Assembly (NCBI RefSeq): GCF_026420845.1 | Contig: NZ_JAOWCB010000010.1 | Span: 62,001 to 126,000, forward strand | Length of the DNA: 64,000 bases | From: Streptomyces sp. PR69 | GTDB taxonomy: Bacteria > Actinomycetota > Actinomycetes > Streptomycetales > Streptomycetaceae | Direction of reading: 5' to 3' | In this document: positions 1-64,000 of the stretch, piece after piece | Position numbering within the stretch: the stretch's first letter is position 1 | Layout: each line of letters opens with the position of its first letter | Program-made: the position numbers and the translations under genes | Notes under the pieces: generated by a model | Told to the model about the DNA's origin: nothing | Databases searched by the model: none | Seen by the model: only the letters and a program-made list of their open reading frames with translations

Positions 1-1051
1 CGCGGATCTCCATCATCGACAGATTCGGCGAGTCGTCGATGTAGAGCGGGGCCTGCGACACATCCGGCATCCGGCGTGCCAGCCGGGTCCAGTCTTCGTC
101 GGTCATGGTGCCCGAACGCATATGGTGCAGGGCGACCCGCGCCTCCGCGGAGAGCAGACGCATCGCGATCTCGTTGCGGCCCATTTCCAGGGAGAAGATC
201 ACGCTCGGCAGATTGTTCTTGATGGAGCAGGCGCGGGCGAAGTCCAGCGCCAGCGTGGACTTGCCCATGGCCGGACGCGCCGCGATGACGATCATCTGGC
301 CTGGATGCAAGCCGTTCGTCAGGGAGTCGAAGTCCGTGAAACCCGTGGGCACGCCGGTCATCTCACCGCTGCGGGAGCCGATCGCCTCGATCTCGTCGAG
401 GGCGCCCTCCATGATCTCGCCCAGCGGGAGATAGTCCTCGCTGGTGCGCTGCTCGGTGACCGCGTAGATCTCCGCCTGAGCTGAGTTCACGATCTCGTCG
501 ACATCGCCGTCGGCCGCATAGCCCATTTGCGTGATCTTGGTGCCGGCCTCCACCAGTCTGCGCAGGACCGCACGCTCACGCACGATCTCCGCGTAGTACG
601 AGGCATTGGCCGCGGTGGGCACCGTCTGGACCAGGCCATGCAGATAGGGGGCGCCGCCGACCTTGGCGATCTCACCGCGCTTCACGAGCTCCGCGGCCAC
701 GGTGATCGGGTCCGCCGGCTCACCGCGTGCGTAGAGGTCGAGAATCGCCTGATAGACCGTCTCATGGGCGGGCCGGTAGAAGTCCTGGCCCTTGATGATC
801 TCCACGACATCGGCAATGGCGTCCTTGGACAGCAGCATGCCGCCCAGCACGGACTGCTCCGCGTCGAGGTCCTGGGGCGGCACCCGCTCGAACGCTGCCG
901 AGCCGCCGTCCCAGCCATGGTCGACACCGCGCTCGTGCTGGTCCTCACGGCCGGTGCGGCCGTCGCCACGGCGCTGACGGGAAACGGGCAGACGGTCCCC
1001 GGGGCTGCTGCTCTCGGCCCACGGGTCGTCCACAGGCTCGGAAATGCTCAC
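1..1051 (-). CDS. dnaB: Replicative DNA helicase DnaB (5' part; 3' end outside window)
   Basis: Hexameric helicase that unwinds DNA at the replication fork. The reverse strand reads from a GTG at 1051, preceded by a strong GGAGG (about 1058–1064), for 350 codons and runs off the left edge. An acidic/polar N-terminal tail is followed by the DnaB N-terminal domain (PPQDLDAEQSVLGGMLLS, then a YARGEPADPITV segment) and the RecA-like domain with a GKST Walker A at about residue 260 and a FSLEMG motif after it. In this lineage dnaB usually follows the rpsF–ssb–rpsR–rplI operon; here a MATE gene lies between. The C-terminal ATPase half cannot be judged, nor whether an intein is present. Confidence 0.96.
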   Translation of the reverse strand, partial: MSISEPVDDPWAESSSPGDRLPVSRQRRGDGRTGREDQHERGVDHGWDGGSAAFERVPPQDLDAEQSVLGGMLLSKDAIADVVEIIKGQDFYRPAHETVYQAILDLYARGEPADPITVAAELVKRGEIAKVGGAPYLHGLVQTVPTAANASYYAEIVRERAVLRRLVEAGTKITQMGYAADGDVDEIVNSAQAEIYAVTEQRTSEDYLPLGEIMEGALDEIEAIGSRSGEMTGVPTGFTDFDSLTNGLHPGQMIVIAARPAMGKSTLALDFARACSIKNNLPSVIFSLEMGRNEIAMRLLSAEARVALHHMRSGTMTDEDWTRLARRMPDVSQAPLYIDDSPNLSMMEIR

Positions 1052-1485
1052 CGGACCACCTCCTCCCGTCCGCTCCGCGGACCTCGCCGTGCCCCTCTTC
1101 CTACGGCACGACACTGACAAAACGCGCTGCCAGACTCCGCTTCCGGCGCGTCAGGCGACGGTCCACGGTAGGCCCGCGGGCACCGTCAGCCAATCTGGTT
1201 ATCCACAGGCAAGGGGGACAGGGTGTGGATGACGGACCAGATGCTGTGGAGAACATCCGCGAACCTGTGCACGGAGCAGGGGACAGGGCTGTGGACAAAG
1301 TCTCAAGCCTGCCGCCACACCCCATGTGACCTGCACTTTCTCCATCCACCGGCTGTGGGGGAGAAAAACTTTCCCGACTGGACCAAGATCAGAACAAACG
1401 GCGCACAGCAGTTGCCGCACCGACCCGCAAAGTAAGGGCTGATAGTTGGTTGCATCTATTACCTGTGGAAGATTAGATTGCCGCC
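1052..1485. promoter_or_regulatory. Divergent dnaB/MATE intergenic region with DnaA-box cluster
   Basis: This 434-bp gap between divergent dnaB and the MATE gene holds no convincing gene. It contains a perfect TTATCCACA at 1199–1207, a TTGTCCACA on the reverse strand at 1290–1298, a TTCTCCACA on the reverse strand at 1245–1253, and a weaker reverse match at 1224–1232. Such 9-mers are DnaA binding sites. Clustering upstream of dnaB suggests that DnaA regulates dnaB or is titrated here. This is inference from sequence only. Confidence 0.6.
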
Positions 1486-2823
1486 ATGACCCAGGCCCCC
1501 GAGCTGCCCAAGGAACGCCGCCGCCGGCACGACCGAGAGATCATCGCGCTCGCCGTCCCCGCCTTCGGCGCCCTGGTCTCCGAACCGCTCTTCGTGATGG
1601 CCGACAGCGCCATCATCGGCCACCTCGGCACCACTCAGCTCGCAGGCCTGGGCGTAGCGGCAGCCCTGCTGATGACCGCCGTCAACGTCTTCGTCTTCCT
1701 TGCGTATGCGACCACCGCAGCCGTCGCCCGCCGTGTCGGCGCCGGCGATCTGGCCTCCGCCATCCGCCAGGGCATGGACGGCGTCTGGCTTGCCCTGCTG
1801 CTCGGCGTCGCGGCCGTCGCCGTCGCACTGCCCACCGCGCCCTGGCTGGTGCACGCCTTCGGAGCCTCGGACACCGCGGCCCCCTATGCGATCACCTATC
1901 TGCGCATCTCCAGCCTCGGCATCCCCGCCATGCTGACAGTCCTGGCGGCCACCGGCGTGCTGCGCGGTCTGCAGAACACCCGGACTCCCCTCTACGTCGC
2001 CATCGGCGGTTTCGCATCGAACGCCGCCCTGAACGCACTGCTCGTCTACGGCGCGGGCCTGGGCATCGCCGGGTCCGCCTGGGGGACCGTCATCGCCCAG
2101 TGCGCAATGGCCATCGCCTATCTCATCGTCGTGGTCCGCGGAGCACGGCAGCACGGCGCCTCGCTCCGGCCGGATGCCGCAGGCATCCGTGCGAGCGCTC
2201 AGGCCGGCGTTCCACTGTTGATCCGCACCCTGTCGATTCGGGCTGTACTGATGATCGCCACCGCGGTGGCGGCACGGCTCGGGGACGTCGACATCGCCGC
2301 CCATCAGATCGTGCTGTCCCTGTGGAGCCTGCTCGCCTTCGCGCTCGACGCCATCGCCATCGCAGGCCAGGCGATCATCGGGCGGTATCTGGGGGCAGGG
2401 GACGCCGCGGGCGCACGGCAGGCCTGTCGACGAATGGTCGAATGGGGTGTGGCAGCCGGGCTGGTGCTGGGGCTGCTGGTGGCGGGCTCACGACCGCTCT
2501 TCATTCCGCTGTTCACCAGCGACCCCGCTGTCTACGACACCCTGCTGCCGGTGCTCCTGGTCGTCGCTGTCAGCCAACCGATCGCAGGTGTCGTCTTCGT
2601 TCTCGACGGCGTGCTGATGGGCGCTGGGGACGGGCCCTATCTGGCCGGGGCCATGCTGGTGACCCTCGCCGTATTCGCACCGGTCGCACTGCTGGTCCCC
2701 GCGTTCGGCGGCGGGCTGACCGCACTGTGGTGGGCCATGGCGCTGATGATGGCGGTGCGCATGCTGACCTTGTGGTGGCGTACCCGCTCCGGACTCTGGA
2801 TCGTGACCGGTGCGACGCGGTAG
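1486..2823 (+). CDS. MATE family efflux transporter (DinF-like)
   Basis: A 445-residue integral membrane protein expected to export cationic drugs or metabolites by Na+ or H+ antiport. About twelve hydrophobic segments form two similar halves; the first begins at about residue 23 with the MATE-typical ALAVPAFGALVSEPLF, followed by ADSAIIGHLG. The second half opens with an IRTLSIRAVLMIATAVAARLG segment at about 240, and the typical DIAAHQI motif occurs at about residue 268. Length is normal for the family. The ATG at 1486 has no strong Shine–Dalgarno. It is a single-gene unit, divergent from dnaB and convergent with rplI, with a shared terminator between. The substrate cannot be predicted. Confidence 0.92.
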   Translation: MTQAPELPKERRRRHDREIIALAVPAFGALVSEPLFVMADSAIIGHLGTTQLAGLGVAAALLMTAVNVFVFLAYATTAAVARRVGAGDLASAIRQGMDGVWLALLLGVAAVAVALPTAPWLVHAFGASDTAAPYAITYLRISSLGIPAMLTVLAATGVLRGLQNTRTPLYVAIGGFASNAALNALLVYGAGLGIAGSAWGTVIAQCAMAIAYLIVVVRGARQHGASLRPDAAGIRASAQAGVPLLIRTLSIRAVLMIATAVAARLGDVDIAAHQIVLSLWSLLAFALDAIAIAGQAIIGRYLGAGDAAGARQACRRMVEWGVAAGLVLGLLVAGSRPLFIPLFTSDPAVYDTLLPVLLVVAVSQPIAGVVFVLDGVLMGAGDGPYLAGAMLVTLAVFAPVALLVPAFGGGLTALWWAMALMMAVRMLTLWWRTRSGLWIVTGATR

Positions 2824-2855
2824 CGCTGAGGGCCTCACGGCAGCCATCTCGCGAC

Positions 2856-2869
2856 GTTTCACGTGAAAC
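2856..2869. promoter_or_regulatory. parS site
   Basis: A perfect 14-bp palindrome GTTTCACGTGAAAC, the Streptomyces ParB binding site used in origin segregation. It lies between the convergent ends of the MATE gene and rplI. Confidence 0.9.
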
Positions 2870-2914
2870 AACGCAGAGAGGCAACGCACAGCAGACAACT
2901 CACACAGCGACGCA

Positions 2915-2947
2915 AAAGGGGCCGCACTCCAAGAGTGCGGCCCCTTT
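2915..2947. terminator. Bidirectional terminator between MATE gene and rplI
   Basis: A perfect 15-bp GC-rich stem (2915–2929 with 2933–2947) and a 3-nt loop, with A-run and T-run at the outer edges. It suits convergent genes ending on both sides. Confidence 0.85.
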
Positions 2948-2971
2948 CGGCTGCAAACGTCAGGCGCTCAC

Positions 2972-3418
2972 TCAGGCGGCGATGACCTCGACGCCGAGAG
3001 TCGCGGCGACCTCGGGGTGCAGACGCACGGACACCTGGTGCGAGCCCAGGGTCTTGATCGGCGAACCGAGCTCGACACGGCGCTTGTCGACCTTCGGGCC
3101 ACCGGCAGCCTCAATCGCCGAAGCGATGTCGGCCGGAGTGACGGAGCCGAAGAGACGACCGGCGTCGCCGGAGCGAACAGCCAGACGCACCTTGACGGCC
3201 TCAAGCTGAGCCTTGATCTGGTTGGCCTGCTCGATGGTCGCGATCTCGTGGATCTTGCGGGCGCGGCGGATCTGCGCCACGTCCTTCTCGCCGCCCTTGG
3301 TCCAGCGGATCGCGAAGTTCCGCGGGATCAGGTAGTTGCGAGCGTAGCCGTCCTTGACGTCGACGACGTCGCCAGCGGTGCCGAGGCCGGAGACCTCGTG
3401 GGTGAGGATGATCTTCAT
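2972..3418 (-). CDS. rplI: 50S ribosomal protein L9
   Basis: Large-subunit protein that binds 23S rRNA near the base of the L1 stalk. The 148-residue product begins [19 protein letters not shown] and keeps the L9 signature [17 protein letters not shown] at about residues 15–32, then the long central helix and C-terminal domain. Length is typical. It is the last gene of the leftward rpsF–ssb–rpsR–rplI operon, 18 nt after rpsR, with a good GGAGAGGGT Shine–Dalgarno before the ATG. Confidence 0.98.
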
Positions 3419-3436
3419 ATGCCGGTCACCCTCTCC

Positions 3437-3673
3437 TTAGCGCGCGGTGGACGTGTAGGGCAGCAGTGCCATCTCACGGCTGTTCTTGACGGCCGTGGCG
3501 ACGTCACGCTGGTGCTGCGTGCAGTTGCCGGTGACGCGGCGGGCACGGATCTTGCCGCGGTCGGAAATGAACTTCCGCAGCATGTTCGTGTCCTTGTAGT
3601 CCACGTACGCGGTCTTGTCCTTGCAGAATGCGCAGACCTTCTTCTTCGGCTTGCGCACAGGCGGCTTCGCCAT
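3437..3673 (-). CDS. rpsR: 30S ribosomal protein S18 (cysteine-containing form)
   Basis: Small-subunit protein that pairs with S6 on the platform. The 78 residues start [17 protein letters not shown] and hold the S18 core ([18 protein letters not shown], then RRVTGNC). CAFC plus the later Cys indicates the zinc-ligand-containing form rather than the cysteine-free paralogue that streptomycetes express under zinc starvation. It is the third gene of the operon. Confidence 0.97.
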
Positions 3674-3744
3674 GGTGTATCTCCTGTGTGATCAAGAAGT
3701 GGGGGTACGAGCTGCCCCGGAGCCCCTGAGGGGCCCAGGACCCC

Positions 3745-4341
<597 letters not shown>

Positions 4342-4415
4342 GGATGAACCTCTCGGCGGGGATTGCTTCTGGCTGCTTGCTGCTACTCGGGCCCGATGAC
4401 CTCTGAGCTAGGCGC

Positions 4416-4706
4416 TCAGTGGGTCTCGGGACGGAGGACCTTGGTCCGGAGGACCGACTCGTTCAGGTTCATCTGGCGGTCGAGCTCCTTGACGACCGCA
4501 GGCTCGGCCTGCAGGTCGATGACCGAGTAGATGCCCTCGGGCTTCTTCTTGATCTCGTAAGCGAGACGACGACGGCCCCAGGTGTCGACCTTCTCCACCT
4601 TTCCGTTGCCCTCGCGGACGACGGAGAGGAAGTTCTCGATCAGCGGGGAGACAGCGCGCTCCTCGAGATCGGGGTCGAGGATGACCATCACCTCGTAGTG
4701 ACGCAT
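4416..4706 (-). CDS. rpsF: 30S ribosomal protein S6
   Basis: Partner of S18 on the 30S platform. The 96 residues begin [19 protein letters not shown] and contain [20 protein letters not shown]. The ATG at 4706 is chosen because GGAGGTGGGTT directly precedes it; an in-frame ATG at 4739 is poorer and would add 11 atypical residues. It is the first gene of the leftward rpsF–ssb–rpsR–rplI operon. Confidence 0.97.
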
Positions 4707-5027
4707 GTGTAACCCACCTCCTTTGGACTCAGCGGCCACGGTCGTTCCGTGGCAGGAGGGTCGTGATGCGTTGGCACCGATGTCTGACGAGTAAAACAGC
4801 CGCCACTGACAATCCGGTCTGACGAGCCCCGGCCGACCGTCGCGGTCGGGTCGGGTTCAGCTCTCGGAATCGCGTTTCCGGCCTGGACAGACACCAGTGC
4901 AGAACGTACACAGTACCCGCCGACCCGCTTCCGGTTGAAATCCGCAGGCTGGCGGACGCAATCTGTACACATCGGGTGTGCGCGGCGCTACAGTGCGCCG
5001 CGCTCCGGCTACGCCAGGAGGTGCCTC
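4707..5027. other. Intergenic region with promoters for rpsF and the 5028 gene
   Basis: About 320 bp between divergent genes with no supported gene. It should hold the promoter and leader of the ribosomal-protein operon. A G/C-rich inverted stretch near 4825–4860 could form structure in the rpsF leader, but no specific leader family can be assigned by eye. Confidence 0.4.
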
Positions 5028-5336
5028 ATGGCACAGACAATGCGTCCCTCCGGATCTCTGCTCGCCACGGACGGCAAGCCCCACCCCGTCCAGGACACCC
5101 TCATGGTCGTGACACTGCTGCTCGGCGCGCTGTCCTTCACATCGGCACAGTTCCACGATCTGCATCTGCTCAGCTCGTGGTCGGGGCTCGTGGGCATCCT
5201 CACCGGGGCGTACGGGCAGTACATCTCGGCGACCACGCGCGAGCGCTTCCTGCTGATCATCGGGCTCGGCGCGTCCGCCGTGGGGTTCTTCCTCGGCATG
5301 GCACACGGCGGACTCTTCGGCGGGGTCATCGGCTGA
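5028..5336 (+). CDS. Small hypothetical membrane protein
   Basis: A 102-residue protein of unknown function. After a polar N-terminus (MAQTMRPSGSLLATDGKPHP) there are about three hydrophobic stretches: DTLMVVTLLLGALSF at about 23–38, a middle SGLVGILTGAYGQYI, and LLIIGLGASAVGFFLGMAHGGLF near the C-terminus. The ATG at 5028 is chosen for its AGGAG at 5016–5020; an upstream in-frame ATG at 4935 lacks a ribosome site. It is divergent from rpsF and appears monocistronic. It is conserved in position in Streptomyces to my knowledge, but without a known role. Confidence 0.8.
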   Translation: MAQTMRPSGSLLATDGKPHPVQDTLMVVTLLLGALSFTSAQFHDLHLLSSWSGLVGILTGAYGQYISATTRERFLLIIGLGASAVGFFLGMAHGGLFGGVIG

Positions 5337-5396
5337 CGCCCCGGCGAATGTCTGCGCTGGCAGCAGGCGACGGGCAACCGCAACCGGCAACCTGAG

Positions 5397-5405
5397 TTAT
5401 CCACA
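5397..5405 (+). promoter_or_regulatory. Isolated perfect DnaA box
   Basis: TTATCCACA, identical to the strong DnaA 9-mer, in the gap about 95 nt before the femX-like gene. No second box is adjacent, so it may be chance or a DnaA control site. Confidence 0.45.
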
Positions 5406-5499
5406 GGCCATTCGGGGCGCTCTCCCCGCCCAGTAGGCTTCGGCACGAGAGCCGGAGCCCCTGACCCATGGGGACACACCAGCCGAGGAGCGCCCCGCA

Positions 5500-6618
5500 A
5501 TGAGCCTGACCCTGAGGACCATCAGCCGTGAGCAGCATCTGGCGTATATCCAGAGCCTGCCCTCGGCCAGTCACTGCCAGGTCCCGGCATGGGCGGACGT
5601 GAAGACCGAGTGGCGTTCGGAGAATCTGGGCTGGTTCGACAAGCACGATCAGCTCGTGGGCGCGGGCCTGGTGCTCTACCGGCAGCTACCCAAGATCAAG
5701 CGCTATCTCGCGTACCTCCCCGAGGGCCCCGTCATCAACTGGTACGCCCCGAACCTCGAGGACTGGCTGCAGCCGATGCTGGCCCACCTCAAGCAGCAGG
5801 GCGCCTTCTCCGTGAAGATGGGCCCCCCGGTGGTCATCCGGCGGTGGAACGCCGCAGCGATCAAGGCCGGCATCCAGGACCCGGATGTGAAGCGCCTCCG
5901 GGATGTCGAGGCGACGCACATCGAGCCGCGCGCCTTCGAGGTGTCCGACCGGCTGCGCAAGATGGGCTGGCAGCAGGGAGAGGACGGCGGCGCCGGCTTC
6001 GGCGACGTCCAGCCGCGCTATGTCTTCCAGGTGCCGCTCGCCGACCGCTCGCTCGACGATGTCCAGAAGGGCTTCAACCAGCTGTGGCGGCGCAATATCA
6101 AGAAGGCCGACAAGGCGGGCGTCGAGGTCGTCCAGGGCGGCTATGACGACCTCGCCGAGTGGCAGCGGCTCTATGAGGTGACCGCCGAGCGCGACCGCTT
6201 CCGGCCCCGCCCGCTGTCGTACTTCCAGCGGATGTGGACCGTCCTCAACGCCGAGGACCCCAACCGCATGCGTCTGTACTTCGCTCGCCACGAAGGGGAG
6301 AACGTGGCCGCGGCGACCATGCTGATCGTCGGTGGACACGTCTGGTACTCATACGGCGCCTCGGCCAACCACAAGCGCGAGGTCCGTCCGTCGAACGCGA
6401 TGCAGTGGCGGATGCTGCGCGATGCGTACGCGATGGGGGCCACTGTCTACGACCTGCGCGGAATCAGCGACTCCCTGGACGAGACCGACCACCTCTTCGG
6501 ACTGATCCAGTTCAAGGTCGGCACCGGCGGCGAGGCCGTCGAGTACGTGGGCGAGTGGGACTTCCCGCTCAACAAGCTGCTCCACAAGGCGCTGGACATG
6601 TATATGTCCCGCCGCTGA
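5500..6618 (+). CDS. femX: FemX/FemA-type peptidoglycan interpeptide transferase
   Basis: A predicted tRNA-dependent transferase that adds the first glycine of the cross-bridge to lipid II (established for Streptomyces FemX). The 372-residue protein has the Fem double GNAT-like fold: an N-terminal half with CQVPAWADVKTEW at about 27–39 and YLAYLPEGPVINW, then FNQLWRRNIKKADKAGV at about 190–206 and a second half with ERDRFRPRPLSYF and YDLRGISDSLDETDHLFGL near the end. No tRNA-synthetase-like coiled-coil insertion is evident. The ATG has GAGGAG upstream. A 60-nt gap to the alanine racemase-like gene suggests one operon for wall precursors. Confidence 0.88.
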   Translation: MSLTLRTISREQHLAYIQSLPSASHCQVPAWADVKTEWRSENLGWFDKHDQLVGAGLVLYRQLPKIKRYLAYLPEGPVINWYAPNLEDWLQPMLAHLKQQGAFSVKMGPPVVIRRWNAAAIKAGIQDPDVKRLRDVEATHIEPRAFEVSDRLRKMGWQQGEDGGAGFGDVQPRYVFQVPLADRSLDDVQKGFNQLWRRNIKKADKAGVEVVQGGYDDLAEWQRLYEVTAERDRFRPRPLSYFQRMWTVLNAEDPNRMRLYFARHEGENVAAATMLIVGGHVWYSYGASANHKREVRPSNAMQWRMLRDAYAMGATVYDLRGISDSLDETDHLFGLIQFKVGTGGEAVEYVGEWDFPLNKLLHKALDMYMSRR

Positions 6619-6678
6619 CCGCGGCACAGCCCCCTCTAGTCTGAACATTCCCGACACATCAGAGAGGTACCGGACCGC

Positions 6679-7710
6679 ATGGCGCTCTCCCTCTACGTCG
6701 ACACCGCGCGCTGGCGGGCGCACCAGAAGTCCGTGATCGACCAGTTCCCCGGGCTGGTCCCCGTGTGCAAGGGCAATGGCTATGGCTTCGGCCATGAGCG
6801 GCTCGCCGAGGAGACGACGCGCTTCGGGGCCAACCTGCTCGCCGTGGGCACCACCTACGAGGCGGCGCGGATCAAGGACTGGTTCAGTGGGGATCTGCTG
6901 GTGCTGACCCCCTTCCGGCGCGGCGAAGAACCGGTTCCGCTGCCGGACCGCGTGGTGCGCTCGGTCTCCTCCGTCGACGGTGTGCACGCCCTGGTGGGGG
7001 CGCGTGTCGTCATCGAGTGCATGAGCACCATGAAGCGCCACGGCGTCACCGAGCAGGACCTCGGACAGCTCCAGTCGGCCATCGAGGACGTACGGCTGGA
7101 AGGCTTCGCGCTGCATCTGCCGCTCGACCGCACGGACGGCTCGGACGCGGTCGAGGAGGTCATCACCTGGATGGACCGGCTGCGGGCCGCCCGGCTGCCG
7201 CTGCACACCATGTTCGTCAGCCATCTCAAGGCCGAGGAGCAGCAGCGGCTGCATCAGCAGTTCCCGCAGACCCGCTTCCGTGCGCGCATCGGCACCCGGC
7301 TCTGGCTCGGCGACCATGACGCGACCGAGTACCGGGGCTCGGTGCTCGATGTGACCCGTGTGGCCAAGGGCGACCGCTTCGGCTACCGGCAGCAGAAGGC
7401 GGCGTCGGACGGCTGGCTCGTCGTGGTGGCGGGGGGCACCTCCCATGGCGTCGGCCTGGAGGCGCCGAAGGCGCTGCACGGCGTGATGCCGCGCGCGAAG
7501 GGCGTGGCGAGGGCCGGTCTGGCGACGGTGAACCGCAATCTGTCGCCGTTCGTGTGGGCGGGCAAGCAGCGCTGGTTCGCCGAGCCGCCGCATATGCAGG
7601 TGTCGATCCTCTTCGTGCCGTCGGATGCGCCGGAGCCCAAGGTCGGCGACGAGCTGGTGGCGCATCTGCGGCATACGACGACGCAGTTCGACCGGCTCGT
7701 GGACCACTGA
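6679..7710 (+). CDS. Alanine racemase-like PLP-dependent protein
   Basis: The 343-residue protein carries the alanine racemase PLP motif as VCKGNGYGFGHERLAEE at about residues 30–46, where the Lys would bind PLP. The barrel (ALHLPLDRTDGSD, TMFVSHLKAEEQQRLHQQF, FRARIGTRLWLGD) is followed by a shortened C-terminal part containing KGDRFGYRQQ, similar to the GD-x-x-GYG motif. It is shorter and more divergent than housekeeping Alr, so racemase activity and substrate are uncertain. Its position behind femX and ahead of a class A PBP points to wall biosynthesis. The start ATG has GAGAGG upstream. Confidence 0.75.
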   Translation: MALSLYVDTARWRAHQKSVIDQFPGLVPVCKGNGYGFGHERLAEETTRFGANLLAVGTTYEAARIKDWFSGDLLVLTPFRRGEEPVPLPDRVVRSVSSVDGVHALVGARVVIECMSTMKRHGVTEQDLGQLQSAIEDVRLEGFALHLPLDRTDGSDAVEEVITWMDRLRAARLPLHTMFVSHLKAEEQQRLHQQFPQTRFRARIGTRLWLGDHDATEYRGSVLDVTRVAKGDRFGYRQQKAASDGWLVVVAGGTSHGVGLEAPKALHGVMPRAKGVARAGLATVNRNLSPFVWAGKQRWFAEPPHMQVSILFVPSDAPEPKVGDELVAHLRHTTTQFDRLVDH

Positions 7711-7761
7711 CCCCACCACTGACCCCACCACTGACCCCACCGCTGACCCGACCGCTGGTCC
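7704..7761. repeat. 12-bp tandem repeat over the racemase-like stop codon
   Basis: The unit CCACTGACCCCA occurs three times exactly (7704–7739), then once with two changes and once as a partial copy. The first unit contains the TGA stop (7708–7710), so TGA recurs in every unit in the same frame. It looks like a slippage array rather than a protein or CRISPR repeat. Confidence 0.85.
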
Positions 7762-7766
7762 ACCGG

Positions 7767-7799
7767 GGAGTGGGGGACGCTTAGCGCGTCCCCCACTCC
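7767..7799. terminator. Bidirectional terminator overlapping the end of the GT87-like gene
   Basis: A perfect 14-bp stem (7767–7780 with 7786–7799) and a 5-nt loop. The loop carries the TAA stop of the reverse-strand gene, so one arm is coding sequence for its last residues. It serves the convergent racemase-like gene as well. Confidence 0.85.
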
Positions 7800-9286
7800 A
7801 CCCGGACGCCGTCCGCCGTGTGAGGCGCCTGGCGCGGATCGCGTTCCGCGGCTCTGCCCAGGACGAAGACATCCTCCGCGCCGTCGAGCACCCCGCCCGA
7901 GGGGTCGTCCGACCCGTCCCTGCGCACGCCGTCCCGTTCCGGCTTGAGAATGTCCCGTACCACCACGGCGCACAGATACAGGGTGCCCAGCAGATGCAGG
8001 GCGATCGCGATCTGGTAGCCCTCGGGCGGCAGTCCCTGGTGCTTCTCGCTCGTCGTATAGGCGAGGTACATCCAGATGCCCAGGAAGTACACGACCTCGC
8101 AGGCCTGCCACACCAGGAAGTCCCGCCAGCGCGGTCGGGCCAGCGCGGCGAGCGGGATCAGCCACAGCACGTACTGCGGTGAGTAGACCTTGTTGGTGAG
8201 GATGAACGCGGCCACCACAAGGAAGGCGAGCTGGGCGAGACGCGGCCGGCGCGGCGCGGTCAGGGCCAGCGCCGCGATGCCCCCGCAGGCCAGCAGCATC
8301 AGCACCATGGCGTAGGCGTTGACCGACTCGACCTCGATGCCCCTGCCCGTGCGCTGGGTGATGATCAGCCAGAAGGAGCCGAAGTCGATCTGACGCTCCT
8401 GACTGAAGGTGTAGAACTTCTTCCAGCCGTCCGGCGCCAGGGCCATCACCGGCAGATTCACCGCCAGCCACGCTCCGGCGGCTCCCAGGAACGCGGTGGC
8501 GAACTCCCGCCACTTCCCGGCGCGCCAGCACAGCAGCAGCAGCGGTCCCAGCAGCAGCGCCGGATAGAGCTTGGCAGCGGTGGCCAGGCCGATGAGGACG
8601 CCAAAGGCAAGCGCGCGGCCGCGCGACCACATCAGCAGCGCCGCGGCGGTGAGGGCGACGGCCAGCAGATCCCAGTTGATGGTCGCGGTGAGCGCGAAGG
8701 CGGGCGCCAGAGCCACCAGCAGTGCGTCCCAGGGGCGGCGGCGGTGTGTGCGGGCGACGCACACGGCGATGACCGCGGCACAGGCCATCAGCATGCCCGC
8801 GTTGATCATCCAGTACATCTGCTCCTGGCTCTTCAGATCGCCGCCCGGAATGCCCAGCCAGGACGCCGCATCGTTGATCCAGGACGCGACCTGCATAAAC
8901 AGGCCGGTCAGCACGGGGTACTCGAGATACTCCATATCGCCGGGCAGTCGGTCGAAGTACGGGATGAGCCCGTCGGAGAATCCACGGCCGAGGTAAAGGT
9001 GCGGAATGTCCGAATAGCAGGCGTGTGTGTACTGGGAGCTGGCACCCCGGAACCACGCCCAGTTGTAACAGGGCAGCTTCTGCACCATCCCGAGGGCGAA
9101 CATCCCGATGGCGACCAGCGCGACGACGCGCACGGGGGTCAGCCGGCCGTTGCCGCCGCGCCTGGCCCAGCGGCCCGCAGGGCCGCCGATCAGCTCGCTG
9201 CCGGCCGCGGCGATCTCGTCCCGCCGGGTGGGGCGCACCTCGGGCCGGTCCTTGGTCGTCGGGCTCGTTCTCTCCGCGCTGGGCAT
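7781..9286 (-). CDS. GT87-like polytopic membrane glycosyltransferase
   Basis: About 501 residues with roughly ten hydrophobic segments, resembling actinobacterial polyprenyl-phosphomannose-dependent transferases (GT87/DUF2029). After a cytoplasmic N-terminus come VRVVALVAIGMFALGMVQKLPC, a GLIPYFDRLPGDMEYLEYPVL loop with acidic residues as expected at the active site, FGVLIGLATAAKLYPALLLGPLLLL and ILTNKVYSPQYVLWLIPL, all typical of the family. The start at 9286 (MPSAERT) is chosen for AGGA about 8 nt before it; an in-frame ATG at 9295 and another at 9346 are possible. It lies downstream of the class A PBP, same strand, so probably an envelope operon. Confidence 0.82.
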   Translation of the reverse strand: MPSAERTSPTTKDRPEVRPTRRDEIAAAGSELIGGPAGRWARRGGNGRLTPVRVVALVAIGMFALGMVQKLPCYNWAWFRGASSQYTHACYSDIPHLYLGRGFSDGLIPYFDRLPGDMEYLEYPVLTGLFMQVASWINDAASWLGIPGGDLKSQEQMYWMINAGMLMACAAVIAVCVARTHRRRPWDALLVALAPAFALTATINWDLLAVALTAAALLMWSRGRALAFGVLIGLATAAKLYPALLLGPLLLLCWRAGKWREFATAFLGAAGAWLAVNLPVMALAPDGWKKFYTFSQERQIDFGSFWLIITQRTGRGIEVESVNAYAMVLMLLACGGIAALALTAPRRPRLAQLAFLVVAAFILTNKVYSPQYVLWLIPLAALARPRWRDFLVWQACEVVYFLGIWMYLAYTTSEKHQGLPPEGYQIAIALHLLGTLYLCAVVVRDILKPERDGVRRDGSDDPSGGVLDGAEDVFVLGRAAERDPRQAPHTADGVRVEWGTR

Positions 9287-9399
9287 GCTGCACATCCTGC
9301 CGTACGAATCAGGGGATACGGCGAGGGCCGCCGTGCCCGGGCGCACAGGGCTGTGCGTCCGGGCACGGCGGCCCTTCGTCGGCCAGGCGCCGGCGGCGG

Positions 9400-12192
9400 C
9401 TACTCGTCCCCTGCGGAGCCTCCGCCGAAGAAGCCTCCGTCGGTGGCGCCCTCGTCGGCGCCGGGCGAACTGGACGTGGTGCCGCTCGGTTCGCCGCTGC
9501 CGCCGCCTCCGTTGCCGCCGCCCCCGCTGACCAGGCCGCCGCTGCTGCCGCCTCCTGCGGGATTGCCGGGACCGCCGTTGTCACCGCCGCCGTCGCCGCC
9601 GCCGTCGCCGCCGGTCTCGCCGTCGTCGGGCTGGCAGCGCCAGTCCTCCCACGGGTTGCAGGACTCGGTCGGGTCCGGGCTGGTCGAGCCGGACGGGGTC
9701 TCGGACGGCGTCTCCGAAGGAGTCTCGGAGGGGGTCTCGGACGGCTCCGCCGGCGGGGTCGGCTTCGGACTGACCGCGCCGCCGCCCCAGACGGCCTCCC
9801 CGTCGATCGACTCCGGCTCGGGGAACTGCTTGACCGGCATTCCCTTGACGGCCTCGGTCATATACGCGTGCCAGATCTGCGACGGGAAGGACGAACCATG
9901 GATCTTCTGCTCGCCGCCGGTGCCGTACATCTCCTCGAACTTGCGGTTCTTGTTCGTCTCATCGTCGTCGAGGCGGTACATGTCGATCGCGGTCGACAAC
10001 TGCGGGGTGTAGCCGACAAACCAGGCGGAGCGGTTGCCGTCGGTGGTGCCGGTCTTTCCAGCCACCTGACGGCCCTTGATGGCGGCGTTCCGTCCGGTGC
10101 CGTCCGGGTCCTCGACGACGGACCGCAGCACATCGGTGACATTGCTGGCCACGGCGGTGGAGAAGGCCCGCTTGGACGTGCCCGCGTGCTCGAAGACGGT
10201 CTTGCCCTTGTGCATGACCTTGGCGACGGAGTACGGCTCACGCTGCTCGCCGTTGCTCGCGAAGGTGGCGTAGGAGCTGGCCATGCGGATCGCGCTGGGC
10301 TCCGAGATGCCGAGCGAGAAGGAGGGCACATTTGACTTGGAGAGGCTGGACTCCAGGAGCCCGGCGTCGATCGCCGCCTCCCTCACCTTGTCGATGCCGA
10401 TGTCCATGCCGAGCTGGACAAACGGCGAGTTGGCGGAGTGGATCATGGCCTCGCGCAGACTGATGTTGTCATAGTCCCGATGGCCGTCGTTGACCTGCAG
10501 CCACTCCTTGCCTTCCTCGTTCTGCCAGACGCTCCCGTCATAGTTCTTGATCTTGAGCTTGTTCTTGCCGTTGTAGCGGCTCTTGTCGGGGTCGACGAGC
10601 CGTCGCGAGTCCGGACCCTGCGCCGGCGGTCCCTGTGGATCGCGAACGCCGTCCCGCATCGCCGCGGCCAGCACGAACGGCTTGAAGGTCGAACCGACCT
10701 GGGCGCCGGTCTGGTCGGCGTTGTTGGTGAAGTGCGTGGTGGCGTCCTCACCGCCGTAGATGGCGACGATCGCTCCGGTCTCGGTGTCCACGGACGCGCC
10801 GCCGAACTGCACATGCGTATCCGTCTTCGGGCGCTTCTCGGGGTCGATCTTCCGCTCCCGGAGCTCCTTGACTGCCTTCTCGAGCTGCTTGACCTTGTTC
10901 TTGTCGAAGGTGGTGTGGATCTCGTAGCCGCCCGTGCCCAGCGCATCGGCCGTGATGCCCCGGTCGTTGTTGTTGATGAAGTACGCCTTGGCGAGGTTCA
11001 CCAGATAGCCGATCTGCCCGCTGAGCTGGGCGCTCTTGCGCGGCTTCGCGGGCATCGGGAACTCGGTGTACTTCGCCCGCTCCGCGGCGTCGAGGTGGCC
11101 GTCCTTGACCATCTCGTCCAGGATCCACTTCCAGCGCTTGGTCACCCGCTCCAGGTTGGACTTGGCGTCGGCCCTGGGGTCGATCTCGGCGTTGCCCGCC
11201 GGGTCGTAGTACGTCGCGCCCTTCAGCAGCGCGGCGAGGACGGCGCACTCGCTCGCGTTCAGGTCCGTGGCGTCCTTGTTGTAGTACGTGCGCGCCGCGG
11301 CCTGGATGCCGTACGCGCCGCGGCCGAAGTACGAGGTGTTGAGATAGCCCTCCATGATCTGGGGCTTCTTCATCTCGTTGTTCACCTTTATCGAGACGAA
11401 CAGCTCCTCGAACTTACGGCTGAGGGTCTGCGACTGGTCGTTGAGCCGGGCATTCTTCACATACTGCTGGGTGATGGTGGAGCCGCCCTGGGTCTGCTGC
11501 CCCCTGGCCATGTTGAACACAGCCCGCCCGATGCCCATCGGGTCGATGCCCTTGTCGGTCCAGAAAGTCTTGTTCTCCGCGGAGATGACGGCGTTCTGCA
11601 TCTCCATCGGAATCTCGTCGATATTGACGATCTGACGGTTGACCTCACCGCCGGTGGCGGCCATCTGGGTGCCGTCCGACCAGTAGTAGACATTGTTCTG
11701 GGCGGTCGCCGCATCCGCCGGGTTGGGTACGACGACCATGGCGTACGCGATCGTCGCCGCCCCCATCAGACTGCCGAAGAAGCCCAGACACAGCCCGGTG
11801 AACAGCTTCCAGGACGGCACCCAGCGCCGCCAGCCGTACTTGCCGTGGCGCGGATAGTCGATCAGCCGCCGTTTGCCGGGCCGGCCGCCGCGGCCGTGGC
11901 CCTCATGGCCGCTGCCGCCGCCTCCGCGCCGACCGCCGCCGGCCCCACGGCCGCCATGGCCCGCGCCCTCGTCCATACGACGGCGCCCGCCGGAGCGCTG
12001 CGCCGCCCTTCTGGCCTCGGCCCGGCCCATATAGGGCCGCTCCTCGCCATATGAGCCAGGGGAGGCGGAAGGGGAAGCCGAGGCGGCGCCCCGGGGCGGG
12101 GCTGCGCGGCGGCCGGACTGCTGGGCGGCGCGTCTGGCCCCGGCACGTCCGCCGCCCTGTGACTGCGGCGGTTTGCGACGGTGCTCGCTCAT
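9400..12192 (-). CDS. Class A penicillin-binding protein (transglycosylase/transpeptidase)
   Basis: Polymerises and cross-links peptidoglycan. The 930 residues comprise a long basic Gly/Arg-rich cytoplasmic tail (1–120), a membrane anchor at about 128–155, a GT51 domain with the catalytic glutamate in SAENKTF (Glu206) and GGSTITQQ at 237–244, and a transpeptidase domain with STFK (Ser501), SAN (586–588) and KTGT (713–716). A Pro/Thr/Ser-rich then Gly-rich tail (about 790–930) contains an exact PSET repeat. All key residues are present. The ATG at 12192 has GAGGAG 9–10 nt upstream. It shares a divergent 380-bp region with the PadR gene. Confidence 0.96.
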   Translation of the reverse strand: MSEHRRKPPQSQGGGRAGARRAAQQSGRRAAPPRGAASASPSASPGSYGEERPYMGRAEARRAAQRSGGRRRMDEGAGHGGRGAGGGRRGGGGSGHEGHGRGGRPGKRRLIDYPRHGKYGWRRWVPSWKLFTGLCLGFFGSLMGAATIAYAMVVVPNPADAATAQNNVYYWSDGTQMAATGGEVNRQIVNIDEIPMEMQNAVISAENKTFWTDKGIDPMGIGRAVFNMARGQQTQGGSTITQQYVKNARLNDQSQTLSRKFEELFVSIKVNNEMKKPQIMEGYLNTSYFGRGAYGIQAAARTYYNKDATDLNASECAVLAALLKGATYYDPAGNAEIDPRADAKSNLERVTKRWKWILDEMVKDGHLDAAERAKYTEFPMPAKPRKSAQLSGQIGYLVNLAKAYFINNNDRGITADALGTGGYEIHTTFDKNKVKQLEKAVKELRERKIDPEKRPKTDTHVQFGGASVDTETGAIVAIYGGEDATTHFTNNADQTGAQVGSTFKPFVLAAAMRDGVRDPQGPPAQGPDSRRLVDPDKSRYNGKNKLKIKNYDGSVWQNEEGKEWLQVNDGHRDYDNISLREAMIHSANSPFVQLGMDIGIDKVREAAIDAGLLESSLSKSNVPSFSLGISEPSAIRMASSYATFASNGEQREPYSVAKVMHKGKTVFEHAGTSKRAFSTAVASNVTDVLRSVVEDPDGTGRNAAIKGRQVAGKTGTTDGNRSAWFVGYTPQLSTAIDMYRLDDDETNKNRKFEEMYGTGGEQKIHGSSFPSQIWHAYMTEAVKGMPVKQFPEPESIDGEAVWGGGAVSPKPTPPAEPSETPSETPSETPSETPSGSTSPDPTESCNPWEDWRCQPDDGETGGDGGGDGGGDNGGPGNPAGGGSSGGLVSGGGGNGGGGSGEPSGTTSSSPGADEGATDGGFFGGGSAGDE

Positions 12193-12574
12193 CGAACGAC
12201 TACTCCTCGGGCAGGCGAGACGCCTGGAAACGGCAGTTGAGTTCCGGTCCCCCCGACTTGGATACGGACGAGCTGTGGAACACGCTCATCCGCCCTGCAC
12301 CCACGGCGAGGACGCGGTGCGGCGTCACTTGGTTCCCGGTGGTCTGCATGCCGCACAGACTACGCACGGCCAAAACCCACCTAGTCCTGAAGTTCACCCC
12401 ATATCAGGCAAGTTGCTTCCGATGAATTGACGATGTGACGCCGTTCACCACTGCCCCACTTGTCGCAGCAGGCACACCGTTCTATCGTGCAGATGTATCG
12501 ACTCGATACATCAGGACAACACATCGTCCCGCTTGAGGGCCCGGCGGGACGGGTGCGGCGGCGAGGAGGCGATG
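12193..12574. promoter_or_regulatory. Divergent PBP/PadR promoter region with PadR-type operator
   Basis: No gene is supported in this 380-bp gap. At 12492–12512 there is a perfect 21-bp inverted repeat (10-bp arms GATGTATCGA around one base). It contains ATGT...ACAT ends, the pattern bound by PadR-family repressors. It lies 63 nt before the PadR start, so autoregulation is likely; the PBP gene on the other side may also be controlled. Confidence 0.65.
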
Positions 12575-13285
12575 GTGAGCAGACGCTCCGGGATCCTCGA
12601 GTTCGCCGTGCTCGGTCTGCTCCGCGAAGCCCCGATGCACGGGTATGAGCTGCGCAAACGGCTCAACACCTCGCTGGGGATCTTCCGTGCGTTCAGCTAC
12701 GGGACCCTCTACCCGTGCCTCAAGACGCTGGTCGCCAACGGCTGGTTGATCGAGGAACCGGGCAGCGCTCCGGAGGACGCCCTCGCCGCATCGCTGGCCG
12801 GGCGGCGCGCCAAGATCGTCTATCGGCTGACGGCGGAGGGAAAAGAGCACTTCGAGGAGCTCCTCTCACACACCGGACCCGACGCCTGGGAGGACGAGCA
12901 CTTCGCGGCTCGTTTCGCCTTCTTCGGGCAGACGGAGCGCGAGGTGCGCATGCGGGTGCTCGAAGGCCGCCGCAGCCGGCTGGAGGAGCGTCTGGAGAAG
13001 ATGCGCGCTTCTCTGGCGCGTACCCGCGAGCGCCTCGACGACTACACGCTTGAGCTGCAGCGACACGGCATGGAGTCCGTGGAGCGCGAGGTGCGCTGGC
13101 TGAACGAGCTCATCGAGAGCGAGCGGGCGGGGCGGGATCAGCGTCGAGCCTCCCCCGACGGCTCTGCTCAGCAGGACAGCACATCTGGAGAGACGGGCGG
13201 CCTGCCCCGGCGCGGAGAGACCTCCGGAGGCACAGCCTCCGGGGGCGCTGCCCCGCCGGATCCGTCCGACGACACCACCACGTGA
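12575..13285 (+). CDS. PadR family transcriptional regulator
   Basis: 236 residues. The N-terminal winged helix has the PadR hallmarks ILEFAVLGLLREAPMHGYEL (about 7–26), LYPCLKTL and YRLTAEGKEHFEELL. A longer C-terminal part (about 100–190) is an Arg/Glu-rich dimerisation coiled coil, and the last 40 residues are Ser/Gly-rich and disordered. The GTG at 12575 is preferred over ATG 12572 because GAGGAGG is then at proper spacing. It lies 60 nt before ino1, so the two are probably co-transcribed, and the operator upstream suggests self-repression. Confidence 0.9.
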   Translation: MSRRSGILEFAVLGLLREAPMHGYELRKRLNTSLGIFRAFSYGTLYPCLKTLVANGWLIEEPGSAPEDALAASLAGRRAKIVYRLTAEGKEHFEELLSHTGPDAWEDEHFAARFAFFGQTEREVRMRVLEGRRSRLEERLEKMRASLARTRERLDDYTLELQRHGMESVEREVRWLNELIESERAGRDQRRASPDGSAQQDSTSGETGGLPRRGETSGGTASGGAAPPDPSDDTTT

Positions 13286-13345
13286 GCCTCTGCGGTCCGC
13301 AGGGTCTCATCCGGAATACCGAGATCAAACAGGGAGCAACCGGAA

Positions 13346-14428
13346 ATGGGTTCGGTTCGCGTAGCCATCGTCGGCGTGGGCAACTGCGCCGCCTCGCTGG
13401 TGCAGGGCGTCGAGTACTACAAGGACGCCGACCCGGCCAGCAAGGTGCCGGGGCTGATGCACGTCCAGTTCGGCGACTACCACGTGCGGGACGTCGAGTT
13501 CGTCGCGGCCTTCGACGTGGACGCCAAGAAGGTCGGCCTCGACCTCGCGGACGCCATCGGCGCCAGCGAGAACAACACCATCAAGATCTGCGACGTGCCC
13601 GCCACGGGCGTGACGGTGCAGCGCGGCCACACCCTCGACGGCCTGGGCAAGTACTACCTCCAGACCATCGAGGAGTCGCCCGAGGCGCCGGTCGACGTCG
13701 TCAAGACGCTCAAGGACAAGCAGGTCGACGTCCTCGTCTGCTACCTGCCCGTCGGCTCCGAGGAAGCCGCCAAGTTCTACGCCCAGTGCGCCATCGACGC
13801 CGGGGTCGCGTTCGTCAACGCCCTCCCGGTCTTCATCGCGGGCACCAAGGAGTGGGCGGACAAGTTCACCGAGGCCGGTGTCCCGATCGTCGGCGACGAC
13901 ATCAAGTCCCAGGTCGGCGCCACCATCACCCACCGTGTGATGGCCAAGCTGTTCGAGGACCGGGGCGTCGTCCTGGACCGCACGATGCAGCTCAACGTCG
14001 GCGGCAACATGGACTTCAAGAACATGCTCGAGCGTGAGCGCCTGGAGTCCAAGAAGATCTCCAAGACGCAGGCCGTCACCTCGCAGATCCCCGACCGGGA
14101 GCTGGGCGAGAAGAACGTCCACATCGGCCCGTCGGACTATGTCGCCTGGCTGGACGACCGCAAGTGGGCGTATGTGCGCCTCGAAGGCCGCGCCTTCGGC
14201 GACGTCCCGCTGAACCTGGAGTACAAGCTCGAGGTGTGGGACTCCCCGAACTCCGCGGGCGTCATCATCGACGCGCTGCGCGCCGCGAAGATCGCAAAGG
14301 ACCGCGGCATCGGCGGCCCGATCCTCTCGGCCTCCTCCTACTTCATGAAGTCCCCGCCGGTTCAGTACTTCGACGACGAGGCCCGCGAGAGCGTCGAGAA
14401 GTTCATCAAGGGCGAGGTCGAGCGCTGA
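13346..14428 (+). CDS. ino1: Inositol-1-phosphate synthase
   Basis: Converts glucose-6-phosphate to myo-inositol-1-phosphate with NAD, feeding phosphatidylinositol and mycothiol synthesis in actinobacteria. The 360-residue protein opens with the Rossmann motif [18 protein letters not shown] and has the family block [16 protein letters not shown] at about 190–205, then [11 protein letters not shown]. The length fits the short actinobacterial form. GGGAG precedes the ATG. It follows the PadR gene and ends in a strong hairpin. Confidence 0.96.
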
Positions 14429-14475
14429 GTCCAGCGGCAGCCAGGCCGTCCGCGGCCGAAGGCGGCTGTTCCTTA

Positions 14476-14510
14476 GGAGGGTCCCCGGGCAATCCGCCCG
14501 GGGACCCTCC
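14476..14510 (+). terminator. Terminator of ino1
   Basis: A perfect 15-bp GC stem (14476–14490 with 14496–14510) with a 5-nt loop, about 50 nt after the ino1 stop. It ends only 7 nt before the first possible MFS start codon. Confidence 0.85.
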
Positions 14511-14516
14511 TCATAT

Positions 14517-15800
14517 GTGACGCTTGCTCGCATGCCTGTCGTGCGTGATCTGCGCGTGCTGCTGCGTCTGACCAACTTCCGGCGGCTCCTGGCCGTTCGG
14601 CTGCTCTCCCAAGCGGCCGACGGCGTCTACCAGGTCGCGCTCGCCACCTATGTGGTCTTCTCTCCGGAACGGCAGACTTCCCCGGCCGAGGTCGCCTCCG
14701 CCATGGCGGTGCTGCTGCTGCCGTACTCCCTGATCGGGCCGTTCGCCGGCGTTCTGCTCGACCGCTGGCAGCGCCGTCAGGTCTTTCTGTACGGCAATCT
14801 GCTGCGCGCCGTCCTCGCCGTCGGCACCGCCCTGCTGATCCTGGCCGCGGTGCCCGACTGGCTGTTCTACGCCTCGGCCCTGTCGGTCACCGCCGTCAAT
14901 CGGTTCGTGCTGGCCGGACTGGCCGCCTCGCTGCCCCGCGTCGTGGACCGTGAGCTGCTCGTCATGGCCAACTCCCTGTCCCCGACGGCCGGCACCCTGG
15001 CCGCGACCGCGGGCGGCGGACTGGCCTTTCTGGTGCGGCTTGTCGCGTCGGACTCCGACGCGGTCGTCGTGCTGCTCGGCGCCGGTCTGTATCTGTGCGC
15101 GGGGCTCGCCTCCCTGCGCATGTCACGCGAACTCCTTGGACCTGACGAGAGGTTGGTGCAGCCGAGGCTGACCGCCGCCATCGCCTCCACCGTGCGCGGT
15201 CTGTGGGAGGGACTGCGGCATCTGGCGGAGCGGCGGAACGCAGCCCGCGTACTGACCGTCATGACGGCGATGCGCTTCTGCTACGGGGCGCTGACGGTGA
15301 TGGTCCTGATGCTCAGCCGGCACGCGTGGTACGAGGACGAGGACAAGGGACTGGCCCTGCTCGGCGTGGTCGTCGCCGTCTCGGGCGCGGGCTTCTTCGC
15401 CGCGGCGGCCCTCACCCCCTGGGCGGTGGGGCGGATGGGCCCTTACGGCTGGATGGTGACCTGCGCGGCCGCCGCCGCCGTACTGGAGCCCACTCTCGGT
15501 CTGCCCTTCGCGCCCGGGCCGATGCTGGTCGCCGCCTTCGTCCTGGGACTCATCACCCAAGCAGTGAAGATCACCACCGACACGGTGGTGCAGACATCCG
15601 TGGACGACGCCTACCGCGGTCGCGTCTTCTCGCTCTACGACATGCTGTTCAACGTCGCATTCGTCGGCGCCGCCGGGGTCGCCGCCCTGATGCTCCCCGC
15701 CGACGGACGGTCCGCACCTCTCGTGCTCATGGTGGCGTCCCTCTATGGGGCGGTCGCCCTAACCCTGGTCCGATGGAGGAGACTTGGCTCGATGCTATAG
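14517..15800 (+). CDS. MFS transporter
   Basis: A 427-residue permease with about twelve hydrophobic segments. VRLLSQAADGVYQVALATYVVF begins the first transmembrane pair, and GVLLDRWQRRQVFL at about 82–95 is the MFS motif A between helices 2 and 3. Substrate unknown. Start is GTG 14517 or ATG 14532. Neither has a clear Shine–Dalgarno, because the ino1 terminator stem occupies the upstream sequence; leaderless translation is possible. A Pro/Gln-rich coding remnant follows in the same frame. Confidence 0.85.
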   Translation: MTLARMPVVRDLRVLLRLTNFRRLLAVRLLSQAADGVYQVALATYVVFSPERQTSPAEVASAMAVLLLPYSLIGPFAGVLLDRWQRRQVFLYGNLLRAVLAVGTALLILAAVPDWLFYASALSVTAVNRFVLAGLAASLPRVVDRELLVMANSLSPTAGTLAATAGGGLAFLVRLVASDSDAVVVLLGAGLYLCAGLASLRMSRELLGPDERLVQPRLTAAIASTVRGLWEGLRHLAERRNAARVLTVMTAMRFCYGALTVMVLMLSRHAWYEDEDKGLALLGVVVAVSGAGFFAAAALTPWAVGRMGPYGWMVTCAAAAAVLEPTLGLPFAPGPMLVAAFVLGLITQAVKITTDTVVQTSVDDAYRGRVFSLYDMLFNVAFVGAAGVAALMLPADGRSAPLVLMVASLYGAVALTLVRWRRLGSML

Positions 15801-16082
15801 CGTGCGCGCGTCAAACAAGCGATCGCATGCATCGGGGGCAATGCCTTTGGGCAGCCGGGCCCCTACACCCAGCAGCCCCCACAGCAGCAGCCTGGCTATG
15901 GCTATCCACAGCAGCAGCCCTACCCGCCCCAGCAGCCGGGGCAGGGGTAACCGCAGCAGCCCGCACAGCCTCATCCGCAGCAGCAGTGGGGTGCCGCCCC
16001 GCCTCCTCCGCCTCCGCCGTCCGGAGGCCGGCGGAGCTCCGGCACGGAGTTCGTCCTCTGCCTCAACAAGATCGAAAAGTAG
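15801..16082 (+). pseudogene. Broken Pro/Gln-rich protein gene, in frame with the MFS gene
   Basis: Directly after the MFS TAG the same frame encodes a low-complexity Pro/Gln/Tyr/Gly-rich stretch (GQPGPYTQQPPQQQPGYGYP and so on). It is interrupted by one TAA (15948–15950), then continues with PQQPAQPHPQQQWG, a poly-Pro run and a C-terminus ending EFVLCLNKIEK before TAG 16080–16082. GGG-TAA-CCG is one base from GGG-TAT-CCG, so a nonsense mutation fits. No good start codon precedes it. It is either a decayed separate gene or a lost C-terminal extension. Original function unknown. Confidence 0.6.
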
Positions 16083-16104
16083 CCGAAGCGACGGCTGTGT
16101 AGCC

Positions 16105-16140
16105 CGAGGGGCGATGTTTCACGTGAAACATCGCCCCTCG
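16105..16140. promoter_or_regulatory. parS site inside a 36-bp perfect palindrome (possible terminator)
   Basis: The exact 14-bp parS (16116–16129) is the centre of a perfect 18+18-bp palindrome. The outer GC-rich arms would make a stable hairpin in RNA, so the site may double as a terminator for the rightward genes. Confidence 0.88.
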
Positions 16141-16168
16141 ATGCTCTGCCTTCGATGCTCGTCTCCAT

Positions 16169-16182
16169 GTTTCACGTGAAAC
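16169..16182. promoter_or_regulatory. parS site
   Basis: A second perfect GTTTCACGTGAAAC, 53 bp centre to centre from the previous one. The palindrome extends to CCAT...ATGG outside the core. It lies before the end of the leftward pcnA. Confidence 0.9.
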
Positions 16183-16225
16183 ATGGCGGGCCCATCGCGC
16201 TCCCCTGGCTTACGCCCGCCCCGTC

Positions 16226-17761
16226 TTAAACCCCGTCCTGGGCCGCCCACCATTCCTTCAGGGCGGCAACCGCAGCGTCGTGCTCCATGGGCCCGTGCTC
16301 CAGCCGCAGCTCCAGCAGATGGGCATACGCCTTGCCCACCAGAGGACCGGGGCGGATGCCCAGGATCTCCTGGATCTGGTTGCCGTTCAGGTCGGGCCGG
16401 ATCGCATCCAGCTCCTCCTGCTCCTTCAGCTGGGCAATGCGCTCCTCAAGTCCGGCATAGGCACGGGAGAGCGCGGCGGCCTTCCGCTTGTTGCGGGTGG
16501 TGCAGTCGGAGCGGGTCAGCTTATGCAGCCGGGACAGCTGCGGACCGGCATCACGCACATACCGGCGCACAGCGGAATCGGTCCACTCCCCGGTTCCATA
16601 TCCATGGAACCGCAGATGCAGCTCGACCAGCCGAGAGACGTCCTTCACCAGTTCATTGGAGTACTTCAGCGCGGTCAGCCGCTTCTTGGTCATCTTCGCG
16701 CCCACCACTTCGTGGTGGTGGAAGGAGACACGGCCGTCCGTCTCAAAACGCCGGGTACGCGGCTTGCCGATGTCATGCAGCAGCGCCGCCAGCCTCAGCA
16801 CCAGGTCCGGACCGTCCTCCTCCAGCGCGATGGCCTGGTCCAGAACGGTCAGAGAGTGCTCGTAGACATCCTTGTGACGGTGGTGCTCATCCCCCTCCAG
16901 ACGCAGCGCAGGCAGCTCGGGCAGCACATGATCGGCGAGCCCGGTGTCGACCAGCAGGGCGAGGCCCTTGCGGGGGTGAGCGGAGAGGACCAACTTGTTC
17001 AGCTCGTCCCGCACCCGCTCGGCCGAGACGATCTCAATACGGCTCGCCATCGCCTTCATGGCGGCGATGACCTCCGGCGCGACCTCGAAGTCAAGCTGTG
17101 CGGCAAACCGGGCGGCCCGCATCATGCGCAGCGGATCGTCGGAGAACGACTCCTCCGGGGTGCCGGGCGTACGCAGCACGCGCTCGGCAAGATCCCTCAG
17201 CCCGCCGTGCGGGTCGATGAACTCCTTCTCCGGGAGTGCCACGGCCATCGCATTGACGGTGAAATCCCGGCGGACCAGATCCTCCTCGATCGAGTCGCCA
17301 TAGGAGACCTCCGGCTTGCGCGACGTTCTGTCGTACGCCTCCGACCGGTAGGTGGTCACTTCGATCTGGAAACGCTGTACGTCGTCACCAACGCGCGCGT
17401 CCTTCTGGGAGCCGACCGTGCCAAACGCGATCCCGACCTCCCATACGGAATCCGCCCACGGGCGGATGATCTTCAGTACGTCCTCGGGGCGGGCATCCGT
17501 GGTGAAGTCGAGATCGTTGCCGAGCCGGCCGAGCAGGGCGTCCCTGACCGATCCCCCGACCAGGGCAAGGCTGAACCCGGCCTTCTGAAATCGGCGCGCG
17601 AGCTCATCGGCGACAGGGGAGACACGCAGCAGTTCGCTCACCGCTCGGTGTTGCGCCTGGCTCAGGGCAGTGGAGATGTCTTCATAGGCGTTCGGCACAA
17701 CAGGAAAGGGTACGTGCCCGGGCCGACCCCGGCGTCCCCGTTTACCGTGGCCCTGGGACAC
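16226..17761 (-). CDS. pcnA: CCA-adding enzyme / poly(A) polymerase family nucleotidyltransferase
   Basis: Class II nucleotidyltransferase that adds or repairs CCA at tRNA 3' ends, or polyadenylates RNA. The 511 residues have LVGGSVRDALLGRLGNDLDFTT at about 66–87 with the two catalytic aspartates as D-L-D, RRDFTVNAMAV at about 165, an RFAAQLDFEVAPE helical domain, and an HD domain (LLHDIGKP at about 325). The GTG at 17761 has GGAGG very close upstream; a GTG 21 codons later is an alternative start. It is divergent from the DUF6049-type gene. The choice between CCA-adding and poly(A) activity is not decided by sequence. Confidence 0.92.
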   Translation of the reverse strand: MSQGHGKRGRRGRPGHVPFPVVPNAYEDISTALSQAQHRAVSELLRVSPVADELARRFQKAGFSLALVGGSVRDALLGRLGNDLDFTTDARPEDVLKIIRPWADSVWEVGIAFGTVGSQKDARVGDDVQRFQIEVTTYRSEAYDRTSRKPEVSYGDSIEEDLVRRDFTVNAMAVALPEKEFIDPHGGLRDLAERVLRTPGTPEESFSDDPLRMMRAARFAAQLDFEVAPEVIAAMKAMASRIEIVSAERVRDELNKLVLSAHPRKGLALLVDTGLADHVLPELPALRLEGDEHHRHKDVYEHSLTVLDQAIALEEDGPDLVLRLAALLHDIGKPRTRRFETDGRVSFHHHEVVGAKMTKKRLTALKYSNELVKDVSRLVELHLRFHGYGTGEWTDSAVRRYVRDAGPQLSRLHKLTRSDCTTRNKRKAAALSRAYAGLEERIAQLKEQEELDAIRPDLNGNQIQEILGIRPGPLVGKAYAHLLELRLEHGPMEHDAAVAALKEWWAAQDGV

Positions 17762-17883
17762 TTCCTCCGATCATGTGAGCTGTACCGCAGCACTTCGGCA
17801 CAGCGCGCCTCGTTACCATGCGTGGACGCACAAGACCGACGACACCCACCAGCGGCAGCAGACGACGAGAGACGGGCGAGCGC

Positions 17884-20265
17884 GTGGCCGAGGCTGCAGA
17901 CTTCCAGGGGATGAACACCTCTCCTGCCCGCCCGCGGCTGCGGCGTATGGCCTCGCTCCTCCTCGGCGCTCCCCTGCTGGCCGGTCTGCTCTGCGGCCCC
18001 GCCGCTTCCACGGTCCACGCCGCCGAGCGGAAGATCACCGCCGAGAACGCAACGGGCTCACGCACGGTCGATGTGTCATTGAACACCGTGACGCCGATCG
18101 CTCCGGAGAAGGATGACACGATCACCATCTCGGGGACACTGGTCAACAAGGGCAAGCAGACGATCACGGACGCCGAGCTCGACCTCCGGGTGGGCCAGCG
18201 GCTGACCAGCAGAAGCTCCATCGACCGCGTCTCCGAGCGCACGGCCTATGCGCCAGGGCTCGATGGCTCGCCGGTCGGCGACAAGTACACGCTCAAGATC
18301 TCCGAGCTGGACTCGGGCATCAGCCGGGACTTCACGCTTTCGGTCCCGGCGGACGAACTGGATCTGGGCGACGACGGCGTCTATCAGCTCGGGGTCTCCC
18401 TGTCGGGCAAGACGGCCAACACGCGCTATGAACAGGTCCTCGGCATCGAGCGGACCTTCCTTCCCTGGCAGCCCGGAGCCATGGAGAAGAAGACCCAGCT
18501 CACTTATCTCTGGCCGCTGATCTCATCGACGCATCTCACGTCCGAGACGGGTTCGGACGAACAGCAGACGCCCGTCTTCGCGGATGAATCGCTGGCCGCC
18601 GAGCTCGCTCCCGGCGGGCGGCTGGAACAGCTGGTCACGCTTGGTGACGATCTGCCGGTCACCTGGGTGATCGACCCGGACCTGCTCGCCACCGTCGACG
18701 CGATGACCAGGAACTACGAGGTCAAGTCCGGTGACTCGACCGTCAAGGGGCAGCATCAGGCGATCGCCAAGCGCTGGCTGACAGCGCTGGAAGCCGCGGT
18801 ACAGGACAGCAAGGTCATCGCGCTGCCCTTCGCCGACCCTGATCTGGCGTCCCTGGCGCACCGGGGCAAGAACGTCTCGGGATCCCTCAGCCATCTCCAG
18901 CCGGCCACCGAGGTCGCCGAGACCACGGTCGAGACGATCCTCCATGTGAAGCCGTCGGTCGACTTCGCCTGGCCGGTGAACGGAGCCATCGACTCCTCGA
19001 TCGTCGACATCGCCACCTCCGGCGGGGCACACAAGGTGATCGCACGCAGTGACAGCCTCCGGGACAGCCTCGACTACACGCCCACGGCCGCCCGCCCGAT
19101 CGGCGGCGGCACGACCGCGGTAGTGACCGACGCCGGGCTGTCCACCGCTTTCGAGGGCGATATGGTCCGCGCCGACAGCTCGGCACTCGCCGTCCAGAAG
19201 TTCGTCGCCCAGTCCCTGGCCGTAAGCCTGGAGAGGCCGGAGGACCAGCGGAGCATCGTCGTCGCCCCCCAGCGGACGCCCTCCACGGCACAGGCTCAGT
19301 CGATGGCGCGCGCCCTGCACGCGCTCGACGGCCGTCGCTGGACGCAGCCGCAGGACCTGACGGCGGCCGCCGCGGCCAAGCCCGACACCGACGCCAACAC
19401 CACGGTGCCCGGCTCCTCCCAGTACCCCTCGGAACTGCGGAAGCAGGAGCTGCCGGTCAAGGCGTTCCAGGACATCAGGGCCACGCAGACCGTCCTCGAC
19501 AACTTCAAGGTCATCCTCACCGCACCCCATCGTGTGGTCACTCCGTTCGGCAGGGCCATCGACCGGGAGATGTCCACGTCCTGGCGCGGGCAGGGAGCTG
19601 CCGCGCTGAGCTACCGCACGGCGGTGAGCGACAATCTGGTGGGGCTCACCGAAGAAGTGCGGCTGATCGAGAAATCCGATGTGACCCTGTCGGGGCGCAG
19701 TGCGACGATCCCGGTCACCGTGCAGAACAAGCTGCTCCAGGGTGTCGATCATCTGGTGCTGCGGCTGAGGTCCGAGAGCGCCACCCGGCTCAATCTGGAC
19801 GACGACAAGCCGATCGCCGAGCAGCCGATCATGGTGGACGGCGGTCACAGCCAATCGGTGAAGTTCGACGCCAACGCCAACGCCAACGGCCCGGTGCAGA
19901 TGACGGCACAGCTCTACACCGCGGACGGAAAGCCGTACGGGCTGCCCATGACCTTCACCGTGAAGGTCTCCGAGATCACCCCGACGGTGATGCTGGTCAT
20001 CGCCGGCGGTGTGCTGCTGCTCGTTCTGGCCGGCGTCAGGATGTACACCCAGCGCAAGCGGGCCGCCGCGCTCGAGTCCGCGGCGGAGGCGGACGACCCC
20101 GGCGAGGCGGCGGAAGCCCGGCGTTCACAGAGCGCCAGGGCCGTTCCGGCAGGCGGGCCGGACGGCGAAGACGGGTCCGATCCCGGGCAGCCGGGTGACC
20201 CGACGCCGGACACCGGGGCCGAAAGCGGTGACCCGTCGGGCGCGGGTGAGAAAGTGGACCGTTGA
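17884..20265 (+). CDS. Secreted, C-terminally anchored DUF6049-type protein
   Basis: About 793 residues of unknown function. A twin-Arg-like basic start and hydrophobic core (LRRMASLLLGAPLLAGLLCG, then AASTVHAAE) act as signal peptide. A large extracellular region rich in Ser/Thr/Asp contains beta-sandwich-like stretches and DLPVTWVIDPDLLATVDAM. One transmembrane helix (MLVIAGGVLLLVLAGVRMY) precedes a charged cytoplasmic tail. I recall this family as the constant neighbour of murJ in Streptomyces, 45 nt downstream here, so a role in envelope assembly is inferred. The GTG at 17884 is preferred; ATG 17911 and an upstream in-frame ATG are possible. Confidence 0.8.
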   Translation: MAEAADFQGMNTSPARPRLRRMASLLLGAPLLAGLLCGPAASTVHAAERKITAENATGSRTVDVSLNTVTPIAPEKDDTITISGTLVNKGKQTITDAELDLRVGQRLTSRSSIDRVSERTAYAPGLDGSPVGDKYTLKISELDSGISRDFTLSVPADELDLGDDGVYQLGVSLSGKTANTRYEQVLGIERTFLPWQPGAMEKKTQLTYLWPLISSTHLTSETGSDEQQTPVFADESLAAELAPGGRLEQLVTLGDDLPVTWVIDPDLLATVDAMTRNYEVKSGDSTVKGQHQAIAKRWLTALEAAVQDSKVIALPFADPDLASLAHRGKNVSGSLSHLQPATEVAETTVETILHVKPSVDFAWPVNGAIDSSIVDIATSGGAHKVIARSDSLRDSLDYTPTAARPIGGGTTAVVTDAGLSTAFEGDMVRADSSALAVQKFVAQSLAVSLERPEDQRSIVVAPQRTPSTAQAQSMARALHALDGRRWTQPQDLTAAAAAKPDTDANTTVPGSSQYPSELRKQELPVKAFQDIRATQTVLDNFKVILTAPHRVVTPFGRAIDREMSTSWRGQGAAALSYRTAVSDNLVGLTEEVRLIEKSDVTLSGRSATIPVTVQNKLLQGVDHLVLRLRSESATRLNLDDDKPIAEQPIMVDGGHSQSVKFDANANANGPVQMTAQLYTADGKPYGLPMTFTVKVSEITPTVMLVIAGGVLLLVLAGVRMYTQRKRAAALESAAEADDPGEAAEARRSQSARAVPAGGPDGEDGSDPGQPGDPTPDTGAESGDPSGAGEKVDR

Positions 20266-20310
20266 GCGATGTCGTGGCCGGCCGGCCGGGGACGATGAGG
20301 TGGGGTAGCA

Positions 20311-22506
20311 ATGAACGCGCCGTATGACGGTGACCGCGGTCAGGGCGCGGGCGGAGACCCCGCAGGCCAGGGCCCACCTCCGCCCCAGCCCTCATCCGAC
20401 CCCCATGCGCAGAATCCCTACGCGCAGGATCCGTATGTCCAGGACGCATACGCCGAGGACCCCTACCAGGCGCAGGGGCTGCCTGCCCAGGATCCCGTCG
20501 ACGAGGCGCTCTACGACCGGGCCGCTCATCCGCCTCCGCCCCCGGGCAGCTATCCGGACCCCCAGCCGCTCTATCACCAGCCGCCCGCGCCTCCGCACGC
20601 ACCCGACCCCAGGATCTGGGCGCAGACTCCGCCGCCGGAGCCCGCAGGGCCGTCCCGGCACCTTCCGTACGGCGACGACGCCAGGACCACCCAGTTCACC
20701 GGTGTGGACGATCTGGTGACACAGGCCGGTGAGGAGAGGCAGGAGCCCGACGCCTTCGCGCACCTCTTCCGCGACCAGCGGACATCGGGGCAGCCGGCCG
20801 CTCCCGCCGCTGAGCCAGAGCCGGAGCCGACGCCCGCACCCGCGCCCGCCCCGCCGAAGAAGCCCGGCGGCAAGGCCGCCGGGCTGCTCAAGTCGAGCGC
20901 GGTCATGGCAGCCGGCACAATCGTCTCCCGCCTCACCGGCTTTCTGCGCACCCTCGTGATGGCGGCGGCCATCGGCGTCGGCACGCTCAACGACTCCTAC
21001 CAGGTCGCCAACACGCTGCCGACGATGATCTACGTCCTCGTCGGCGGCGGCGCGCTCAACGCCGTCTTCATCCCCCAGCTCGTCCGGGCGATGAAGAACG
21101 ACGACGACGGAGGCGAGGCGTATGCCAACCGGCTGCTGACGCTCGTAGTGGTCCTCCTGGCGGGCGTCACCACGCTGTGCGTGCTGGCGGCGCCGCTGTT
21201 CATCCGGATGATGTCGGCGGAGATCGCCTCCGACCCCCAGCGGATGGAGGTCACGGTCACCTTCGCCCGCTACTGCCTGCCCACGATGTTCTTCATGGGC
21301 GTGCATGTGGTGCTCGGTCAGATCCTCAACGCCCGTGGCCACTTCGGCGCGATGATGTGGACGCCGGTCCTGAACAACATCGTCATCATCGCCACCTTCG
21401 GCGCGTTCATCTGGGCCTTCGGCAGCTTCACCGAATCGGGCGTCGACGCCTCCACCATCACCCCGGAGGGCGTGCGGCTGCTGGGCATCGGCACGCTGCT
21501 CGGACTGACCGTCCAGGCGCTGGCCATGGTCCCGTATCTGCGCGAGGCCGGCTTCAGCATGCGGCTGCGCTTCGACTGGAAGGGCCATGGCCTCGGCAAG
21601 GCCGTCGGCCTCGCCAAGTGGACCTTCTTCTTCGTGCTCGCCAATCAGCTCGGGATGATCGTCGTCACCCAGCTGGCCACCTGGGCCGGTTCCGTCGCCG
21701 AGGGCGAGGGCTTCACCGGAACGGGCATCACGGCCTACAACTACGCCCTGCTGCTGTGGCAGATGCCGCAGGCGATCATCACCGTCTCCGTGATGACCGC
21801 GGTCCTCCCCAGGATCTCGCGCTCCGCACACGACGGAGACCCGGCCGCGGTCCGCGACGACATCTCCTACGGTCTGCGCACCTCGGCCGTGGCCATCGTG
21901 CCGTGCGCCTTCGCCTTTTTCGCCCTCGGCGTTCCGATGGCGACACTGCTGTACGCCGGCTCCGGCGCGGACGGCGCACGCAACATCGGATACACCCTGA
22001 TGGCCTTCGGCCTCGGACTGATCCCGTATTCCGTGCAGTACGTCGTCCTCCGCGGCTTCTACGCCTACGAGGACACCCGCACGCCCTTCTACAACACGGT
22101 CATCGTCGCGGCGGTCAACGCCGCCGCCTCCGGTGTGTGCTTTGTACTGCTGCCCGCCCGCTGGGCGGTCGTGGGGATGGCCGCCTCCTATGGCCTCGCC
22201 TACGCCGTGGGCGTAGGCATCGCCTGGCGACGCCTGAAGCGGCGGCTCGGCGGGGATCTGGACGGCGCTCATGTGATGCGCACCTACGCCCGGCTGGCCA
22301 TGGCGTCCGTGCCAGCCGCGATCGCCGCGGGCGGGGTCGCCTTCGCCGTCACCAGGGCCCTGGGCAGCGGGGCCGCCGGCTCACTGGCCGCGCTGGCCGG
22401 CGGGGCCGTTGTGCTGCTGGGCGTCTTCTTCGCGGCGGCGAAGCGGATGCGGATCGAAGAGCTCAACGCCATGGTCGGAATGGTGCGGGGCCGTCTCGGC
22501 CGCTGA
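20311..22506 (+). CDS. murJ: Lipid II flippase MurJ (MviN) with disordered N-terminus
   Basis: Flips lipid II across the membrane for peptidoglycan synthesis. The 731-residue protein starts with a Pro/Gln/Asp-rich cytoplasmic tail of about 185 residues, including QNPYAQDPYVQDAYAEDP repeats. The MOP-superfamily core begins at SSAVMAAGTIVSRLTGFLRT with about fourteen transmembrane helices, PVLNNIVIIATFGAFIWAF, QMPQAIITVSVMTAVLPRIS and VVLRGFYAYEDTRTPFYN, the typical MurJ blocks. The tail is unusual compared with enterobacterial MurJ but common in actinobacteria. It lies between the DUF6049 gene and the pseudokinase gene on one strand. Confidence 0.95.
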   Translation: MNAPYDGDRGQGAGGDPAGQGPPPPQPSSDPHAQNPYAQDPYVQDAYAEDPYQAQGLPAQDPVDEALYDRAAHPPPPPGSYPDPQPLYHQPPAPPHAPDPRIWAQTPPPEPAGPSRHLPYGDDARTTQFTGVDDLVTQAGEERQEPDAFAHLFRDQRTSGQPAAPAAEPEPEPTPAPAPAPPKKPGGKAAGLLKSSAVMAAGTIVSRLTGFLRTLVMAAAIGVGTLNDSYQVANTLPTMIYVLVGGGALNAVFIPQLVRAMKNDDDGGEAYANRLLTLVVVLLAGVTTLCVLAAPLFIRMMSAEIASDPQRMEVTVTFARYCLPTMFFMGVHVVLGQILNARGHFGAMMWTPVLNNIVIIATFGAFIWAFGSFTESGVDASTITPEGVRLLGIGTLLGLTVQALAMVPYLREAGFSMRLRFDWKGHGLGKAVGLAKWTFFFVLANQLGMIVVTQLATWAGSVAEGEGFTGTGITAYNYALLLWQMPQAIITVSVMTAVLPRISRSAHDGDPAAVRDDISYGLRTSAVAIVPCAFAFFALGVPMATLLYAGSGADGARNIGYTLMAFGLGLIPYSVQYVVLRGFYAYEDTRTPFYNTVIVAAVNAAASGVCFVLLPARWAVVGMAASYGLAYAVGVGIAWRRLKRRLGGDLDGAHVMRTYARLAMASVPAAIAAGGVAFAVTRALGSGAAGSLAALAGGAVVLLGVFFAAAKRMRIEELNAMVGMVRGRLGR

Positions 22507-22647
22507 GACCGTCCCGCGGGCCGGGCCCGGAAAGGCCCTCCCGCACAACCATCGCCGGACGCCGTGTGTCGTGCATAGCGCCGGACTGTGGGCACAATTG
22601 GCTTGGCTGTCGGACAAGGCGCATCGGATGGGGAGGCAGGAACGACG

Positions 22648-24351
22648 GTGGCGGAACGTAGCACGGCTGCCGTCGACGTGGCCGACAACAGCGGAGACGA
22701 ACCGCTGACCGCCCAGGCGGGCAAGGCCACGGCCGACGGGGCGGCTGGATCCCAGACCTCTGCCGAGAGCAGCGCCGCGCCCGGCGAAAGAGGCGAGCGG
22801 GCGGGGGCTGAGTCCTCGACCGCCGCGCCCGAGCTCCACAGCGGTCACAAGCTGGCCAGGCGCTACCGCCTTGAGGAGTGTGTCACCCGTCTGGACGGTT
22901 TCAGCAGTTGGCGCGCCGTCGACGAAAAGCTCCGCCGGGCCGTCGGCGTCCATCTGCTTCCCGCGGACCACCCCCGGGCCCGCTCGGTGCTGGCCGCGGC
23001 CCGCTCCGCCGCGCTGCTCGGCGACCCGCGCTTCGTTCAGGTCCTGGACGCGGTCGAGGAGAACGATCTCGTCTACGTCGTGCATGAGTGGCTGCCCGAC
23101 GCGACGGAGCTGACCGCACTGCTCGCGTCCGGCCCGCTGGAGCCGCACGACGCCTATCAGCTCGTCGAACAGGTCTCCCAGGCCATGGCCGCGGCCCATC
23201 GCGAAGGGCTCGCCCATCTGCGGCTCACACCGGGCGCGGTGCTGCGGACGTCGACCGGTCAGTACCGCATCCGCGGGCTCGCGGTGAACGCCGCGCTGCG
23301 CGGCATCACCGCCGACCGTCCACAGCGCACCGACACCGAGGCGATCGGGGCGCTGCTGTATGCCGCGCTGACCCAGCGGTGGCCCTACGAGAGCGACGCA
23401 TACGGGCTGTCGGGGCTGCCCAAGGGCGTCGGGCTCATCGCCCCGGACCAAGTCCGCGCAGGAGTCCACCGGGGCCTGTCCGAGCTTGCCATGCGCGCAC
23501 TGGTCAACGACGGGGCGACGGCCTCCCGCCAGGAGCCGCCGTGCACCACACCCGAGGAGCTGGTCAAGGCCGTCTCGGCGATGCCGCGGATCCGTCCGCC
23601 GGAGCCCGCATTCGCCTCCCCGCCCGACTACCAGCGCACCACCTACCAGCGAGGCGCCTACGGCCGTCCTGCAGCGCACCAGCCGCCCACGGCGCCCCAG
23701 CCCCTCAGCACTCCGCCCCCGCCCCTGCAGAGCCGGGCCGGACGGGCGCTGAAGTGGACGGTGTCGGCCCTCCTCATCGCCGCTCTCGGCCTGGGCAGCT
23801 GGCAGGTCGCCGACAAGCTCCTCGATCGCGACACATCTCCCGCCGACCCCGGCACCTCCCAGCCGGAGCCCGAGGAAAAGAACCCGGAGTCAGAGCCGGA
23901 GCCGGGCAAGCCCATCGCGATCGTCGACGCTCATGACTTTGACCCCCTCGGAAACGGCTCGGAGAAGCCCGCCGACGTCAAGAACAGCTACGACGGCGAC
24001 CCGAGCACCTACTGGCCGACGGACAACTACTTCCGCGCCGATCTCGGCGGGCTCAAGCCGGGCGTGGGCATCGTCCTCGACCTGGGCAAGGTCCAGCGGG
24101 TCGGGTCGGTGGATCTCACCTTCCTCGGCGGCGACACCTCGGTGGAGCTGCGGACCGCGCCCGCGGACGCCTCCGCCGCTCCAACCGGATACGAGGCCTT
24201 CACCAAGGTCGCCGAAGGCAGCGGCACAAGCCTCTCCCTGAAGCCCGGTGAGACGGTGCAGACCCGGTACGTTCTGGTATGGCTGACCGAGCTCCCATCG
24301 AGTGGCGGCGGCTTCCGCGGCAAGCTCTCGGAGATCAAGATCACGAGCTGA
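22648..24351 (+). CDS. Membrane pseudokinase with extracellular discoidin-like domain
   Basis: 567 residues. A kinase-like fold (about 65–310) lacks the catalytic motifs: GVHLL replaces VAIK, AHLRLTPGAVL stands where HRDLKPxN should be, and no DFG is seen. One transmembrane helix at about 370–385 (TVSALLIAALGLGSWQV) is followed by an acidic linker and a beta-rich domain (YDGDPSTYWPTDNYF, IVLDLGKVQRVGSVDLTFL), like galactose-binding/discoidin folds. Mycobacterial MviN carries the same two domains fused to its C-terminus; here they are a separate gene 140 nt after murJ. The GTG at 22648 has AGGA at good spacing. It is probably a phospho-regulated partner of MurJ (inference). Confidence 0.85.
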   Translation: MAERSTAAVDVADNSGDEPLTAQAGKATADGAAGSQTSAESSAAPGERGERAGAESSTAAPELHSGHKLARRYRLEECVTRLDGFSSWRAVDEKLRRAVGVHLLPADHPRARSVLAAARSAALLGDPRFVQVLDAVEENDLVYVVHEWLPDATELTALLASGPLEPHDAYQLVEQVSQAMAAAHREGLAHLRLTPGAVLRTSTGQYRIRGLAVNAALRGITADRPQRTDTEAIGALLYAALTQRWPYESDAYGLSGLPKGVGLIAPDQVRAGVHRGLSELAMRALVNDGATASRQEPPCTTPEELVKAVSAMPRIRPPEPAFASPPDYQRTTYQRGAYGRPAAHQPPTAPQPLSTPPPPLQSRAGRALKWTVSALLIAALGLGSWQVADKLLDRDTSPADPGTSQPEPEEKNPESEPEPGKPIAIVDAHDFDPLGNGSEKPADVKNSYDGDPSTYWPTDNYFRADLGGLKPGVGIVLDLGKVQRVGSVDLTFLGGDTSVELRTAPADASAAPTGYEAFTKVAEGSGTSLSLKPGETVQTRYVLVWLTELPSSGGGFRGKLSEIKITS

Positions 24352-24375
24352 GACACCAGGGGAGGGGGCTCACCG

Positions 24376-25089
24376 TTGGACGATGCGAGACTCGGCGACA
24401 CCAGCGACCAGGAGCTTCTCGCTCGCCATGTCGCGGGTGACCCGGATGCCTTCGGAGAGCTGGTGCGGCGGCATCGGGACCGGCTCTGGGCCGTCGCCCT
24501 GCGCACCCTGGGGGACAGGGAGGAGGCCGCCGACGCGGTCCAGGACGCCCTGGTCTCCGCTTTCCGGGCGGCCCATACGTTCCGCGGCCAGTCAGCCGTC
24601 ACGACCTGGCTGCATCGCATCACGGTGAACGCCTGCCTCGATCGCGTCCGCAAGGCAGCCTCCCGCAAGACGTCTCCGGTCGACGACACCGAGCGCCTGG
24701 AGCAGCTGCTGGAGCCGCACGAGTCGGCCGAGGCGCCCGCCGAGCGGCAGGATCTCCACCGCCAGCTGCTCGCCGCGCTGGCCAGGCTCCCCGTCGACCA
24801 GCGTGCCGCGCTGGTGCTGGTCGATATGCAGGGCTATTCGGTCGCCGAGGCCTCAGAGGCGCTCGACATACCTGTCGGCACCGTCAAGAGCCGTTGTGCC
24901 CGTGGCAGGGCGCGGCTGCTGCCCATGCTCACTCATCTGCGCGGTGACGGAGGTGACGACGGGGGTAACACAGCCATCAGCGGGGGAAGGAACCGGACGC
25001 CGGGGACATCCGTCCCACCGGCGTCGGGACAAAGGGAGACAGGGCCAGGCGACCCTGCAGCCGTGAAGGGCGGAGGTGGACGCGCGTGA
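24376..25089 (+). CDS. sigM: ECF RNA polymerase sigma factor SigM
   Basis: 237 residues. Region 2 covers about 20–95 (DAFGELVRRHRDRLWAVALR, then VTTWLHRITVNACLDRVRK). Region 4 covers about 135–185 (LPVDQRAALVLVDMQGYSVA, then VGTVKSRCARGRARLLPML). A disordered C-terminal tail of about 45 residues follows. The start is TTG 24376 behind a purine-rich GGAGGGGG. It overlaps the anti-sigma gene by 4 nt, indicating translational coupling. The locus (murJ–pseudokinase–sigM–anti-sigma–trxBA) matches the SigM locus I recall from S. coelicolor. Confidence 0.92.
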   Translation: MDDARLGDTSDQELLARHVAGDPDAFGELVRRHRDRLWAVALRTLGDREEAADAVQDALVSAFRAAHTFRGQSAVTTWLHRITVNACLDRVRKAASRKTSPVDDTERLEQLLEPHESAEAPAERQDLHRQLLAALARLPVDQRAALVLVDMQGYSVAEASEALDIPVGTVKSRCARGRARLLPMLTHLRGDGGDDGGNTAISGGRNRTPGTSVPPASGQRETGPGDPAAVKGGGGRA

Positions 25090-26003
25090 CATCCACGGCC
25101 GACACGACGCAGCACCCGGACGTCTCGGAGATCTCCGACCTCACCGAGGGCCTGCTGCCCCCGACGCGTATGGCCGATCTACGGCGGCACCTCGACGGCT
25201 GCCCGCTGTGCGCCGATGTCCGGGCCTCGCTCGATGAGATCCGTGAGCTCCTCGGCACACTGCCCGGGGCACAGCGTATGCCGGCGGATATCGCAGAGCG
25301 GATCGACGCCGCTCTGGCCGCCGAGGCCCTGCTGGACTCCACCGCCCCGGCGGACGGCGTCCATGTTTCACGTGAAACATCGCCCGCTCCGCTCCACGTC
25401 GAGGTCGTCTCGTCCGCCCCCTCTCCGCTCCGTGCCCCTGACCGGCCTGCCGGGCGCCCCGGCGCCGCCACAGGACCGGGGCGTGCCCGTCGCTTCTCCT
25501 CACGCCGGCGCAGGGTCCTCACGGCCGCCGTGATCAGTGCGGCAGCCGTAGGGATGGGCGCCCTGCTGTTTCAGGCGCTGGGCACGTCCGGCGGCGAGTC
25601 CGGCAAAGAAGGCACGGCTGTCAGCGCGGCAGCGGGGAACGAGCACGAATTCTCCGGCACGGCGCTCCAGAACCGGGTCCGCTCCCTGCTCGCCAGTCGC
25701 CCCGCAGAGGCAGAGCCGAGGATCGACAAGGGCCCCTCCGTGGAGCGCCAGGAAGGCTCGGTGTCCCCCAAGCTCACCCCGGAGGCCGTACCGCCGTGCA
25801 TCCAGAAGGGCACAGGGCGGGCTGAAGCGCCCCTCGCCTTTGAACAGGGCGAGTATGAGGGAACGGCCGCCTATCTCGTGGTGATGCCGCATCCACGCGA
25901 TGCACAGCAGGTGCAGGCGTTTGTGGTGGACGCCTCCTGTGTGACCGCCGCCCCCGCGGGAACGGGCAAAGTGCTGCTCACCACCGTTTACGCCCGAGGC
26001 TGA
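25086..26003 (+). CDS. Membrane-bound zinc-finger-like anti-sigma factor for SigM
   Basis: 305 residues. The cytoplasmic N-terminus holds the ZAS-type H-x3-C-x2-C (His35, Cys39, Cys42) in LRRHLDGCPLC. One transmembrane segment at about 142–162 (LTAAVISAAAVGMGALLFQ) precedes an extracellular C-terminal domain with two further cysteines. The GTG at 25086 overlaps the sigM stop as GTGA. The gene contains an in-frame parS (encoding HVSRETS). It is expected to hold SigM at the membrane until an envelope signal. Confidence 0.88.
   Translation: MTSTADTTQHPDVSEISDLTEGLLPPTRMADLRRHLDGCPLCADVRASLDEIRELLGTLPGAQRMPADIAERIDAALAAEALLDSTAPADGVHVSRETSPAPLHVEVVSSAPSPLRAPDRPAGRPGAATGPGRARRFSSRRRRVLTAAVISAAAVGMGALLFQALGTSGGESGKEGTAVSAAAGNEHEFSGTALQNRVRSLLASRPAEAEPRIDKGPSVERQEGSVSPKLTPEAVPPCIQKGTGRAEAPLAFEQGEYEGTAAYLVVMPHPRDAQQVQAFVVDASCVTAAPAGTGKVLLTTVYARG
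25365..25378. promoter_or_regulatory. parS site within the anti-sigma coding sequence
   Basis: A perfect GTTTCACGTGAAAC read as V-S-R-E-T in the disordered linker before the membrane segment. The extended palindrome is CCATG...CAT. Confidence 0.9.
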
Positions 26004-26044
26004 GACACCCTGCGCGTTCTGCCGTCATGCCGCTCCGACACCCC

Positions 26045-26071
26045 GGGAATGCGGGGCCCGTAGGATCCGTT
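26045..26071 (+). promoter_or_regulatory. SigR-type (thiol-oxidative stress) promoter of trxBA
   Basis: GGGAAT at 26045–26050, 18 nt, then GTT at 26069–26071. This matches the SigR consensus GGAAT-N18-GTT, 70 nt before the trxB start. trxBA is an established SigR target in S. coelicolor. Confidence 0.8.
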
Positions 26072-26141
26072 GGGTGGGGTGACAGTTGATGTCCCGCCCC
26101 CCGTAGGTAGTAAGCAGTCTGCAGAGACGAGGAAGAAACCC

Positions 26142-27116
26142 GTGAGCGACGTCCGCAAGGTGATCATTATCGGTTCCGGGCCGGCGGGCTACACGGCCGC
26201 GCTCTACACCGCGCGCGCATCATTGAAGCCGCTGGTGTTCGAAGGCGCTGTCACCGCCGGTGGCGCACTGATGAACACGACCGATGTGGAAAACTTCCCC
26301 GGTTTTCGCGACGGCATCATGGGCCCCGACCTGATGGACAATATGCGGGCGCAGGCCGAGCGCTTCGGCGCCGAGCTTGTTCCCGACGATGTCGTGTCCG
26401 TCGATCTCTCCGGTGACATCAAGACGGTCACCGACACCGCCGGCACCGTTCACCGCGCCAAGACCGTGATCGTCGCCACCGGCTCGCAGCACCGCAAGCT
26501 CGGTCTGCCCAACGAGGACACGCTCTCCGGGCGCGGCGTCTCCTGGTGTGCGACCTGCGACGGGTTCTTCTTCAAGGACCAGGACATCGCCGTGGTCGGC
26601 GGCGGTGACACCGCCATGGAGGAAGCCACCTTCCTCTCCCGCTTTGCGAAGTCCGTCACCGTCGTCCACCGCCGCGACACCCTGCGCGCCTCCAAGGCCA
26701 TGCAGGAACGCGCCTTCGCCGACCCGAAGATCTCCTTCGCCTGGGACAGTGAGGTCGCCGAGATCCACGGCGACCAGAAGCTCACCGGGCTGACCCTGCG
26801 CAACACCAAGACCGGCGAGACCTCGTCCCTGCCCGTCACCGGACTGTTCATCGCCGTGGGCCACGACCCGCGCACCGAGCTGTTCAAGGGCCAGCTCGAA
26901 CTCGACGACGAGGGCTATCTGAAGGTCAATGCCCCGTCCACCCGCACCAACGTCGCCGGTGTCTTCGCCGCCGGCGACGTCGTCGACCACACCTACCGTC
27001 AGGCCATCACCGCCGCCGGCACGGGCTGCTCCGCCGCCCTCGACGCCGAGCGGTACCTGGCTGCACTGGCCGACGGCGAGCAGGTCGCCGAGCCGGAGAA
27101 GACCTCCGCGGTCTGA
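26142..27116 (+). CDS. trxB: Thioredoxin reductase
   Basis: NADPH-dependent FAD enzyme that reduces thioredoxin. The 324 residues have the FAD-binding [19 protein letters not shown] at the N-terminus, redox-active CATC at about 136–139 ([10 protein letters not shown]), the NADPH-binding [12 protein letters not shown], and the C-terminal FAD motif [19 protein letters not shown]. The GTG at 26142 follows GAGGAAG. It is first gene of trxBA, 49 nt before trxA, behind the SigR-type promoter. Confidence 0.97.
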
Positions 27117-27165
27117 ATCCTCCGAACCCCCACCCCCTCACACCCCGCAACATAAGGAGGCCGCC

Positions 27166-27498
27166 GTGGCCGGCGCCGTATCTCATGTGACCGACAGCGA
27201 CTTCGAGGAGAAGGTCCTCAAGAGCGACAAGCCCGTGCTTGTGGACTTCTGGGCCGAGTGGTGCGGCCCGTGCCGCCAGATCGCGCCTTCTCTCGAGGCC
27301 ATCGCGGCGGAGCATGGCGACAAGATCGAGATTGTGAAGCTCAACATCGATCAGAACCCGGGTACCGCTGCCAAGTACGGCGTGATGTCCATCCCGACGC
27401 TGAATGTCTACAAGGGTGGCGAGGTCGTCCACACCATCGTCGGCGCCAAGCCGAAGGCGGCCCTGGAGCGCGACCTCGCGGACTTCATCGCCGAGTAA
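27166..27498 (+). CDS. trxA: Thioredoxin
   Basis: A 110-residue disulfide reductase. WCGPC at residues 32–36 within LVDFWAEWCGPC, and the cis-Pro loop MSIPTL near 75. The GTG at 27166 has AAGGAGG. Followed by a parS site and a strong bidirectional terminator. Confidence 0.98.
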   Translation: MAGAVSHVTDSDFEEKVLKSDKPVLVDFWAEWCGPCRQIAPSLEAIAAEHGDKIEIVKLNIDQNPGTAAKYGVMSIPTLNVYKGGEVVHTIVGAKPKAALERDLADFIAE

Positions 27499-27534
27499 GA
27501 CGGCGGAGAAGGCAGCAGCAAGTCCAAGCTGACT

Positions 27535-27548
27535 GTTTCACGTGAAAC
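27535..27548. promoter_or_regulatory. parS site
   Basis: A perfect GTTTCACGTGAAAC between trxA and the terminator stem, which begins at the next base. Confidence 0.9.
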
Positions 27549-27587
27549 ATGAAGGGGCTCATCCCTGTCAGGGATGAGCCCCTTCAT
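27549..27587. terminator. Bidirectional terminator between trxA and GNAT gene
   Basis: A perfect 17-bp stem (27549–27565 with 27571–27587), 5-nt loop. It lies between convergent genes. Confidence 0.9.
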
Positions 27588-27613
27588 ATGCGCGGAACTC
27601 CTCTGTACGGAAC

Positions 27614-28231
27614 TCAGAGCGGCCGTAGCGCCGGCTCTTTCTGAACGGCCCCCAGCAGCCGATCCAGTGCCAGCTCCACATCTTCCTTCCAGGAGAGAGT
27701 GGTCCGCAGTTCCAGTCTCAGCCGGGGGTAGGCCGGATGGGGCCGTACGGTCTTGAAGCCGACCGCCAGCAGATGCTCCGCGGGCAGCACACATGCCGGT
27801 TCCTTCCAGCGAGCATCGGCAAAGGCCTCTATCGCCCGGAAGCCACGGCGCAGCAGATCCTTGGCGACGGTCTGCACGATCACCCGGCCAAGCCCCTGAC
27901 CCTGATACCCCGGCATGACCCATGCGGTCATCAACTGCACCGCATCCTGGGAGACGGGACTGGTGGGGAACGCCATGGAGCGCGGGACATACGCGGGAGG
28001 GGCATAGAGCACATAGCCCACCGGAACCTCGTCGACATACACGACGCGGCCGCAGGAGCCCCACTCCAGCAGGACGGCCGAGATCCATGCCTCTTTCTCA
28101 AGGTCGGGAGTCCCGGCCTTTACCGCGGCCTCTCCGCTGACCGGATCAAGCTCCCAGAAGACACACGCGCGGCACCGCTTGGGAAGGTCCGCAAGGTTGT
28201 CCAGTGTGAGCGGTACGAGTCGACGCCCCAT
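27614..28231 (-). CDS. GNAT family N-acetyltransferase
   Basis: 205 residues. The acetyl-CoA-binding motif A appears as TAWVMPGYQGQGLGRVIVQT at about 99–118, preceded by beta strands VVYVDEVPVGYVLYAPP. An N-terminal CRACVFWELDP segment with two Cys is typical of a Streptomyces subfamily found beside parAB. The substrate is unknown. It starts ATG 28231 with GAGGAG about 10 nt upstream, and is convergent with trxA. Confidence 0.88.
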   Translation of the reverse strand: MGRRLVPLTLDNLADLPKRCRACVFWELDPVSGEAAVKAGTPDLEKEAWISAVLLEWGSCGRVVYVDEVPVGYVLYAPPAYVPRSMAFPTSPVSQDAVQLMTAWVMPGYQGQGLGRVIVQTVAKDLLRRGFRAIEAFADARWKEPACVLPAEHLLAVGFKTVRPHPAYPRLRLELRTTLSWKEDVELALDRLLGAVQKEPALRPL

Positions 28232-28534
28232 CGAGGCTGCTCCTCACTTCCCTCGCCTGCCGCGTCGCGAGCGGCTGCCAGCGCATGCCTCTCTCTGAGG
28301 AGGCTGCTGATGAACCCTCCGACTGCACCCAGTCCCAAGCCCGCTGTCACCCACTGGCTGCGGCTCACCGATCGCATTGGCCCTTGCCCTCTCTCTGAGG
28401 CGGATCAAGGTGGATGCGCCGTACCAGAACGCATCGTATCCACCCAGCCCCGACACGGATACCGGACAGAGCAAAGGGCGGGCGGCGTTCGGCATCTGCC
28501 GGACGCCGCCCGCCCTTGAGGCGGTCGGACGCAC
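28232..28534. other. Intergenic region between parB and GNAT gene
   Basis: About 300 bp, both flanking genes leftward. A terminator for parAB lies at 28474–28517. A 12-bp direct repeat CTCTCTCTGAGG occurs at 28289–28300 and 28389–28400. A short reverse reading frame from 28377 encodes a plausible hydrophobic segment (TAGLGLGAVGGFISSLL) but runs on out of frame into the GNAT gene, so I do not call it. Confidence 0.4.
28474..28517 (-). terminator. Terminator of parAB
   Basis: A long stem (outer arms of 13 bp at 28474–28486 and 28505–28517, with further inner pairing), flanked by CTT/AAG, 18 nt beyond the parB stop. Confidence 0.75.
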
Positions 28535-29623
28535 TCAGTGCTCGTCGCCCTCGGCCGGCTCCTCACTCAGCCCCTGCTGCAGCACCCGCCCCTCGCCGGG
28601 GGCGAGGGTGGTGAGGATCCGCTCAAGATCGTCCATCGAAGCGAACTCGACGACGATCTTTCCCTTCTTCTGGCCCAAGTCGACTTTCACTCTGGTCTCA
28701 AACCGGTCAGAGAGCCGGGAGGCCAGATCGGTGAGCGCCGGCGAAACCCGGGTTCCCGCACGTGGGCTCTTCGGCTTGGCCGGGCTCTTGGGGCTTGAGT
28801 TGATCAGCGTCACGATCTCCTCGACCGCGCGCACCGAGAGCCCTTCGGCCACGATCCTGTGAGCCAGCCGGTCCTGCTCCTCCGAGTCCTCCACTGAGAG
28901 AAGCGCCCGCGCATGTCCGGCGGACAGCACTCCGGCAGCGACCCTGCGCTGCACGGGCGGTGAAAGACGCAGCAGCCTCAGCGTATTGGAGACCTGTGGA
29001 CGCGAGCGGCCGATCCTGTCCGCAAGCTGGTCATGCGTGCAGTTGAAGTCCTTCAGCAGCTGGTCATAGGCGGCGGCCTCTTCCAGCGGGTTCAGCTGAG
29101 CCCGGTGCAGATTCTCCAGCAGGGCGTCGAGAAGGAGCTTTTCGTCCTCCGTCGCGCGGATGATCGCCGGAATCTGCTCCAGACCGGCTTCGCGGCAGGC
29201 CCGCCAGCGGCGCTCACCCATGATGAGTTCATACCGCTCCGGTCCCAACCGCCGTACGACGATGGGCTGGAGGAGCCCCACTTCCTTGATGGAGGTGACC
29301 AGCTCCGCAAGAGCGTCCTCATCGAAGACCTCACGCGGCTGACGAGGGTTGGGAGTGATGGAGTCGAGGGGCAGCTCGGCGAAGTGCGCCCCGGCTGGCT
29401 CCACCGGAATCTCTGCGGGCTCCGGTGTGGATACGGCATCCGGCACCCCGGGTGCGGCGGGCAGCGTCGCCACCTTGGCTGCCGCCACCCCGCGCTCCGT
29501 GCTCAGCATCGGAATGGCTCCGGGGGAGACGGACGCGCCGGACGTCGGCGTCTGCTTCTCCTGAGGAGCAGCGGGGATCAGCGCACCGAGCCCACGCCCC
29601 AGTCCTCTACGTCGCTCGCTCAC
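28535..29623 (-). CDS. parB: Chromosome partitioning protein ParB
   Basis: CTP-dependent clamp that loads at parS and organises the origin. The 362 residues begin with the basic [17 protein letters not shown]. The CTPase/N-domain has [16 protein letters not shown], then the helix-turn-helix ([20 protein letters not shown]) that reads parS and a C-terminal dimerisation domain. GTG 29623 overlaps the parA stop by 4 nt, so translation is coupled. The seven parS palindromes nearby are its expected targets. Confidence 0.97.
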
Positions 29624-30873
29624 TGGATCCCTTCCGACACACTGTGCTGGCTGTTCCGGCCGACCGCATGGGCATGCTGCGGGTCGTAGTGCACCCCGAC
29701 CCCTCGCAGGGCGATCTCACGGGCAGCCTCAAGATACGACAGCGACCCGCTGGACCCGGGGTCATAGGTCAGCACGGTCTGGCCATAGCTGGGAGCTTCG
29801 GAGATCCGTACCGACCGCGGGATGCTGGTCCGCAGCACCTCGTCTCCGAAGTGGCCGCGCACCTCCTCCGCCACCTGAGAAGCCAGGCGCGTTCTGCCGT
29901 CATACATCGTGAGCAGAATCGTCGACACATGCAGAGCCGGATTGAGGTGGCCGCGCACCAGGTCCACATTCCGCAGCAACTGCCCCAGCCCCTCAAGTGC
30001 GTAGTACTCGCACTGAATCGGGATCAGCACCTCGGCCCCGGCCACCAGCGCATTGACCGTGAGCAGCCCGAGGGACGGGGGACAGTCGATGAGGATGTAA
30101 TCCAGCGGCTGCTCATACGCCTGGATGGCCCGCTGGAGCCTGCTCTCCCGCGCCACCAGGGACACCAGCTCGATCTCCGCACCGGCGAGATCGATGGTGG
30201 CAGGGGCACAGAAGAGGCCTTCGACGTCCGGGACCGGCTGGACCACATCGGAGAGCGGCTTGCTCTCCACCAGGACGTCATAGATCGAGGGAACCTCAGC
30301 GTGATGATCGATCCCCAGCGCCGTGGAGGCATTGCCCTGCGGGTCCAGGTCGATCACCAGGACACGCGCACCATGCAGAGCCAATGACGCAGCGAGATTG
30401 ACCGTGGTCGTGGTCTTGCCCACGCCGCCCTTCTGGTTGGCAACGACCATGATGCGCGTCTGCTGAGGTCGCGGCAGCCCCTCACCGGCGCGCCCCAGCG
30501 CCTCCACGGCCAGCTGGGCAGCACGGCCGATGGGGGTGTCATCCAGTGGAGGAGGCGGTGTTTCACGTGAAACATCCTCCCCGGCGGACTCGGTACGGGG
30601 ACCGGGGACCGGATCGGTCATCGGTCCCGCGATGTTGGCGTCGGACCGCAAGGATTCACTCTCCTCGGCTTCAGGCTCGCGATGAACAGAGCCTGCCATG
30701 CTTTCGGGGTCGTGAACCAGCGAGGCCGGTGGTTCTGTGGATGAATCCACCTCTGTGGACAACTCTGTAGCCCTCAAGAGGGGCCTACGGTCACGCATCG
30801 GCGCGGCGGCGCGACCGCGGCTGATGATTCCCTGCAGCAGCGAGCGACGTTTCACGTGAAACACGATGCACAT
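29620..30873 (-). CDS. parA: Chromosome partitioning ATPase ParA
   Basis: Deviant Walker-type ATPase driving origin segregation with ParB. Walker A is KGGVGKTTT at about residues 148–156 of the longest frame; [16 protein letters not shown] and the C-terminal blocks are intact. The first 135 residues are acidic and disordered. The start is uncertain: ATG 30873 overlaps a parS and lacks a ribosome site, while an internal ATG near 30621 would give about 333 residues with a weak GGGA. Two parS sites lie in the 5' part of the reading frame (30560 and 30849), possible ParB autorepression. Confidence 0.93.
30560..30573. promoter_or_regulatory. parS site inside the parA frame
   Basis: A perfect GTTTCACGTGAAAC in the 5' part of parA, translated as V-S-R-E-T on the reverse strand. 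Confidence 0.9.
30849..30862. promoter_or_regulatory. parS site at the parA 5' end
   Basis: A perfect GTTTCACGTGAAAC overlapping the first codons of the longest parA frame (F-H-V-K). If translation starts further in, this site sits in the parA promoter or leader. Confidence 0.9.
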
Positions 30874-31023
30874 GCCGCACGGTCACGCCTGGTCGACACT
30901 CCGAAATGGATACGTATGGCAGCTTGTATGGAGCATTGTTAATACTCAGTACAACTCGGACAGGCGATACAGCCCGGACAAGCGATCGGGCTTCGGGAAC
31001 CATGGCCCGCCGCAGGGTGGGCA

Positions 31024-31740
31024 TCAGCGCCGCCGGCGTGAGCGGCTCGGCCGGTTGGCCTTGGCCCGCTTGGTGGCGAAGCGGATGCCGCCGGGGCTCT
31101 CTCCCACCTCTACCCGTACGACGGTGGAGAGCGGATCCACAATCCCCTCACCTACCTGGATCACCGAGGTGTCGACCACACCGAGCTTGCTCAGGGCGGC
31201 ACGGGCCCCCCGAAGCTCTTCCTCGGCGGTGTCGCCCTTGAGTGCCAGCATCTCGCCGTAGGGGCGCAGGAGCGGAACGCCCCAGCCGGCCAGCCGGTCC
31301 AGCGGCGCCACCGCCCGGGCGGTGACCACATGGACCTGCGGCAGCTTGCCCAGCATCTCCTCGGCCCGGCCCCGGACCACCGTGACATGATCCAGGCCCA
31401 GCAGTTCCACGACTTCCTGGAGGAACGTCGTGCGCCGCAGCAGCGGCTCCAGCAGGGTGATCTTGAGGTCCGGTCGTACCAGCGCCAGCGGAATCCCCGG
31501 CAGCCCGGCGCCCGAGCCGACGTCACAGACCGTGACGCCTTCCGGCACCACTTCTGAGAGCACGGCGCAGTTCAGCAGATGCCGCTCCCACAGCCGCGGC
31601 ACCTCGCGCGGGCCGATGAGTCCGCGCTTGACCCCTGCGTCCGCGAGCAGCTCCGCATAGCGCACAGCCTCCGGGAAGAACTCACCGAAAACCGTCCTCG
31701 CAGCTTCAGGCGCCTGGGGAAGCTCTGCTGCCTCCGTCAC
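31024..31740 (-). CDS. rsmG: 16S rRNA (guanine-527-N7)-methyltransferase RsmG (GidB)
   Basis: S-adenosylmethionine-dependent enzyme methylating G527 of 16S rRNA; loss gives low-level streptomycin resistance. The 238 residues have the SAM-binding VCDVGSGAGLPGIPLALVRPD at about 71–91, HVVTARAVAPLDRL and a C-terminal basic tail. The length is typical for streptomycetes. It starts GTG 31740 and lies about 110 nt after jag across a terminator, 150 nt before parA. Confidence 0.95.
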   Translation of the reverse strand: MTEAAELPQAPEAARTVFGEFFPEAVRYAELLADAGVKRGLIGPREVPRLWERHLLNCAVLSEVVPEGVTVCDVGSGAGLPGIPLALVRPDLKITLLEPLLRRTTFLQEVVELLGLDHVTVVRGRAEEMLGKLPQVHVVTARAVAPLDRLAGWGVPLLRPYGEMLALKGDTAEEELRGARAALSKLGVVDTSVIQVGEGIVDPLSTVVRVEVGESPGGIRFATKRAKANRPSRSRRRR

Positions 31741-31811
31741 GGGGGACCGTCCTTCCGTACTGCATGCCGCATCGTGGACCGTGGCGGCTGACTATCAGGC
31801 TGACAAAGACC

Positions 31812-31837
31812 GACCCCGCCTGCGAACAGACGGGGCC
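31812..31837 (-). terminator. Terminator between jag and rsmG
   Basis: A GC-rich stem of about 11 bp with tetraloop (TTCG on the RNA strand), followed on the reverse strand by a short T-rich run. It ends the rpmH–jag unit. Confidence 0.6.
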
Positions 31838-31853
31838 GGGACAACGGTGGAGG

Positions 31854-32366
31854 TCAGGCAGGGAGCACAACGACGAAGCGCTGCGGCTCCTCGCCCTCGG
31901 ACTCGCTGCGCAGACCCGCGGCCGCGACCGCGTCGTGCACGACCTTGCGCTCGAAGGGCGTCATCGGGTCGAGCTGGACCGGCTTGCCGGTGCTCTTCAC
32001 CTCTTCAGCGGCCTTCGCGCCCAGCTTGGCCAGCTCCTCGCGCTTCTTGGCGCGGAAGCCAGCGATATCAAGCATCAGCCGGCTGCGGTCCCCGGTCTCC
32101 CGGTGCACGGCCAGTCGCGTCAGCTCCTGCAGAGCCTCCAGGACCTCGCCGTCACGCCCGACCAGCTTCTGCAGGTCCCGGCTGCCCCCGTCGCTGATGA
32201 TCGAGACCGAGGCGCGGTCCGCCTCGACGTCCATGTCGATATCGCCGTCGAGATCGGCGATATCGAGCAGGCCCTCGAGGTAGTCAGCCGCGATCTCCCC
32301 CTCCTGCTCAAGGCGGGTCAGGGTGTCGCCACCCTCGGCGGCGGCGGAGATGGTGCCTTCCGTCAC
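31854..32366 (-). CDS. jag: Jag/SpoIIIJ-associated RNA-binding protein (KhpB-like)
   Basis: 170 residues with a KH-type domain (ASVSIISDGGSRDLQKLVGRDG, then VLEALQELTRLAVHRETGD) and an R3H domain (MTPFERKVVHDAVAAAGLRSESEGEEPQRFVVV). It lacks the long N-terminal Jag_N module of firmicutes. GTG 32366 lies 17 nt after yidC. Family members bind RNA and influence envelope growth; a link to YidC is inferred from the operon. Confidence 0.93.
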   Translation of the reverse strand: MTEGTISAAAEGGDTLTRLEQEGEIAADYLEGLLDIADLDGDIDMDVEADRASVSIISDGGSRDLQKLVGRDGEVLEALQELTRLAVHRETGDRSRLMLDIAGFRAKKREELAKLGAKAAEEVKSTGKPVQLDPMTPFERKVVHDAVAAAGLRSESEGEEPQRFVVVLPA

Positions 32367-32383
32367 GGATGGACTCCTTCTGG

Positions 32384-33631
32384 TTACTTCTTGGACGAGG
32401 GGTGCTTGGGCCGCTGCGGGCCCTTCCGCTGCCCGGCCTTGGGCTGCCCCGACTTGGCCTGGTCGGACTTCGACTCACCCGACTTCTGCTGACCGGCCCT
32501 GGCGCGCTCGGCCCCGGAGCTCGGAGTGCTCTTCGGCGTGCTCGACTGGGCGCTTGTGGACTGGCGCCGGGACTTGCTCTGGCGCTTCGGCTGCTGCCGC
32601 TTGTGTGCGCTGCCGCCGCCCTCGGCCTCAAGCAGCGCCGTCTCGCTCTTGGCCACGGTTCCGTCCGCCTGGGCGGCGAAGCCTGCCTTGGCCAGCCCGG
32701 TGATAAAGCGGCGCTCGTTGTCATTGCGGTCCGGGCCCTTGGCGACGATCGCCTGGATGACACCGCGCTTGCGCCTTGAGCGGACCTGGCCGTGGGAGGT
32801 GATGCTCTTCAGCAGACGCTGGAGGTAGTGGTCCTGGGCCTTGCTGCCCGGAGTCGGGTTCTGGTTGATCACGTACATCTGCTGGCCCATGGTCCACACG
32901 TTGGTGGTCAGCCAGTAGATAAGAACACCGACGGGGAAGTTGATGCCCAGCACGGCGAAGATCACCGGGAAGATGTACATCAGCATCTTCTGCTGCTGCA
33001 TAAACGGCGTCTTGACCGTGAGGTCGACGTTCTTCTGCATCAGCTGGCGCTGCGTGTAGAACTGCGACGCCGACATCAGGATGATCATCACTGCGGTGAC
33101 GATGCGGACGTCGGTCAGGGAGGCGTTGAGCGCCTCGACCTTCTCGGGGCTGTCGGTGAACTTGGCCGCGATCGGCGCCCCGAAGATATGGGCCTGCCGG
33201 GCGCTGTCCACGAGGCTCTGGTTGAGAACGCCGATCTCGTCACCCGAGGCGATCTTGCTCAGCACATGGTAGAGCGCGAAGAAGAACGGCGACTGCGCCA
33301 GGATGGGAAGGCACGAGGAGAGCGGGTTGGTGCCCGTCTCCTTGTACAGCTTCATCATCTCTTCGGACTGGCGCTGCTTGTCGTTCTTGTAGCGCTCCTG
33401 GATCGCCTTCATCTTCGGCTGGAGCGCCTGCATGTTCCGGGTCGCCTTGATCTGCTTCACAAAGAGCGGGATCAGACAGATCCGGATGACGACCACCAGC
33501 GACACGATGGACAGCCCCCAGGCCCAGCCCGTGTCGGGGCCGAAGATCGCCCCATACAGTGAGTGGAACTGGACGATGATCCAGGAGACGGGCGTGGTGA
33601 TAAAGCTGAAGAGACTGGCAATCGTGTCCAC
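32384..33631 (-). CDS. yidC: Membrane protein insertase YidC
   Basis: Inserts proteins into the cytoplasmic membrane alone or with Sec. The 415 residues are of the short (no large periplasmic domain) type: TM1 near 10–30, the cytoplasmic helical hairpin [20 protein letters not shown] at about 73–92, TM2 with [20 protein letters not shown], and further TMs to about 265. A very long Lys/Ser/Gln-rich cytoplasmic tail (about 275–415) suggests ribosome contact. It lies between yidD and jag. Confidence 0.96.
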
Positions 33632-33634
33632 TAA

Positions 33635-33967
33635 TCAGGCTCCTTGAGCATGGGGCGAGGTCTCTGCGGCCGGGCTGGTCTCAGGGTTCCGCCCGCCCTT
33701 GCTGCCATTGCCGCGCAAGGCGTCACGCAGCATTTCGTGCCATCGCGGACGCTTGCGCTCCGGTACATAGTCCACTCCGCCCGGCGACCACGGGTTGCAC
33801 CGCAGAATCCGCCAGGCGGTCAGGGCCGTGCCCTTGACCGCACCGTGCCGGTCGATGGCCGTGTATCCGTAGTGCGAACACGACGGGTAGTACCGGCAGA
33901 CAGGCCCCAGCAGCGGGCTGATCGTCCACTGGTACAGCTTGATCAGAGCCAGCAGCGGGTACTTCAT
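33635..33967 (-). CDS. yidD: Membrane protein insertion efficiency factor YidD
   Basis: 110 residues with the invariant cysteine-rich YidD signature [20 protein letters not shown] at about 24–43 and [15 protein letters not shown] at about 57–71. An amphipathic N-terminal helix associates with the membrane. The start ATG overlaps the rnpA stop (ATGA) and the stop lies 3 nt before yidC. Confidence 0.95.
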
Positions 33968-34335
33968 CGCGCGCCCCCTCCCAGCAGCCGCGTCAACGCG
34001 GCGTCCAGGTCTCGGGCCAGCTGTGCTGAGTCGGCGTCGCCCGCACCGGGCAGCGCCCGTACCACAACCAGGCTACCGGGGGGAAGCTCGGCCAGCCGGT
34101 CGCGTACCAGGTGCCGCAGTCTGCGCTTGACCCTGTTCCGCACCACCGCCCCGCCGACGGCCTTGCTCACGACGAAACCCGCACGCGTCGGGGGAGCGCT
34201 CTCCCCAGGCGCGTGCGGGTCCGTGGCACCGCTGCGTAGATGGACGACGAGAAGCGGGCGTCCGGCCCGGCGTCCCCGGCGTACCGCGGTCGCGAAGTCT
34301 TCGCGCCGCCTCAGCCGATTCTCGGAAGGCAGCAC
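33964..34335 (-). CDS. rnpA: Ribonuclease P protein component
   Basis: Protein subunit of the tRNA 5'-processing ribozyme. The 123 residues start [21 protein letters not shown] and contain the RNR motif in [17 protein letters not shown] at about 64–80. The GTG at 34335 is chosen by the family's usual MLPxxxRL start; the longer in-frame ORF to 34407 is not typical. It lies 19 nt after rpmH. Confidence 0.95.
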
Positions 34336-34354
34336 GTCATGACCTGTACGCGAA

Positions 34355-34492
34355 TCAGGCGGACAGGCGGGTGCGACCCTTGCTGCGGCGGGACGCGAGG
34401 ATCGCACGGCCGGCGCGGGTACGCATACGCAGCCGGAAGCCGTGGGTCTTCGCGCGACGACGGTTGTTCGGCTGGAAGGTGCGCTTGCTCAC
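34355..34492 (-). CDS. rpmH: 50S ribosomal protein L34
   Basis: The 45-residue protein begins with GTG 34492 and reads [18 protein letters not shown], then [17 protein letters not shown], ending in a short basic tail and TGA at 34355–34357. It is a textbook L34. It is first gene of rpmH–rnpA–yidD–yidC–jag, divergent from dnaA. Confidence 0.97.
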
Positions 34493-34876
34493 TCGGGGGC
34501 TCCAGAAATGAATCGTTGGTGGCGGACTATCGCCTGGCTGTCACCGTGCGCCCACGAGTAGCTCGCGATTACGCCCGAGTGCACCGCTTTCACAACCACA
34601 GAAAGTGATCTCCGTGATGAGATCTCCGTGATCCTTGCCCATCGGAGGCAGGCGGCAGCAGCCATCGACAACTCGACCTGGTTACGGTACGCGCGGCTAC
34701 GCCATCCGGTCAAACCAGCCCCATGCCCCGGCCCACTGTGCACAGCCTGTGGACAACAACTTGAACCGCGTGGGTCGCCCTGACTACCGTGGCTGAACTC
34801 CGATTCCTTTCCTGCCTGTCTTCCCATCCCGTCCCGAGAACCACACATTCGTGGGACCTGCGAGAGAGCGTGCCTT
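34493..34876. promoter_or_regulatory. rpmH/dnaA divergent promoter region with DnaA box
   Basis: 384 bp without a gene. A reverse-strand DnaA box TTGTCCACA lies at 34748–34756, directly before a promoter-like pair TTGAAC (34761–34766), 18 nt, TACCGT (34785–34790), oriented toward dnaA. This fits DnaA autoregulation, as reported for Streptomyces dnaA. The rpmH promoter must lie near 34500–34650 but is not clear by eye. Confidence 0.65.
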
Positions 34877-36730
34877 GTGGCTGACGTACCTGCCGATCTT
34901 GCCGCAGTGTGGCCACGGGTGCTGGAGCAGCTCCTCGCCGAGGGCCAGCAGGGCATCGAGCCCAAGGACAAGCAGTGGATCGAGCGCTGCCAGCCACTCG
35001 CACTGGTGGCCGACACGGCGCTGCTGGCCGTCCCCAACGAGTGGGGCAAGCGGGTCCTGGAAGGCAGGCTCGCCCCGCTGATCAGCGAGACGCTCAGCCG
35101 TGAGTGCGGCCGCCCGATCCGGATCGCGATCACGGTCGACGACACCGTGGGCGGCGGGAGCACGGCCGCGCAGCCGCCCGCGGCACAGCAGCAGCGCGAG
35201 ACGCCCCGCTATCCGGGCGCGCAGCATGACGACCCCCGCCAGGACGAGCTGCATCACGATGAGCTGCGCCATGACGAACCCCGGCGGGCGGAGCGCGGCG
35301 CCCCGTACGAGAGCTACGGCCAGCAGCCGGGCGACGACGGACTGCCCACGGCCCGCCCCGCCTACCCCGAATATCACCAGCAGCGCCCGGAGCCCGGCGC
35401 CTGGCCGCGCACCCAGGAAGAGCTGTCGTGGCAGCAGCCGCGCCTCGGAGGCTTCCAGGAGCGCGACCACTCCGCCGGCCAGTGGCATGAGCCCTACGGC
35501 GGATCCCGTTCGCACCAGTCCCCGCACGACTACCGGAGCCCGCAGCCGCCGGATGGCCGGCCGTATGAGCCGCAGCGCGGCGACCGCCGCGACCTGCCCG
35601 AGCGGCCGGGTCCGCACCGGGGCCCCGGAGGCGTGCCCTCCGGGGCTCCCGGGCCGCTGGGCGCCCAGCCCGCACCGGCCCCGGGACCCGGCGAGCCACA
35701 CGCCCGGCTGAATCCGAAGTACCTCTTCGACACCTTTGTGATCGGCGCGTCCAACCGGTTCGCGCACGCCGCGGCCGTCGCGGTCGCCGAGGCCCCGGCG
35801 AAGGCGTACAACCCCCTTTTCATCTATGGGGAGTCGGGGCTGGGCAAAACGCATCTGCTGCACGCCATCGGCCACTATGCGCGCAGCCTCTACCCGGGCA
35901 CCCGGGTGCGGTATGTGAGCTCCGAGGAGTTCACCAACGAGTTCATCAACTCCATCCGCGACGGCAAGGGCGACGCCTTCCGCAAGCGCTACCGCGATGT
36001 GGACATCCTGCTCGTCGACGACATCCAGTTCCTGGCCAGCAAGGAGTCGACGCAGGAGGAGTTCTTCCACACCTTCAACACGCTCCACAACGCCAACAAG
36101 CAGATCGTGCTCTCCTCCGACCGGCCGCCCAAGCAGCTGATGACGCTGGAGGACCGGCTGAGGAACCGTTTCGAGTGGGGTCTGACCACCGACGTCCAGC
36201 CGCCTGAGCTGGAGACGCGCATCGCGATCCTGCGGAAGAAGGCGGTGCAGGAACAGCTCAACGCCCCGCCGGAGGTACTGGAGTTCATCGCCTCCCGGAT
36301 CTCGCGCAACATCCGCGAGCTGGAGGGCGCGCTGATCCGGGTGACGGCGTTCGCCTCGCTCAACCGGCAGCCGGTGGACCTGGGGCTCACCGAGATCGTG
36401 CTGAAGGATCTGATCCCCGGCGGCGAGGACGCCGCCCCCGAGATCACCGCGGGCGCGATCATGGCGGCGACGGCAGACTACTTCGGCCTCACGGTGGAGG
36501 ACCTGTGCGGCTCATCGCGCAGCCGGGTGCTGGTCACTGCCCGGCAGATCGCCATGTATCTCTGCCGTGAGCTCACGGATCTCTCCCTGCCCAAGATCGG
36601 CGCGCAGTTCGGCGGCCGCGACCACACGACCGTGATGCACGCGGACCGGAAGATCCGTGCGCTGATGGCGGAGCGGCGCTCGATCTACAACCAGGTCACC
36701 GAGCTGACCAACCGCATCAAGAACGGCTGA
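34877..36730 (+). CDS. dnaA: Chromosomal replication initiator DnaA
   Basis: Binds DnaA boxes in oriC and unwinds DNA. The 617 residues comprise domain I (about 1–90); an unusually long low-complexity domain II (about 90–277), rich in Pro/Gln/Arg/His, typical of Streptomyces; AAA+ domain III with Walker [11 protein letters not shown] at about 317 and Walker [11 protein letters not shown]; and domain IV with the DnaA-box-binding [15 protein letters not shown]. The GTG at 34877 lacks a strong ribosome site. It is followed directly by oriC. Confidence 0.98.
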
Positions 36731-37766
36731 CGCCGGGCTCCGCACGGCTGCTGCCCGTCTGCCGCACAGCAGCCGTGCGGCTACTGCCCGTCTGCCGCAC
36801 AGCCGCCGCACGGCTGCTGGCCGCCTGCCGCACGATCGGCGCGCGCCGCTCCCGCGCTTCCAGGGCGCTCCGGGACGACTCCCCGGAGCGCCCTGTGCCG
36901 TCCCCGGAAGCCCGTTTCGGTACGCGTGTCCGGCGCGCGCACCCCGGCGCGTATACCCCAGGTGGTACGCGTGCCCCGCCCGGCTCCCCGTGTCCTCTGT
37001 TCGAATACCTGCCGGTCATGGCCTGTTCTCCACAGATTCGGGGAGAATCTTCCGTCCACAGCCTGGGGACCTGTGAGTTGTCCAGACGGCATCCACAGCC
37101 GGACCTCCCGAGAGATGATCCTTCCAGGTCAGACGGCTGTGGAATTGTGGCTGACCGTACTCCACAGCCTGTGGACACACACTCCGTCCACAGGCTGTGA
37201 TCAGCGTTGTCCACCGGCGGCCCACAGGCTGAGCCGGGTTGCCCACAGCTTCTCCACACCCCTGTCCACTGTTCGGCAAGGAAACGCCCGGTCTCACTGG
37301 TGCGGGTGAAAGCCGTCACACCAAGCCGCTGGGTTGGGCTGTGGGGAACCTGGGTAAAGCTGGGGACAGCACTGGGGAGAACTCCCCATGGGCTGTGCAT
37401 CGCCTGTGCAGAACTTTCGCGCGTCCACAGAGGGCACCGGTTTTCCACCGGCCCCACCCACAGGCCCCGTGGATAAAAAATCCGGTCTGACCTGGGCATA
37501 CGACGTTATCCACGGTTTCCACAGGCCCTACTACCACTGCCACATAGAGTTAGCGGCGAATCCGTTTCGAAGCGGGGCCTGTGCACAACTCGAGGCCGCG
37601 GCGCACGACGCCGTTCGGCTCGACTTGACCCCGACCGGCACCGGCTGTCGGTGGTGTGCGTCAGACTGGGACCCGGCAACAGGCCAGTGCGACGACGATC
37701 TGGACCTGACGACCTGACGAAGACCAGTAGGGCGAGAGCCAGCAACAGCAGCAGGAGGCGGTTCCG
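36731..37766. other. oriC: Chromosomal replication origin oriC
   Basis: A 1036-bp gene-free region between dnaA and dnaN containing many DnaA-box 9-mers near TTGTCCACA on both strands. Examples are 37026, 37052, 37089, 37158, 37184, 37207, 37250, 37262, 37421, 37506 and 37515 (forward), and 37138, 37170, 37468 and 37580 (reverse). The boxes form two groups around an A-run (37475–37480). This matches the Streptomyces oriC with about 19 boxes. The first 270 bp after dnaA has few boxes and a 33-bp-period repeat. Confidence 0.95.
36751..36833. repeat. 33-bp-period repeat between dnaA and the oriC box array
   Basis: An identical 20-bp block, CTGCCCGTCTGCCGCACAGC, occurs at 36751–36770 and 36784–36803, with a third diverged copy at about 36817–36833. 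The period is 33 bp. Confidence 0.8.
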
Positions 37767-38897
37767 GTGAAGATCCGGGTGGAGCGCGATGTACTCGCGG
37801 AGGCGGTGGCCTGGGTGGCCCGCAGCCTCCCGGCCCGTCCGCCGGCGCCCGTTCTCGCGGGCCTTCTTCTGAAGGCGGAGGACGGCGCCCTCAGCTTCTC
37901 AAGCTTCGACTACGAGGTCTCGGCCCGGGTGTCGGTGGAGGCCGAGGTGGAGGACGACGGCACGGTCCTCGTCTCCGGCCGGCTCCTCGCAGACATCTGC
38001 CGTGCGCTTCCCAACCGCCCTGTGGAGATCTCCACGGACGGCGTGCGCGTCACCGTCGTCTGCGGCTCCTCGCGGTTCACACTCCACACCCTTCCTGTGG
38101 AGGAGTACCCGGCGCTGCCGCAGATGCCCACCGCGACCGGCACCGTCCCCGGCGAGGTCTTCGCCTCCGCCGTCTCCCAGGTGGCCATCGCCGCCGGCCG
38201 TGACGACACCCTGCCCGTGCTGACCGGCGTCCGCATCGAGATCGAGGGCGACACGGTCACGCTGGCCTCCACCGACCGCTACCGCTTCGCGGTCCGCGAG
38301 TTCCTCTGGAAGCCGGAGAACCCGGACACCTCCGCCGTCGCACTGGTCCCCGCGAAGACCCTGCTGGACACCGCCAAGGCACTGACCAACGGCGACACCG
38401 TGACGCTGGCGCTGGCCGGCTCCGGCGCCGGTGAGGGGCTGATCGGTTTCGAGGGCGCCGGCCGGCGCACCACCACCCGGCTGCTCGAAGGCGATCTGCC
38501 GAAGTACCGCACCCTCTTCCCGACGGAGTTCAACTCGGTCGCGGTGATCGAGACCGCGCCGTTCGTGGAGGCCGTCAAGCGTGTGGCGCTGGTCGCCGAG
38601 CGGAACACCCCGGTGCGGCTGAGCTTCGAGCAGGGCGTCCTGATCCTGGAGGCCGGCTCCAGCGACGACGCACAGGCTGTGGAGCGCGTCGACGCACAGC
38701 TGGAGGGCGACGACATCTCGATCGCCTTCAACCCGACCTTCCTGCTCGACGGACTGAGCGCCATCGACTCCCCGGTCGCCCAGCTCTCGTTCACCACCTC
38801 CACCAAGCCCGCGCTGCTCAGCGGCAAGCCGGCCGTGGACGCGGAGGCGGACGAGGCGTACAAGTACCTAATCATGCCGGTGCGCCTGAGCGGCTGA
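37767..38897 (+). CDS. dnaN: DNA polymerase III beta sliding clamp
   Basis: A 376-residue processivity clamp. Three repeated domains are visible: MKIRVERDVLAEAVAWVARSL at the N-terminus, VAIAAGRDDTLPVLTGVRIE at about 136–155, and LSFEQGVLILEAGSSDDAQA in the third. The C-terminus KYLIMPVRL is the clamp family end. A good AGGAGG lies before the start. It is first gene right of oriC. Confidence 0.98.
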   Translation: MKIRVERDVLAEAVAWVARSLPARPPAPVLAGLLLKAEDGALSFSSFDYEVSARVSVEAEVEDDGTVLVSGRLLADICRALPNRPVEISTDGVRVTVVCGSSRFTLHTLPVEEYPALPQMPTATGTVPGEVFASAVSQVAIAAGRDDTLPVLTGVRIEIEGDTVTLASTDRYRFAVREFLWKPENPDTSAVALVPAKTLLDTAKALTNGDTVTLALAGSGAGEGLIGFEGAGRRTTTRLLEGDLPKYRTLFPTEFNSVAVIETAPFVEAVKRVALVAERNTPVRLSFEQGVLILEAGSSDDAQAVERVDAQLEGDDISIAFNPTFLLDGLSAIDSPVAQLSFTTSTKPALLSGKPAVDAEADEAYKYLIMPVRLSG

Positions 38898-38998
38898 CGG
38901 TGCGGCGGACGAGCGGCTGACCGGCAGGTGTGCACCCGCGGCCGGGCGTAGGCTCGGACGCGGGTACGAAACTGCACACAACGCAAAAGGAATCTCTG

Positions 38999-39892
38999 AT
39001 GGAGCTCGGTCTCGTCGGCCTCGGCAAAATGGGCGGCAATATGCGCGAGCGCATCCGCCGCGCAGGCCACACCGTCATCGGATACGACCGCAACCCGGAC
39101 CTCGCGGATGTCCACAGCCTCAAGGAGCTTGTGGAGTCTCTCCAGGGCCCGCGGGTCGTGTGGGTGATGGTCCCGGCCGGCGCCCCGACGCAGTCCACGA
39201 TTGACGAGCTCGCCGAGCTGCTTGAGCCCGGCGATGTGGTGGTGGACGGCGGAAACTCCCGCTGGACGGACGACGAGAAGCATGCCGAGGAGCTCGCCGC
39301 CAAGGGCATCGGCTTTGTCGACTGCGGTGTCTCCGGCGGCGTCTGGGGCCTGGAGAACGGCTATGCGCTGATGTACGGCGGCACCGCGGAGAACGTCGCC
39401 CGGGTGCAGCCGGTCTTCGACGCGCTCAAGCCCGAGGGCGACTTCGGCTCGGTCCACGCGGGCAAGGTCGGCGCCGGCCACTTCGCGAAGATGGTCCACA
39501 ACGGCATCGAGTACGCGATGATGCAGGCGTACGCCGAGGGCTGGGAGCTGCTGGAGAAGGCCGACTCCGTCACCGATGTGCGCGAGGTCTTCCGCTCCTG
39601 GCAGCAGGGCACGGTCATCCGCTCCTGGCTGCTCGACCTGGCGGTCAACGCCCTCGACGACGACGAGCACCTGGACAAGCTGCGCGGTTATGCACAGGAC
39701 TCCGGCGAGGGCCGGTGGACTGTGGAAGCCGCCATCGATCACGCGGTGCCGCTGCCCGCGATCACGGCGTCTCTGTTCGCGCGGTTCTCGTCCCGGCAGG
39801 ACGACTCTCCGCAGATGAAGATGATCGCGGCGCTGCGGAACCAGTTCGGCGGCCACGCGGTCGAGAACGCGCAGAACGAGCAGAGCGCGTAG
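38999..39892 (+). CDS. gnd: 6-phosphogluconate dehydrogenase, short (Gnd/YqeC-like) type
   Basis: Oxidative decarboxylation of 6-phosphogluconate to ribulose-5-phosphate. The 297 residues have the NAD(P)-binding LGLVGLGKMGGNMRERI at the N-terminus, VDGGNSRWTDD at about 81–91, FVDCGVSGGVWGLENGYALM, and GAGHFAKMVHNGIEYAMMQA with the catalytic Lys. The ATG at 38999 has AAGGA. It is a conserved member of the dnaN–gnd–recF segment in Streptomyces. Confidence 0.94.
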   Translation: MELGLVGLGKMGGNMRERIRRAGHTVIGYDRNPDLADVHSLKELVESLQGPRVVWVMVPAGAPTQSTIDELAELLEPGDVVVDGGNSRWTDDEKHAEELAAKGIGFVDCGVSGGVWGLENGYALMYGGTAENVARVQPVFDALKPEGDFGSVHAGKVGAGHFAKMVHNGIEYAMMQAYAEGWELLEKADSVTDVREVFRSWQQGTVIRSWLLDLAVNALDDDEHLDKLRGYAQDSGEGRWTVEAAIDHAVPLPAITASLFARFSSRQDDSPQMKMIAALRNQFGGHAVENAQNEQSA

Positions 39893-39931
39893 AAGAGCGT
39901 AGAAAGCGCGTAGAAAAGGCAGAAACGCGCA
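39884..39931. repeat. Short degenerate tandem repeat at the gnd stop codon
   Basis: The unit AGCGCGTAGAA, or close variants, recurs about four times from the last gnd codons into the gap before recF, repeating the TAG stop. Confidence 0.7.
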
Positions 39932-39999
39932 GAACACGAAGTGGCAAACAGGCACGCGGTGCCGGACGACTCTGAGCCGGGGGAGGTCGGCGTACATCC

Positions 40000-41151
40000 A
40001 TGCACGTGACGCATCTGTCGCTGGCCGACTTCCGCTCCTACGCCCGGGTCGAGGTCCCGCTCGACCCGGGCGTCACCGCGTTCGTGGGCGAAAACGGACA
40101 GGGCAAGACGAATCTGGTCGAGGCGGTCGGCTATCTCGCGACCCTCTCAAGCCACCGGGTCGCCTCGGACGCTCCGCTGGTGCGGATGGGAGCCGAGCGG
40201 GCGGTCATCCGGGCGGCGGTGACCCAGGGCGACCGCTCCCAGCTGATCGAGCTGGAACTCAACCCGGGAAAGGCGAACCGGGCCAGAATCAATAGGTCGT
40301 CGCAGGTCAGACCGCGTGATGTCCTCGGGATCGTACGGACGGTGCTGTTCGCGCCGGAGGACCTCGCGCTGGTCAAGGGCGATCCCGGAGAGCGGCGGCG
40401 GTTCCTGGACGAGCTGATCACCGCGCGCTCGCCGCGGATGGCGGGGGTGCGGTCCGATTACGACCGGGTGCTCAAGCAGCGCAACACTCTCCTGAAGTCC
40501 GCGGCCATGGCCCGGCGGCACGGCGGCCGGGCAGGGGCGCCTCCCGGGACGAAGTCCGCGGGCGCGGACCTGTCCACCCTGGACGTATGGGACCAGCATC
40601 TGGCTCGGACGGGCGCGGAGCTGCTCGCGCAGCGGATGGACCTGATCGCGGTCCTGCAGCCGCTGGCGGACAAGGCCTATGAGCAGCTCGCGCCGGGCGG
40701 CGGCCCGGTGGCCCTGGAGTACCGCTGCTCCGCGCCGGGCGGTGCGCAGGACCGGCAGGGGCTGTACGGGCAGCTCCTCGAAGCCCTGGCGGAGGTCCGC
40801 AAGCAGGAGATCGAGCGCGGTGTGACGCTGGTCGGCCCGCATCGGGACGATCTGCTGCTCAAGCTGGGGCAGCTGCCGGCGAAGGGATACGCGAGCCACG
40901 GGGAGTGCTGGTCGTACGCCCTGGCGCTGCGGCTCGCGTCGTACGACCTGCTGCGCGCGGAGGGCAATGAGCCGGTGCTGGTGCTCGACGACGTCTTCGC
41001 GGAGCTGGACGCGCGGCGGCGGGAGCGGCTGGCCGAGTCGGTCGCGCAGGGCGAGCAGGTGCTGGTGACGGCGGCGGTCGGCGACGATGTGCCGGGGGTG
41101 CTGGCGGGGGCGCGGTACGCGGTCGAGAACGGTTCGGTGGTACGGGTATGA
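40000..41151 (+). CDS. recF: DNA replication/repair protein RecF
   Basis: A 383-residue SMC-like ATPase that loads RecA at gaps. [21 protein letters not shown] starts it; Walker [15 protein letters not shown] lies at about 31–44; the ABC signature region and Walker [21 protein letters not shown] are near the end. It overlaps the next gene by 4 nt. Confidence 0.97.
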
Positions 41152-41795
41152 GCGGGGCCGGTCCGGCGGGCGATGCACCTGGGGCGTCGGGGCTGCCGGG
41201 TGCCCCGGGCACCCCTGGTGTGCCGGGTGTGCCGGGGACGCCCGGTGCTGCCGGAGCATCAGGGGTCCCTGGGCCGTCGGGGGTCCCCGAGCCGTCGGGC
41301 GTCGATCTGGCGCGGGTCGCCCTGCGGGCGGCGAAGGAGCAGGCGAAGGCGCGGGGCGCGGCCGCCCAGCAGAAGAAGCAGGCGCGGCGCGGCGGCGGGC
41401 TGCGCTCCGGGGCGCGGGCGGACGGGCGCGATCCGCTGCCGCTGGGCGCGGCGATCAACCGGCTTATCACCGAGCGGGGCTGGGAGACGCCGGCCGCCGT
41501 GGGCGGCGTGATGGGCCGCTGGCCGCAGATCGTGGGCGAGGACCTGGCGAAGCACTGTGTGCCGCTGAGGTACGACGACGATCCGGCGGAGCGCGTGCTG
41601 ACGGTGCAGTGCGACTCGACGGTGTGGGCGACGCAGCTGCGGCTGCTCGCACCGAGGCTGGTCGCCCGGCTGAACGAGGACCTGGGGCAGGGGACGGTCC
41701 GGTTGATCAAGGTCCTGGGCCCGGGCGGCCCCCGGTGGTCGCCCGGCCCTCTGCGCGCGCCGGGCAGCCGCGGCCCGGGCGACACATACGGCTGA
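41148..41795 (+). CDS. dciA: DciA-type (DUF721) replicative helicase operator
   Basis: 215 residues. The C-terminal half (about 95–200) is a DUF721/DciA domain: [37 protein letters not shown], then [21 protein letters not shown]. DciA is established as a DnaB loader or operator in bacteria lacking DnaC/DnaI, and its gene is typical between recF and gyrB in actinobacteria. The N-terminus is odd: a collagen-like Gly-x-Pro repeat (about 12–50) then an Ala/Lys-rich helix. ATG 41148 overlaps recF (ATGA), so the two are coupled. Confidence 0.9.
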
Positions 41796-44301
<2,506 letters not shown>

Positions 44302-44343
44302 GTCGGTCTGTCGCTGACCGCACGAAAGGACTGAAGACCAGCA

Positions 44344-47025
44344 ATGGCCGACGAGAACATCCCTGAGACTTCTGTGACCCCTAAGACTCCTGGGGCCCCC
44401 GGGACTCCTGTCACGACCGACGCCGCCGGGGCCGACGAAGGCCCGGAGATGCGGATCGAGCCCGTCGGGCTTGAGACCGAGATGCAGCGCTCGTATCTCG
44501 ACTACGCGATGTCCGTCATCGTCTCGCGTGCGCTGCCTGACGTACGGGACGGCCTCAAGCCCGTCCACCGTCGTGTGCTGTACGCGATGTACGACGGCGG
44601 GTACCGCCCCGAGAAGGGCTTCTACAAGTGCGCCCGCGTCGTCGGCGACGTCATGGGCAACTACCACCCGCACGGCGACACCTCGATCTATGACGCGCTG
44701 GTGCGCCTCGCCCAGCCGTGGTCGATGCGTATGCCGCTGGTGGACTCCAACGGAAACTTCGGCTCCCCGGGCAATGACCCGGCCGCCGCCATGCGCTACA
44801 CCGAGTGCAAGATGGCGCCGCTGTCCATGGAGATGCTCCGGGACATCGACGAGGAGACCGTCGACTTCCAGGACAACTACGACGGCCGCAGCCAGGAGCC
44901 CACGGTCCTGCCGTCCCGCTTCCCGAACCTGCTGGTCAACGGCAGCGCCGGCATCGCGGTCGGCATGGCGACCAATATCCCGCCGCACAATCTGCGCGAG
45001 GTCGCGGCCGGGTGCCAGTGGGCGCTGGAGCACCCGGAGGCCTCGCACGACGAGCTGCTCGACGCCCTCATCGAGCGCATCAAGGGCCCGGACTTCCCGA
45101 CCGGCGCGCTGGTCGTGGGCCGCAAGGGCATCGAGGAGGCGTACCGCACCGGCCGCGGCTCCATCACCATGCGCGCCGTCGTCGAGGTCGAGGAGATCCA
45201 GAACCGCCAGTGCCTGGTGGTCACGGAGCTGCCGTACCAGGTCAACCCGGACAACCTCGCACAGAAGATCGCCGACCTGGTGAAGGACGGCAAGATCGGC
45301 GGCATCGCCGACGTACGCGACGAGACCTCCTCGCGCACCGGCCAGCGCCTTGTCATCGTGCTCAAGCGGGACGCGGTCGCCAAGGTCGTCCTCAACAACC
45401 TCTACAAGCACACCGACCTGCAGACCAACTTCGGCGCCAATATGCTGGCGCTGGTCGACGGAGTGCCGCGGACGCTGTCGCTGGACGCGTTTATCCGCCA
45501 CTGGGTGACCCACCAGATCGAGGTCGTCGTCCGCCGCACCCGCTTCCGGCTGCGCAAGGCGGAGGAGCGGGCGCACATCCTGCGCGGCCTGCTCAAGGCG
45601 CTGGACGCCATCGACGAGGTCATCGCGCTGATCCGGCGCAGCGAGACCGTCGAGATCGCACGCGAGGGCCTGATGGGCCTGCTGACGATCGACGAGATCC
45701 AGGCGAACGCGATCCTGGAGATGCAGCTGCGCAGGCTGGCCGCCCTGGAGCGGCAGAAGATCGTCGCGGAGCACGATGAGCTCCAGGCGAAGATCAGCGA
45801 GTACAACGCGATCCTCGCCTCCCCCGAGAAGCAGCGGCAGATCGTCAGCGAGGAGCTGGCCGTCCTCGTCGAGAAGTACGGCGACGACCGGCGCTCCAAG
45901 CTGGTGCCCTTCGAGGGCGACATGTCCATCGAGGACCTGATCGCCGAAGAGGACATCGTCGTCACGATCACGCGCGGCGGCTATGTGAAGCGTACGAAGA
46001 CGGACGACTACCGCTCGCAGAAGCGCGGCGGCAAGGGCGTACGGGGCGCCAAGCTCAAGGAAGACGACATCGTCGACCACTTCTTCGTCTCCACCACCCA
46101 CCACTGGCTGCTGTTCTTCACCAACAAGGGCCGGGTCTACCGCGCCAAGGCCTATGAGCTGCCGGACGCCGGCCGGGACTCGCGCGGCCAGCATGTGGCC
46201 AATCTGCTGGCCTTCCAGCCGGACGAGCAGATCGCCGAGATCCTGGCGATCCGCGACTATGAGGCCGCGCCGTATCTGGTGCTCGCCACCAAGGCCGGCC
46301 TGGTGAAGAAGACGCCCCTGAAGGACTACGACTCTCCCCGTTCGGGTGGCGTCATCGCGATCAACCTCCGGGAGATGGAGGATGGCCGTGATGACGAGCT
46401 GATCGGCGCCGAGCTGGTGTCCGCCGAAGACGATCTGCTGCTCATCAGCAAGAAGGCTCAGTCGATCCGCTTCACGGCGACGGACGAGGCGCTGCGGCCG
46501 ATGGGACGGGCGACGTCCGGTGTGAAGGGGATGAGTTTCCGGGAAGGAGACGAACTCCTCTCGATGAATGTCGTCCGGCCCGGTACGTTCGTCTTCACCG
46601 CTACCGATGGCGGGTACGCGAAGCGGACCGCCGTCGACGAGTATCGCGTCCAGGGCCGCGGCGGCCTCGGCATCAAGGCCGCCAAGATCGTGGAGGACCG
46701 CGGTTCGCTCGTGGGCGCGCTGGTGGTCGAGGAGGCGGATGAGATCCTCGCCATCACGCTCGGCGGCGGTGTGATTCGCACGCGAGTCAACGAAGTCAGG
46801 GAGACGGGCCGTGACACCATGGGCGTCCAACTGATCAACCTGGGCAAGCGGGACGCCGTCGTCGGCATCGCGCGCAATGCCGAGGCCGGCCGTGAGGCCG
46901 AAGAGGTCGACGAGGCCGCCGGGGTCGAAGAGCCCGCGGAGGCCACGGAGGCCGCTGATACGGCGGTGACTGACGCAGTCGCAGCCGAGGGCGCACAGCC
47001 CTCGGCAGGGGAGCACGAGGAGTAG
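44344..47025 (+). CDS. gyrA: DNA gyrase subunit A
   Basis: Breakage-reunion subunit. The 893 residues have the winged helix with [19 protein letters not shown] (quinolone pocket), catalytic tyrosine in [11 protein letters not shown] at about 153, and coiled-coil and beta-pinwheel repeats with the GyrA-box [10 protein letters not shown]. An acidic Ala/Glu/Val-rich tail (about 845–893) follows. The N-terminus carries a Pro/Thr-rich extension of about 40 residues. It is followed 3 nt later by the DUF3566 gene. Confidence 0.98.
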
Positions 47026-47028
47026 AGC

Positions 47029-47703
47029 GTGAGTGGAGCCACGGGCGCCGGTGCGGCCGCTTCCGGAGCGAACGGTGCCCGTGGCCCAGCCGCGGACTCC
47101 CAGGGGGTTGCCGTGACGGACACCCGGGGGGCCCAGCCCCCGTATGACGCGTACGGCGCGGAGCGCGAGGCCCAGCCCCGGTCCGAGGCCCAGCCCCGGT
47201 CCGCCGCTCAAGGGCCGTCCGCATCGCAGCAGAACCAGCCCTACCACCCGCCCCAGGCTTATGCCTCCCCCGCCGCCGGCAGTACGGCCACGGCGGTGCG
47301 CGTGCCCCGCACGGGGGCGCGCACCACCCCGCGCACCCGCAAGGCACGGCTGCGGGTGGCCAAGGCCGACCCCTGGTCGGTGATGAAGGTCAGCTTCCTG
47401 CTCTCCATCGCGCTGGGCATCTGCACGGTCGTCGCGGCCGCGGTGCTGTGGATGGTCATGGACGCGATGGGCGTCTTCTCCACGGTGGGCGGCACGATCA
47501 GCGAGGCCACCGGCTCCAACGAGAGCAACGGCTTCGACCTCCAGGCCTTCCTCTCGCTGCCGCGCGTCCTGATCTTCACCTCGGTCATCGCGGTGATCGA
47601 CGTGGTGCTCGCCACCGCGCTGGCGACGCTCGGGGCCTTCATCTACAACCTGTCCGCGGGTTTCGTGGGCGGTGTGGAGCTCACCCTCGCCGAGGACGAG
47701 TAG
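47029..47703 (+). CDS. DUF3566 membrane protein
   Basis: 224 residues. The long Ala/Pro/Gln-rich cytoplasmic N-terminus (1–115) is followed by two transmembrane helices (VSFLLSIALGICTVVAAAVL at about 123–142 and LIFTSVIAVIDVVLATALAT at about 183–202) and a final FIYNLSAGFVGGVELTL. This family almost always sits after gyrA in actinobacteria; its function is unknown. GTG 47029 uses GAGGAG inside the gyrA end, so coupling to gyrA is likely. Confidence 0.9.
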   Translation: MSGATGAGAAASGANGARGPAADSQGVAVTDTRGAQPPYDAYGAEREAQPRSEAQPRSAAQGPSASQQNQPYHPPQAYASPAAGSTATAVRVPRTGARTTPRTRKARLRVAKADPWSVMKVSFLLSIALGICTVVAAAVLWMVMDAMGVFSTVGGTISEATGSNESNGFDLQAFLSLPRVLIFTSVIAVIDVVLATALATLGAFIYNLSAGFVGGVELTLAEDE

Positions 47704-47709
47704 GCGATT

Positions 47710-47738
47710 TTGGGACTGGCCACGACGTGCGCTAATCT
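47710..47738 (+). promoter_or_regulatory. Promoter of tRNA-Ile
   Basis: TTGGGA (47710–47715), 17 nt, TAATCT (47733–47738), 25 nt before the mature tRNA 5' end. Good sigma-70-type spacing. Confidence 0.65.
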
Positions 47739-47762
47739 TCAGGGGTCAGCGCACAGCGCGGC

Positions 47763-47836
47763 GGGGCTATAGCTCAGTTGGTTAGAGCGCATCCCTGATA
47801 AGGATGAGGCCACAGGTTCAAATCCTGTTAGCCCCA
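47763..47836 (+). tRNA. tRNA-Ile (GAT)
   Basis: A 74-nt cloverleaf: acceptor GGGGCTA pairing with TAGCCCC, D-arm with AGCTCAGTTGGTTAGAGC, anticodon stem CATCC/GGATG with loop CTGATAA (GAT at 47797–47799), T-arm with GGTTCAAATCC, discriminator A. CCA is not encoded. Confidence 0.97.
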
Positions 47837-47859
47837 CAGTGACCTGTAGCAGGTCAGAG

Positions 47860-47887
47860 GCCTGGTGGATCGAGCGATCTGCCAGGC
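47860..47887 (+). terminator. Terminator after tRNA-Ile
   Basis: A 13-bp stem with two internal mismatches (47860–47872 with 47875–47887), followed by TTTCT. Confidence 0.65.
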
Positions 47888-48194
47888 TTTCTACATTTCT
47901 TGATCTTGAGAGTCCGGTATTCGCACGTAACTTGGACCGTCAGCCCGCACACCGGGCGGGACCGGAGAACCCCCGGGAGAACTCCGGAAGAAGGCCTCCG
48001 GCAGCACGGTCCCTGAGCGACGCCTCCTGGTCGCTCTCAAGCGCCCGTCCGGCCGTGATCACCAGAGCGCGGTCGGGCCCGCGCGGGAGCCACGGGTCGG
48101 CCGGGGCCGCGGTGCCTGCACGCCGCCGGGTGCCGTTACCGCGGGGCGCGGCCAACTGCCGGCCCGGATGCGCCGCCGGGAGTGCGTGCGCTCG
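47888..48194. other. Region between tRNA-Ile and the IS remnant
   Basis: About 300 bp with no recognised gene. Reverse frames continuing from the transposase read Arg/Pro/Gly-rich sequence without family features. It is probably foreign or decayed DNA joined to the truncated IS. Confidence 0.4.
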
Positions 48195-48744
48195 CAGGCC
48201 GCCCAGCAGCAACGGCAGGGACTGGCCGTCGCGCGCCTGCCCGGGCGTCATGAGGGCGGCCAGCGGTCGGCCCTGACCGTCCACGGTGTGGTGGATCTTC
48301 GTGGTCAGACCGCCGCGGGAACAGCCGATCGGCGTGCCCGGCGGGCGCTCGGTGGGCGTCCAGGCCCTGCCCTCGGGCTGCGGCCCGGCACTTCTCGGGG
48401 CGGCGGGTGTTGGCGGCGTGCTGGTGGGCCCGGGTGATGGTGGAGTCCACCGCCACCTGCCAGTCGATCGGCCCATCGTCGTTCGCGCGGGCGAGCAGGA
48501 CGCCGAGCACGCGGTCCCAGGTCCCGTCGGCGGCCCAGCGGCGGTGGCGGGCCCACACGGTCTTCCAGGATCCGAACCTGGCTGGGAGGTCCTGGCAAGG
48601 AATACCGGTGCGGTACCGGCAGACGATCGCCTCCACAATGCGGCGGTGATCGGCCCACGGCCTGCCACGGCGACCGGCACTGGAGGGCAGCAGAGGTCGG
48701 ATGCGGTCCCACTGCCGGGCGGTCAGCCGGGCGTGACGAGGCAT
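48195..48744 (-). pseudogene. Truncated IS5-family (IS427-like) transposase
   Basis: The reverse strand from ATG 48744 reads MPRHARLTARQWDRIRPLLP, then a GRPWADHRRIVEAIVCRYRTG segment and VAVDSTITRAHQHAAN with the first catalytic Asp. The homologous frame then shifts by one (SRGGLTTKIHHTVDGQGRPL, then TPGQARDGQSLPLLLGGLR), as in two-ORF IS5 elements using frameshifting. Sequence homologous to the second Asp and the Glu is missing after about 48195, so the enzyme is dead. No clear terminal inverted repeats were found. Confidence 0.8.
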
Positions 48745-48780
48745 CAGGATCAGACCGCAGAGGTGCTGCGCACCCGGGCC
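48195..48780 (-). mobile_element. IS5-family insertion sequence remnant
   Basis: DNA covering the truncated transposase and its short upstream flank, beside tRNA-Ile. The downstream part and the ends are lost, so limits are approximate. Confidence 0.6.
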
Positions 48781-48796
48781 AGCAGCCCGGCCGGGC

Positions 48797-49348
48797 TCAG
48801 TCGATCGTCTTGATCACCCGGGCGGGCACTCCCGCGACCACGGTGCCGGCAGGAACATCACGAGTGACCACCGCACCGGCAGCGACCACCGCACCGGCGC
48901 CGATGGTCACCCCCTGCGTGATCACAGCAGCCGTCCCGATCCAGACGTCGTCCTCGATGACGATCGGGGCGAAGGAGAGGAACTCGCGGCGCTCGGCCAG
49001 GGGCAGTGGATGGCCTCCGGTGATGAGGCTGACCTTCGGGGCGATCATGACGCCGTTCCCGATGCGGATGCCTCCCTTGTCCATGAAGGTGCATCCCTGG
49101 TTGACGAAGACGTTCTCCCCGAACGTCGTGTTCAGCCCGTACTCCGTAAAGAACGGCGGGTAGATCATCACCGACTCCGGCAGCGGGCCACCGAACACAA
49201 CAGAAAGCAGTTCCGCGCGACCTTCGCTGTCGCTGAACGGAAGCACGTTCAGTTGAGACGTCGCATCGGTCACCTCCACGATCCGCTCCGCATGACGCGT
49301 GAACTCAGGCGTCTGGACATACATGACCTGCTCTGTGCGAGTAGACAT
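48797..49348 (-). CDS. Sugar O-acetyltransferase, hexapeptide-repeat (LacA/Maa-like)
   Basis: 183 residues. An N-terminal helical part (TPEFTRHAERIVEVTDATSQ) is followed by FGENVFVNQGCTFMDKGGIRIG and left-handed beta-helix hexapeptide repeats (IGNGVMIAPKVSLITGGHPL, then IEDDVWIGTAAVITQGVTIG, ending AGVPARVIKTID). His in GGHPL is the expected catalytic base. The start ATG at 49348 is the best match to family length. It is divergent from the LysR gene 90 nt away, so LysR probably controls it. The acceptor sugar is unknown. Confidence 0.9.
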   Translation of the reverse strand: MSTRTEQVMYVQTPEFTRHAERIVEVTDATSQLNVLPFSDSEGRAELLSVVFGGPLPESVMIYPPFFTEYGLNTTFGENVFVNQGCTFMDKGGIRIGNGVMIAPKVSLITGGHPLPLAERREFLSFAPIVIEDDVWIGTAAVITQGVTIGAGAVVAAGAVVTRDVPAGTVVAGVPARVIKTID

Positions 49349-49405
49349 GCGCTGATCCCACCACCGCGCAGAACACTCGATCAAACAACCCTGCACCACA
49401 CCAGA

Positions 49406-49422
49406 CACAACCAATGGTTGTG
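49406..49422. promoter_or_regulatory. Probable LysR operator
   Basis: A 17-bp perfect inverted repeat (8-bp arms CACAACCA around one base) midway between the divergent acetyltransferase and LysR genes. It contains the T-N11-A spacing usual for LysR-type sites. Confidence 0.6.
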
Positions 49423-49438
49423 GAAGTACGTTGGAGGC

Positions 49439-50368
49439 GTGGACGTTGAAGCGCTGCGGACGTTCGTGGCCGTCGCCGAGACCGGCCAGTTCCAGGCTGC
49501 GGCCGACGAGTTGGGGATCAGCCAGCAGGCGGTCTCCAAGCGGATCGCGGCCCTGGAGAGGCACATCGAGGTCACACTCCTGGTACGGACCTCCCGAGGC
49601 TCCCGGCTGAGCCTGGACGGGCAGGTCTTCCTGCCGCACGCCAAGAAGGTCCTGGCGGCCATCGAGCAGGCCGAGCAGGCCGTGCGCCCCGGAAGCCGTC
49701 CCTTGCGCGTCGATGTCCTCAATCGGCGCATCTCCCCGGCCCAGGCCGTCTACCGGTTTTACCGCTCCCACCCCGAGGCGGACCTGGACGCGGTCACGCT
49801 GAGCACGGAGAACGCCGCTCAGGCCGCCCAGGCGGTGCTCGAAGGGACCGTCGACGCGTCCTTCCGTGCCCTGCCGGCAGACCAGGTCCCGGCCGGGATC
49901 AGCGCCGAACGACTCCTGGACGCACCCCTGGAGCTCCTGGTCGGACCCGGCCACCCGCTGGCTGCCGAGCCCTGGGTCAGTCCTGCGGACCTGGCCGGTC
50001 ACCGCATCTGGATCCCCGGGATCAGGCCGGCCACGGAGTGGGCGGCGTTCTACCAGGCGCTGTCCGAGGCCTTCGGCCTGAGCATCGACGCGCTCGGCCC
50101 CAACTTCGGTGACGAGGCCCTGATGGACGCGCTGGCCGACTCGGCCTCGCTGGCCACCCTCGTCGGCAGCGGGGACCGGTACCTGTGGCCCCAGACCCAC
50201 GACCTACGGCGCATCCCGTTGTACAACCCGACCCCGGTCTACCCGCACATGCTGCTGTTCCGCCGCGGAGACCGGCACCCCGTGCTGACCGCGCTACGCG
50301 ACCATCTGCGCACCGCAGGCCCGCGAACCCCGCACGACGTGTGGGCGCCGGACTGGGTAGACCGCTGA
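49439..50368 (+). CDS. LysR family transcriptional regulator
   Basis: 309 residues. N-terminal winged helix-turn-helix: LRTFVAVAETGQFQAAADEL, then GISQQAVSKRIAALERHIEV at about 24–43. The effector domain starts near 90 and contains VDASFRALP and LLVGPGHPLA. GTG 49439 follows TTGGAGG. Divergent pairing suggests it regulates the acetyltransferase and itself. Confidence 0.92.
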   Translation: MDVEALRTFVAVAETGQFQAAADELGISQQAVSKRIAALERHIEVTLLVRTSRGSRLSLDGQVFLPHAKKVLAAIEQAEQAVRPGSRPLRVDVLNRRISPAQAVYRFYRSHPEADLDAVTLSTENAAQAAQAVLEGTVDASFRALPADQVPAGISAERLLDAPLELLVGPGHPLAAEPWVSPADLAGHRIWIPGIRPATEWAAFYQALSEAFGLSIDALGPNFGDEALMDALADSASLATLVGSGDRYLWPQTHDLRRIPLYNPTPVYPHMLLFRRGDRHPVLTALRDHLRTAGPRTPHDVWAPDWVDR

Positions 50369-50374
50369 CCGGAC

Positions 50375-50473
50375 GTGGCGGTGCTCGGCAGACGCGGCAC
50401 CTGGGAGAGCCGCACCGAGGCGAAGGTCCCGGCACCCGCGGACATCGCCGCTCGGCTGGGCATCGATGTGTGA
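50375..50473 (+). pseudogene. Fragment of a GntR/UTRA-type regulator
   Basis: A 32-residue frame from GTG 50375 reads AVLGRRGTWESRTEAKVPAP, then ADIAARLGIDV and a stop. This resembles the linker and start of the UTRA domain in GntR regulators (typically ADVPAPADIAARLGI). The DNA-binding domain and the rest of UTRA are missing, so it is a scar. About 190 bp after it (50474–50664) holds no gene; a TATAGT hexamer at 50613–50618 may serve DLW-39. Confidence 0.5.
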
Positions 50474-50664
50474 CGCCTGACTGGTGGCCTGCCCAGGCCA
50501 CTTGCGGTACAGGCCGCGATGCAGAACCACCGCCGCGACGACGAAGGTCATCTCGGTGATCAGAGCGCCAGTTGGCCTGCACGCAGGTCACCGAACGGTA
50601 TCGATCGGTGTGTATAGTCGAGCGCCAGAAGTCCTCATACGTCAAGGAAAGACGAGGTCGCGCG

Positions 50665-50799
50665 GTGAAGAAGCTTCTCCTGGTCGCACTGGCCGCCATC
50701 GGCGGGCTCCTCGTGTACCGCCAGATCCAGGCGGATCGCGCCGAGCAGGATCTGTGGACGGAGGCGACCGACTCCGTGCCCGCAGGTTCCGGTGTGTGA
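50665..50799 (+). CDS. DLW-39 family small protein
   Basis: 44 residues: a single hydrophobic helix (KKLLLVALAAIGGLLVYRQI) then the family hallmark AEQDLWTEATDSV. Such proteins are conserved near the gyrA/tRNA-Ile/tRNA-Ala region of actinobacteria; function unknown. The GTG at 50665 has GACGAGG upstream. Followed by a strong terminator. Confidence 0.9.
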   Translation: MKKLLLVALAAIGGLLVYRQIQADRAEQDLWTEATDSVPAGSGV

Positions 50800-50819
50800 G
50801 ACACAACGTCCTTGGATCG

Positions 50820-50852
50820 AAAGCCCCGGTCGCGAACAGCGGCCGGGGCTTT
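50820..50852 (+). terminator. Terminator of the DLW-39 gene
   Basis: A 10-bp stem AAAGCCCCGG/CCGGGGCTTT with a 13-nt loop, ending in TTT. Confidence 0.85.
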
Positions 50853-50919
50853 CTGCTGCCCGATTGTTTGCTGAAGTAAATCATTTGGTTGCTCTGGCGA
50901 ATTAATGATCAGAGGCTGA

Positions 50920-52275
50920 TCAGAGCTGGGCCAGTGCCCAGAACCCCAGGGCGAAGCAGAGCAGCGCGACGATCACGACGGGAACGGCGATCGCGGGCGG
51001 AGGGCCCGGGCGGCGGGTGCGGCGGCTGTGCCGGGGGCCGCGGGTCGTGTACGGGAGGGTGGTGGCGGCGGTCGGAGCCGGTGCCGGTGCCGGAGCCGAG
51101 GGTGGTGTCGATGCCGGAGGCGGCGGCGGAGGCGGCGGCTCGGGGGCCGGTTCCGGCGCGGGGGGTACGGGCTGCGGGGGACGGGCCGGCTGGGGCGGGA
51201 GCGGCGGCGGTGTGGCGGGCGGCTGCTGCGGCGGTGGCGGACACGGAGGCAGCGTCCCGGTGCGCGTCGGCGCATACGGCTGTGAGCCAGGCCCCTGCGG
51301 CCCCTGAGGCGCCGACGGGGGCGTCGGCGGCAGCCCGACGTCCGGCACATGGCGGCCGGGCGCCTGGAGCGGAGAGGGCGTCTGGAGCGCGCCCGCCAGC
51401 GGGCCGTCGGGGCCGAACCCCGGCGGCAGCGGACCGATTTGGTCGAAGACCTCCACCGGCTCCTCGTCGTCCCGGCCCTCGGGAAGCAGCTCGACCGCCG
51501 TCGCCAGCGCCTTGCGTGCGCCCGTCGCCGTACGGAACCGGTCCTGCGGATCCGGCTGCAGCAGCCCGGCGAGCACCTGCCACAGCGGCTCCGGGACGCC
51601 TTCGGGGGGCCCGGGCGTGCCGTGGTCGGTGAAGTGCCGGACCAGCGCCTCGGCGTCCGGTCGCCGCCCGCTCAGCAGATACAGCGCCACCAGGCCCACC
51701 GCGAAGAGGTCGGCCGTGAAGTCCGGCTCCGCGCCCAGCATCTGCTCGGGGGCGAAGTAACCGGGCGTCCCCATCACATAGTTGGTCTCGGTGAGCCGCG
51801 GCTCGCCCTTGCGCATGGAGATCCCGAAGTCGGACAGCCGCAGATGCGGCCGTCCGGCCCCGGTCGCCTCCAGGAGGATGTTGGCCGGCTTGATGTCGCG
51901 GTGCACGACCCCTTCCGCGTGCACGGCGGCCAGACCGGCCAGCAGCTGGTCGAGCAGGGTGCAGACCAGGCGCGGCGGGAGCGGGCCGTAGTCGCCGATC
52001 ACATGGGCCAGCGACCCCCCGCTCACCAGGTCCATGGTGAACAGGACCTTGTCGTCGTCCGCCGCCCAGCTCGCCGGGGCGAGGACATGCGGATGATCGA
52101 TGCGCAGGGCCTGCTCGCGCACGAAGCGCAGCAGCGTATGGGCGTCGCTCTGCTGGAGCACCTTGGCCGCCACATAGCGCCGCCGCCGGTGGTCCCAGGC
52201 GCGCCAGACCGCGCCCACGCCGCCGCGGCCGATGGGGTCGACCAGTTCGTACCGCCCGGCGAAGACCTCACCCAT
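50920..52275 (-). CDS. Membrane-anchored Ser/Thr protein kinase (PknB-like)
   Basis: 451 residues. The N-terminal kinase domain (about 8–270) has GRGGVGAVWRAWD, AAKVL (Lys), HRDIKPANILLE, SDFGIS and GTPGYFAPEQM, all catalytic motifs intact. A very Pro-rich juxtamembrane region (about 300–420) precedes one C-terminal helix, IAVPVVIVALLCFALGFWAL, with almost nothing outside. It thus lacks a PASTA or other sensor domain. It lies 47 nt downstream of the HTH gene on the same strand; the two may form an operon. Confidence 0.93.
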   Translation of the reverse strand: MGEVFAGRYELVDPIGRGGVGAVWRAWDHRRRRYVAAKVLQQSDAHTLLRFVREQALRIDHPHVLAPASWAADDDKVLFTMDLVSGGSLAHVIGDYGPLPPRLVCTLLDQLLAGLAAVHAEGVVHRDIKPANILLEATGAGRPHLRLSDFGISMRKGEPRLTETNYVMGTPGYFAPEQMLGAEPDFTADLFAVGLVALYLLSGRRPDAEALVRHFTDHGTPGPPEGVPEPLWQVLAGLLQPDPQDRFRTATGARKALATAVELLPEGRDDEEPVEVFDQIGPLPPGFGPDGPLAGALQTPSPLQAPGRHVPDVGLPPTPPSAPQGPQGPGSQPYAPTRTGTLPPCPPPPQQPPATPPPLPPQPARPPQPVPPAPEPAPEPPPPPPPPASTPPSAPAPAPAPTAATTLPYTTRGPRHSRRTRRPGPPPAIAVPVVIVALLCFALGFWALAQL

Positions 52276-52322
52276 CGCGCTGCGCCCGCTCCCAGTCCTG
52301 TCGTGGAGGCGTGCCGCCCCGG

Positions 52323-52868
52323 TCAGCTCTGGTGCGCCTCGTAGTGCGCGACCGCCTCCGCGGTGCGCCCGGCGCCGTACACCCGGAGGAACTCTGCCAG
52401 CTCCGGGTGGGTCGGGGCGAGAGAGTCCGCGGCATCGATGATGTCGCCGGCCGCCGAGACGGAGCGCAGCAGCGACTGGATCTCACGGACCACCCGGCGC
52501 ACGGTGGGCGCGCCGGAACTGCTGGTGGACTGGCTGGGGGCGGTCAGGACGGAGCCGCCCTGGGACTTCTTGATCTCCTCCATCCGGTCCGTGGCCTCGA
52601 CGGCGCTCACACTGCCGTCGGCGACCTGCCCCGCCAGCTCCTGCAGCGCCTGCACGCGCTGCACCACCGCGGGGTTGCCGATCTTCGCCCGCTGCCCGCT
52701 CATCAGCTGCGACAGCATCGGGGCCGACAGTCCCAGCACCGCCGCGAGCCGGGCCTGATTGAGCCCGAGATCATCGATCAGCCGCCGGAAGAGCGCCCCC
52801 AGCGGCTCCCCGTACCAACTGCGCTGCAGCTCTCTGGCTCTGGCGGTCGTGTCCTGTGCGGCATCCAT
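52323..52868 (-). CDS. XRE-like helix-turn-helix DNA-binding protein
   Basis: 181 residues. The N-terminal HTH reads LGLNQARLAAVLGLSAPMLS, then QLMSGQRAKIGNPAVVQRVQ at about 34–70. The C-terminal half is helical and unassigned, ending in a DIIDAADSLAPTHPELAEFL region. The ATG at 52868 (MDAAQDTT) has GGGGAG before it and is preferred over the in-frame ATG at 52892. It lies upstream of the kinase, so it may be a target or regulator of it (inference). Confidence 0.85.
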   Translation of the reverse strand: MDAAQDTTARARELQRSWYGEPLGALFRRLIDDLGLNQARLAAVLGLSAPMLSQLMSGQRAKIGNPAVVQRVQALQELAGQVADGSVSAVEATDRMEEIKKSQGGSVLTAPSQSTSSSGAPTVRRVVREIQSLLRSVSAAGDIIDAADSLAPTHPELAEFLRVYGAGRTAEAVAHYEAHQS

Positions 52869-53044
52869 AGCGTCTCCCCATCGCTTCCCCAAAGCGGCTT
52901 CGCTGCTGCGAACCTAGACGAGCATCTTACGGAGCGTGGTCGTGGGGCGGGAGTCCCAATCCCTTTGCAGGATCCCCGGGGGTAACCGGTACTCTGTTCT
53001 GCGGCGGCGGCCGGGAGTCTTCCCGCGGCTGCGCCGACCCTTCC

Positions 53045-53117
53045 GGGGCCTTAGCTCAGTTGGTAGAGCGCTGTCTTTGCATGGCAGATGTCAGGGGTTC
53101 GACTCCCCTAGGCTCCA
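53045..53117 (+). tRNA. tRNA-Ala (TGC)
   Basis: A 73-nt cloverleaf: acceptor GGGGCCT with AGGCTCC (one G-T pair), D-arm AGCTCAGTTGGTAGAGC, anticodon loop TTTGCAT (TGC at 53078–53080), T-arm GGGGTTCGACTCCCC, discriminator A. CCA is not encoded. Confidence 0.97.
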
Positions 53118-53126
53118 CTGTTAAAT

Positions 53127-53167
53127 GCCCTCTGACCTGCGGAAACGCGGTTTCGGAGGGCGTTTTT
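53127..53167 (+). terminator. Terminator after tRNA-Ala
   Basis: Stem GCCCTC/GAGGGC with internal secondary pairing, then a five-T run. Confidence 0.75.
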
Positions 53168-53222
53168 CGTGGGCTTCGGCGAACCGCCTGCTTGCGTGTA
53201 GACGTGGGCGTTTACTCGCTTC

Positions 53223-53486
53223 ATGTCCGATGCCATGATCCGAGTGCCAGCTGAGGCACGAGCCCGTCTCGCGGTCATCGCGGAGTCCCGGGGTACGCCG
53301 ATCCGCTCGCTGGTGCAGGAGCTCGCGGAGACGAGGCTCACGGATGAGGAACGGCGTGAGCGTGCGGAGCGGACACGCGCCTACCTGGCGGAGCATGTCG
53401 GTGTCGAGGTGAGTGACGAGGAGAGCGCGGCGATGGGCCGCAAGTTGCGTGATGCCTTCGCGGGGCAGGAGAGCGCCGCCGCGTGA
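53223..53486 (+). CDS. Ribbon-helix-helix-like antitoxin
   Basis: 87 residues. The N-terminus (AMIRVPAEARARLAVIAESRGTPIRSLV) resembles RHH antitoxins that bind DNA as dimers. A charged helical C-terminus would cover the toxin. The stop overlaps the next start as GTGA, the usual antitoxin–toxin coupling. The ribosome site is weak; an ATG four codons in is an alternative. It lies directly after tRNA-Ala. Confidence 0.7.
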   Translation: MSDAMIRVPAEARARLAVIAESRGTPIRSLVQELAETRLTDEERRERAERTRAYLAEHVGVEVSDEESAAMGRKLRDAFAGQESAAA

Positions 53487-53599
53487 TCCAGCACCCCCTC
53501 GTCCTGGACGCGCCCACGCCGCTTGCCCTGTCGGGGAACGCACGTTACCAGCGCTGGCGGGCGTGGTACCCATGCGGCCAAGCCATCTCCGACCAGTGA
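53483..53599 (+). pseudogene. Truncated PIN-type toxin
   Basis: GTG 53483 opens a 38-codon frame with HPLVLDAPTPLALSGNARYQ. This looks like the first strand and helix of a PIN ribonuclease (LDA-x-x-LLAL with the first acidic residue). It then runs into unrelated sequence and stops at 53599. A full PIN domain needs about 130 residues, so the toxin is inactive and the antitoxin an orphan. Confidence 0.5.
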
Positions 53600-53614
53600 G
53601 GGCGGGAGTCAGGG

Positions 53615-54652
53615 GTGCTCGACCAGGTGAACGGTCAGTGGCCGGTGGGCTGGAGCATCGCCACGTTCGTCATCGCCGGCGCGGCCACGGTCGTCTGCGG
53701 GGTCCGGCTCACCGCCCTCGGGGACACACTGGCAGACCGGACCGGCTGGGGCGAGGCGCTGTTCGGTGCGGTGTTCTTCGGGCTGGCGACGTCCCTGTCG
53801 GGGATCGTGATGACCGCCGTGAGCGCGGCGGACGGACATCCCCAGCTGGCCTACGGCAATGCGGTGGGCGGTATCGCCGCACAGACGCTCGCCGTGGCAG
53901 TCGCCGACGCGGTCTATCGCGGGGTGAATCTGGAGCACGCGGCGGCGTCGTCACAGAACCTGCTGTTCGGCTGTCTGCTGCTGGCCCTGCTGGGCATCGC
54001 GCTCATGGCGTCTTTCGGACCGCAGGCGACGGTCATGGGGGTGCACCCGGCGTCCGCGGTCCTGATCGCCTTCTACCTCGGGGCGCTGCGGCTGATCAGG
54101 AGCCGTGAGCGACCGCTGTGGCGTGCCGTTCGCACCGCCGACACGGTGACGGACGTCCCCGACAGCTCCTCCGCGTTCGCCGGGCGGCGTACGGCGGGAA
54201 TCTGGACCGAGTTCGCCGGTGTGGCGATCGTCGTCGTGGTGGGTGGCTGGGCGGTGGCACAGGCCGCGGAGAGCCTGGTGGCGGGCACCGGCTTGAAGGC
54301 GGGGCTGGTCGGCGCGGTGTTCATGGGCGTGGTCAACGCCCTGCCGGAGACGGTGACCGCCATCGCCGCGGTCCGGCGAGGCGCGGTGACTTTGGCGATC
54401 GCGGCGGTGGTGGGCGGAAACTGCCTCGACGTGCTGAATCTGGCCATCGGCGATCTGGCCTTTCGCGGTGGTTCGCTGTATCAGGCCGCGGGGCCGGACG
54501 AACTGTTCCTGACCAGCGGGGCGCTGGTGATGACCGCCGTACTGCTCGGCGGTCTCCTGGTGCGCCAGCGGCGCGGCTGGGGGCGGCTGGGCTTCGAGGG
54601 GGTTCTGCTCATCGCGGTCTACGCGACCATCGTCGCGGCCTTGGCCGTATGA
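53615..54652 (+). CDS. Sodium/calcium exchanger-like (CaCA) membrane protein
   Basis: 345 residues with about ten hydrophobic helices in two halves joined by a polar loop at about 165–200. Each half contains an alpha-repeat-like motif: GLATSLSGIVMTAVSAADGH, then QLAYGNAVGG (about 49–80), and NALPETVTAIAAVRRGAVTL, then AIAAVVGGNCLDVLNLAIGD (about 233–275). The second repeat carries the PET acidic residue as expected; in the first the Glu is replaced (SLSG), so transport may be altered. The start is GTG 53615. Substrate unproven. Confidence 0.78.
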   Translation: MLDQVNGQWPVGWSIATFVIAGAATVVCGVRLTALGDTLADRTGWGEALFGAVFFGLATSLSGIVMTAVSAADGHPQLAYGNAVGGIAAQTLAVAVADAVYRGVNLEHAAASSQNLLFGCLLLALLGIALMASFGPQATVMGVHPASAVLIAFYLGALRLIRSRERPLWRAVRTADTVTDVPDSSSAFAGRRTAGIWTEFAGVAIVVVVGGWAVAQAAESLVAGTGLKAGLVGAVFMGVVNALPETVTAIAAVRRGAVTLAIAAVVGGNCLDVLNLAIGDLAFRGGSLYQAAGPDELFLTSGALVMTAVLLGGLLVRQRRGWGRLGFEGVLLIAVYATIVAALAV

Positions 54653-54713
54653 CGGCGCCGCACGCGGTGCTCGACGTCTCGTGGGGCAAGCTGAGGCTGA
54701 CCGGCGCCCTTGG

Positions 54714-54959
54714 TCAGCGGCGGGCTTTGAACCGGTCCAGCCCCGCGACGCCCAGGGCGGCCAGGCCGGTCTGGAGGGCCAGCTCGATCCAGTCGACGCC
54801 CCTGGTGCCGGCTACTTTGAGCCCGGCCGCGACGCCCGTGCCGGCGAACGCGGCGGCGATGCCGACGAGGATCGTCCACAGCACACCGATGCGCTGGCGA
54901 CCTGGCACGACGAGGCGGCCCAGGACACCGACGACGACACCGATGACGATGCCGGTCAC
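54714..54959 (-). CDS. GlsB/YeaQ/YmgE-type small membrane protein, 5' end damaged
   Basis: 81 residues from GTG 54959: VTGIVIGVVVGVLGRLVVPG, then RQRIGVLWTILVGIAAAFAG and a third helix region. This is the transglycosylase-associated/GlsB family. The homologous N-terminus appears to begin earlier: TEISGIISAI lies upstream in the same frame but has no start codon before a stop at about 55003, and an ATG at 55020 is out of frame. Either GTG 54959 is used or a frameshift removed the true start. Function in the family is unclear (stress-associated). Confidence 0.7.
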   Translation of the reverse strand: MTGIVIGVVVGVLGRLVVPGRQRIGVLWTILVGIAAAFAGTGVAAGLKVAGTRGVDWIELALQTGLAALGVAGLDRFKARR

Positions 54960-55019
54960 GATGGCGCTGATGATGCCGGAGATCTCCGTGCCAGCCTCTC
55001 GTCACCGGGCCTCTGCATG

Positions 55020-55949
55020 TCAGGTGTTCCCTGAGGCGGACGGAGCACTCCCCTCCGTCGTGTTCGCGCGGGGCACAGGCAGGCGTTCCAGGCTCCCCTC
55101 CAACTCGTCGAGGGCTCGTCGTGCTTCGGCGATACGGTCGCGCAGCTCCCGGTCGCGGGAATCCGCCGCTTCTGCGGCCGGCGGATCCGGCTCGTTCCCG
55201 GCCAGCTCGTCCCGCTCCAGCTCGCGGGCTTCGTCGAGGGAGGTGATGACGACCCCGATGAGGACGTTGACCAGGACGAAGGAGGCGAGCAGGACGTAGG
55301 AGGCGTAGTAGAGGATGCTCCAGCGGGAGATCTCCAGACCGTCGCGGACGATGTCGCCCAGTCCGTCCAGGGTCATCAGGAGGAAGAGCGTGAGGACGGC
55401 GCGGCCGAGGGAGCCGTAGTGCTCGGGGTCGTCGTCGGCGAAGAAGACCCAGCCGACCATGGCGTACACATACAGCAGCAGCGCGCCGACCAGCAGGAAG
55501 CTCACCGTGCCGGGCAGGCTGCGCGCCACCGCGGCGAGCACGATGCGCAGTTGGGGCAGGAATCGGGCGGCGCGCAGCACGCGGGCGAGACGCAGCAGCC
55601 GCAGGACAGTGGCGTTCTCGCGGACGGCGGGCAGGAAGGCGGACAGGACGACGGCGAGGTCGAACAGGTTCCACGGGTCGCGGAAGAAGCCCTTCGGCCG
55701 GTCGGCGTGGGCGCCGGCGCGCAGGAGGATTTCGACCGTGAAGGCGGCCAGGAAGCCGTATTCGATCAGTTTCAGCTCATCCTGCCACCGGTGGACGACG
55801 CTGGCGTATGTCTCCACACCGAGGACGACTGCGTTGGCGAGGATGAGCCCGAAGACGGCGACGGCGAACCAGCGGGCTTCGGTCACGGCCCGGCAGCGGC
55901 GGGCCACTGTCTGCCGGGCGGTTAAGCGTTCGGTCCCGTTGTGCGTCAT
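55020..55949 (-). CDS. Voltage-gated cation channel (bacterial NaV-like)
   Basis: 309 residues with six transmembrane segments. S1 is at about 25–45; S4 reads RLLRLARVLRAARFLPQLR with regularly spaced arginines (about 117–135). The pore region LFLLMTLDGLGDIVRDG at about 185–205 carries TLDGLG at the position of the NaChBac filter TLESWS, so an Asp replaces the Glu. S6 is ASFVLVNVLIGVVITSLDEA. The C-terminus has a coiled coil (RDRELRDRIAEARRALDELE, then GSLERL). Ion selectivity is open. It is a single 6-TM subunit that would form a tetramer. Confidence 0.88.
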   Translation of the reverse strand: MTHNGTERLTARQTVARRCRAVTEARWFAVAVFGLILANAVVLGVETYASVVHRWQDELKLIEYGFLAAFTVEILLRAGAHADRPKGFFRDPWNLFDLAVVLSAFLPAVRENATVLRLLRLARVLRAARFLPQLRIVLAAVARSLPGTVSFLLVGALLLYVYAMVGWVFFADDDPEHYGSLGRAVLTLFLLMTLDGLGDIVRDGLEISRWSILYYASYVLLASFVLVNVLIGVVITSLDEARELERDELAGNEPDPPAAEAADSRDRELRDRIAEARRALDELEGSLERLPVPRANTTEGSAPSASGNT

Positions 55950-56082
55950 CGGGTGTGCCCAGCTCCCTTACCGGCATGTCGTACGGCGTCCCGCCGGAAG
56001 TGGATCTTAATGAGGGCGCACCTTTGACCGGTGTCTGCCGTGTGAACTCCGGTTGTGGGGCGGCTGTTGAGCATCCACGGTT

Positions 56083-56126
56083 CCTTGCCCGTCCCCACGG
56101 CGGCTGCCTGACGGGGACGGACAAGG
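56083..56126 (-). terminator. Terminator of the CNNM/CBS gene pair
   Basis: 13-bp arms with one G-T pair at 56083–56095 and about 56114–56126, just beyond the stop of the 56133 gene on the reverse strand. Confidence 0.6.
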
Positions 56127-56132
56127 GGTGCC

Positions 56133-57152
56133 TCACGCCACCTGCGGGTGCAGGAGCCTGGCCAGCAGGTCGTCCAGTGTGACCATGCCGGTGAGCCGTC
56201 CGCTGTCGTCGCGTACGACGGCGAAAGAGGCGCGGCGGCGGCGCAGCTGCTCGATGGCGTGGCTCACGGTGTCCCGCGCGGTCAGTTCCGGTACCGGGCG
56301 GGCGAGTTCCCGTGCGGTGGCGGTGCGGCCGCGCCCGCGCGCGATGAGTGCGTCGCGGGCGTGGACGGAGCCGACGACCAGCGGTCCGTCGCGGACCAGC
56401 AGGCGGCTGTGATCGTGCTCGGCTGCGGTCGCGAGGATGGCGTCGAGGCCGGCGTCGGCGGGCACCGCGGTGATCTCGGCGGCCGGGATCTGGAGGTCCC
56501 CCACCGGCGTCTGGGGCTCGGTGAGCGAGTTGGTGATCAGCTCGGAGTCGTCCTTGCTGATCAGGCCGAGCCGCTCGGACTCCTCCACCAGGTGGGTGAG
56601 CTGTTCGCGGTTGTGGACCGAGGTCAGCTCGTCGCGCGGGGTGACCCGGCACAGCCGTACCAGACTGTTGCTCACCTTGTTGAGCACCCAGATCAGCGGA
56701 CGCACCGCCGCCACCACGCCCCGGAAAGGCGGTGAGAGCAGCATCGCGGAGCGCTCGGGGTGGGCGATGGCCCAGGACTTGGGCGCCATCTCGCCGACCA
56801 CCATGTGCAGGAACACCACGACGATCATGGCGACGGCGAAAGCGATGCCGTAGCTGAGGGCGGTGGGCAGGCCGAGTCTGTGCAGCAGCGGGTCGAGTTC
56901 GTGTGAGATCGCGGGCTTGGACACCGAGCCCAGGCCAAGCGTGCACACGGTGATGCCGAGCTGGGCGCCGGCCAGCATCAGCGACAGCTCACGCATTCCG
57001 GCGAGTGCCGCCTTGGCGCCGCGCGCGCCTTCGGCCGCGGATTTCTCCATGCGGTGCCGTTTGGCGGCGACCAGCGCGAACTCGGCGGCGACGAAGAATC
57101 CGCTGCCGATCAGCAGCAGGACGGTGACGAAGAGCGCCATCGGGAAACTCAT
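56133..57152 (-). CDS. CNNM/hemolysin C-like transporter with CBS domains (second of pair)
   Basis: 339 residues. The DUF21 membrane domain (about 1–195) starts LFVTVLLLIGSGFFVAAEFA and includes GAQLGITVCTLGLGSVSKPA and VVVFLHMVVGEMAPKSWAIA. Two CBS domains follow (DLQIPAAEITAVPADAGLDA, then LDDLLARLL near the end). It lacks the CorC_HlyC C-terminal domain seen in its partner. ATG 57152 overlaps the upstream gene's stop (57149) by 4 nt. The family transports or senses Mg2+/divalent cations; here substrate is inferred only. Confidence 0.88.
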   Translation of the reverse strand: MSFPMALFVTVLLLIGSGFFVAAEFALVAAKRHRMEKSAAEGARGAKAALAGMRELSLMLAGAQLGITVCTLGLGSVSKPAISHELDPLLHRLGLPTALSYGIAFAVAMIVVVFLHMVVGEMAPKSWAIAHPERSAMLLSPPFRGVVAAVRPLIWVLNKVSNSLVRLCRVTPRDELTSVHNREQLTHLVEESERLGLISKDDSELITNSLTEPQTPVGDLQIPAAEITAVPADAGLDAILATAAEHDHSRLLVRDGPLVVGSVHARDALIARGRGRTATARELARPVPELTARDTVSHAIEQLRRRRASFAVVRDDSGRLTGMVTLDDLLARLLHPQVA

Positions 57153-58510
57153 GCCGACTCCTCCTCACGGGCTTCGTCATGGGTGGCGTCGGGATCGGGC
57201 AGCCGCTCCAGGCGGACGCGCTCGGGCACGTGCCGGTCGAGGGTGCGTACGTCGATCACCGCGCCGCCGCCCTCGGGCAGCGGGACGGTGAGCCGGTCCC
57301 CGACGGTGGGGAAACGGCCGAGCCGGTCGATGATCAGGCCGGCCACGGTGTCGTAGTCCTCCTCCTCGGGCAGTTCGATGCCGGTGGCCTCGGCCACCTC
57401 GTCCAGGCGGCGGCCGGCGTCCACCAGCCAGCCCTGCCCGTCCGCGACCGCGACCTCGATGACGATGTCGGACTCATCCGCGATGTCGCCGACCAGTTCC
57501 TCGGCGATGTCCTCGAAGGTGACGATGCCGGACACGCCGCCGTGCTCGTCCAGGACCACGGCGAACTCGTCGCCGGACGAACGCATCTGCTCCACCGCGT
57601 CCGGAAGGGGCAGGGTGTCCGGCAGCAGCAGCGGGCGCCGGGCCAGCGCGCCCGCGGTCGTGGCGGTCATGCGGCTGGCGGGCAGCCGCATCAGTTCACG
57701 TACGCCGAGGACGCCGTAGACGTCGTCGGGGTGGTCGCCGAGGATGGGGTAGGTGGAGTGGCCGTGCTTGCCGATGAGGTCGATCGCCTCGGCGGCGGTG
57801 GCGTCCTTGCGGACGAAGACGGCGTCCACGCGCGGCACCATCACCTCGTCCAGCGTCCGGTCGGAGAACTCCAGCGCGTGGTCCAGCAGCGCGGCGGTGT
57901 CCTTGGGCAGCTGGCCCTGCTCGTGGGACTCGCCGATCAGGTGGCCGAGCTCCTCCAGGGTGGCGCCGTGGTGCAGTTCCTCCACGGGCTCGATGCCGAC
58001 CTTGCGCAGCAGCTTGTTCGCGGCGCCGTCGAAGACGTGCACGACGGGGCCGACGACGTTCAGGTACGCGAGCGTGGAGGCGGCCAGGGACTTCGCCAGC
58101 CGCTCCGGCACGGCGATGGCCAGGTTCTTCGGCGCCAGCTCGCCGAGGACCATCTGCACGACGGTCGCCCCGACGAATGCGAGCACCACCGAGATGGCGC
58201 TCACCGCGGCGTCGGGCATCCCGAGGCCGGACAGCGCGGGCTTGAGCAGCGCGGACACCGAGGGTTCGGCGATGAAGCCGACGACCAGGCCGGTCACGGT
58301 GATGCCGAGCTGGGCTCCCGAAAGCATGAACGACAGCCGCTCCAGCACCTTCAGAGCGCGAGCGGCCTTCTCGTCCCCGGCAGCGGCCTCACGAGCCAGG
58401 GCGAGCCGGTCGGCGGAGACATAGGCGAATTCCTGGGCGACGAAGTAGCCCGTGCCGGCGGTCAGGACGAAGACGGCCAGCAGGCCCAGCCAGGCTTCCA
58501 CGGCACTCAT
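57149..58510 (-). CDS. CNNM/hemolysin C-like transporter with CBS and CorC_HlyC domains
   Basis: 453 residues. DUF21 (about 1–200) has FVLTAGTGYFVAQEFAYVSA, GAQLGITVTGLVVGFIAEPS and VLGELAPKNLAIAVPERLAK. A CBS pair (about 220–345) reads TLDEVMVPRVDAVFV and EFAVVLDEHGGVSGIVTFED. The C-terminal CorC_HlyC domain (about 360–440) reads EDYDTVAGLIIDRLGRFPTV. It is translationally coupled to the shorter paralogue downstream, which suggests a heteromeric complex. Confidence 0.9.
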   Translation of the reverse strand: MSAVEAWLGLLAVFVLTAGTGYFVAQEFAYVSADRLALAREAAAGDEKAARALKVLERLSFMLSGAQLGITVTGLVVGFIAEPSVSALLKPALSGLGMPDAAVSAISVVLAFVGATVVQMVLGELAPKNLAIAVPERLAKSLAASTLAYLNVVGPVVHVFDGAANKLLRKVGIEPVEELHHGATLEELGHLIGESHEQGQLPKDTAALLDHALEFSDRTLDEVMVPRVDAVFVRKDATAAEAIDLIGKHGHSTYPILGDHPDDVYGVLGVRELMRLPASRMTATTAGALARRPLLLPDTLPLPDAVEQMRSSGDEFAVVLDEHGGVSGIVTFEDIAEELVGDIADESDIVIEVAVADGQGWLVDAGRRLDEVAEATGIELPEEEDYDTVAGLIIDRLGRFPTVGDRLTVPLPEGGGAVIDVRTLDRHVPERVRLERLPDPDATHDEAREEESA

Positions 58511-58785
58511 CGGACACCACCCCGCCGCGTGCCGCGCTCAGGAGAATCCTGGCGGGATGGTCGGGGACTGTGCCCCGAGGGGTCCGTCGATCTGGCGGAC
58601 AAGGTCGGTACTCCTCCCATAGCAGTGGGATCAGGACAACGATTCTGGCCACATCCTGGTTCCCGTGCATCCCGGCCCAGGCGTCCACGGCGGTCCGGGA
58701 CGACCCCCGGCATGAGCGGCGTCGGGTTTCGCGCTGGCCGCCCGTCGGAAGAGGGCCGGGTCCAGGCCGGCGGTGGTGGCGCCGG

Positions 58786-59247
58786 CCCCCTCACCGCGGC
58801 GACCGGGCAGTGCGCGCGGTGCAGCATAGCCTGGCTCGACGACCCCAACAGCAGGCCGGCGAAGCCACCTCCCCCCCGAGCGCCGACGACCAGAAGCTGC
58901 GCGGCACTGCTTGCCCCGGTCAAAGCCTCACGGGCGCCGCCGCGCACCAGGCCGGGCTCGACCGGGACGTCCGAGTGCCTCTTGGCGATGGTCCGCGAGT
59001 GTCTCGGCCAGCACACGCTCCTCGACGGCCCCGGCGGGCAGGTCCGGTGTGTCCCCCGCCTGCCCCGGCCGGACGGACCCGGCGTCGTATGCAACGCGGG
59101 CCGGGCGGACCCCTGAGCAGCGCGGCGAGCGACGGCTCGCTCCAGCTCACCGCGCGCGACCGTGGTCAAGGAGAACTCAGCTGCGACGAACACCGCGCAC
59201 GCCAGCGTCAACAGCAGCGCGAGCGGGAGCAGCAGGACCTCAGCCCT
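58786..59247 (-). pseudogene. Deletion scar: N-terminus of a third CNNM protein joined to a universal-stress-protein C-terminus
   Basis: The reverse strand from about 59247 reads LLLPLALLLTLACAVFVAAE, then FSLTTVARGELERAVARRAA, a typical DUF21 N-terminus. It stops being recognisable at about 59098. From about 58971 to 58786 it reads VPVEPGLVRGGAREALTGAS, then AAQLLVVGARGGGGFAGLLL and GSSSQAMLHRAHCPVAAVRG, the ATP-binding C-terminus of a universal stress protein. Upstream of that the USP homology continues in another frame (AVEERVLAETLADHRQ), showing a frameshift. The region 58511–58785 holds no gene. Confidence 0.6.
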
Positions 59248-59354
59248 GGCGGCGGGGCGCGGGCCAGCTTGGCCGGCGCAAGTGCCCGCTTTCGGCCTTT
59301 CCTGCCATGCTTGGCTGGAGCAGGCCCCTCCCCGTCCTCGACCCGCCTTATGCT

Positions 59355-59370
59355 TCTACGTGCTTGTAGA
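59355..59370. promoter_or_regulatory. Shared operator/promoter element, copy 1 (TCTAC-N6-GTAGA)
   Basis: Inverted repeat TCTAC-GTGCTT-GTAGA, extended to 7-bp arms CTTCTAC/GTAGAAG. The right arm overlaps TAGAAG, a possible -10, and the centre is 57 nt before the 59419 start. Two more copies occur at 61676 and 63810. Confidence 0.7.
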
Positions 59371-59418
59371 AGGCCCGTGGCGGAACCGGGCCTCGCACAC
59401 ACCGGGGAGAGGACACGT

Positions 59419-59637
59419 ATGGCTTCGATCGACCTGGACAAGGTGCTCGACAAGGCGTGGGCGGACAAGAGCCTGCCCGAGATCCTCGCCGCTCCGGTGG
59501 GAGCGCTCAAGGGTGTCTCCGACCGTGACGGCGAGCTGCTTCAGGAGGCGTTCGGGGTCAAGACCGTCGCCGACCTCGCCGAACTGAAGTACGTCCGCTG
59601 GGCGCAGGCGCTCGCCGCGCTCAACGCGGCCAAGTAA
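59419..59637 (+). CDS. Small helix-hairpin-helix-like protein
   Basis: A 72-residue protein of unknown function. MASIDLDKVLDKAWADKSLP, then EILAAPVGALKGVSDRDGEL and FGVKTVADLAELKYVRWAQA: the GALKGVSDRDGELLQEAFGVKT part looks like a helix-hairpin-helix of the 'LxGVG..A..L...fgi.TV.DLA' kind, used for DNA or protein contacts. ATG 59419 has GGGGAGAGG about 8 nt upstream. It lies 55 nt before spo0M on the same strand, behind operator copy 1, so the two are likely one transcript. Confidence 0.8.
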   Translation: MASIDLDKVLDKAWADKSLPEILAAPVGALKGVSDRDGELLQEAFGVKTVADLAELKYVRWAQALAALNAAK

Positions 59638-59692
59638 CCGGCACCACTCACACGAAACACACGCACGCACGTACAAGGGAGTGGACGCCACG

Positions 59693-60709
59693 ATGGTGTT
59701 CAAACGACTGCTCGGAGCGCTCGGCGTGGGCGGCCCCACGGTCGACACGGTCCTCGACCCGGGAGCCACTCATCCCGGAGGCACCCTGACCGGCCAGGTA
59801 CATCTCAAGGGCGGCGAAGCCGACTTCGACATCGAGCACATCACCCTGGAACTGGTCGCCCGGGTCGAGGCCGAGCACGACGGCGGCGAGTCCGAGGGCG
59901 TGGTCACCTTTGAGCGGTTCACCGTCGGCGGCGGCTTCCGCCTCGCCGAGGGCGAGCAGCGCAGCATCCCGTTCAGCGTGATGCTTCCCTGGGAGACGCC
60001 GGTCACCGAGTTGCACGGGCAGGCCCTCGGCATCATCCTCGGCGTCCGCACTGAGCTGGCGGTGGCCGGCGCGAAGGACAAGGGCGACCTGGATCCGCTG
60101 GCCGTGCGGCCGCTCCCGGCGCAGGAGGCGATCCTCGAAGCCCTCGGGCAGCTCGGCTTCGGCTTCAAGTCCGCCGACCTGGAGTACGGCCGCATCGGCG
60201 GCACCGGCCAGCAGCTGCCGTTCTACCAGGAGATCGAGCTGGCCCCGGCGCCGCAGTACGCCCACCAGGTCAACGAGATCGAGGTGACCTTCCTGGCCAA
60301 CCCGGGCGGCATGGAGATCGTCCTGGAGGCCGACAAGCGCGGCGGCTTCTTCTCCGAGGGCCATGACGCGCTCACCCGCTTCACCGTCGGCCACCACGAC
60401 ATGCGCGACTGGAACACCGAGGTCGACGGCTGGATCCGCCAACTGGTCGAGCACCGGGCGTCGTACGGCTCACACGGCTCGTACGGTTCCCACGGCTCGT
60501 ACGGTTCCCACGCCGCCTACGGACACGACGGCCACCACGGACACGACGATCACCACCACGGCGGCCACCGCTCCGGCCCCGGCATGGGCACCGCCATCGC
60601 CGCCGGCGCGGCCGGACTCGCGGTCGGCGTCGTCGGCGGCATGGTCGCGGCCGAAGTCGTCGACGAGGTCGGCGACTTCTTCGAGGGCGACGAGGAAGAA
60701 GACGACTGA
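59693..60709 (+). CDS. spo0M: Spo0M-like sporulation control protein with His-rich tail
   Basis: 338 residues. The arrestin-like Spo0M domain (about 1–240) starts MVFKRLLGALGVGGPTVDTV and contains LTGQVHLKGGEADFDIEHIT and LPWETPVTELHGQALGIILG. Then come three near-identical Ser-Tyr-Gly-Ser-His-Gly units, a His/Asp/Gly-rich stretch (about 280–303, possible metal binding), a hydrophobic helix (AIAAGAAGLAVGVVGGMVAA) and an acidic end. ATG 59693 has GGGAG about 11 nt upstream; GTG 59681 is the alternative. Spo0M affects sporulation and envelope in Bacillus. It lies in the same operon as the HhH protein. Confidence 0.88.
   Translation: MVFKRLLGALGVGGPTVDTVLDPGATHPGGTLTGQVHLKGGEADFDIEHITLELVARVEAEHDGGESEGVVTFERFTVGGGFRLAEGEQRSIPFSVMLPWETPVTELHGQALGIILGVRTELAVAGAKDKGDLDPLAVRPLPAQEAILEALGQLGFGFKSADLEYGRIGGTGQQLPFYQEIELAPAPQYAHQVNEIEVTFLANPGGMEIVLEADKRGGFFSEGHDALTRFTVGHHDMRDWNTEVDGWIRQLVEHRASYGSHGSYGSHGSYGSHAAYGHDGHHGHDDHHHGGHRSGPGMGTAIAAGAAGLAVGVVGGMVAAEVVDEVGDFFEGDEEEDD
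60461..60514 (+). repeat. 18-bp tandem repeat inside spo0M
   Basis: Three units of 18 bp (60461–60478, 60479–60496, 60497–60514), the last two differing at one base. They encode the Ser-Tyr-Gly-Ser-His-Gly/Ala repeats. Confidence 0.9.
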
Positions 60710-60853
60710 CAGGGCGGGGCGGGCCGAGACGGGCGCTCACGCTGGCCGTGCGACGGAAGCTCCGCGACGATTCGGAAGCCGTCCGCCTTGGCGGGCGGCA
60801 ACCGGCGTCGCGGAGGCGCGGCTTTTGGGAGTGAGACGCCCTTCATCCGGTCA

Positions 60854-61558
60854 TCACCAGGCAACTGGTTCCAGGGGAGTGCGCCCGTCCTGTCCGTAAT
60901 AGGCGTGTACCAGTGAGATCCGGGCGACTCGCCGGCCTTCTGTCACCGCGCGCTCCGCGGCCTTTCGCCCGGTGAAGGCCCGCTGCTCTCGTTCGTACAC
61001 CTCGTAAGGCTCGGTGCTGGGCGGGGGGCCGAAGAGGCGGAACTCGTCTCTGTCCTGGACCAACGTGATGATGAGACGGTCATGAGTCCGGGGATCGCGG
61101 TACTCGTACCGTTCGGAGGTGGAGGCGTAACCAGGGAGGAACGGCGCCTGTGAGCCGGTCCACCGGCCGTTGCCGAGCGCCTTTCGCCATGTCTCACCGA
61201 CCGTCCGCAGGTCGCCGTCGAAGACGACATACCGCTCCAGCCGCCACTGGCAGCTCAGCGGGCCAGGGGCTTCGCCTTCGAAGGCGACATGACGCAGGCA
61301 GTGGTCCGCGGCTGCGGCGCCGAGCTGCCGCGGTGCACCCGGCAGGGTGCCGACGGCCTCCTCCAGGCGGCGTTCGGCCGCCTCCTTCGCCTTGCCGCTC
61401 GCCGCGTTCACCTCAGCGGTTCGCGACGGGCCCGCCATCGGAGCCGCCACCCACGCGTAGCCGTACCACCCCGCTACGGCCAGGACTGCCAGCACAGTCA
61501 TCACCCTTGCCGTATCGGCCATCCGGCTCCGCGCCCGCGGGCTTTCCCACCTTGCCAT
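60854..61558 (-). CDS. Hypothetical membrane-anchored protein
   Basis: About 234 residues, family not recognised. An N-terminal transmembrane segment (VMTVLAVLAVAGWYGYAWVA) is followed by an extracellular domain with two cysteines about 16 residues apart (DHCLRHV and LSCQWRL) that could form a disulfide. There is an Arg/Glu-rich C-terminus containing YEVYEREQRAFTGRKAAERA. The ATG at 61558 has GGGAGAG at good spacing; the frame opens further at 61585. It is divergent from terB-like with operator copy 2 between them, 118 nt from this start. Between spo0M and this gene (60710–60853) an inverted repeat CTCCGCGACG/CGTCGCGGAG at 60760–60815 may terminate spo0M. Confidence 0.75.
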   Translation of the reverse strand: MARWESPRARSRMADTARVMTVLAVLAVAGWYGYAWVAAPMAGPSRTAEVNAASGKAKEAAERRLEEAVGTLPGAPRQLGAAAADHCLRHVAFEGEAPGPLSCQWRLERYVVFDGDLRTVGETWRKALGNGRWTGSQAPFLPGYASTSERYEYRDPRTHDRLIITLVQDRDEFRLFGPPPSTEPYEVYEREQRAFTGRKAAERAVTEGRRVARISLVHAYYGQDGRTPLEPVAW

Positions 61559-61675
61559 ACCGCGACTCTCCCAAGCCCGTGTCACCGAACAGCAACGGAT
61601 CCGTCCGGAATCCGGCAGATCCTCACTGACACAGATCCTCGAAATCTCGGGAACTCAGCAGCCGAGCCGCTAGTT

Positions 61676-61691
61676 TCTACGTTGCTGTAGA
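61676..61691. promoter_or_regulatory. Shared operator/promoter element, copy 2 (TCTAC-N6-GTAGA)
   Basis: TCTAC-GTTGCT-GTAGA; the right arm overlaps TAGATA. The centre is about 70 nt before the TerB-like start at 61753 and lies between divergent genes. Confidence 0.7.
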
Positions 61692-61752
61692 TAAAACCGG
61701 GCAGCGGACCGTCATCAGGACGGCCTGGCCCGACCGACTGTTTGGAGTTCTC

Positions 61753-62208
61753 ATGGCCCTGTGGGACCGCATCAAGGAATCCGCCACGCAGATGCAGACC
61801 CAGCTGGTGGCGAAGAAGAACGACCTCAAGAGCGGCGCCTTCCGCGACGCGAGCATGGCGATGTGCGCACTGGTCGCGGCGGCCGACGGCACCATCGATC
61901 CGTCCGAACGGCGGCGCGTGGCCCAGCTGATCGCCACCAACGAGGTGTTGCAGAACTTCGACGCCATGGACTTGCAGCGCCGCTTCGAGGACAACCTGAA
62001 CAAGCTGACTGCCGACTTCGACTTCGGCAAGGTCAGCGTCCTGCAGGAGATCGCCAAGGCGAAGAAGAAGCCCGCCGAGGCCCGTGCCGTCATCCAGATC
62101 GGCATCGTCATCGGCGGCGCCGACGGCGACTTCGACAAGACCGAGCAGGCCATTGTCCGCGAGGCGTGCTTCACGCTCGACCTGCCGCCGCACGAGTTCG
62201 ATCTCTGA
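61753..62208 (+). CDS. TerB-family tellurite-resistance-like protein
   Basis: 151 residues, all-helical TerB fold with two metal-binding-like acidic loops: CALVAAADGTIDPSERRRVA at about 38–57 and IGIVIGGADGDFDKTEQAIV at about 115–134. The leading MALWDRIKESATQMQTQLVA and EACFTLDLPPHEFDL at the end are typical of the Streptomyces TerB. TerB proteins are linked to membrane stress and Ca2+-binding partners (TerC/TerD). No other ter genes are adjacent. A TTGGAG ribosome site lies about 5–10 nt upstream. Confidence 0.9.
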   Translation: MALWDRIKESATQMQTQLVAKKNDLKSGAFRDASMAMCALVAAADGTIDPSERRRVAQLIATNEVLQNFDAMDLQRRFEDNLNKLTADFDFGKVSVLQEIAKAKKKPAEARAVIQIGIVIGGADGDFDKTEQAIVREACFTLDLPPHEFDL

Positions 62209-62340
62209 TCGCCCTGCGCCGTCCGCGCCGGGCGGACACCGACGCGTCGGCCCGGCATGCGGCTCGGCCGGCCGTCGAGATCCCGGCGTTGTCCAGCTTT
62301 CGGCGGATCCGAACCCCCGGGATGTGCGCCCCCGATCACA

Positions 62341-63753
62341 TCACCGGATGTCGGCGGGGTCGAGATCGGCTCCGACGACGAGGGTCACCACCCCCGCTGT
62401 GCCGTCCGCGCCCTGCTCCACCTGTGCGCCGGGGAGCCGGGCGGCCAGCGCCTCGGCCTGTTTGTCCAGGCCCTGCGGATGAGCGACCGCGGTGGCGCGG
62501 GTGTTCTCCGGGGCGTTGCCCGTGCCGACGACGGTGAGGCCCGCCTCGCGCAGCTTCTCGGCGACGGCCGCGGCCCGACCTGTGACGCCCGTGCCGTTGA
62601 GGACCTGGACGCGCACGGAGGAGGCGTACACCGGGTTCTTCGCGGCCGCCAGCAGCCGGTCCTTGTCGACCTCCTTGTCCTGGGCGAGGGACGTGAACAG
62701 GTCGGCGGCCTGCGGGTACTGCCACACGATGTTGGCCTTGTCGGTGGCCACATCCGCCTCGCGCGGGTAGTTGGGGACGGTGAGGAAGGTCAGCCGCTCG
62801 CTCGGGATGCCCTGGACCTCGGAGGCGAGGCCGTACAGCGGCTTGACGCCGGCCAGGTCCTCGTCCGTGGTCAGCGACTTGGTGGCGGACTGCAGAAAAC
62901 CGTACAGCGCGTTGGGGCTGGTCAGCTTGGACTGCGCCTTCCTGGCCAGGGCGTCCATGAATTCCTGCTGGCGGCCGATGCGCCCGATGTCGGAGCCGTC
63001 GCCGATGCTGTAGCGGGCGCGGACGTAGCCGAGCGCTTCCTCGTCCTTGACGGTCTGGCAGCCGGCTTCCAGGTCCAGGCGGGCCTTCTCGTCGTGGATG
63101 GCCTGCTCGGGGCAGACCTCTATGCCGCCCAGGGCGTTGACCATGCCTTTGAAGCCCTGGAAGTCGACCGACATGAAGTGGTCGATGCGCAGGCCGGTGT
63201 TCGCCTCGACGGTCTTGATGGTGCAAGCGGCGGCGCCGGCCACCTCGCCGCCGGCGCCGCCGATGGCGAACGCCTCGTTGATCTTGAAGTGGTGCGGGGC
63301 GGACGTGGTGCCGTCGCCCTTGTCGCACGAGGGTATTCGCACCCAGGAGTCACGCGGGAGGGACACCACAGTGGCCCATTCCCTATTCGCCGGGATGTGC
63401 AGCACCATCAGCGTGTCCGACTGCATGGTGGTCAGACCCCGGCCGTACTCGGCATTGTCACCGTCCCGGCTGTCGGAGCCGACGACCAGGATGTTCTTCG
63501 AGCCCGGACTGAGGTTGACGGGGCGGTCACCGCCGAGTTTGTTGTCGACGTCGGCGGAGCTGATGTTGCCGTTCAGCTCCTGGTACACCCACGCGCCGAC
63601 CCCCGCGACGCCGAGGATGAGGACCGCGAACGCTCCGGCGGCCCAGGTCAGGATCCGGCCTCGCCTGGTCAGCCGCACCGGCCAGCCGCCGACCGGAGCA
63701 CTCCGCCGCCTGCCCCTGCCGCCCACCGGCGCTCCCTCCTCTGCGCGGTCCAT
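62341..63753 (-). CDS. LytR–CpsA–Psr (LCP) family protein with LytR_C domain
   Basis: 470 residues. Basic cytoplasmic N-terminus, a transmembrane anchor at about 33–55 (ILTWAAGAFAVLILGVAGVG), then the LCP domain with ILVVGSDSRDG, MVLHIPANREWATVVSLPRD and GYVRARYSIGDGSDIGRIGR. The arginines and aspartates that bind polyprenyl pyrophosphate are present. A C-terminal LytR_C domain (about 365–465) starts VRVQVLNGTGVTGRAA. LCP proteins ligate teichoic acid-like or capsular polymers to peptidoglycan. Operator copy 3 lies 57–72 nt upstream. The ribosome site before ATG 63753 is weak. Confidence 0.93.
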   Translation of the reverse strand: MDRAEEGAPVGGRGRRRSAPVGGWPVRLTRRGRILTWAAGAFAVLILGVAGVGAWVYQELNGNISSADVDNKLGGDRPVNLSPGSKNILVVGSDSRDGDNAEYGRGLTTMQSDTLMVLHIPANREWATVVSLPRDSWVRIPSCDKGDGTTSAPHHFKINEAFAIGGAGGEVAGAAACTIKTVEANTGLRIDHFMSVDFQGFKGMVNALGGIEVCPEQAIHDEKARLDLEAGCQTVKDEEALGYVRARYSIGDGSDIGRIGRQQEFMDALARKAQSKLTSPNALYGFLQSATKSLTTDEDLAGVKPLYGLASEVQGIPSERLTFLTVPNYPREADVATDKANIVWQYPQAADLFTSLAQDKEVDKDRLLAAAKNPVYASSVRVQVLNGTGVTGRAAAVAEKLREAGLTVVGTGNAPENTRATAVAHPQGLDKQAEALAARLPGAQVEQGADGTAGVVTLVVGADLDPADIR

Positions 63754-63809
63754 CCGGCCTTTCAGCCGCTGCTGAGCGTTCGGTGCCTGCGGGCACCGGA
63801 CGGCGGAAC

Positions 63810-63825
63810 TCTACATGTATGTAGA
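63810..63825. promoter_or_regulatory. Shared operator/promoter element, copy 3 (TCTAC-N6-GTAGA)
   Basis: TCTAC-ATGTAT-GTAGA. On the reverse strand the right arm overlaps TAGAGT; the centre is about 65 nt before the LCP start at 63753. Confidence 0.7.
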
Positions 63826-63873
63826 TATACGAGCGGGTGGCGGGTATGTCTCACCGCATCCGGCTCCATCACC

Positions 63874-63942
63874 ATGACCGCGCTCTGCGCACTGGCCGCC
63901 ATCCTGGTCGCCGGTCTCGCGGCACTGGCCGACCACGCCTGA
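63874..63942 (+). CDS. Possible 22-residue membrane peptide
   Basis: ATG 63874 opens a short frame MTALCALAAILVAGLAALAD ending at TGA 63942, a single hydrophobic helix. There is no clear ribosome site and no known family. It could be real or chance in GC-rich DNA. Confidence 0.25.
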   Translation: MTALCALAAILVAGLAALADHA

Positions 63943-63958
63943 CCGGCTGCCGCCCGGC

Positions 63959-64000
63959 TCACAGAGGTGTCGCGGCGTGCAGGATGAGGACCATCGTCAC
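63959..64000 (-). CDS. Possible 3' end of a reverse-strand gene (partial)
   Basis: The last 14 codons before the right edge read VTMVLILHAATPL and a TGA (63959–63961) on the reverse strand. It is too short to identify and could be chance. Confidence 0.2.
   Translation of the reverse strand: MTMVLILHAATPL

Follow-up and report, generated by a model that had tools for sequence, protein, structure and literature searches.

The closest described systems to the one reported here are BlaI/BlaR1 and MecI/MecR1 of Staphylococcus aureus, in which a winged-helix repressor of family PF03965 is encoded beside a membrane zinc metalloprotease with an HEXXH...E motif and palindromic operators lie at its own and the target promoters. 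The mechanism of BlaR1 has been described, with a sensor-domain construct of residues 332-585 (PMC9834060), and the classical operator is given as TACA-N2-TGTA (PMC7253601). In Clostridium thermocellum, the BlaI family is associated with inverted GTCTAT repeats five bases apart, with paired sites upstream of the targets (PMC8457756). As far as the regulons of BlaI_0696 and BlaI_1845 are named in that report, they comprise blaR1 genes, a putative peptidoglycan-synthesis homologue and hypothetical genes, with no mention of Ter or Spo0M.

A similar arrangement is found in Streptomyces sp. PR69, in and just past the window, i.e., the whole 64,000-nucleotide stretch of DNA that was analysed (Table 1). 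The 158-aa repressor scores 85.1 bits against PF03965 and a second BlaI paralogue of the same genome (L008) 71.7 bits, compared with a curated cut-off of 22.6. Its best solved relative is Mycobacterium tuberculosis BlaI (Rv1846c; 2g9w, E 1.7e-12), with which it shares a DLAYTTV stretch, and a Foldseek search with a model of L321, a relative 92% identical to it (pLDDT 76), placed 2g9w and MecI chains at ranks 1-8 (TM about 0.4-0.5, best E 3.0e-6). In the neighboring protease, H168-E169-x-x-H172 and the later E206 are invariant in 15 sequences, and its six best Foldseek matches were all BlaR1, with weak E-values (0.066-0.54) and a low-confidence model (pLDDT 65). Helices in its sequence and in this model suggest a membrane protein. 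Two exact copies of a palindromic repeat lie in the blaI-terD gap, that is, at the repressor's own promoter.

The locus also differs from the S. aureus systems. The protease has 310 aa, Peptidase_M48 is its sole Pfam match, and no penicillin-binding sensor domain was recognised at its C-terminus. Its putative targets comprise Ter, Spo0M, LCP and TatA/DedA-like genes, whereas the genes that immediately follow the six sites in this genome include no beta-lactamase or resistant penicillin-binding protein. The operator reads TACA-N4-TGTA instead of the classical form with N2 (PMC7253601). The C. thermocellum proteins share with this system half-sites (GTCTAT/GACTAT) near TCTACA, paired sites and autoregulation, although the exact half-site and the spacing given for them are unlike those of the dyad here (PMC8457756). 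A copper repressor of the CopY/TcrY type was rejected: the TIGR02698 score is 23.9 bits against a cut-off of 121.95, and the 158-aa protein has no cysteine and so no CXC.

Table 1 Features of the locus (positions above 64,000 continue the window numbering past its end; numbering in locus L007, which includes the blaI gene, equals the window position minus 58000)
Feature	Position	Strand	Remarks
Probable -10 hexamer TATGCT	59349-59354	+	Abuts operator copy 1
Operator copy 1	59355-59370		TCTACGTGCTTGTAGA; 48 nt ahead of HhH gene; also at HhH/Spo0M promoters of relatives
Small protein, 72 aa (HhH as first named)	59419-59637	+	DUF4332 only, E 0.0082, weak, under Pfam cut-off
Spo0M (PF07070), 338 aa	59693-60709	+	E 3.6e-80
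Probable ECF-type promoter GGAAC-N18-GTT	61650-61675	+	GTT abuts operator copy 2, ahead of terB
Operator copy 2	61676-61691		TCTACGTTGCTGTAGA; 61 nt ahead of terB
TerB (PF05099), 151 aa	61753-62208	+	E 9.5e-27
LCP (LytR-CpsA-Psr) ligase with LytR_C domain, 470 aa	62341-63753	-	PF03816 E 4.1e-45; PF13399 E 1.2e-16
Operator copy 3	63810-63825		TCTACATGTATGTAGA; 56 nt ahead of LCP gene (reverse strand)
BlaR1-like metalloprotease, 310 aa	63959-64891	-	Only 3' end (63959-64000) in window; Peptidase_M48 E 5.5e-18
BlaI-type repressor, 158 aa	64898-65374	-	PF03965 E 5.9e-24
Two operators, blaI-terD1 gap	65382-65397 and 65430-65445		Exact repeat copies
terD1	65499-66074	+	TerD E 3.8e-87
214-aa protein	66175-66819	+	
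terD2	66854-67438	+	TerD E 1.6e-46

The first-pass annotation had reported three exact copies of TCTAC-N6-GTAGA in the window, each centered 57-70 nt upstream of a start codon, and no fourth copy. All of this was confirmed: the centers lie 56.5, 69.5 and 64.5 nt from the starts at 59419 (+), 61753 (+) and 63753 (-), the letters TAGAAG, TAGATA and TAGAGT are present at the downstream arms, and no further copy occurs in the window even with one mismatch allowed. In shuffled windows, exact copies averaged 0.01 and one-mismatch copies 0.32, compared with the three exact copies observed. The genome total is six in 6.57 Mb; two more copies lie 1.38-1.45 kb beyond the window end, between the divergent BlaI/MecI-type repressor gene and terD, and the sixth is located on another contig, ahead of a second HhH-spo0M operon.

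Simple counts of the 10-base pattern were dropped as evidence: the pattern and its own backwards reading occur six times each in this genome and 394 and 415 times, respectively, in 120 relatives. Since this shows no enrichment in the genome or the genus sample, we used position, gene-first tests and a 12-base form instead. TCTACA-N4-TGTAGA is the better motif, with 48 exact occurrences in 31 genomes of the genus and none of its backwards reading. The signal of the repeat is its clustering, its promoter position and the two extra bases.

In the gene-first tests, the site was present (for TerB, at no fewer than 11 of 12 bases) upstream of 28/30 TerB, 19/30 TerD1, 17/30 Spo0M (within 500 bp) and 14/30 BlaI relatives, as well as 6 of the 13 LCP relatives with at least 55% identity but 0/12 below 55%; the 16 BlaI and 7 LCP relatives of this genus sample that remain had no site. 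The TerB upstreams inspected were those of the 30 best loci, plus 20 and seven more of the matches. In the upstreams of the gene-first tests, 89 permuted half-sites gave at most 1 match, with 0 at TerB and TerD, and a half-site spacing of 4 alone worked, with the exception of one Spo0M match at spacing 5. A second set consisted of 80 named BlaI loci (including one Kitasatospora and one unplaced actinobacterium), in which sites were selected at 11 or more matches of 12; because these loci were picked by BlaI, the density of sites in them does not represent whole genomes. Here, 138/148 sites stand at promoters of terD, terB, spo0M, HhH, LCP or blaI genes. By gene, sites precede terD1 in 44/44 cases, terB in 28/31, spo0M in 27/30, HhH in 4/4, LCP in 8/13 and blaI in 56/80, leaving 5 LCP and 24 blaI genes with none in the searched range, and 36 sites are common to a divergent blaI and terD; no site precedes the protease gene (0/75) or terD2 (0/6). 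TatA-like and DedA-like genes also have sites, and the 54/75 assigned is a slightly favorable figure, as the queries for these two were drawn partly from the same loci. The idea of one regulon could have failed, according to the first-pass annotation, on orthologous upstreams or on specificity for promoters; it passed both tests, since the site is common to orthologous promoters and absent at the tested paralogues (LCP 0/12, TerB 0/4) and at operon-internal genes. The same evidence makes it probable that one regulator co-controls Spo0M, HhH, TerB and LCP, as had been proposed.

Among 61 genomes, a sited terB was found in 34, in all of which a BlaI matched at E <= 1e-35, while 6 of the 27 genomes without a sited terB have such a match and 21 do not (no correction for phylogeny in either case). 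The 34 include G016, where a 12/12 site precedes a terB that matches in pieces, and the six with BlaI yet no sited terB are G001, G008, G009, G020, G040 and G044 (the last with a 9/12 match). In addition, G031, a draft of 560 contigs, has sites at Spo0M and LCP with no BlaI match at E 1e-15, and G010 has a 10/12 site at terB with only a distant BlaI. In six genomes without a close BlaI, terB genes of 76-81% identity have the site in 0/6 cases. We did not count these as proof of site loss; they may be a separate TerB lineage, as the BlaI-bearing G030, G036 and G042 hold a second terB that is equally siteless.

The analysis shows the motif itself, where it lies, that it is conserved and that it goes together with BlaI. 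We consider it very probable from the sequence comparisons that the element is the operator of the neighboring BlaI/MecI-type repressor, paired with the BlaR1-like membrane metalloprotease. The first-pass annotation had also allowed for an alternative sigma factor, with the downstream arm of the dyad as the -10 element. Together with a T at position 18, the arm does form TANNNT in 42/48 TerD and 8/8 LCP promoters of the named loci, where this use is possible, but in 0/31 HhH/Spo0M and 0/27 TerB promoters. At Spo0M and HhH, TANNNT (mostly TATGCT) stands instead upstream of the site, in the exact TATGCT register, in 25/27 and 4/4 promoters, respectively (named loci), and HhH-spo0M probably uses this upstream -10. 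At TerB, GGAAC-N17-19-GTT occurs in 13/30 upstreams (shuffles: mean 0.1, largest 1), including 12 of the 28 sited ones, and in 12 of the 13 its GTT either directly adjoins the site or shares one base with it; terB of PR69 probably uses such an ECF-type promoter. The dyad stands against promoters of different types or in different registers; it also keeps one fixed spacing and often stands between divergent genes, such as blaI and terD, and it is symmetric, with arms nearly equally invariant in 101 distinct sites, an outcome that selection at 11 or more of 12 favors. A sigma factor promoter is accordingly very unlikely, and the symmetric dyad of fixed spacing and its BlaI association led us to replace this idea with a BlaI-type repressor and a BlaR1-like protease.

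Another explanation, which we regard as improbable although somewhat less so, is that an unlinked DNA-binding protein occupies the palindrome and that blaI lies nearby because it is itself a target. Some sited terB genes indeed have no blaI in the fetched 6 kb (e.g., L047, L052, L082 and L093), but every genome of the sample that has a sited terB also has a close BlaI (34/34), similar sites adjoin paralogous BlaI-protease pairs, and the known BlaI motif, as given in PMC8457756, resembles the dyad. The second BlaI paralogue of this genome and more distant paralogues likewise adjoin similar sites, so that a given copy may be bound by this BlaI or by a paralogue. Least credible of all is that the dyad acts as RNA, a 6-bp hairpin in the 5' leader whose arms could pair across a 4-nt loop. 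No compensatory change occurs in the 101 sites, and variants at positions 6 and 11 break the pair (20) or give G-T (12); alone this is weak, since selection at 11 of 12 shuts out most double changes, but two sub-threshold TerB upstreams of the gene-first set (10/12 and 9/12) also lack restored pairing, permuted stems do not occur in those upstreams, and part of the 5' arm would be untranscribed because the -10 abuts the site.

For the repressor operator, the following switch can be proposed. The two-gene unit beside the operator encodes a winged-helix repressor and a BlaR1-like membrane metalloprotease. By our inference, a repressor dimer binds TCTACA-N4-TGTAGA, overlapping or abutting the core promoter, and would block RNA polymerase at terD, terB, HhH-spo0M, the LCP gene and blaI's own promoter. 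A signal, probably from the envelope or membrane, would activate the protease, which would cleave the repressor and thereby derepress the whole gene set together. TerD copies that lack the site, and many such Spo0M copies, carry GGAAC-N17-19-GTT in its place, an operator/ECF split noticed post hoc. A broader proposal, to which we give slightly less than even weight, is that a sensorless BlaR1-like protease with BlaI serves Streptomyces as an envelope- or membrane-stress switch, derepressing as a single module TerD, TerB, arrestin-like Spo0M, LCP, a TatA-like protein and, via paralogous pairs, a DedA-like membrane protein, with the same families divided between this switch and an ECF sigma factor and both inputs fused in 42 bases at terB.

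To our knowledge, the physiological role and inducing signal of Ter-domain and Spo0M proteins are not clear. These proteins gain a candidate regulator as well as a defined regulon with an exact operator, in a genus amenable to genetics, and the protease-activating signal, once found, would show what they respond to. The data also suggest a role for BlaI/BlaR1-type pairs outside beta-lactam resistance. No description of a BlaI-Ter-Spo0M-LCP regulon was found in literature searched by titles and abstract openings, with few subscription journals covered.

Beyond the genus, 265 genomes of the class contain 19 exact copies of the 12-base dyad and 5 of its backwards reading. Among 15 such loci inspected, one (L424) adjoins distant relatives of BlaI and the protease and another (L412) has a TerD relative ~ 0.8 kb away, while no homologue of the regulon occurs within 1.5 kb of the other 13; therefore, the regulon seems to be restricted to Streptomyces and its close relatives. 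In the PR69 genome, the 12-base form with up to two mismatches is found at 33 places. Six of these are the regulon sites, and the remaining 27 are mostly chance, since the backwards reading gives 40. One two-mismatch place that may nevertheless be real is C18:145492, which is flanked by the second blaI and the second HhH gene.

The inverted repeat TCTAC-N6-GTAGA was found in three copies in the window, exactly at the positions given by the first-pass annotation (see table), against 0.01 copies in shuffled sequence, and, in agreement with that annotation, there is no fourth copy inside the window. The distance from the repeat (hereafter, operator) to the start codon is 48 nt for the gene of the small HhH protein, 61 nt for terB and 56 nt for the LCP gene. 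Across all 104 contigs of the genome (6.57 Mb), six copies were counted: the three in the window, two beyond its end and one on contig 18. The two copies just past the window end are bordered by a BlaI-type gene; thus, a candidate regulator, missing from the earlier annotation, is located next door. The contig-18 copy precedes a second HhH-spo0M operon with its own divergent BlaI-type gene, and the two BlaI genes of this genome may share operators. This second HhH-spo0M-terB set looks decayed despite its intact operator: the spo0M match is split in two pieces, and the terB match comprises the last 32 residues only.

The candidate regulator is a BlaI/MecI-family repressor (PF03965) encoded on the minus strand, and the gene next to it encodes a 310-aa metalloprotease, the last codons of which enter the window at 63959. 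The nearest solved relative of the repressor is M. tuberculosis BlaI (2g9w), and a structure model made for a close relative most resembles 2g9w and MecI. An identity as CopY was rejected, the repressor being far under the CopY cut-off and containing zero cysteines. The protease shares with BlaR1 an HEXXH motif followed further on by a glutamate, both invariant; the zinc ligands of BlaR1 are given in PMC9834060 as His201, His205 and Glu242. In a low-confidence model of the protease, the six best matches were all BlaR1, although weak. No sensor domain was recognised in the 310-aa protease; sensing of beta-lactams, as in BlaR1, can therefore not be taken for granted.

To avoid selection by motif, TerB, BlaI, Spo0M, TerD1 and LCP queries were searched against 61 genomes of the genus, and the upstream regions of 25-30 loci per query (500 bp for Spo0M, 250 bp for BlaI) were inspected for sites matching at least 11 of 12 bases of TCTACA-N4-TGTAGA. 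The shared element proposed earlier proved to be kept before relatives of TerB (28/30), TerD1 (19/30), Spo0M (17/30) and BlaI (14/30); for LCP, it was present in 6/13 of the closer relatives and in 0/12 of the distant ones. With half-sites permuted, these upstreams gave 0 hits, a single time 1, and four was the sole working spacing, save one Spo0M case at five. Distant TerB paralogues (0/4, then 0/5 further, L438-L442) and a partial TerB match (L436) carried no operator. A scan with the BlaI alignment yielded 80 loci (78 from Streptomyces), whose 1.41 Mb contained 148 operators, while eight permuted controls gave 0; 138 of the 148 precede terD1, terB, spo0M, HhH, LCP or blaI, including all 44 terD1 genes. 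In these loci, the operator was absent at the protease gene (0/75) and terD2 (0/6), which occupy downstream positions within operons. Site-bearing terB occurred in 34 of the 61 genomes, and BlaI was matched at E <= 1e-35 in all 34 and in 6 of the other 27 (Fisher p ~2e-11, phylogeny not corrected for).

The consensus of 101 distinct sites, selected for agreement in at least 11 of 12 bases, is TCTACA-N4-TGTAGA, in which positions 2, 4, 5 and 12-15 are invariant, positions 1, 3 and 16 are nearly so and the four central bases hold hardly any information. Position 6 is A in 88 sites, G in 12 and T in 1; position 11 is T in 82, C in 14 and A in 5. Among the 75 exact 10-base sites listed, from 21 genomes, a regulon homologue followed 35/36 sites with both A6 and T11, 18/26 with one of these and 1/13 with neither, compared with 0/29 for the same pattern read backwards.

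In 25/27 Spo0M and 4/4 HhH promoters, the operator is immediately preceded by a TANNNT hexamer (mostly TATGCT); in 19/27 TerB promoters, a TANNNT overlaps the first base of the operator. The earlier reading of the downstream arm as a -10 does not hold for HhH, Spo0M and TerB; for LCP, and also TerD, the arm plus T18 could serve as one. At each target, a dimer on the operator would mask the promoter or start, consistent with repression. The ECF-like element GGAAC-N17-19-GTT was present in 13/30 TerB upstreams of the genus, and 12 of these 13 abut the operator or overlap it by one base; in Corynebacterium glutamicum, sigma-E and sigma-H/sigma-E promoters have the consensus GGAAC-N18-19-GTT (PMC10012870). 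The element is not TerB-specific, since it occurred within 150 bp of 10/30 TerD1 and 8/30 Spo0M relatives. It was found on 10/11 operator-less and 0/19 operator-bearing TerD1 genes, on 8/20 Spo0M genes without and 0/10 with an operator in the 150-bp stretch, and on 7/9 TerB copies without an operator; only TerB combined both (12/28). This split was noticed after the fact, and its counts are not independent events, because the operator-less genes may all belong to one or two lineages. The sequence pattern suggests that copies of the same family are under either BlaI or an ECF sigma factor, and terB under both.

Several leftover operators precede a small TatA-like protein (PF02416). This gene is assigned to the terD operon in L070 and L092, where it has no operator of its own within 250 bp, and in L434, where it is directly behind terD. 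In L400, an ion-channel gene (Ion_trans, E 2e-44) has an operator-bearing gap in common with the TatA-like gene, and L386 contains a similar-looking neighbour. Other leftover operators precede DedA-like proteins (VTT domain, PF09335), often adjoining more distant BlaI-protease pairs; in several loci, such an arrangement is possibly a second, paralogous circuit. The operator was absent at two distant DedA-like relatives (L078, L358).

From the known family and the operator position, BlaI would repress its targets via the operator, and proteolysis would release them. Judging by the family names of the targets (wall ligase, TatA-like, DedA-like, Ter and Spo0M) and by the protease, which probably sits in the membrane, the inducer may be an envelope or membrane signal. 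This kind of regulator is already known; no description of the regulon, the sensorless protease partner or the ECF-plus-operator promoter at terB turned up in the portions of the literature searched.

Between spo0M and terB, the window encodes a 243-aa protein that matched neither Pfam nor NCBIfam at E 0.01. Two overlapping membrane-protein genes upstream of the HhH gene look by eye like CNNM/CorC-type transporters.

Positions of the features (L numbers, loci from this genome and relatives; window numbering continues past 64000)
Feature	Position or locus	Remark
Operators	59355-59370, 61676-61691, 63810-63825	HhH, terB, LCP
Two extra operators	65382, 65430	between blaI-type gene (minus) and terD (plus)
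TANNNT of HhH promoter	59349-59354	ends at operator
GGAAC-N18-GTT	61650-61675	before terB
243-aa protein gene	60857-61585 (-)	
Membrane-protein genes	56133-58510 (-)	
Second HhH-spo0M-terB set	L008:4809-6395	
TatA-like genes, 54-75 aa	L323:11519-11743, L363:6369-6530, L398:6538-6699, L385:13774-13995	behind operators or in terD operon
Ion-channel gene	L400:15070-16038	
DedA-like (VTT) genes	L046, L059, L066, L074 (same gene as L312), L087, L089, L294, L295, L302, L304, L307	11-12/12 operator match
Operator-less TerD1	L218, L231, L235, L237, L238, L240, L242-L245	GGAAC-N17-19-GTT
Operator-less Spo0M	L187, L199, L200, L207, L208, L213-L215	GGAAC-N17-19-GTT
Operator-less TerB	L271, L273-L276, L281, L282	GGAAC-N17-19-GTT
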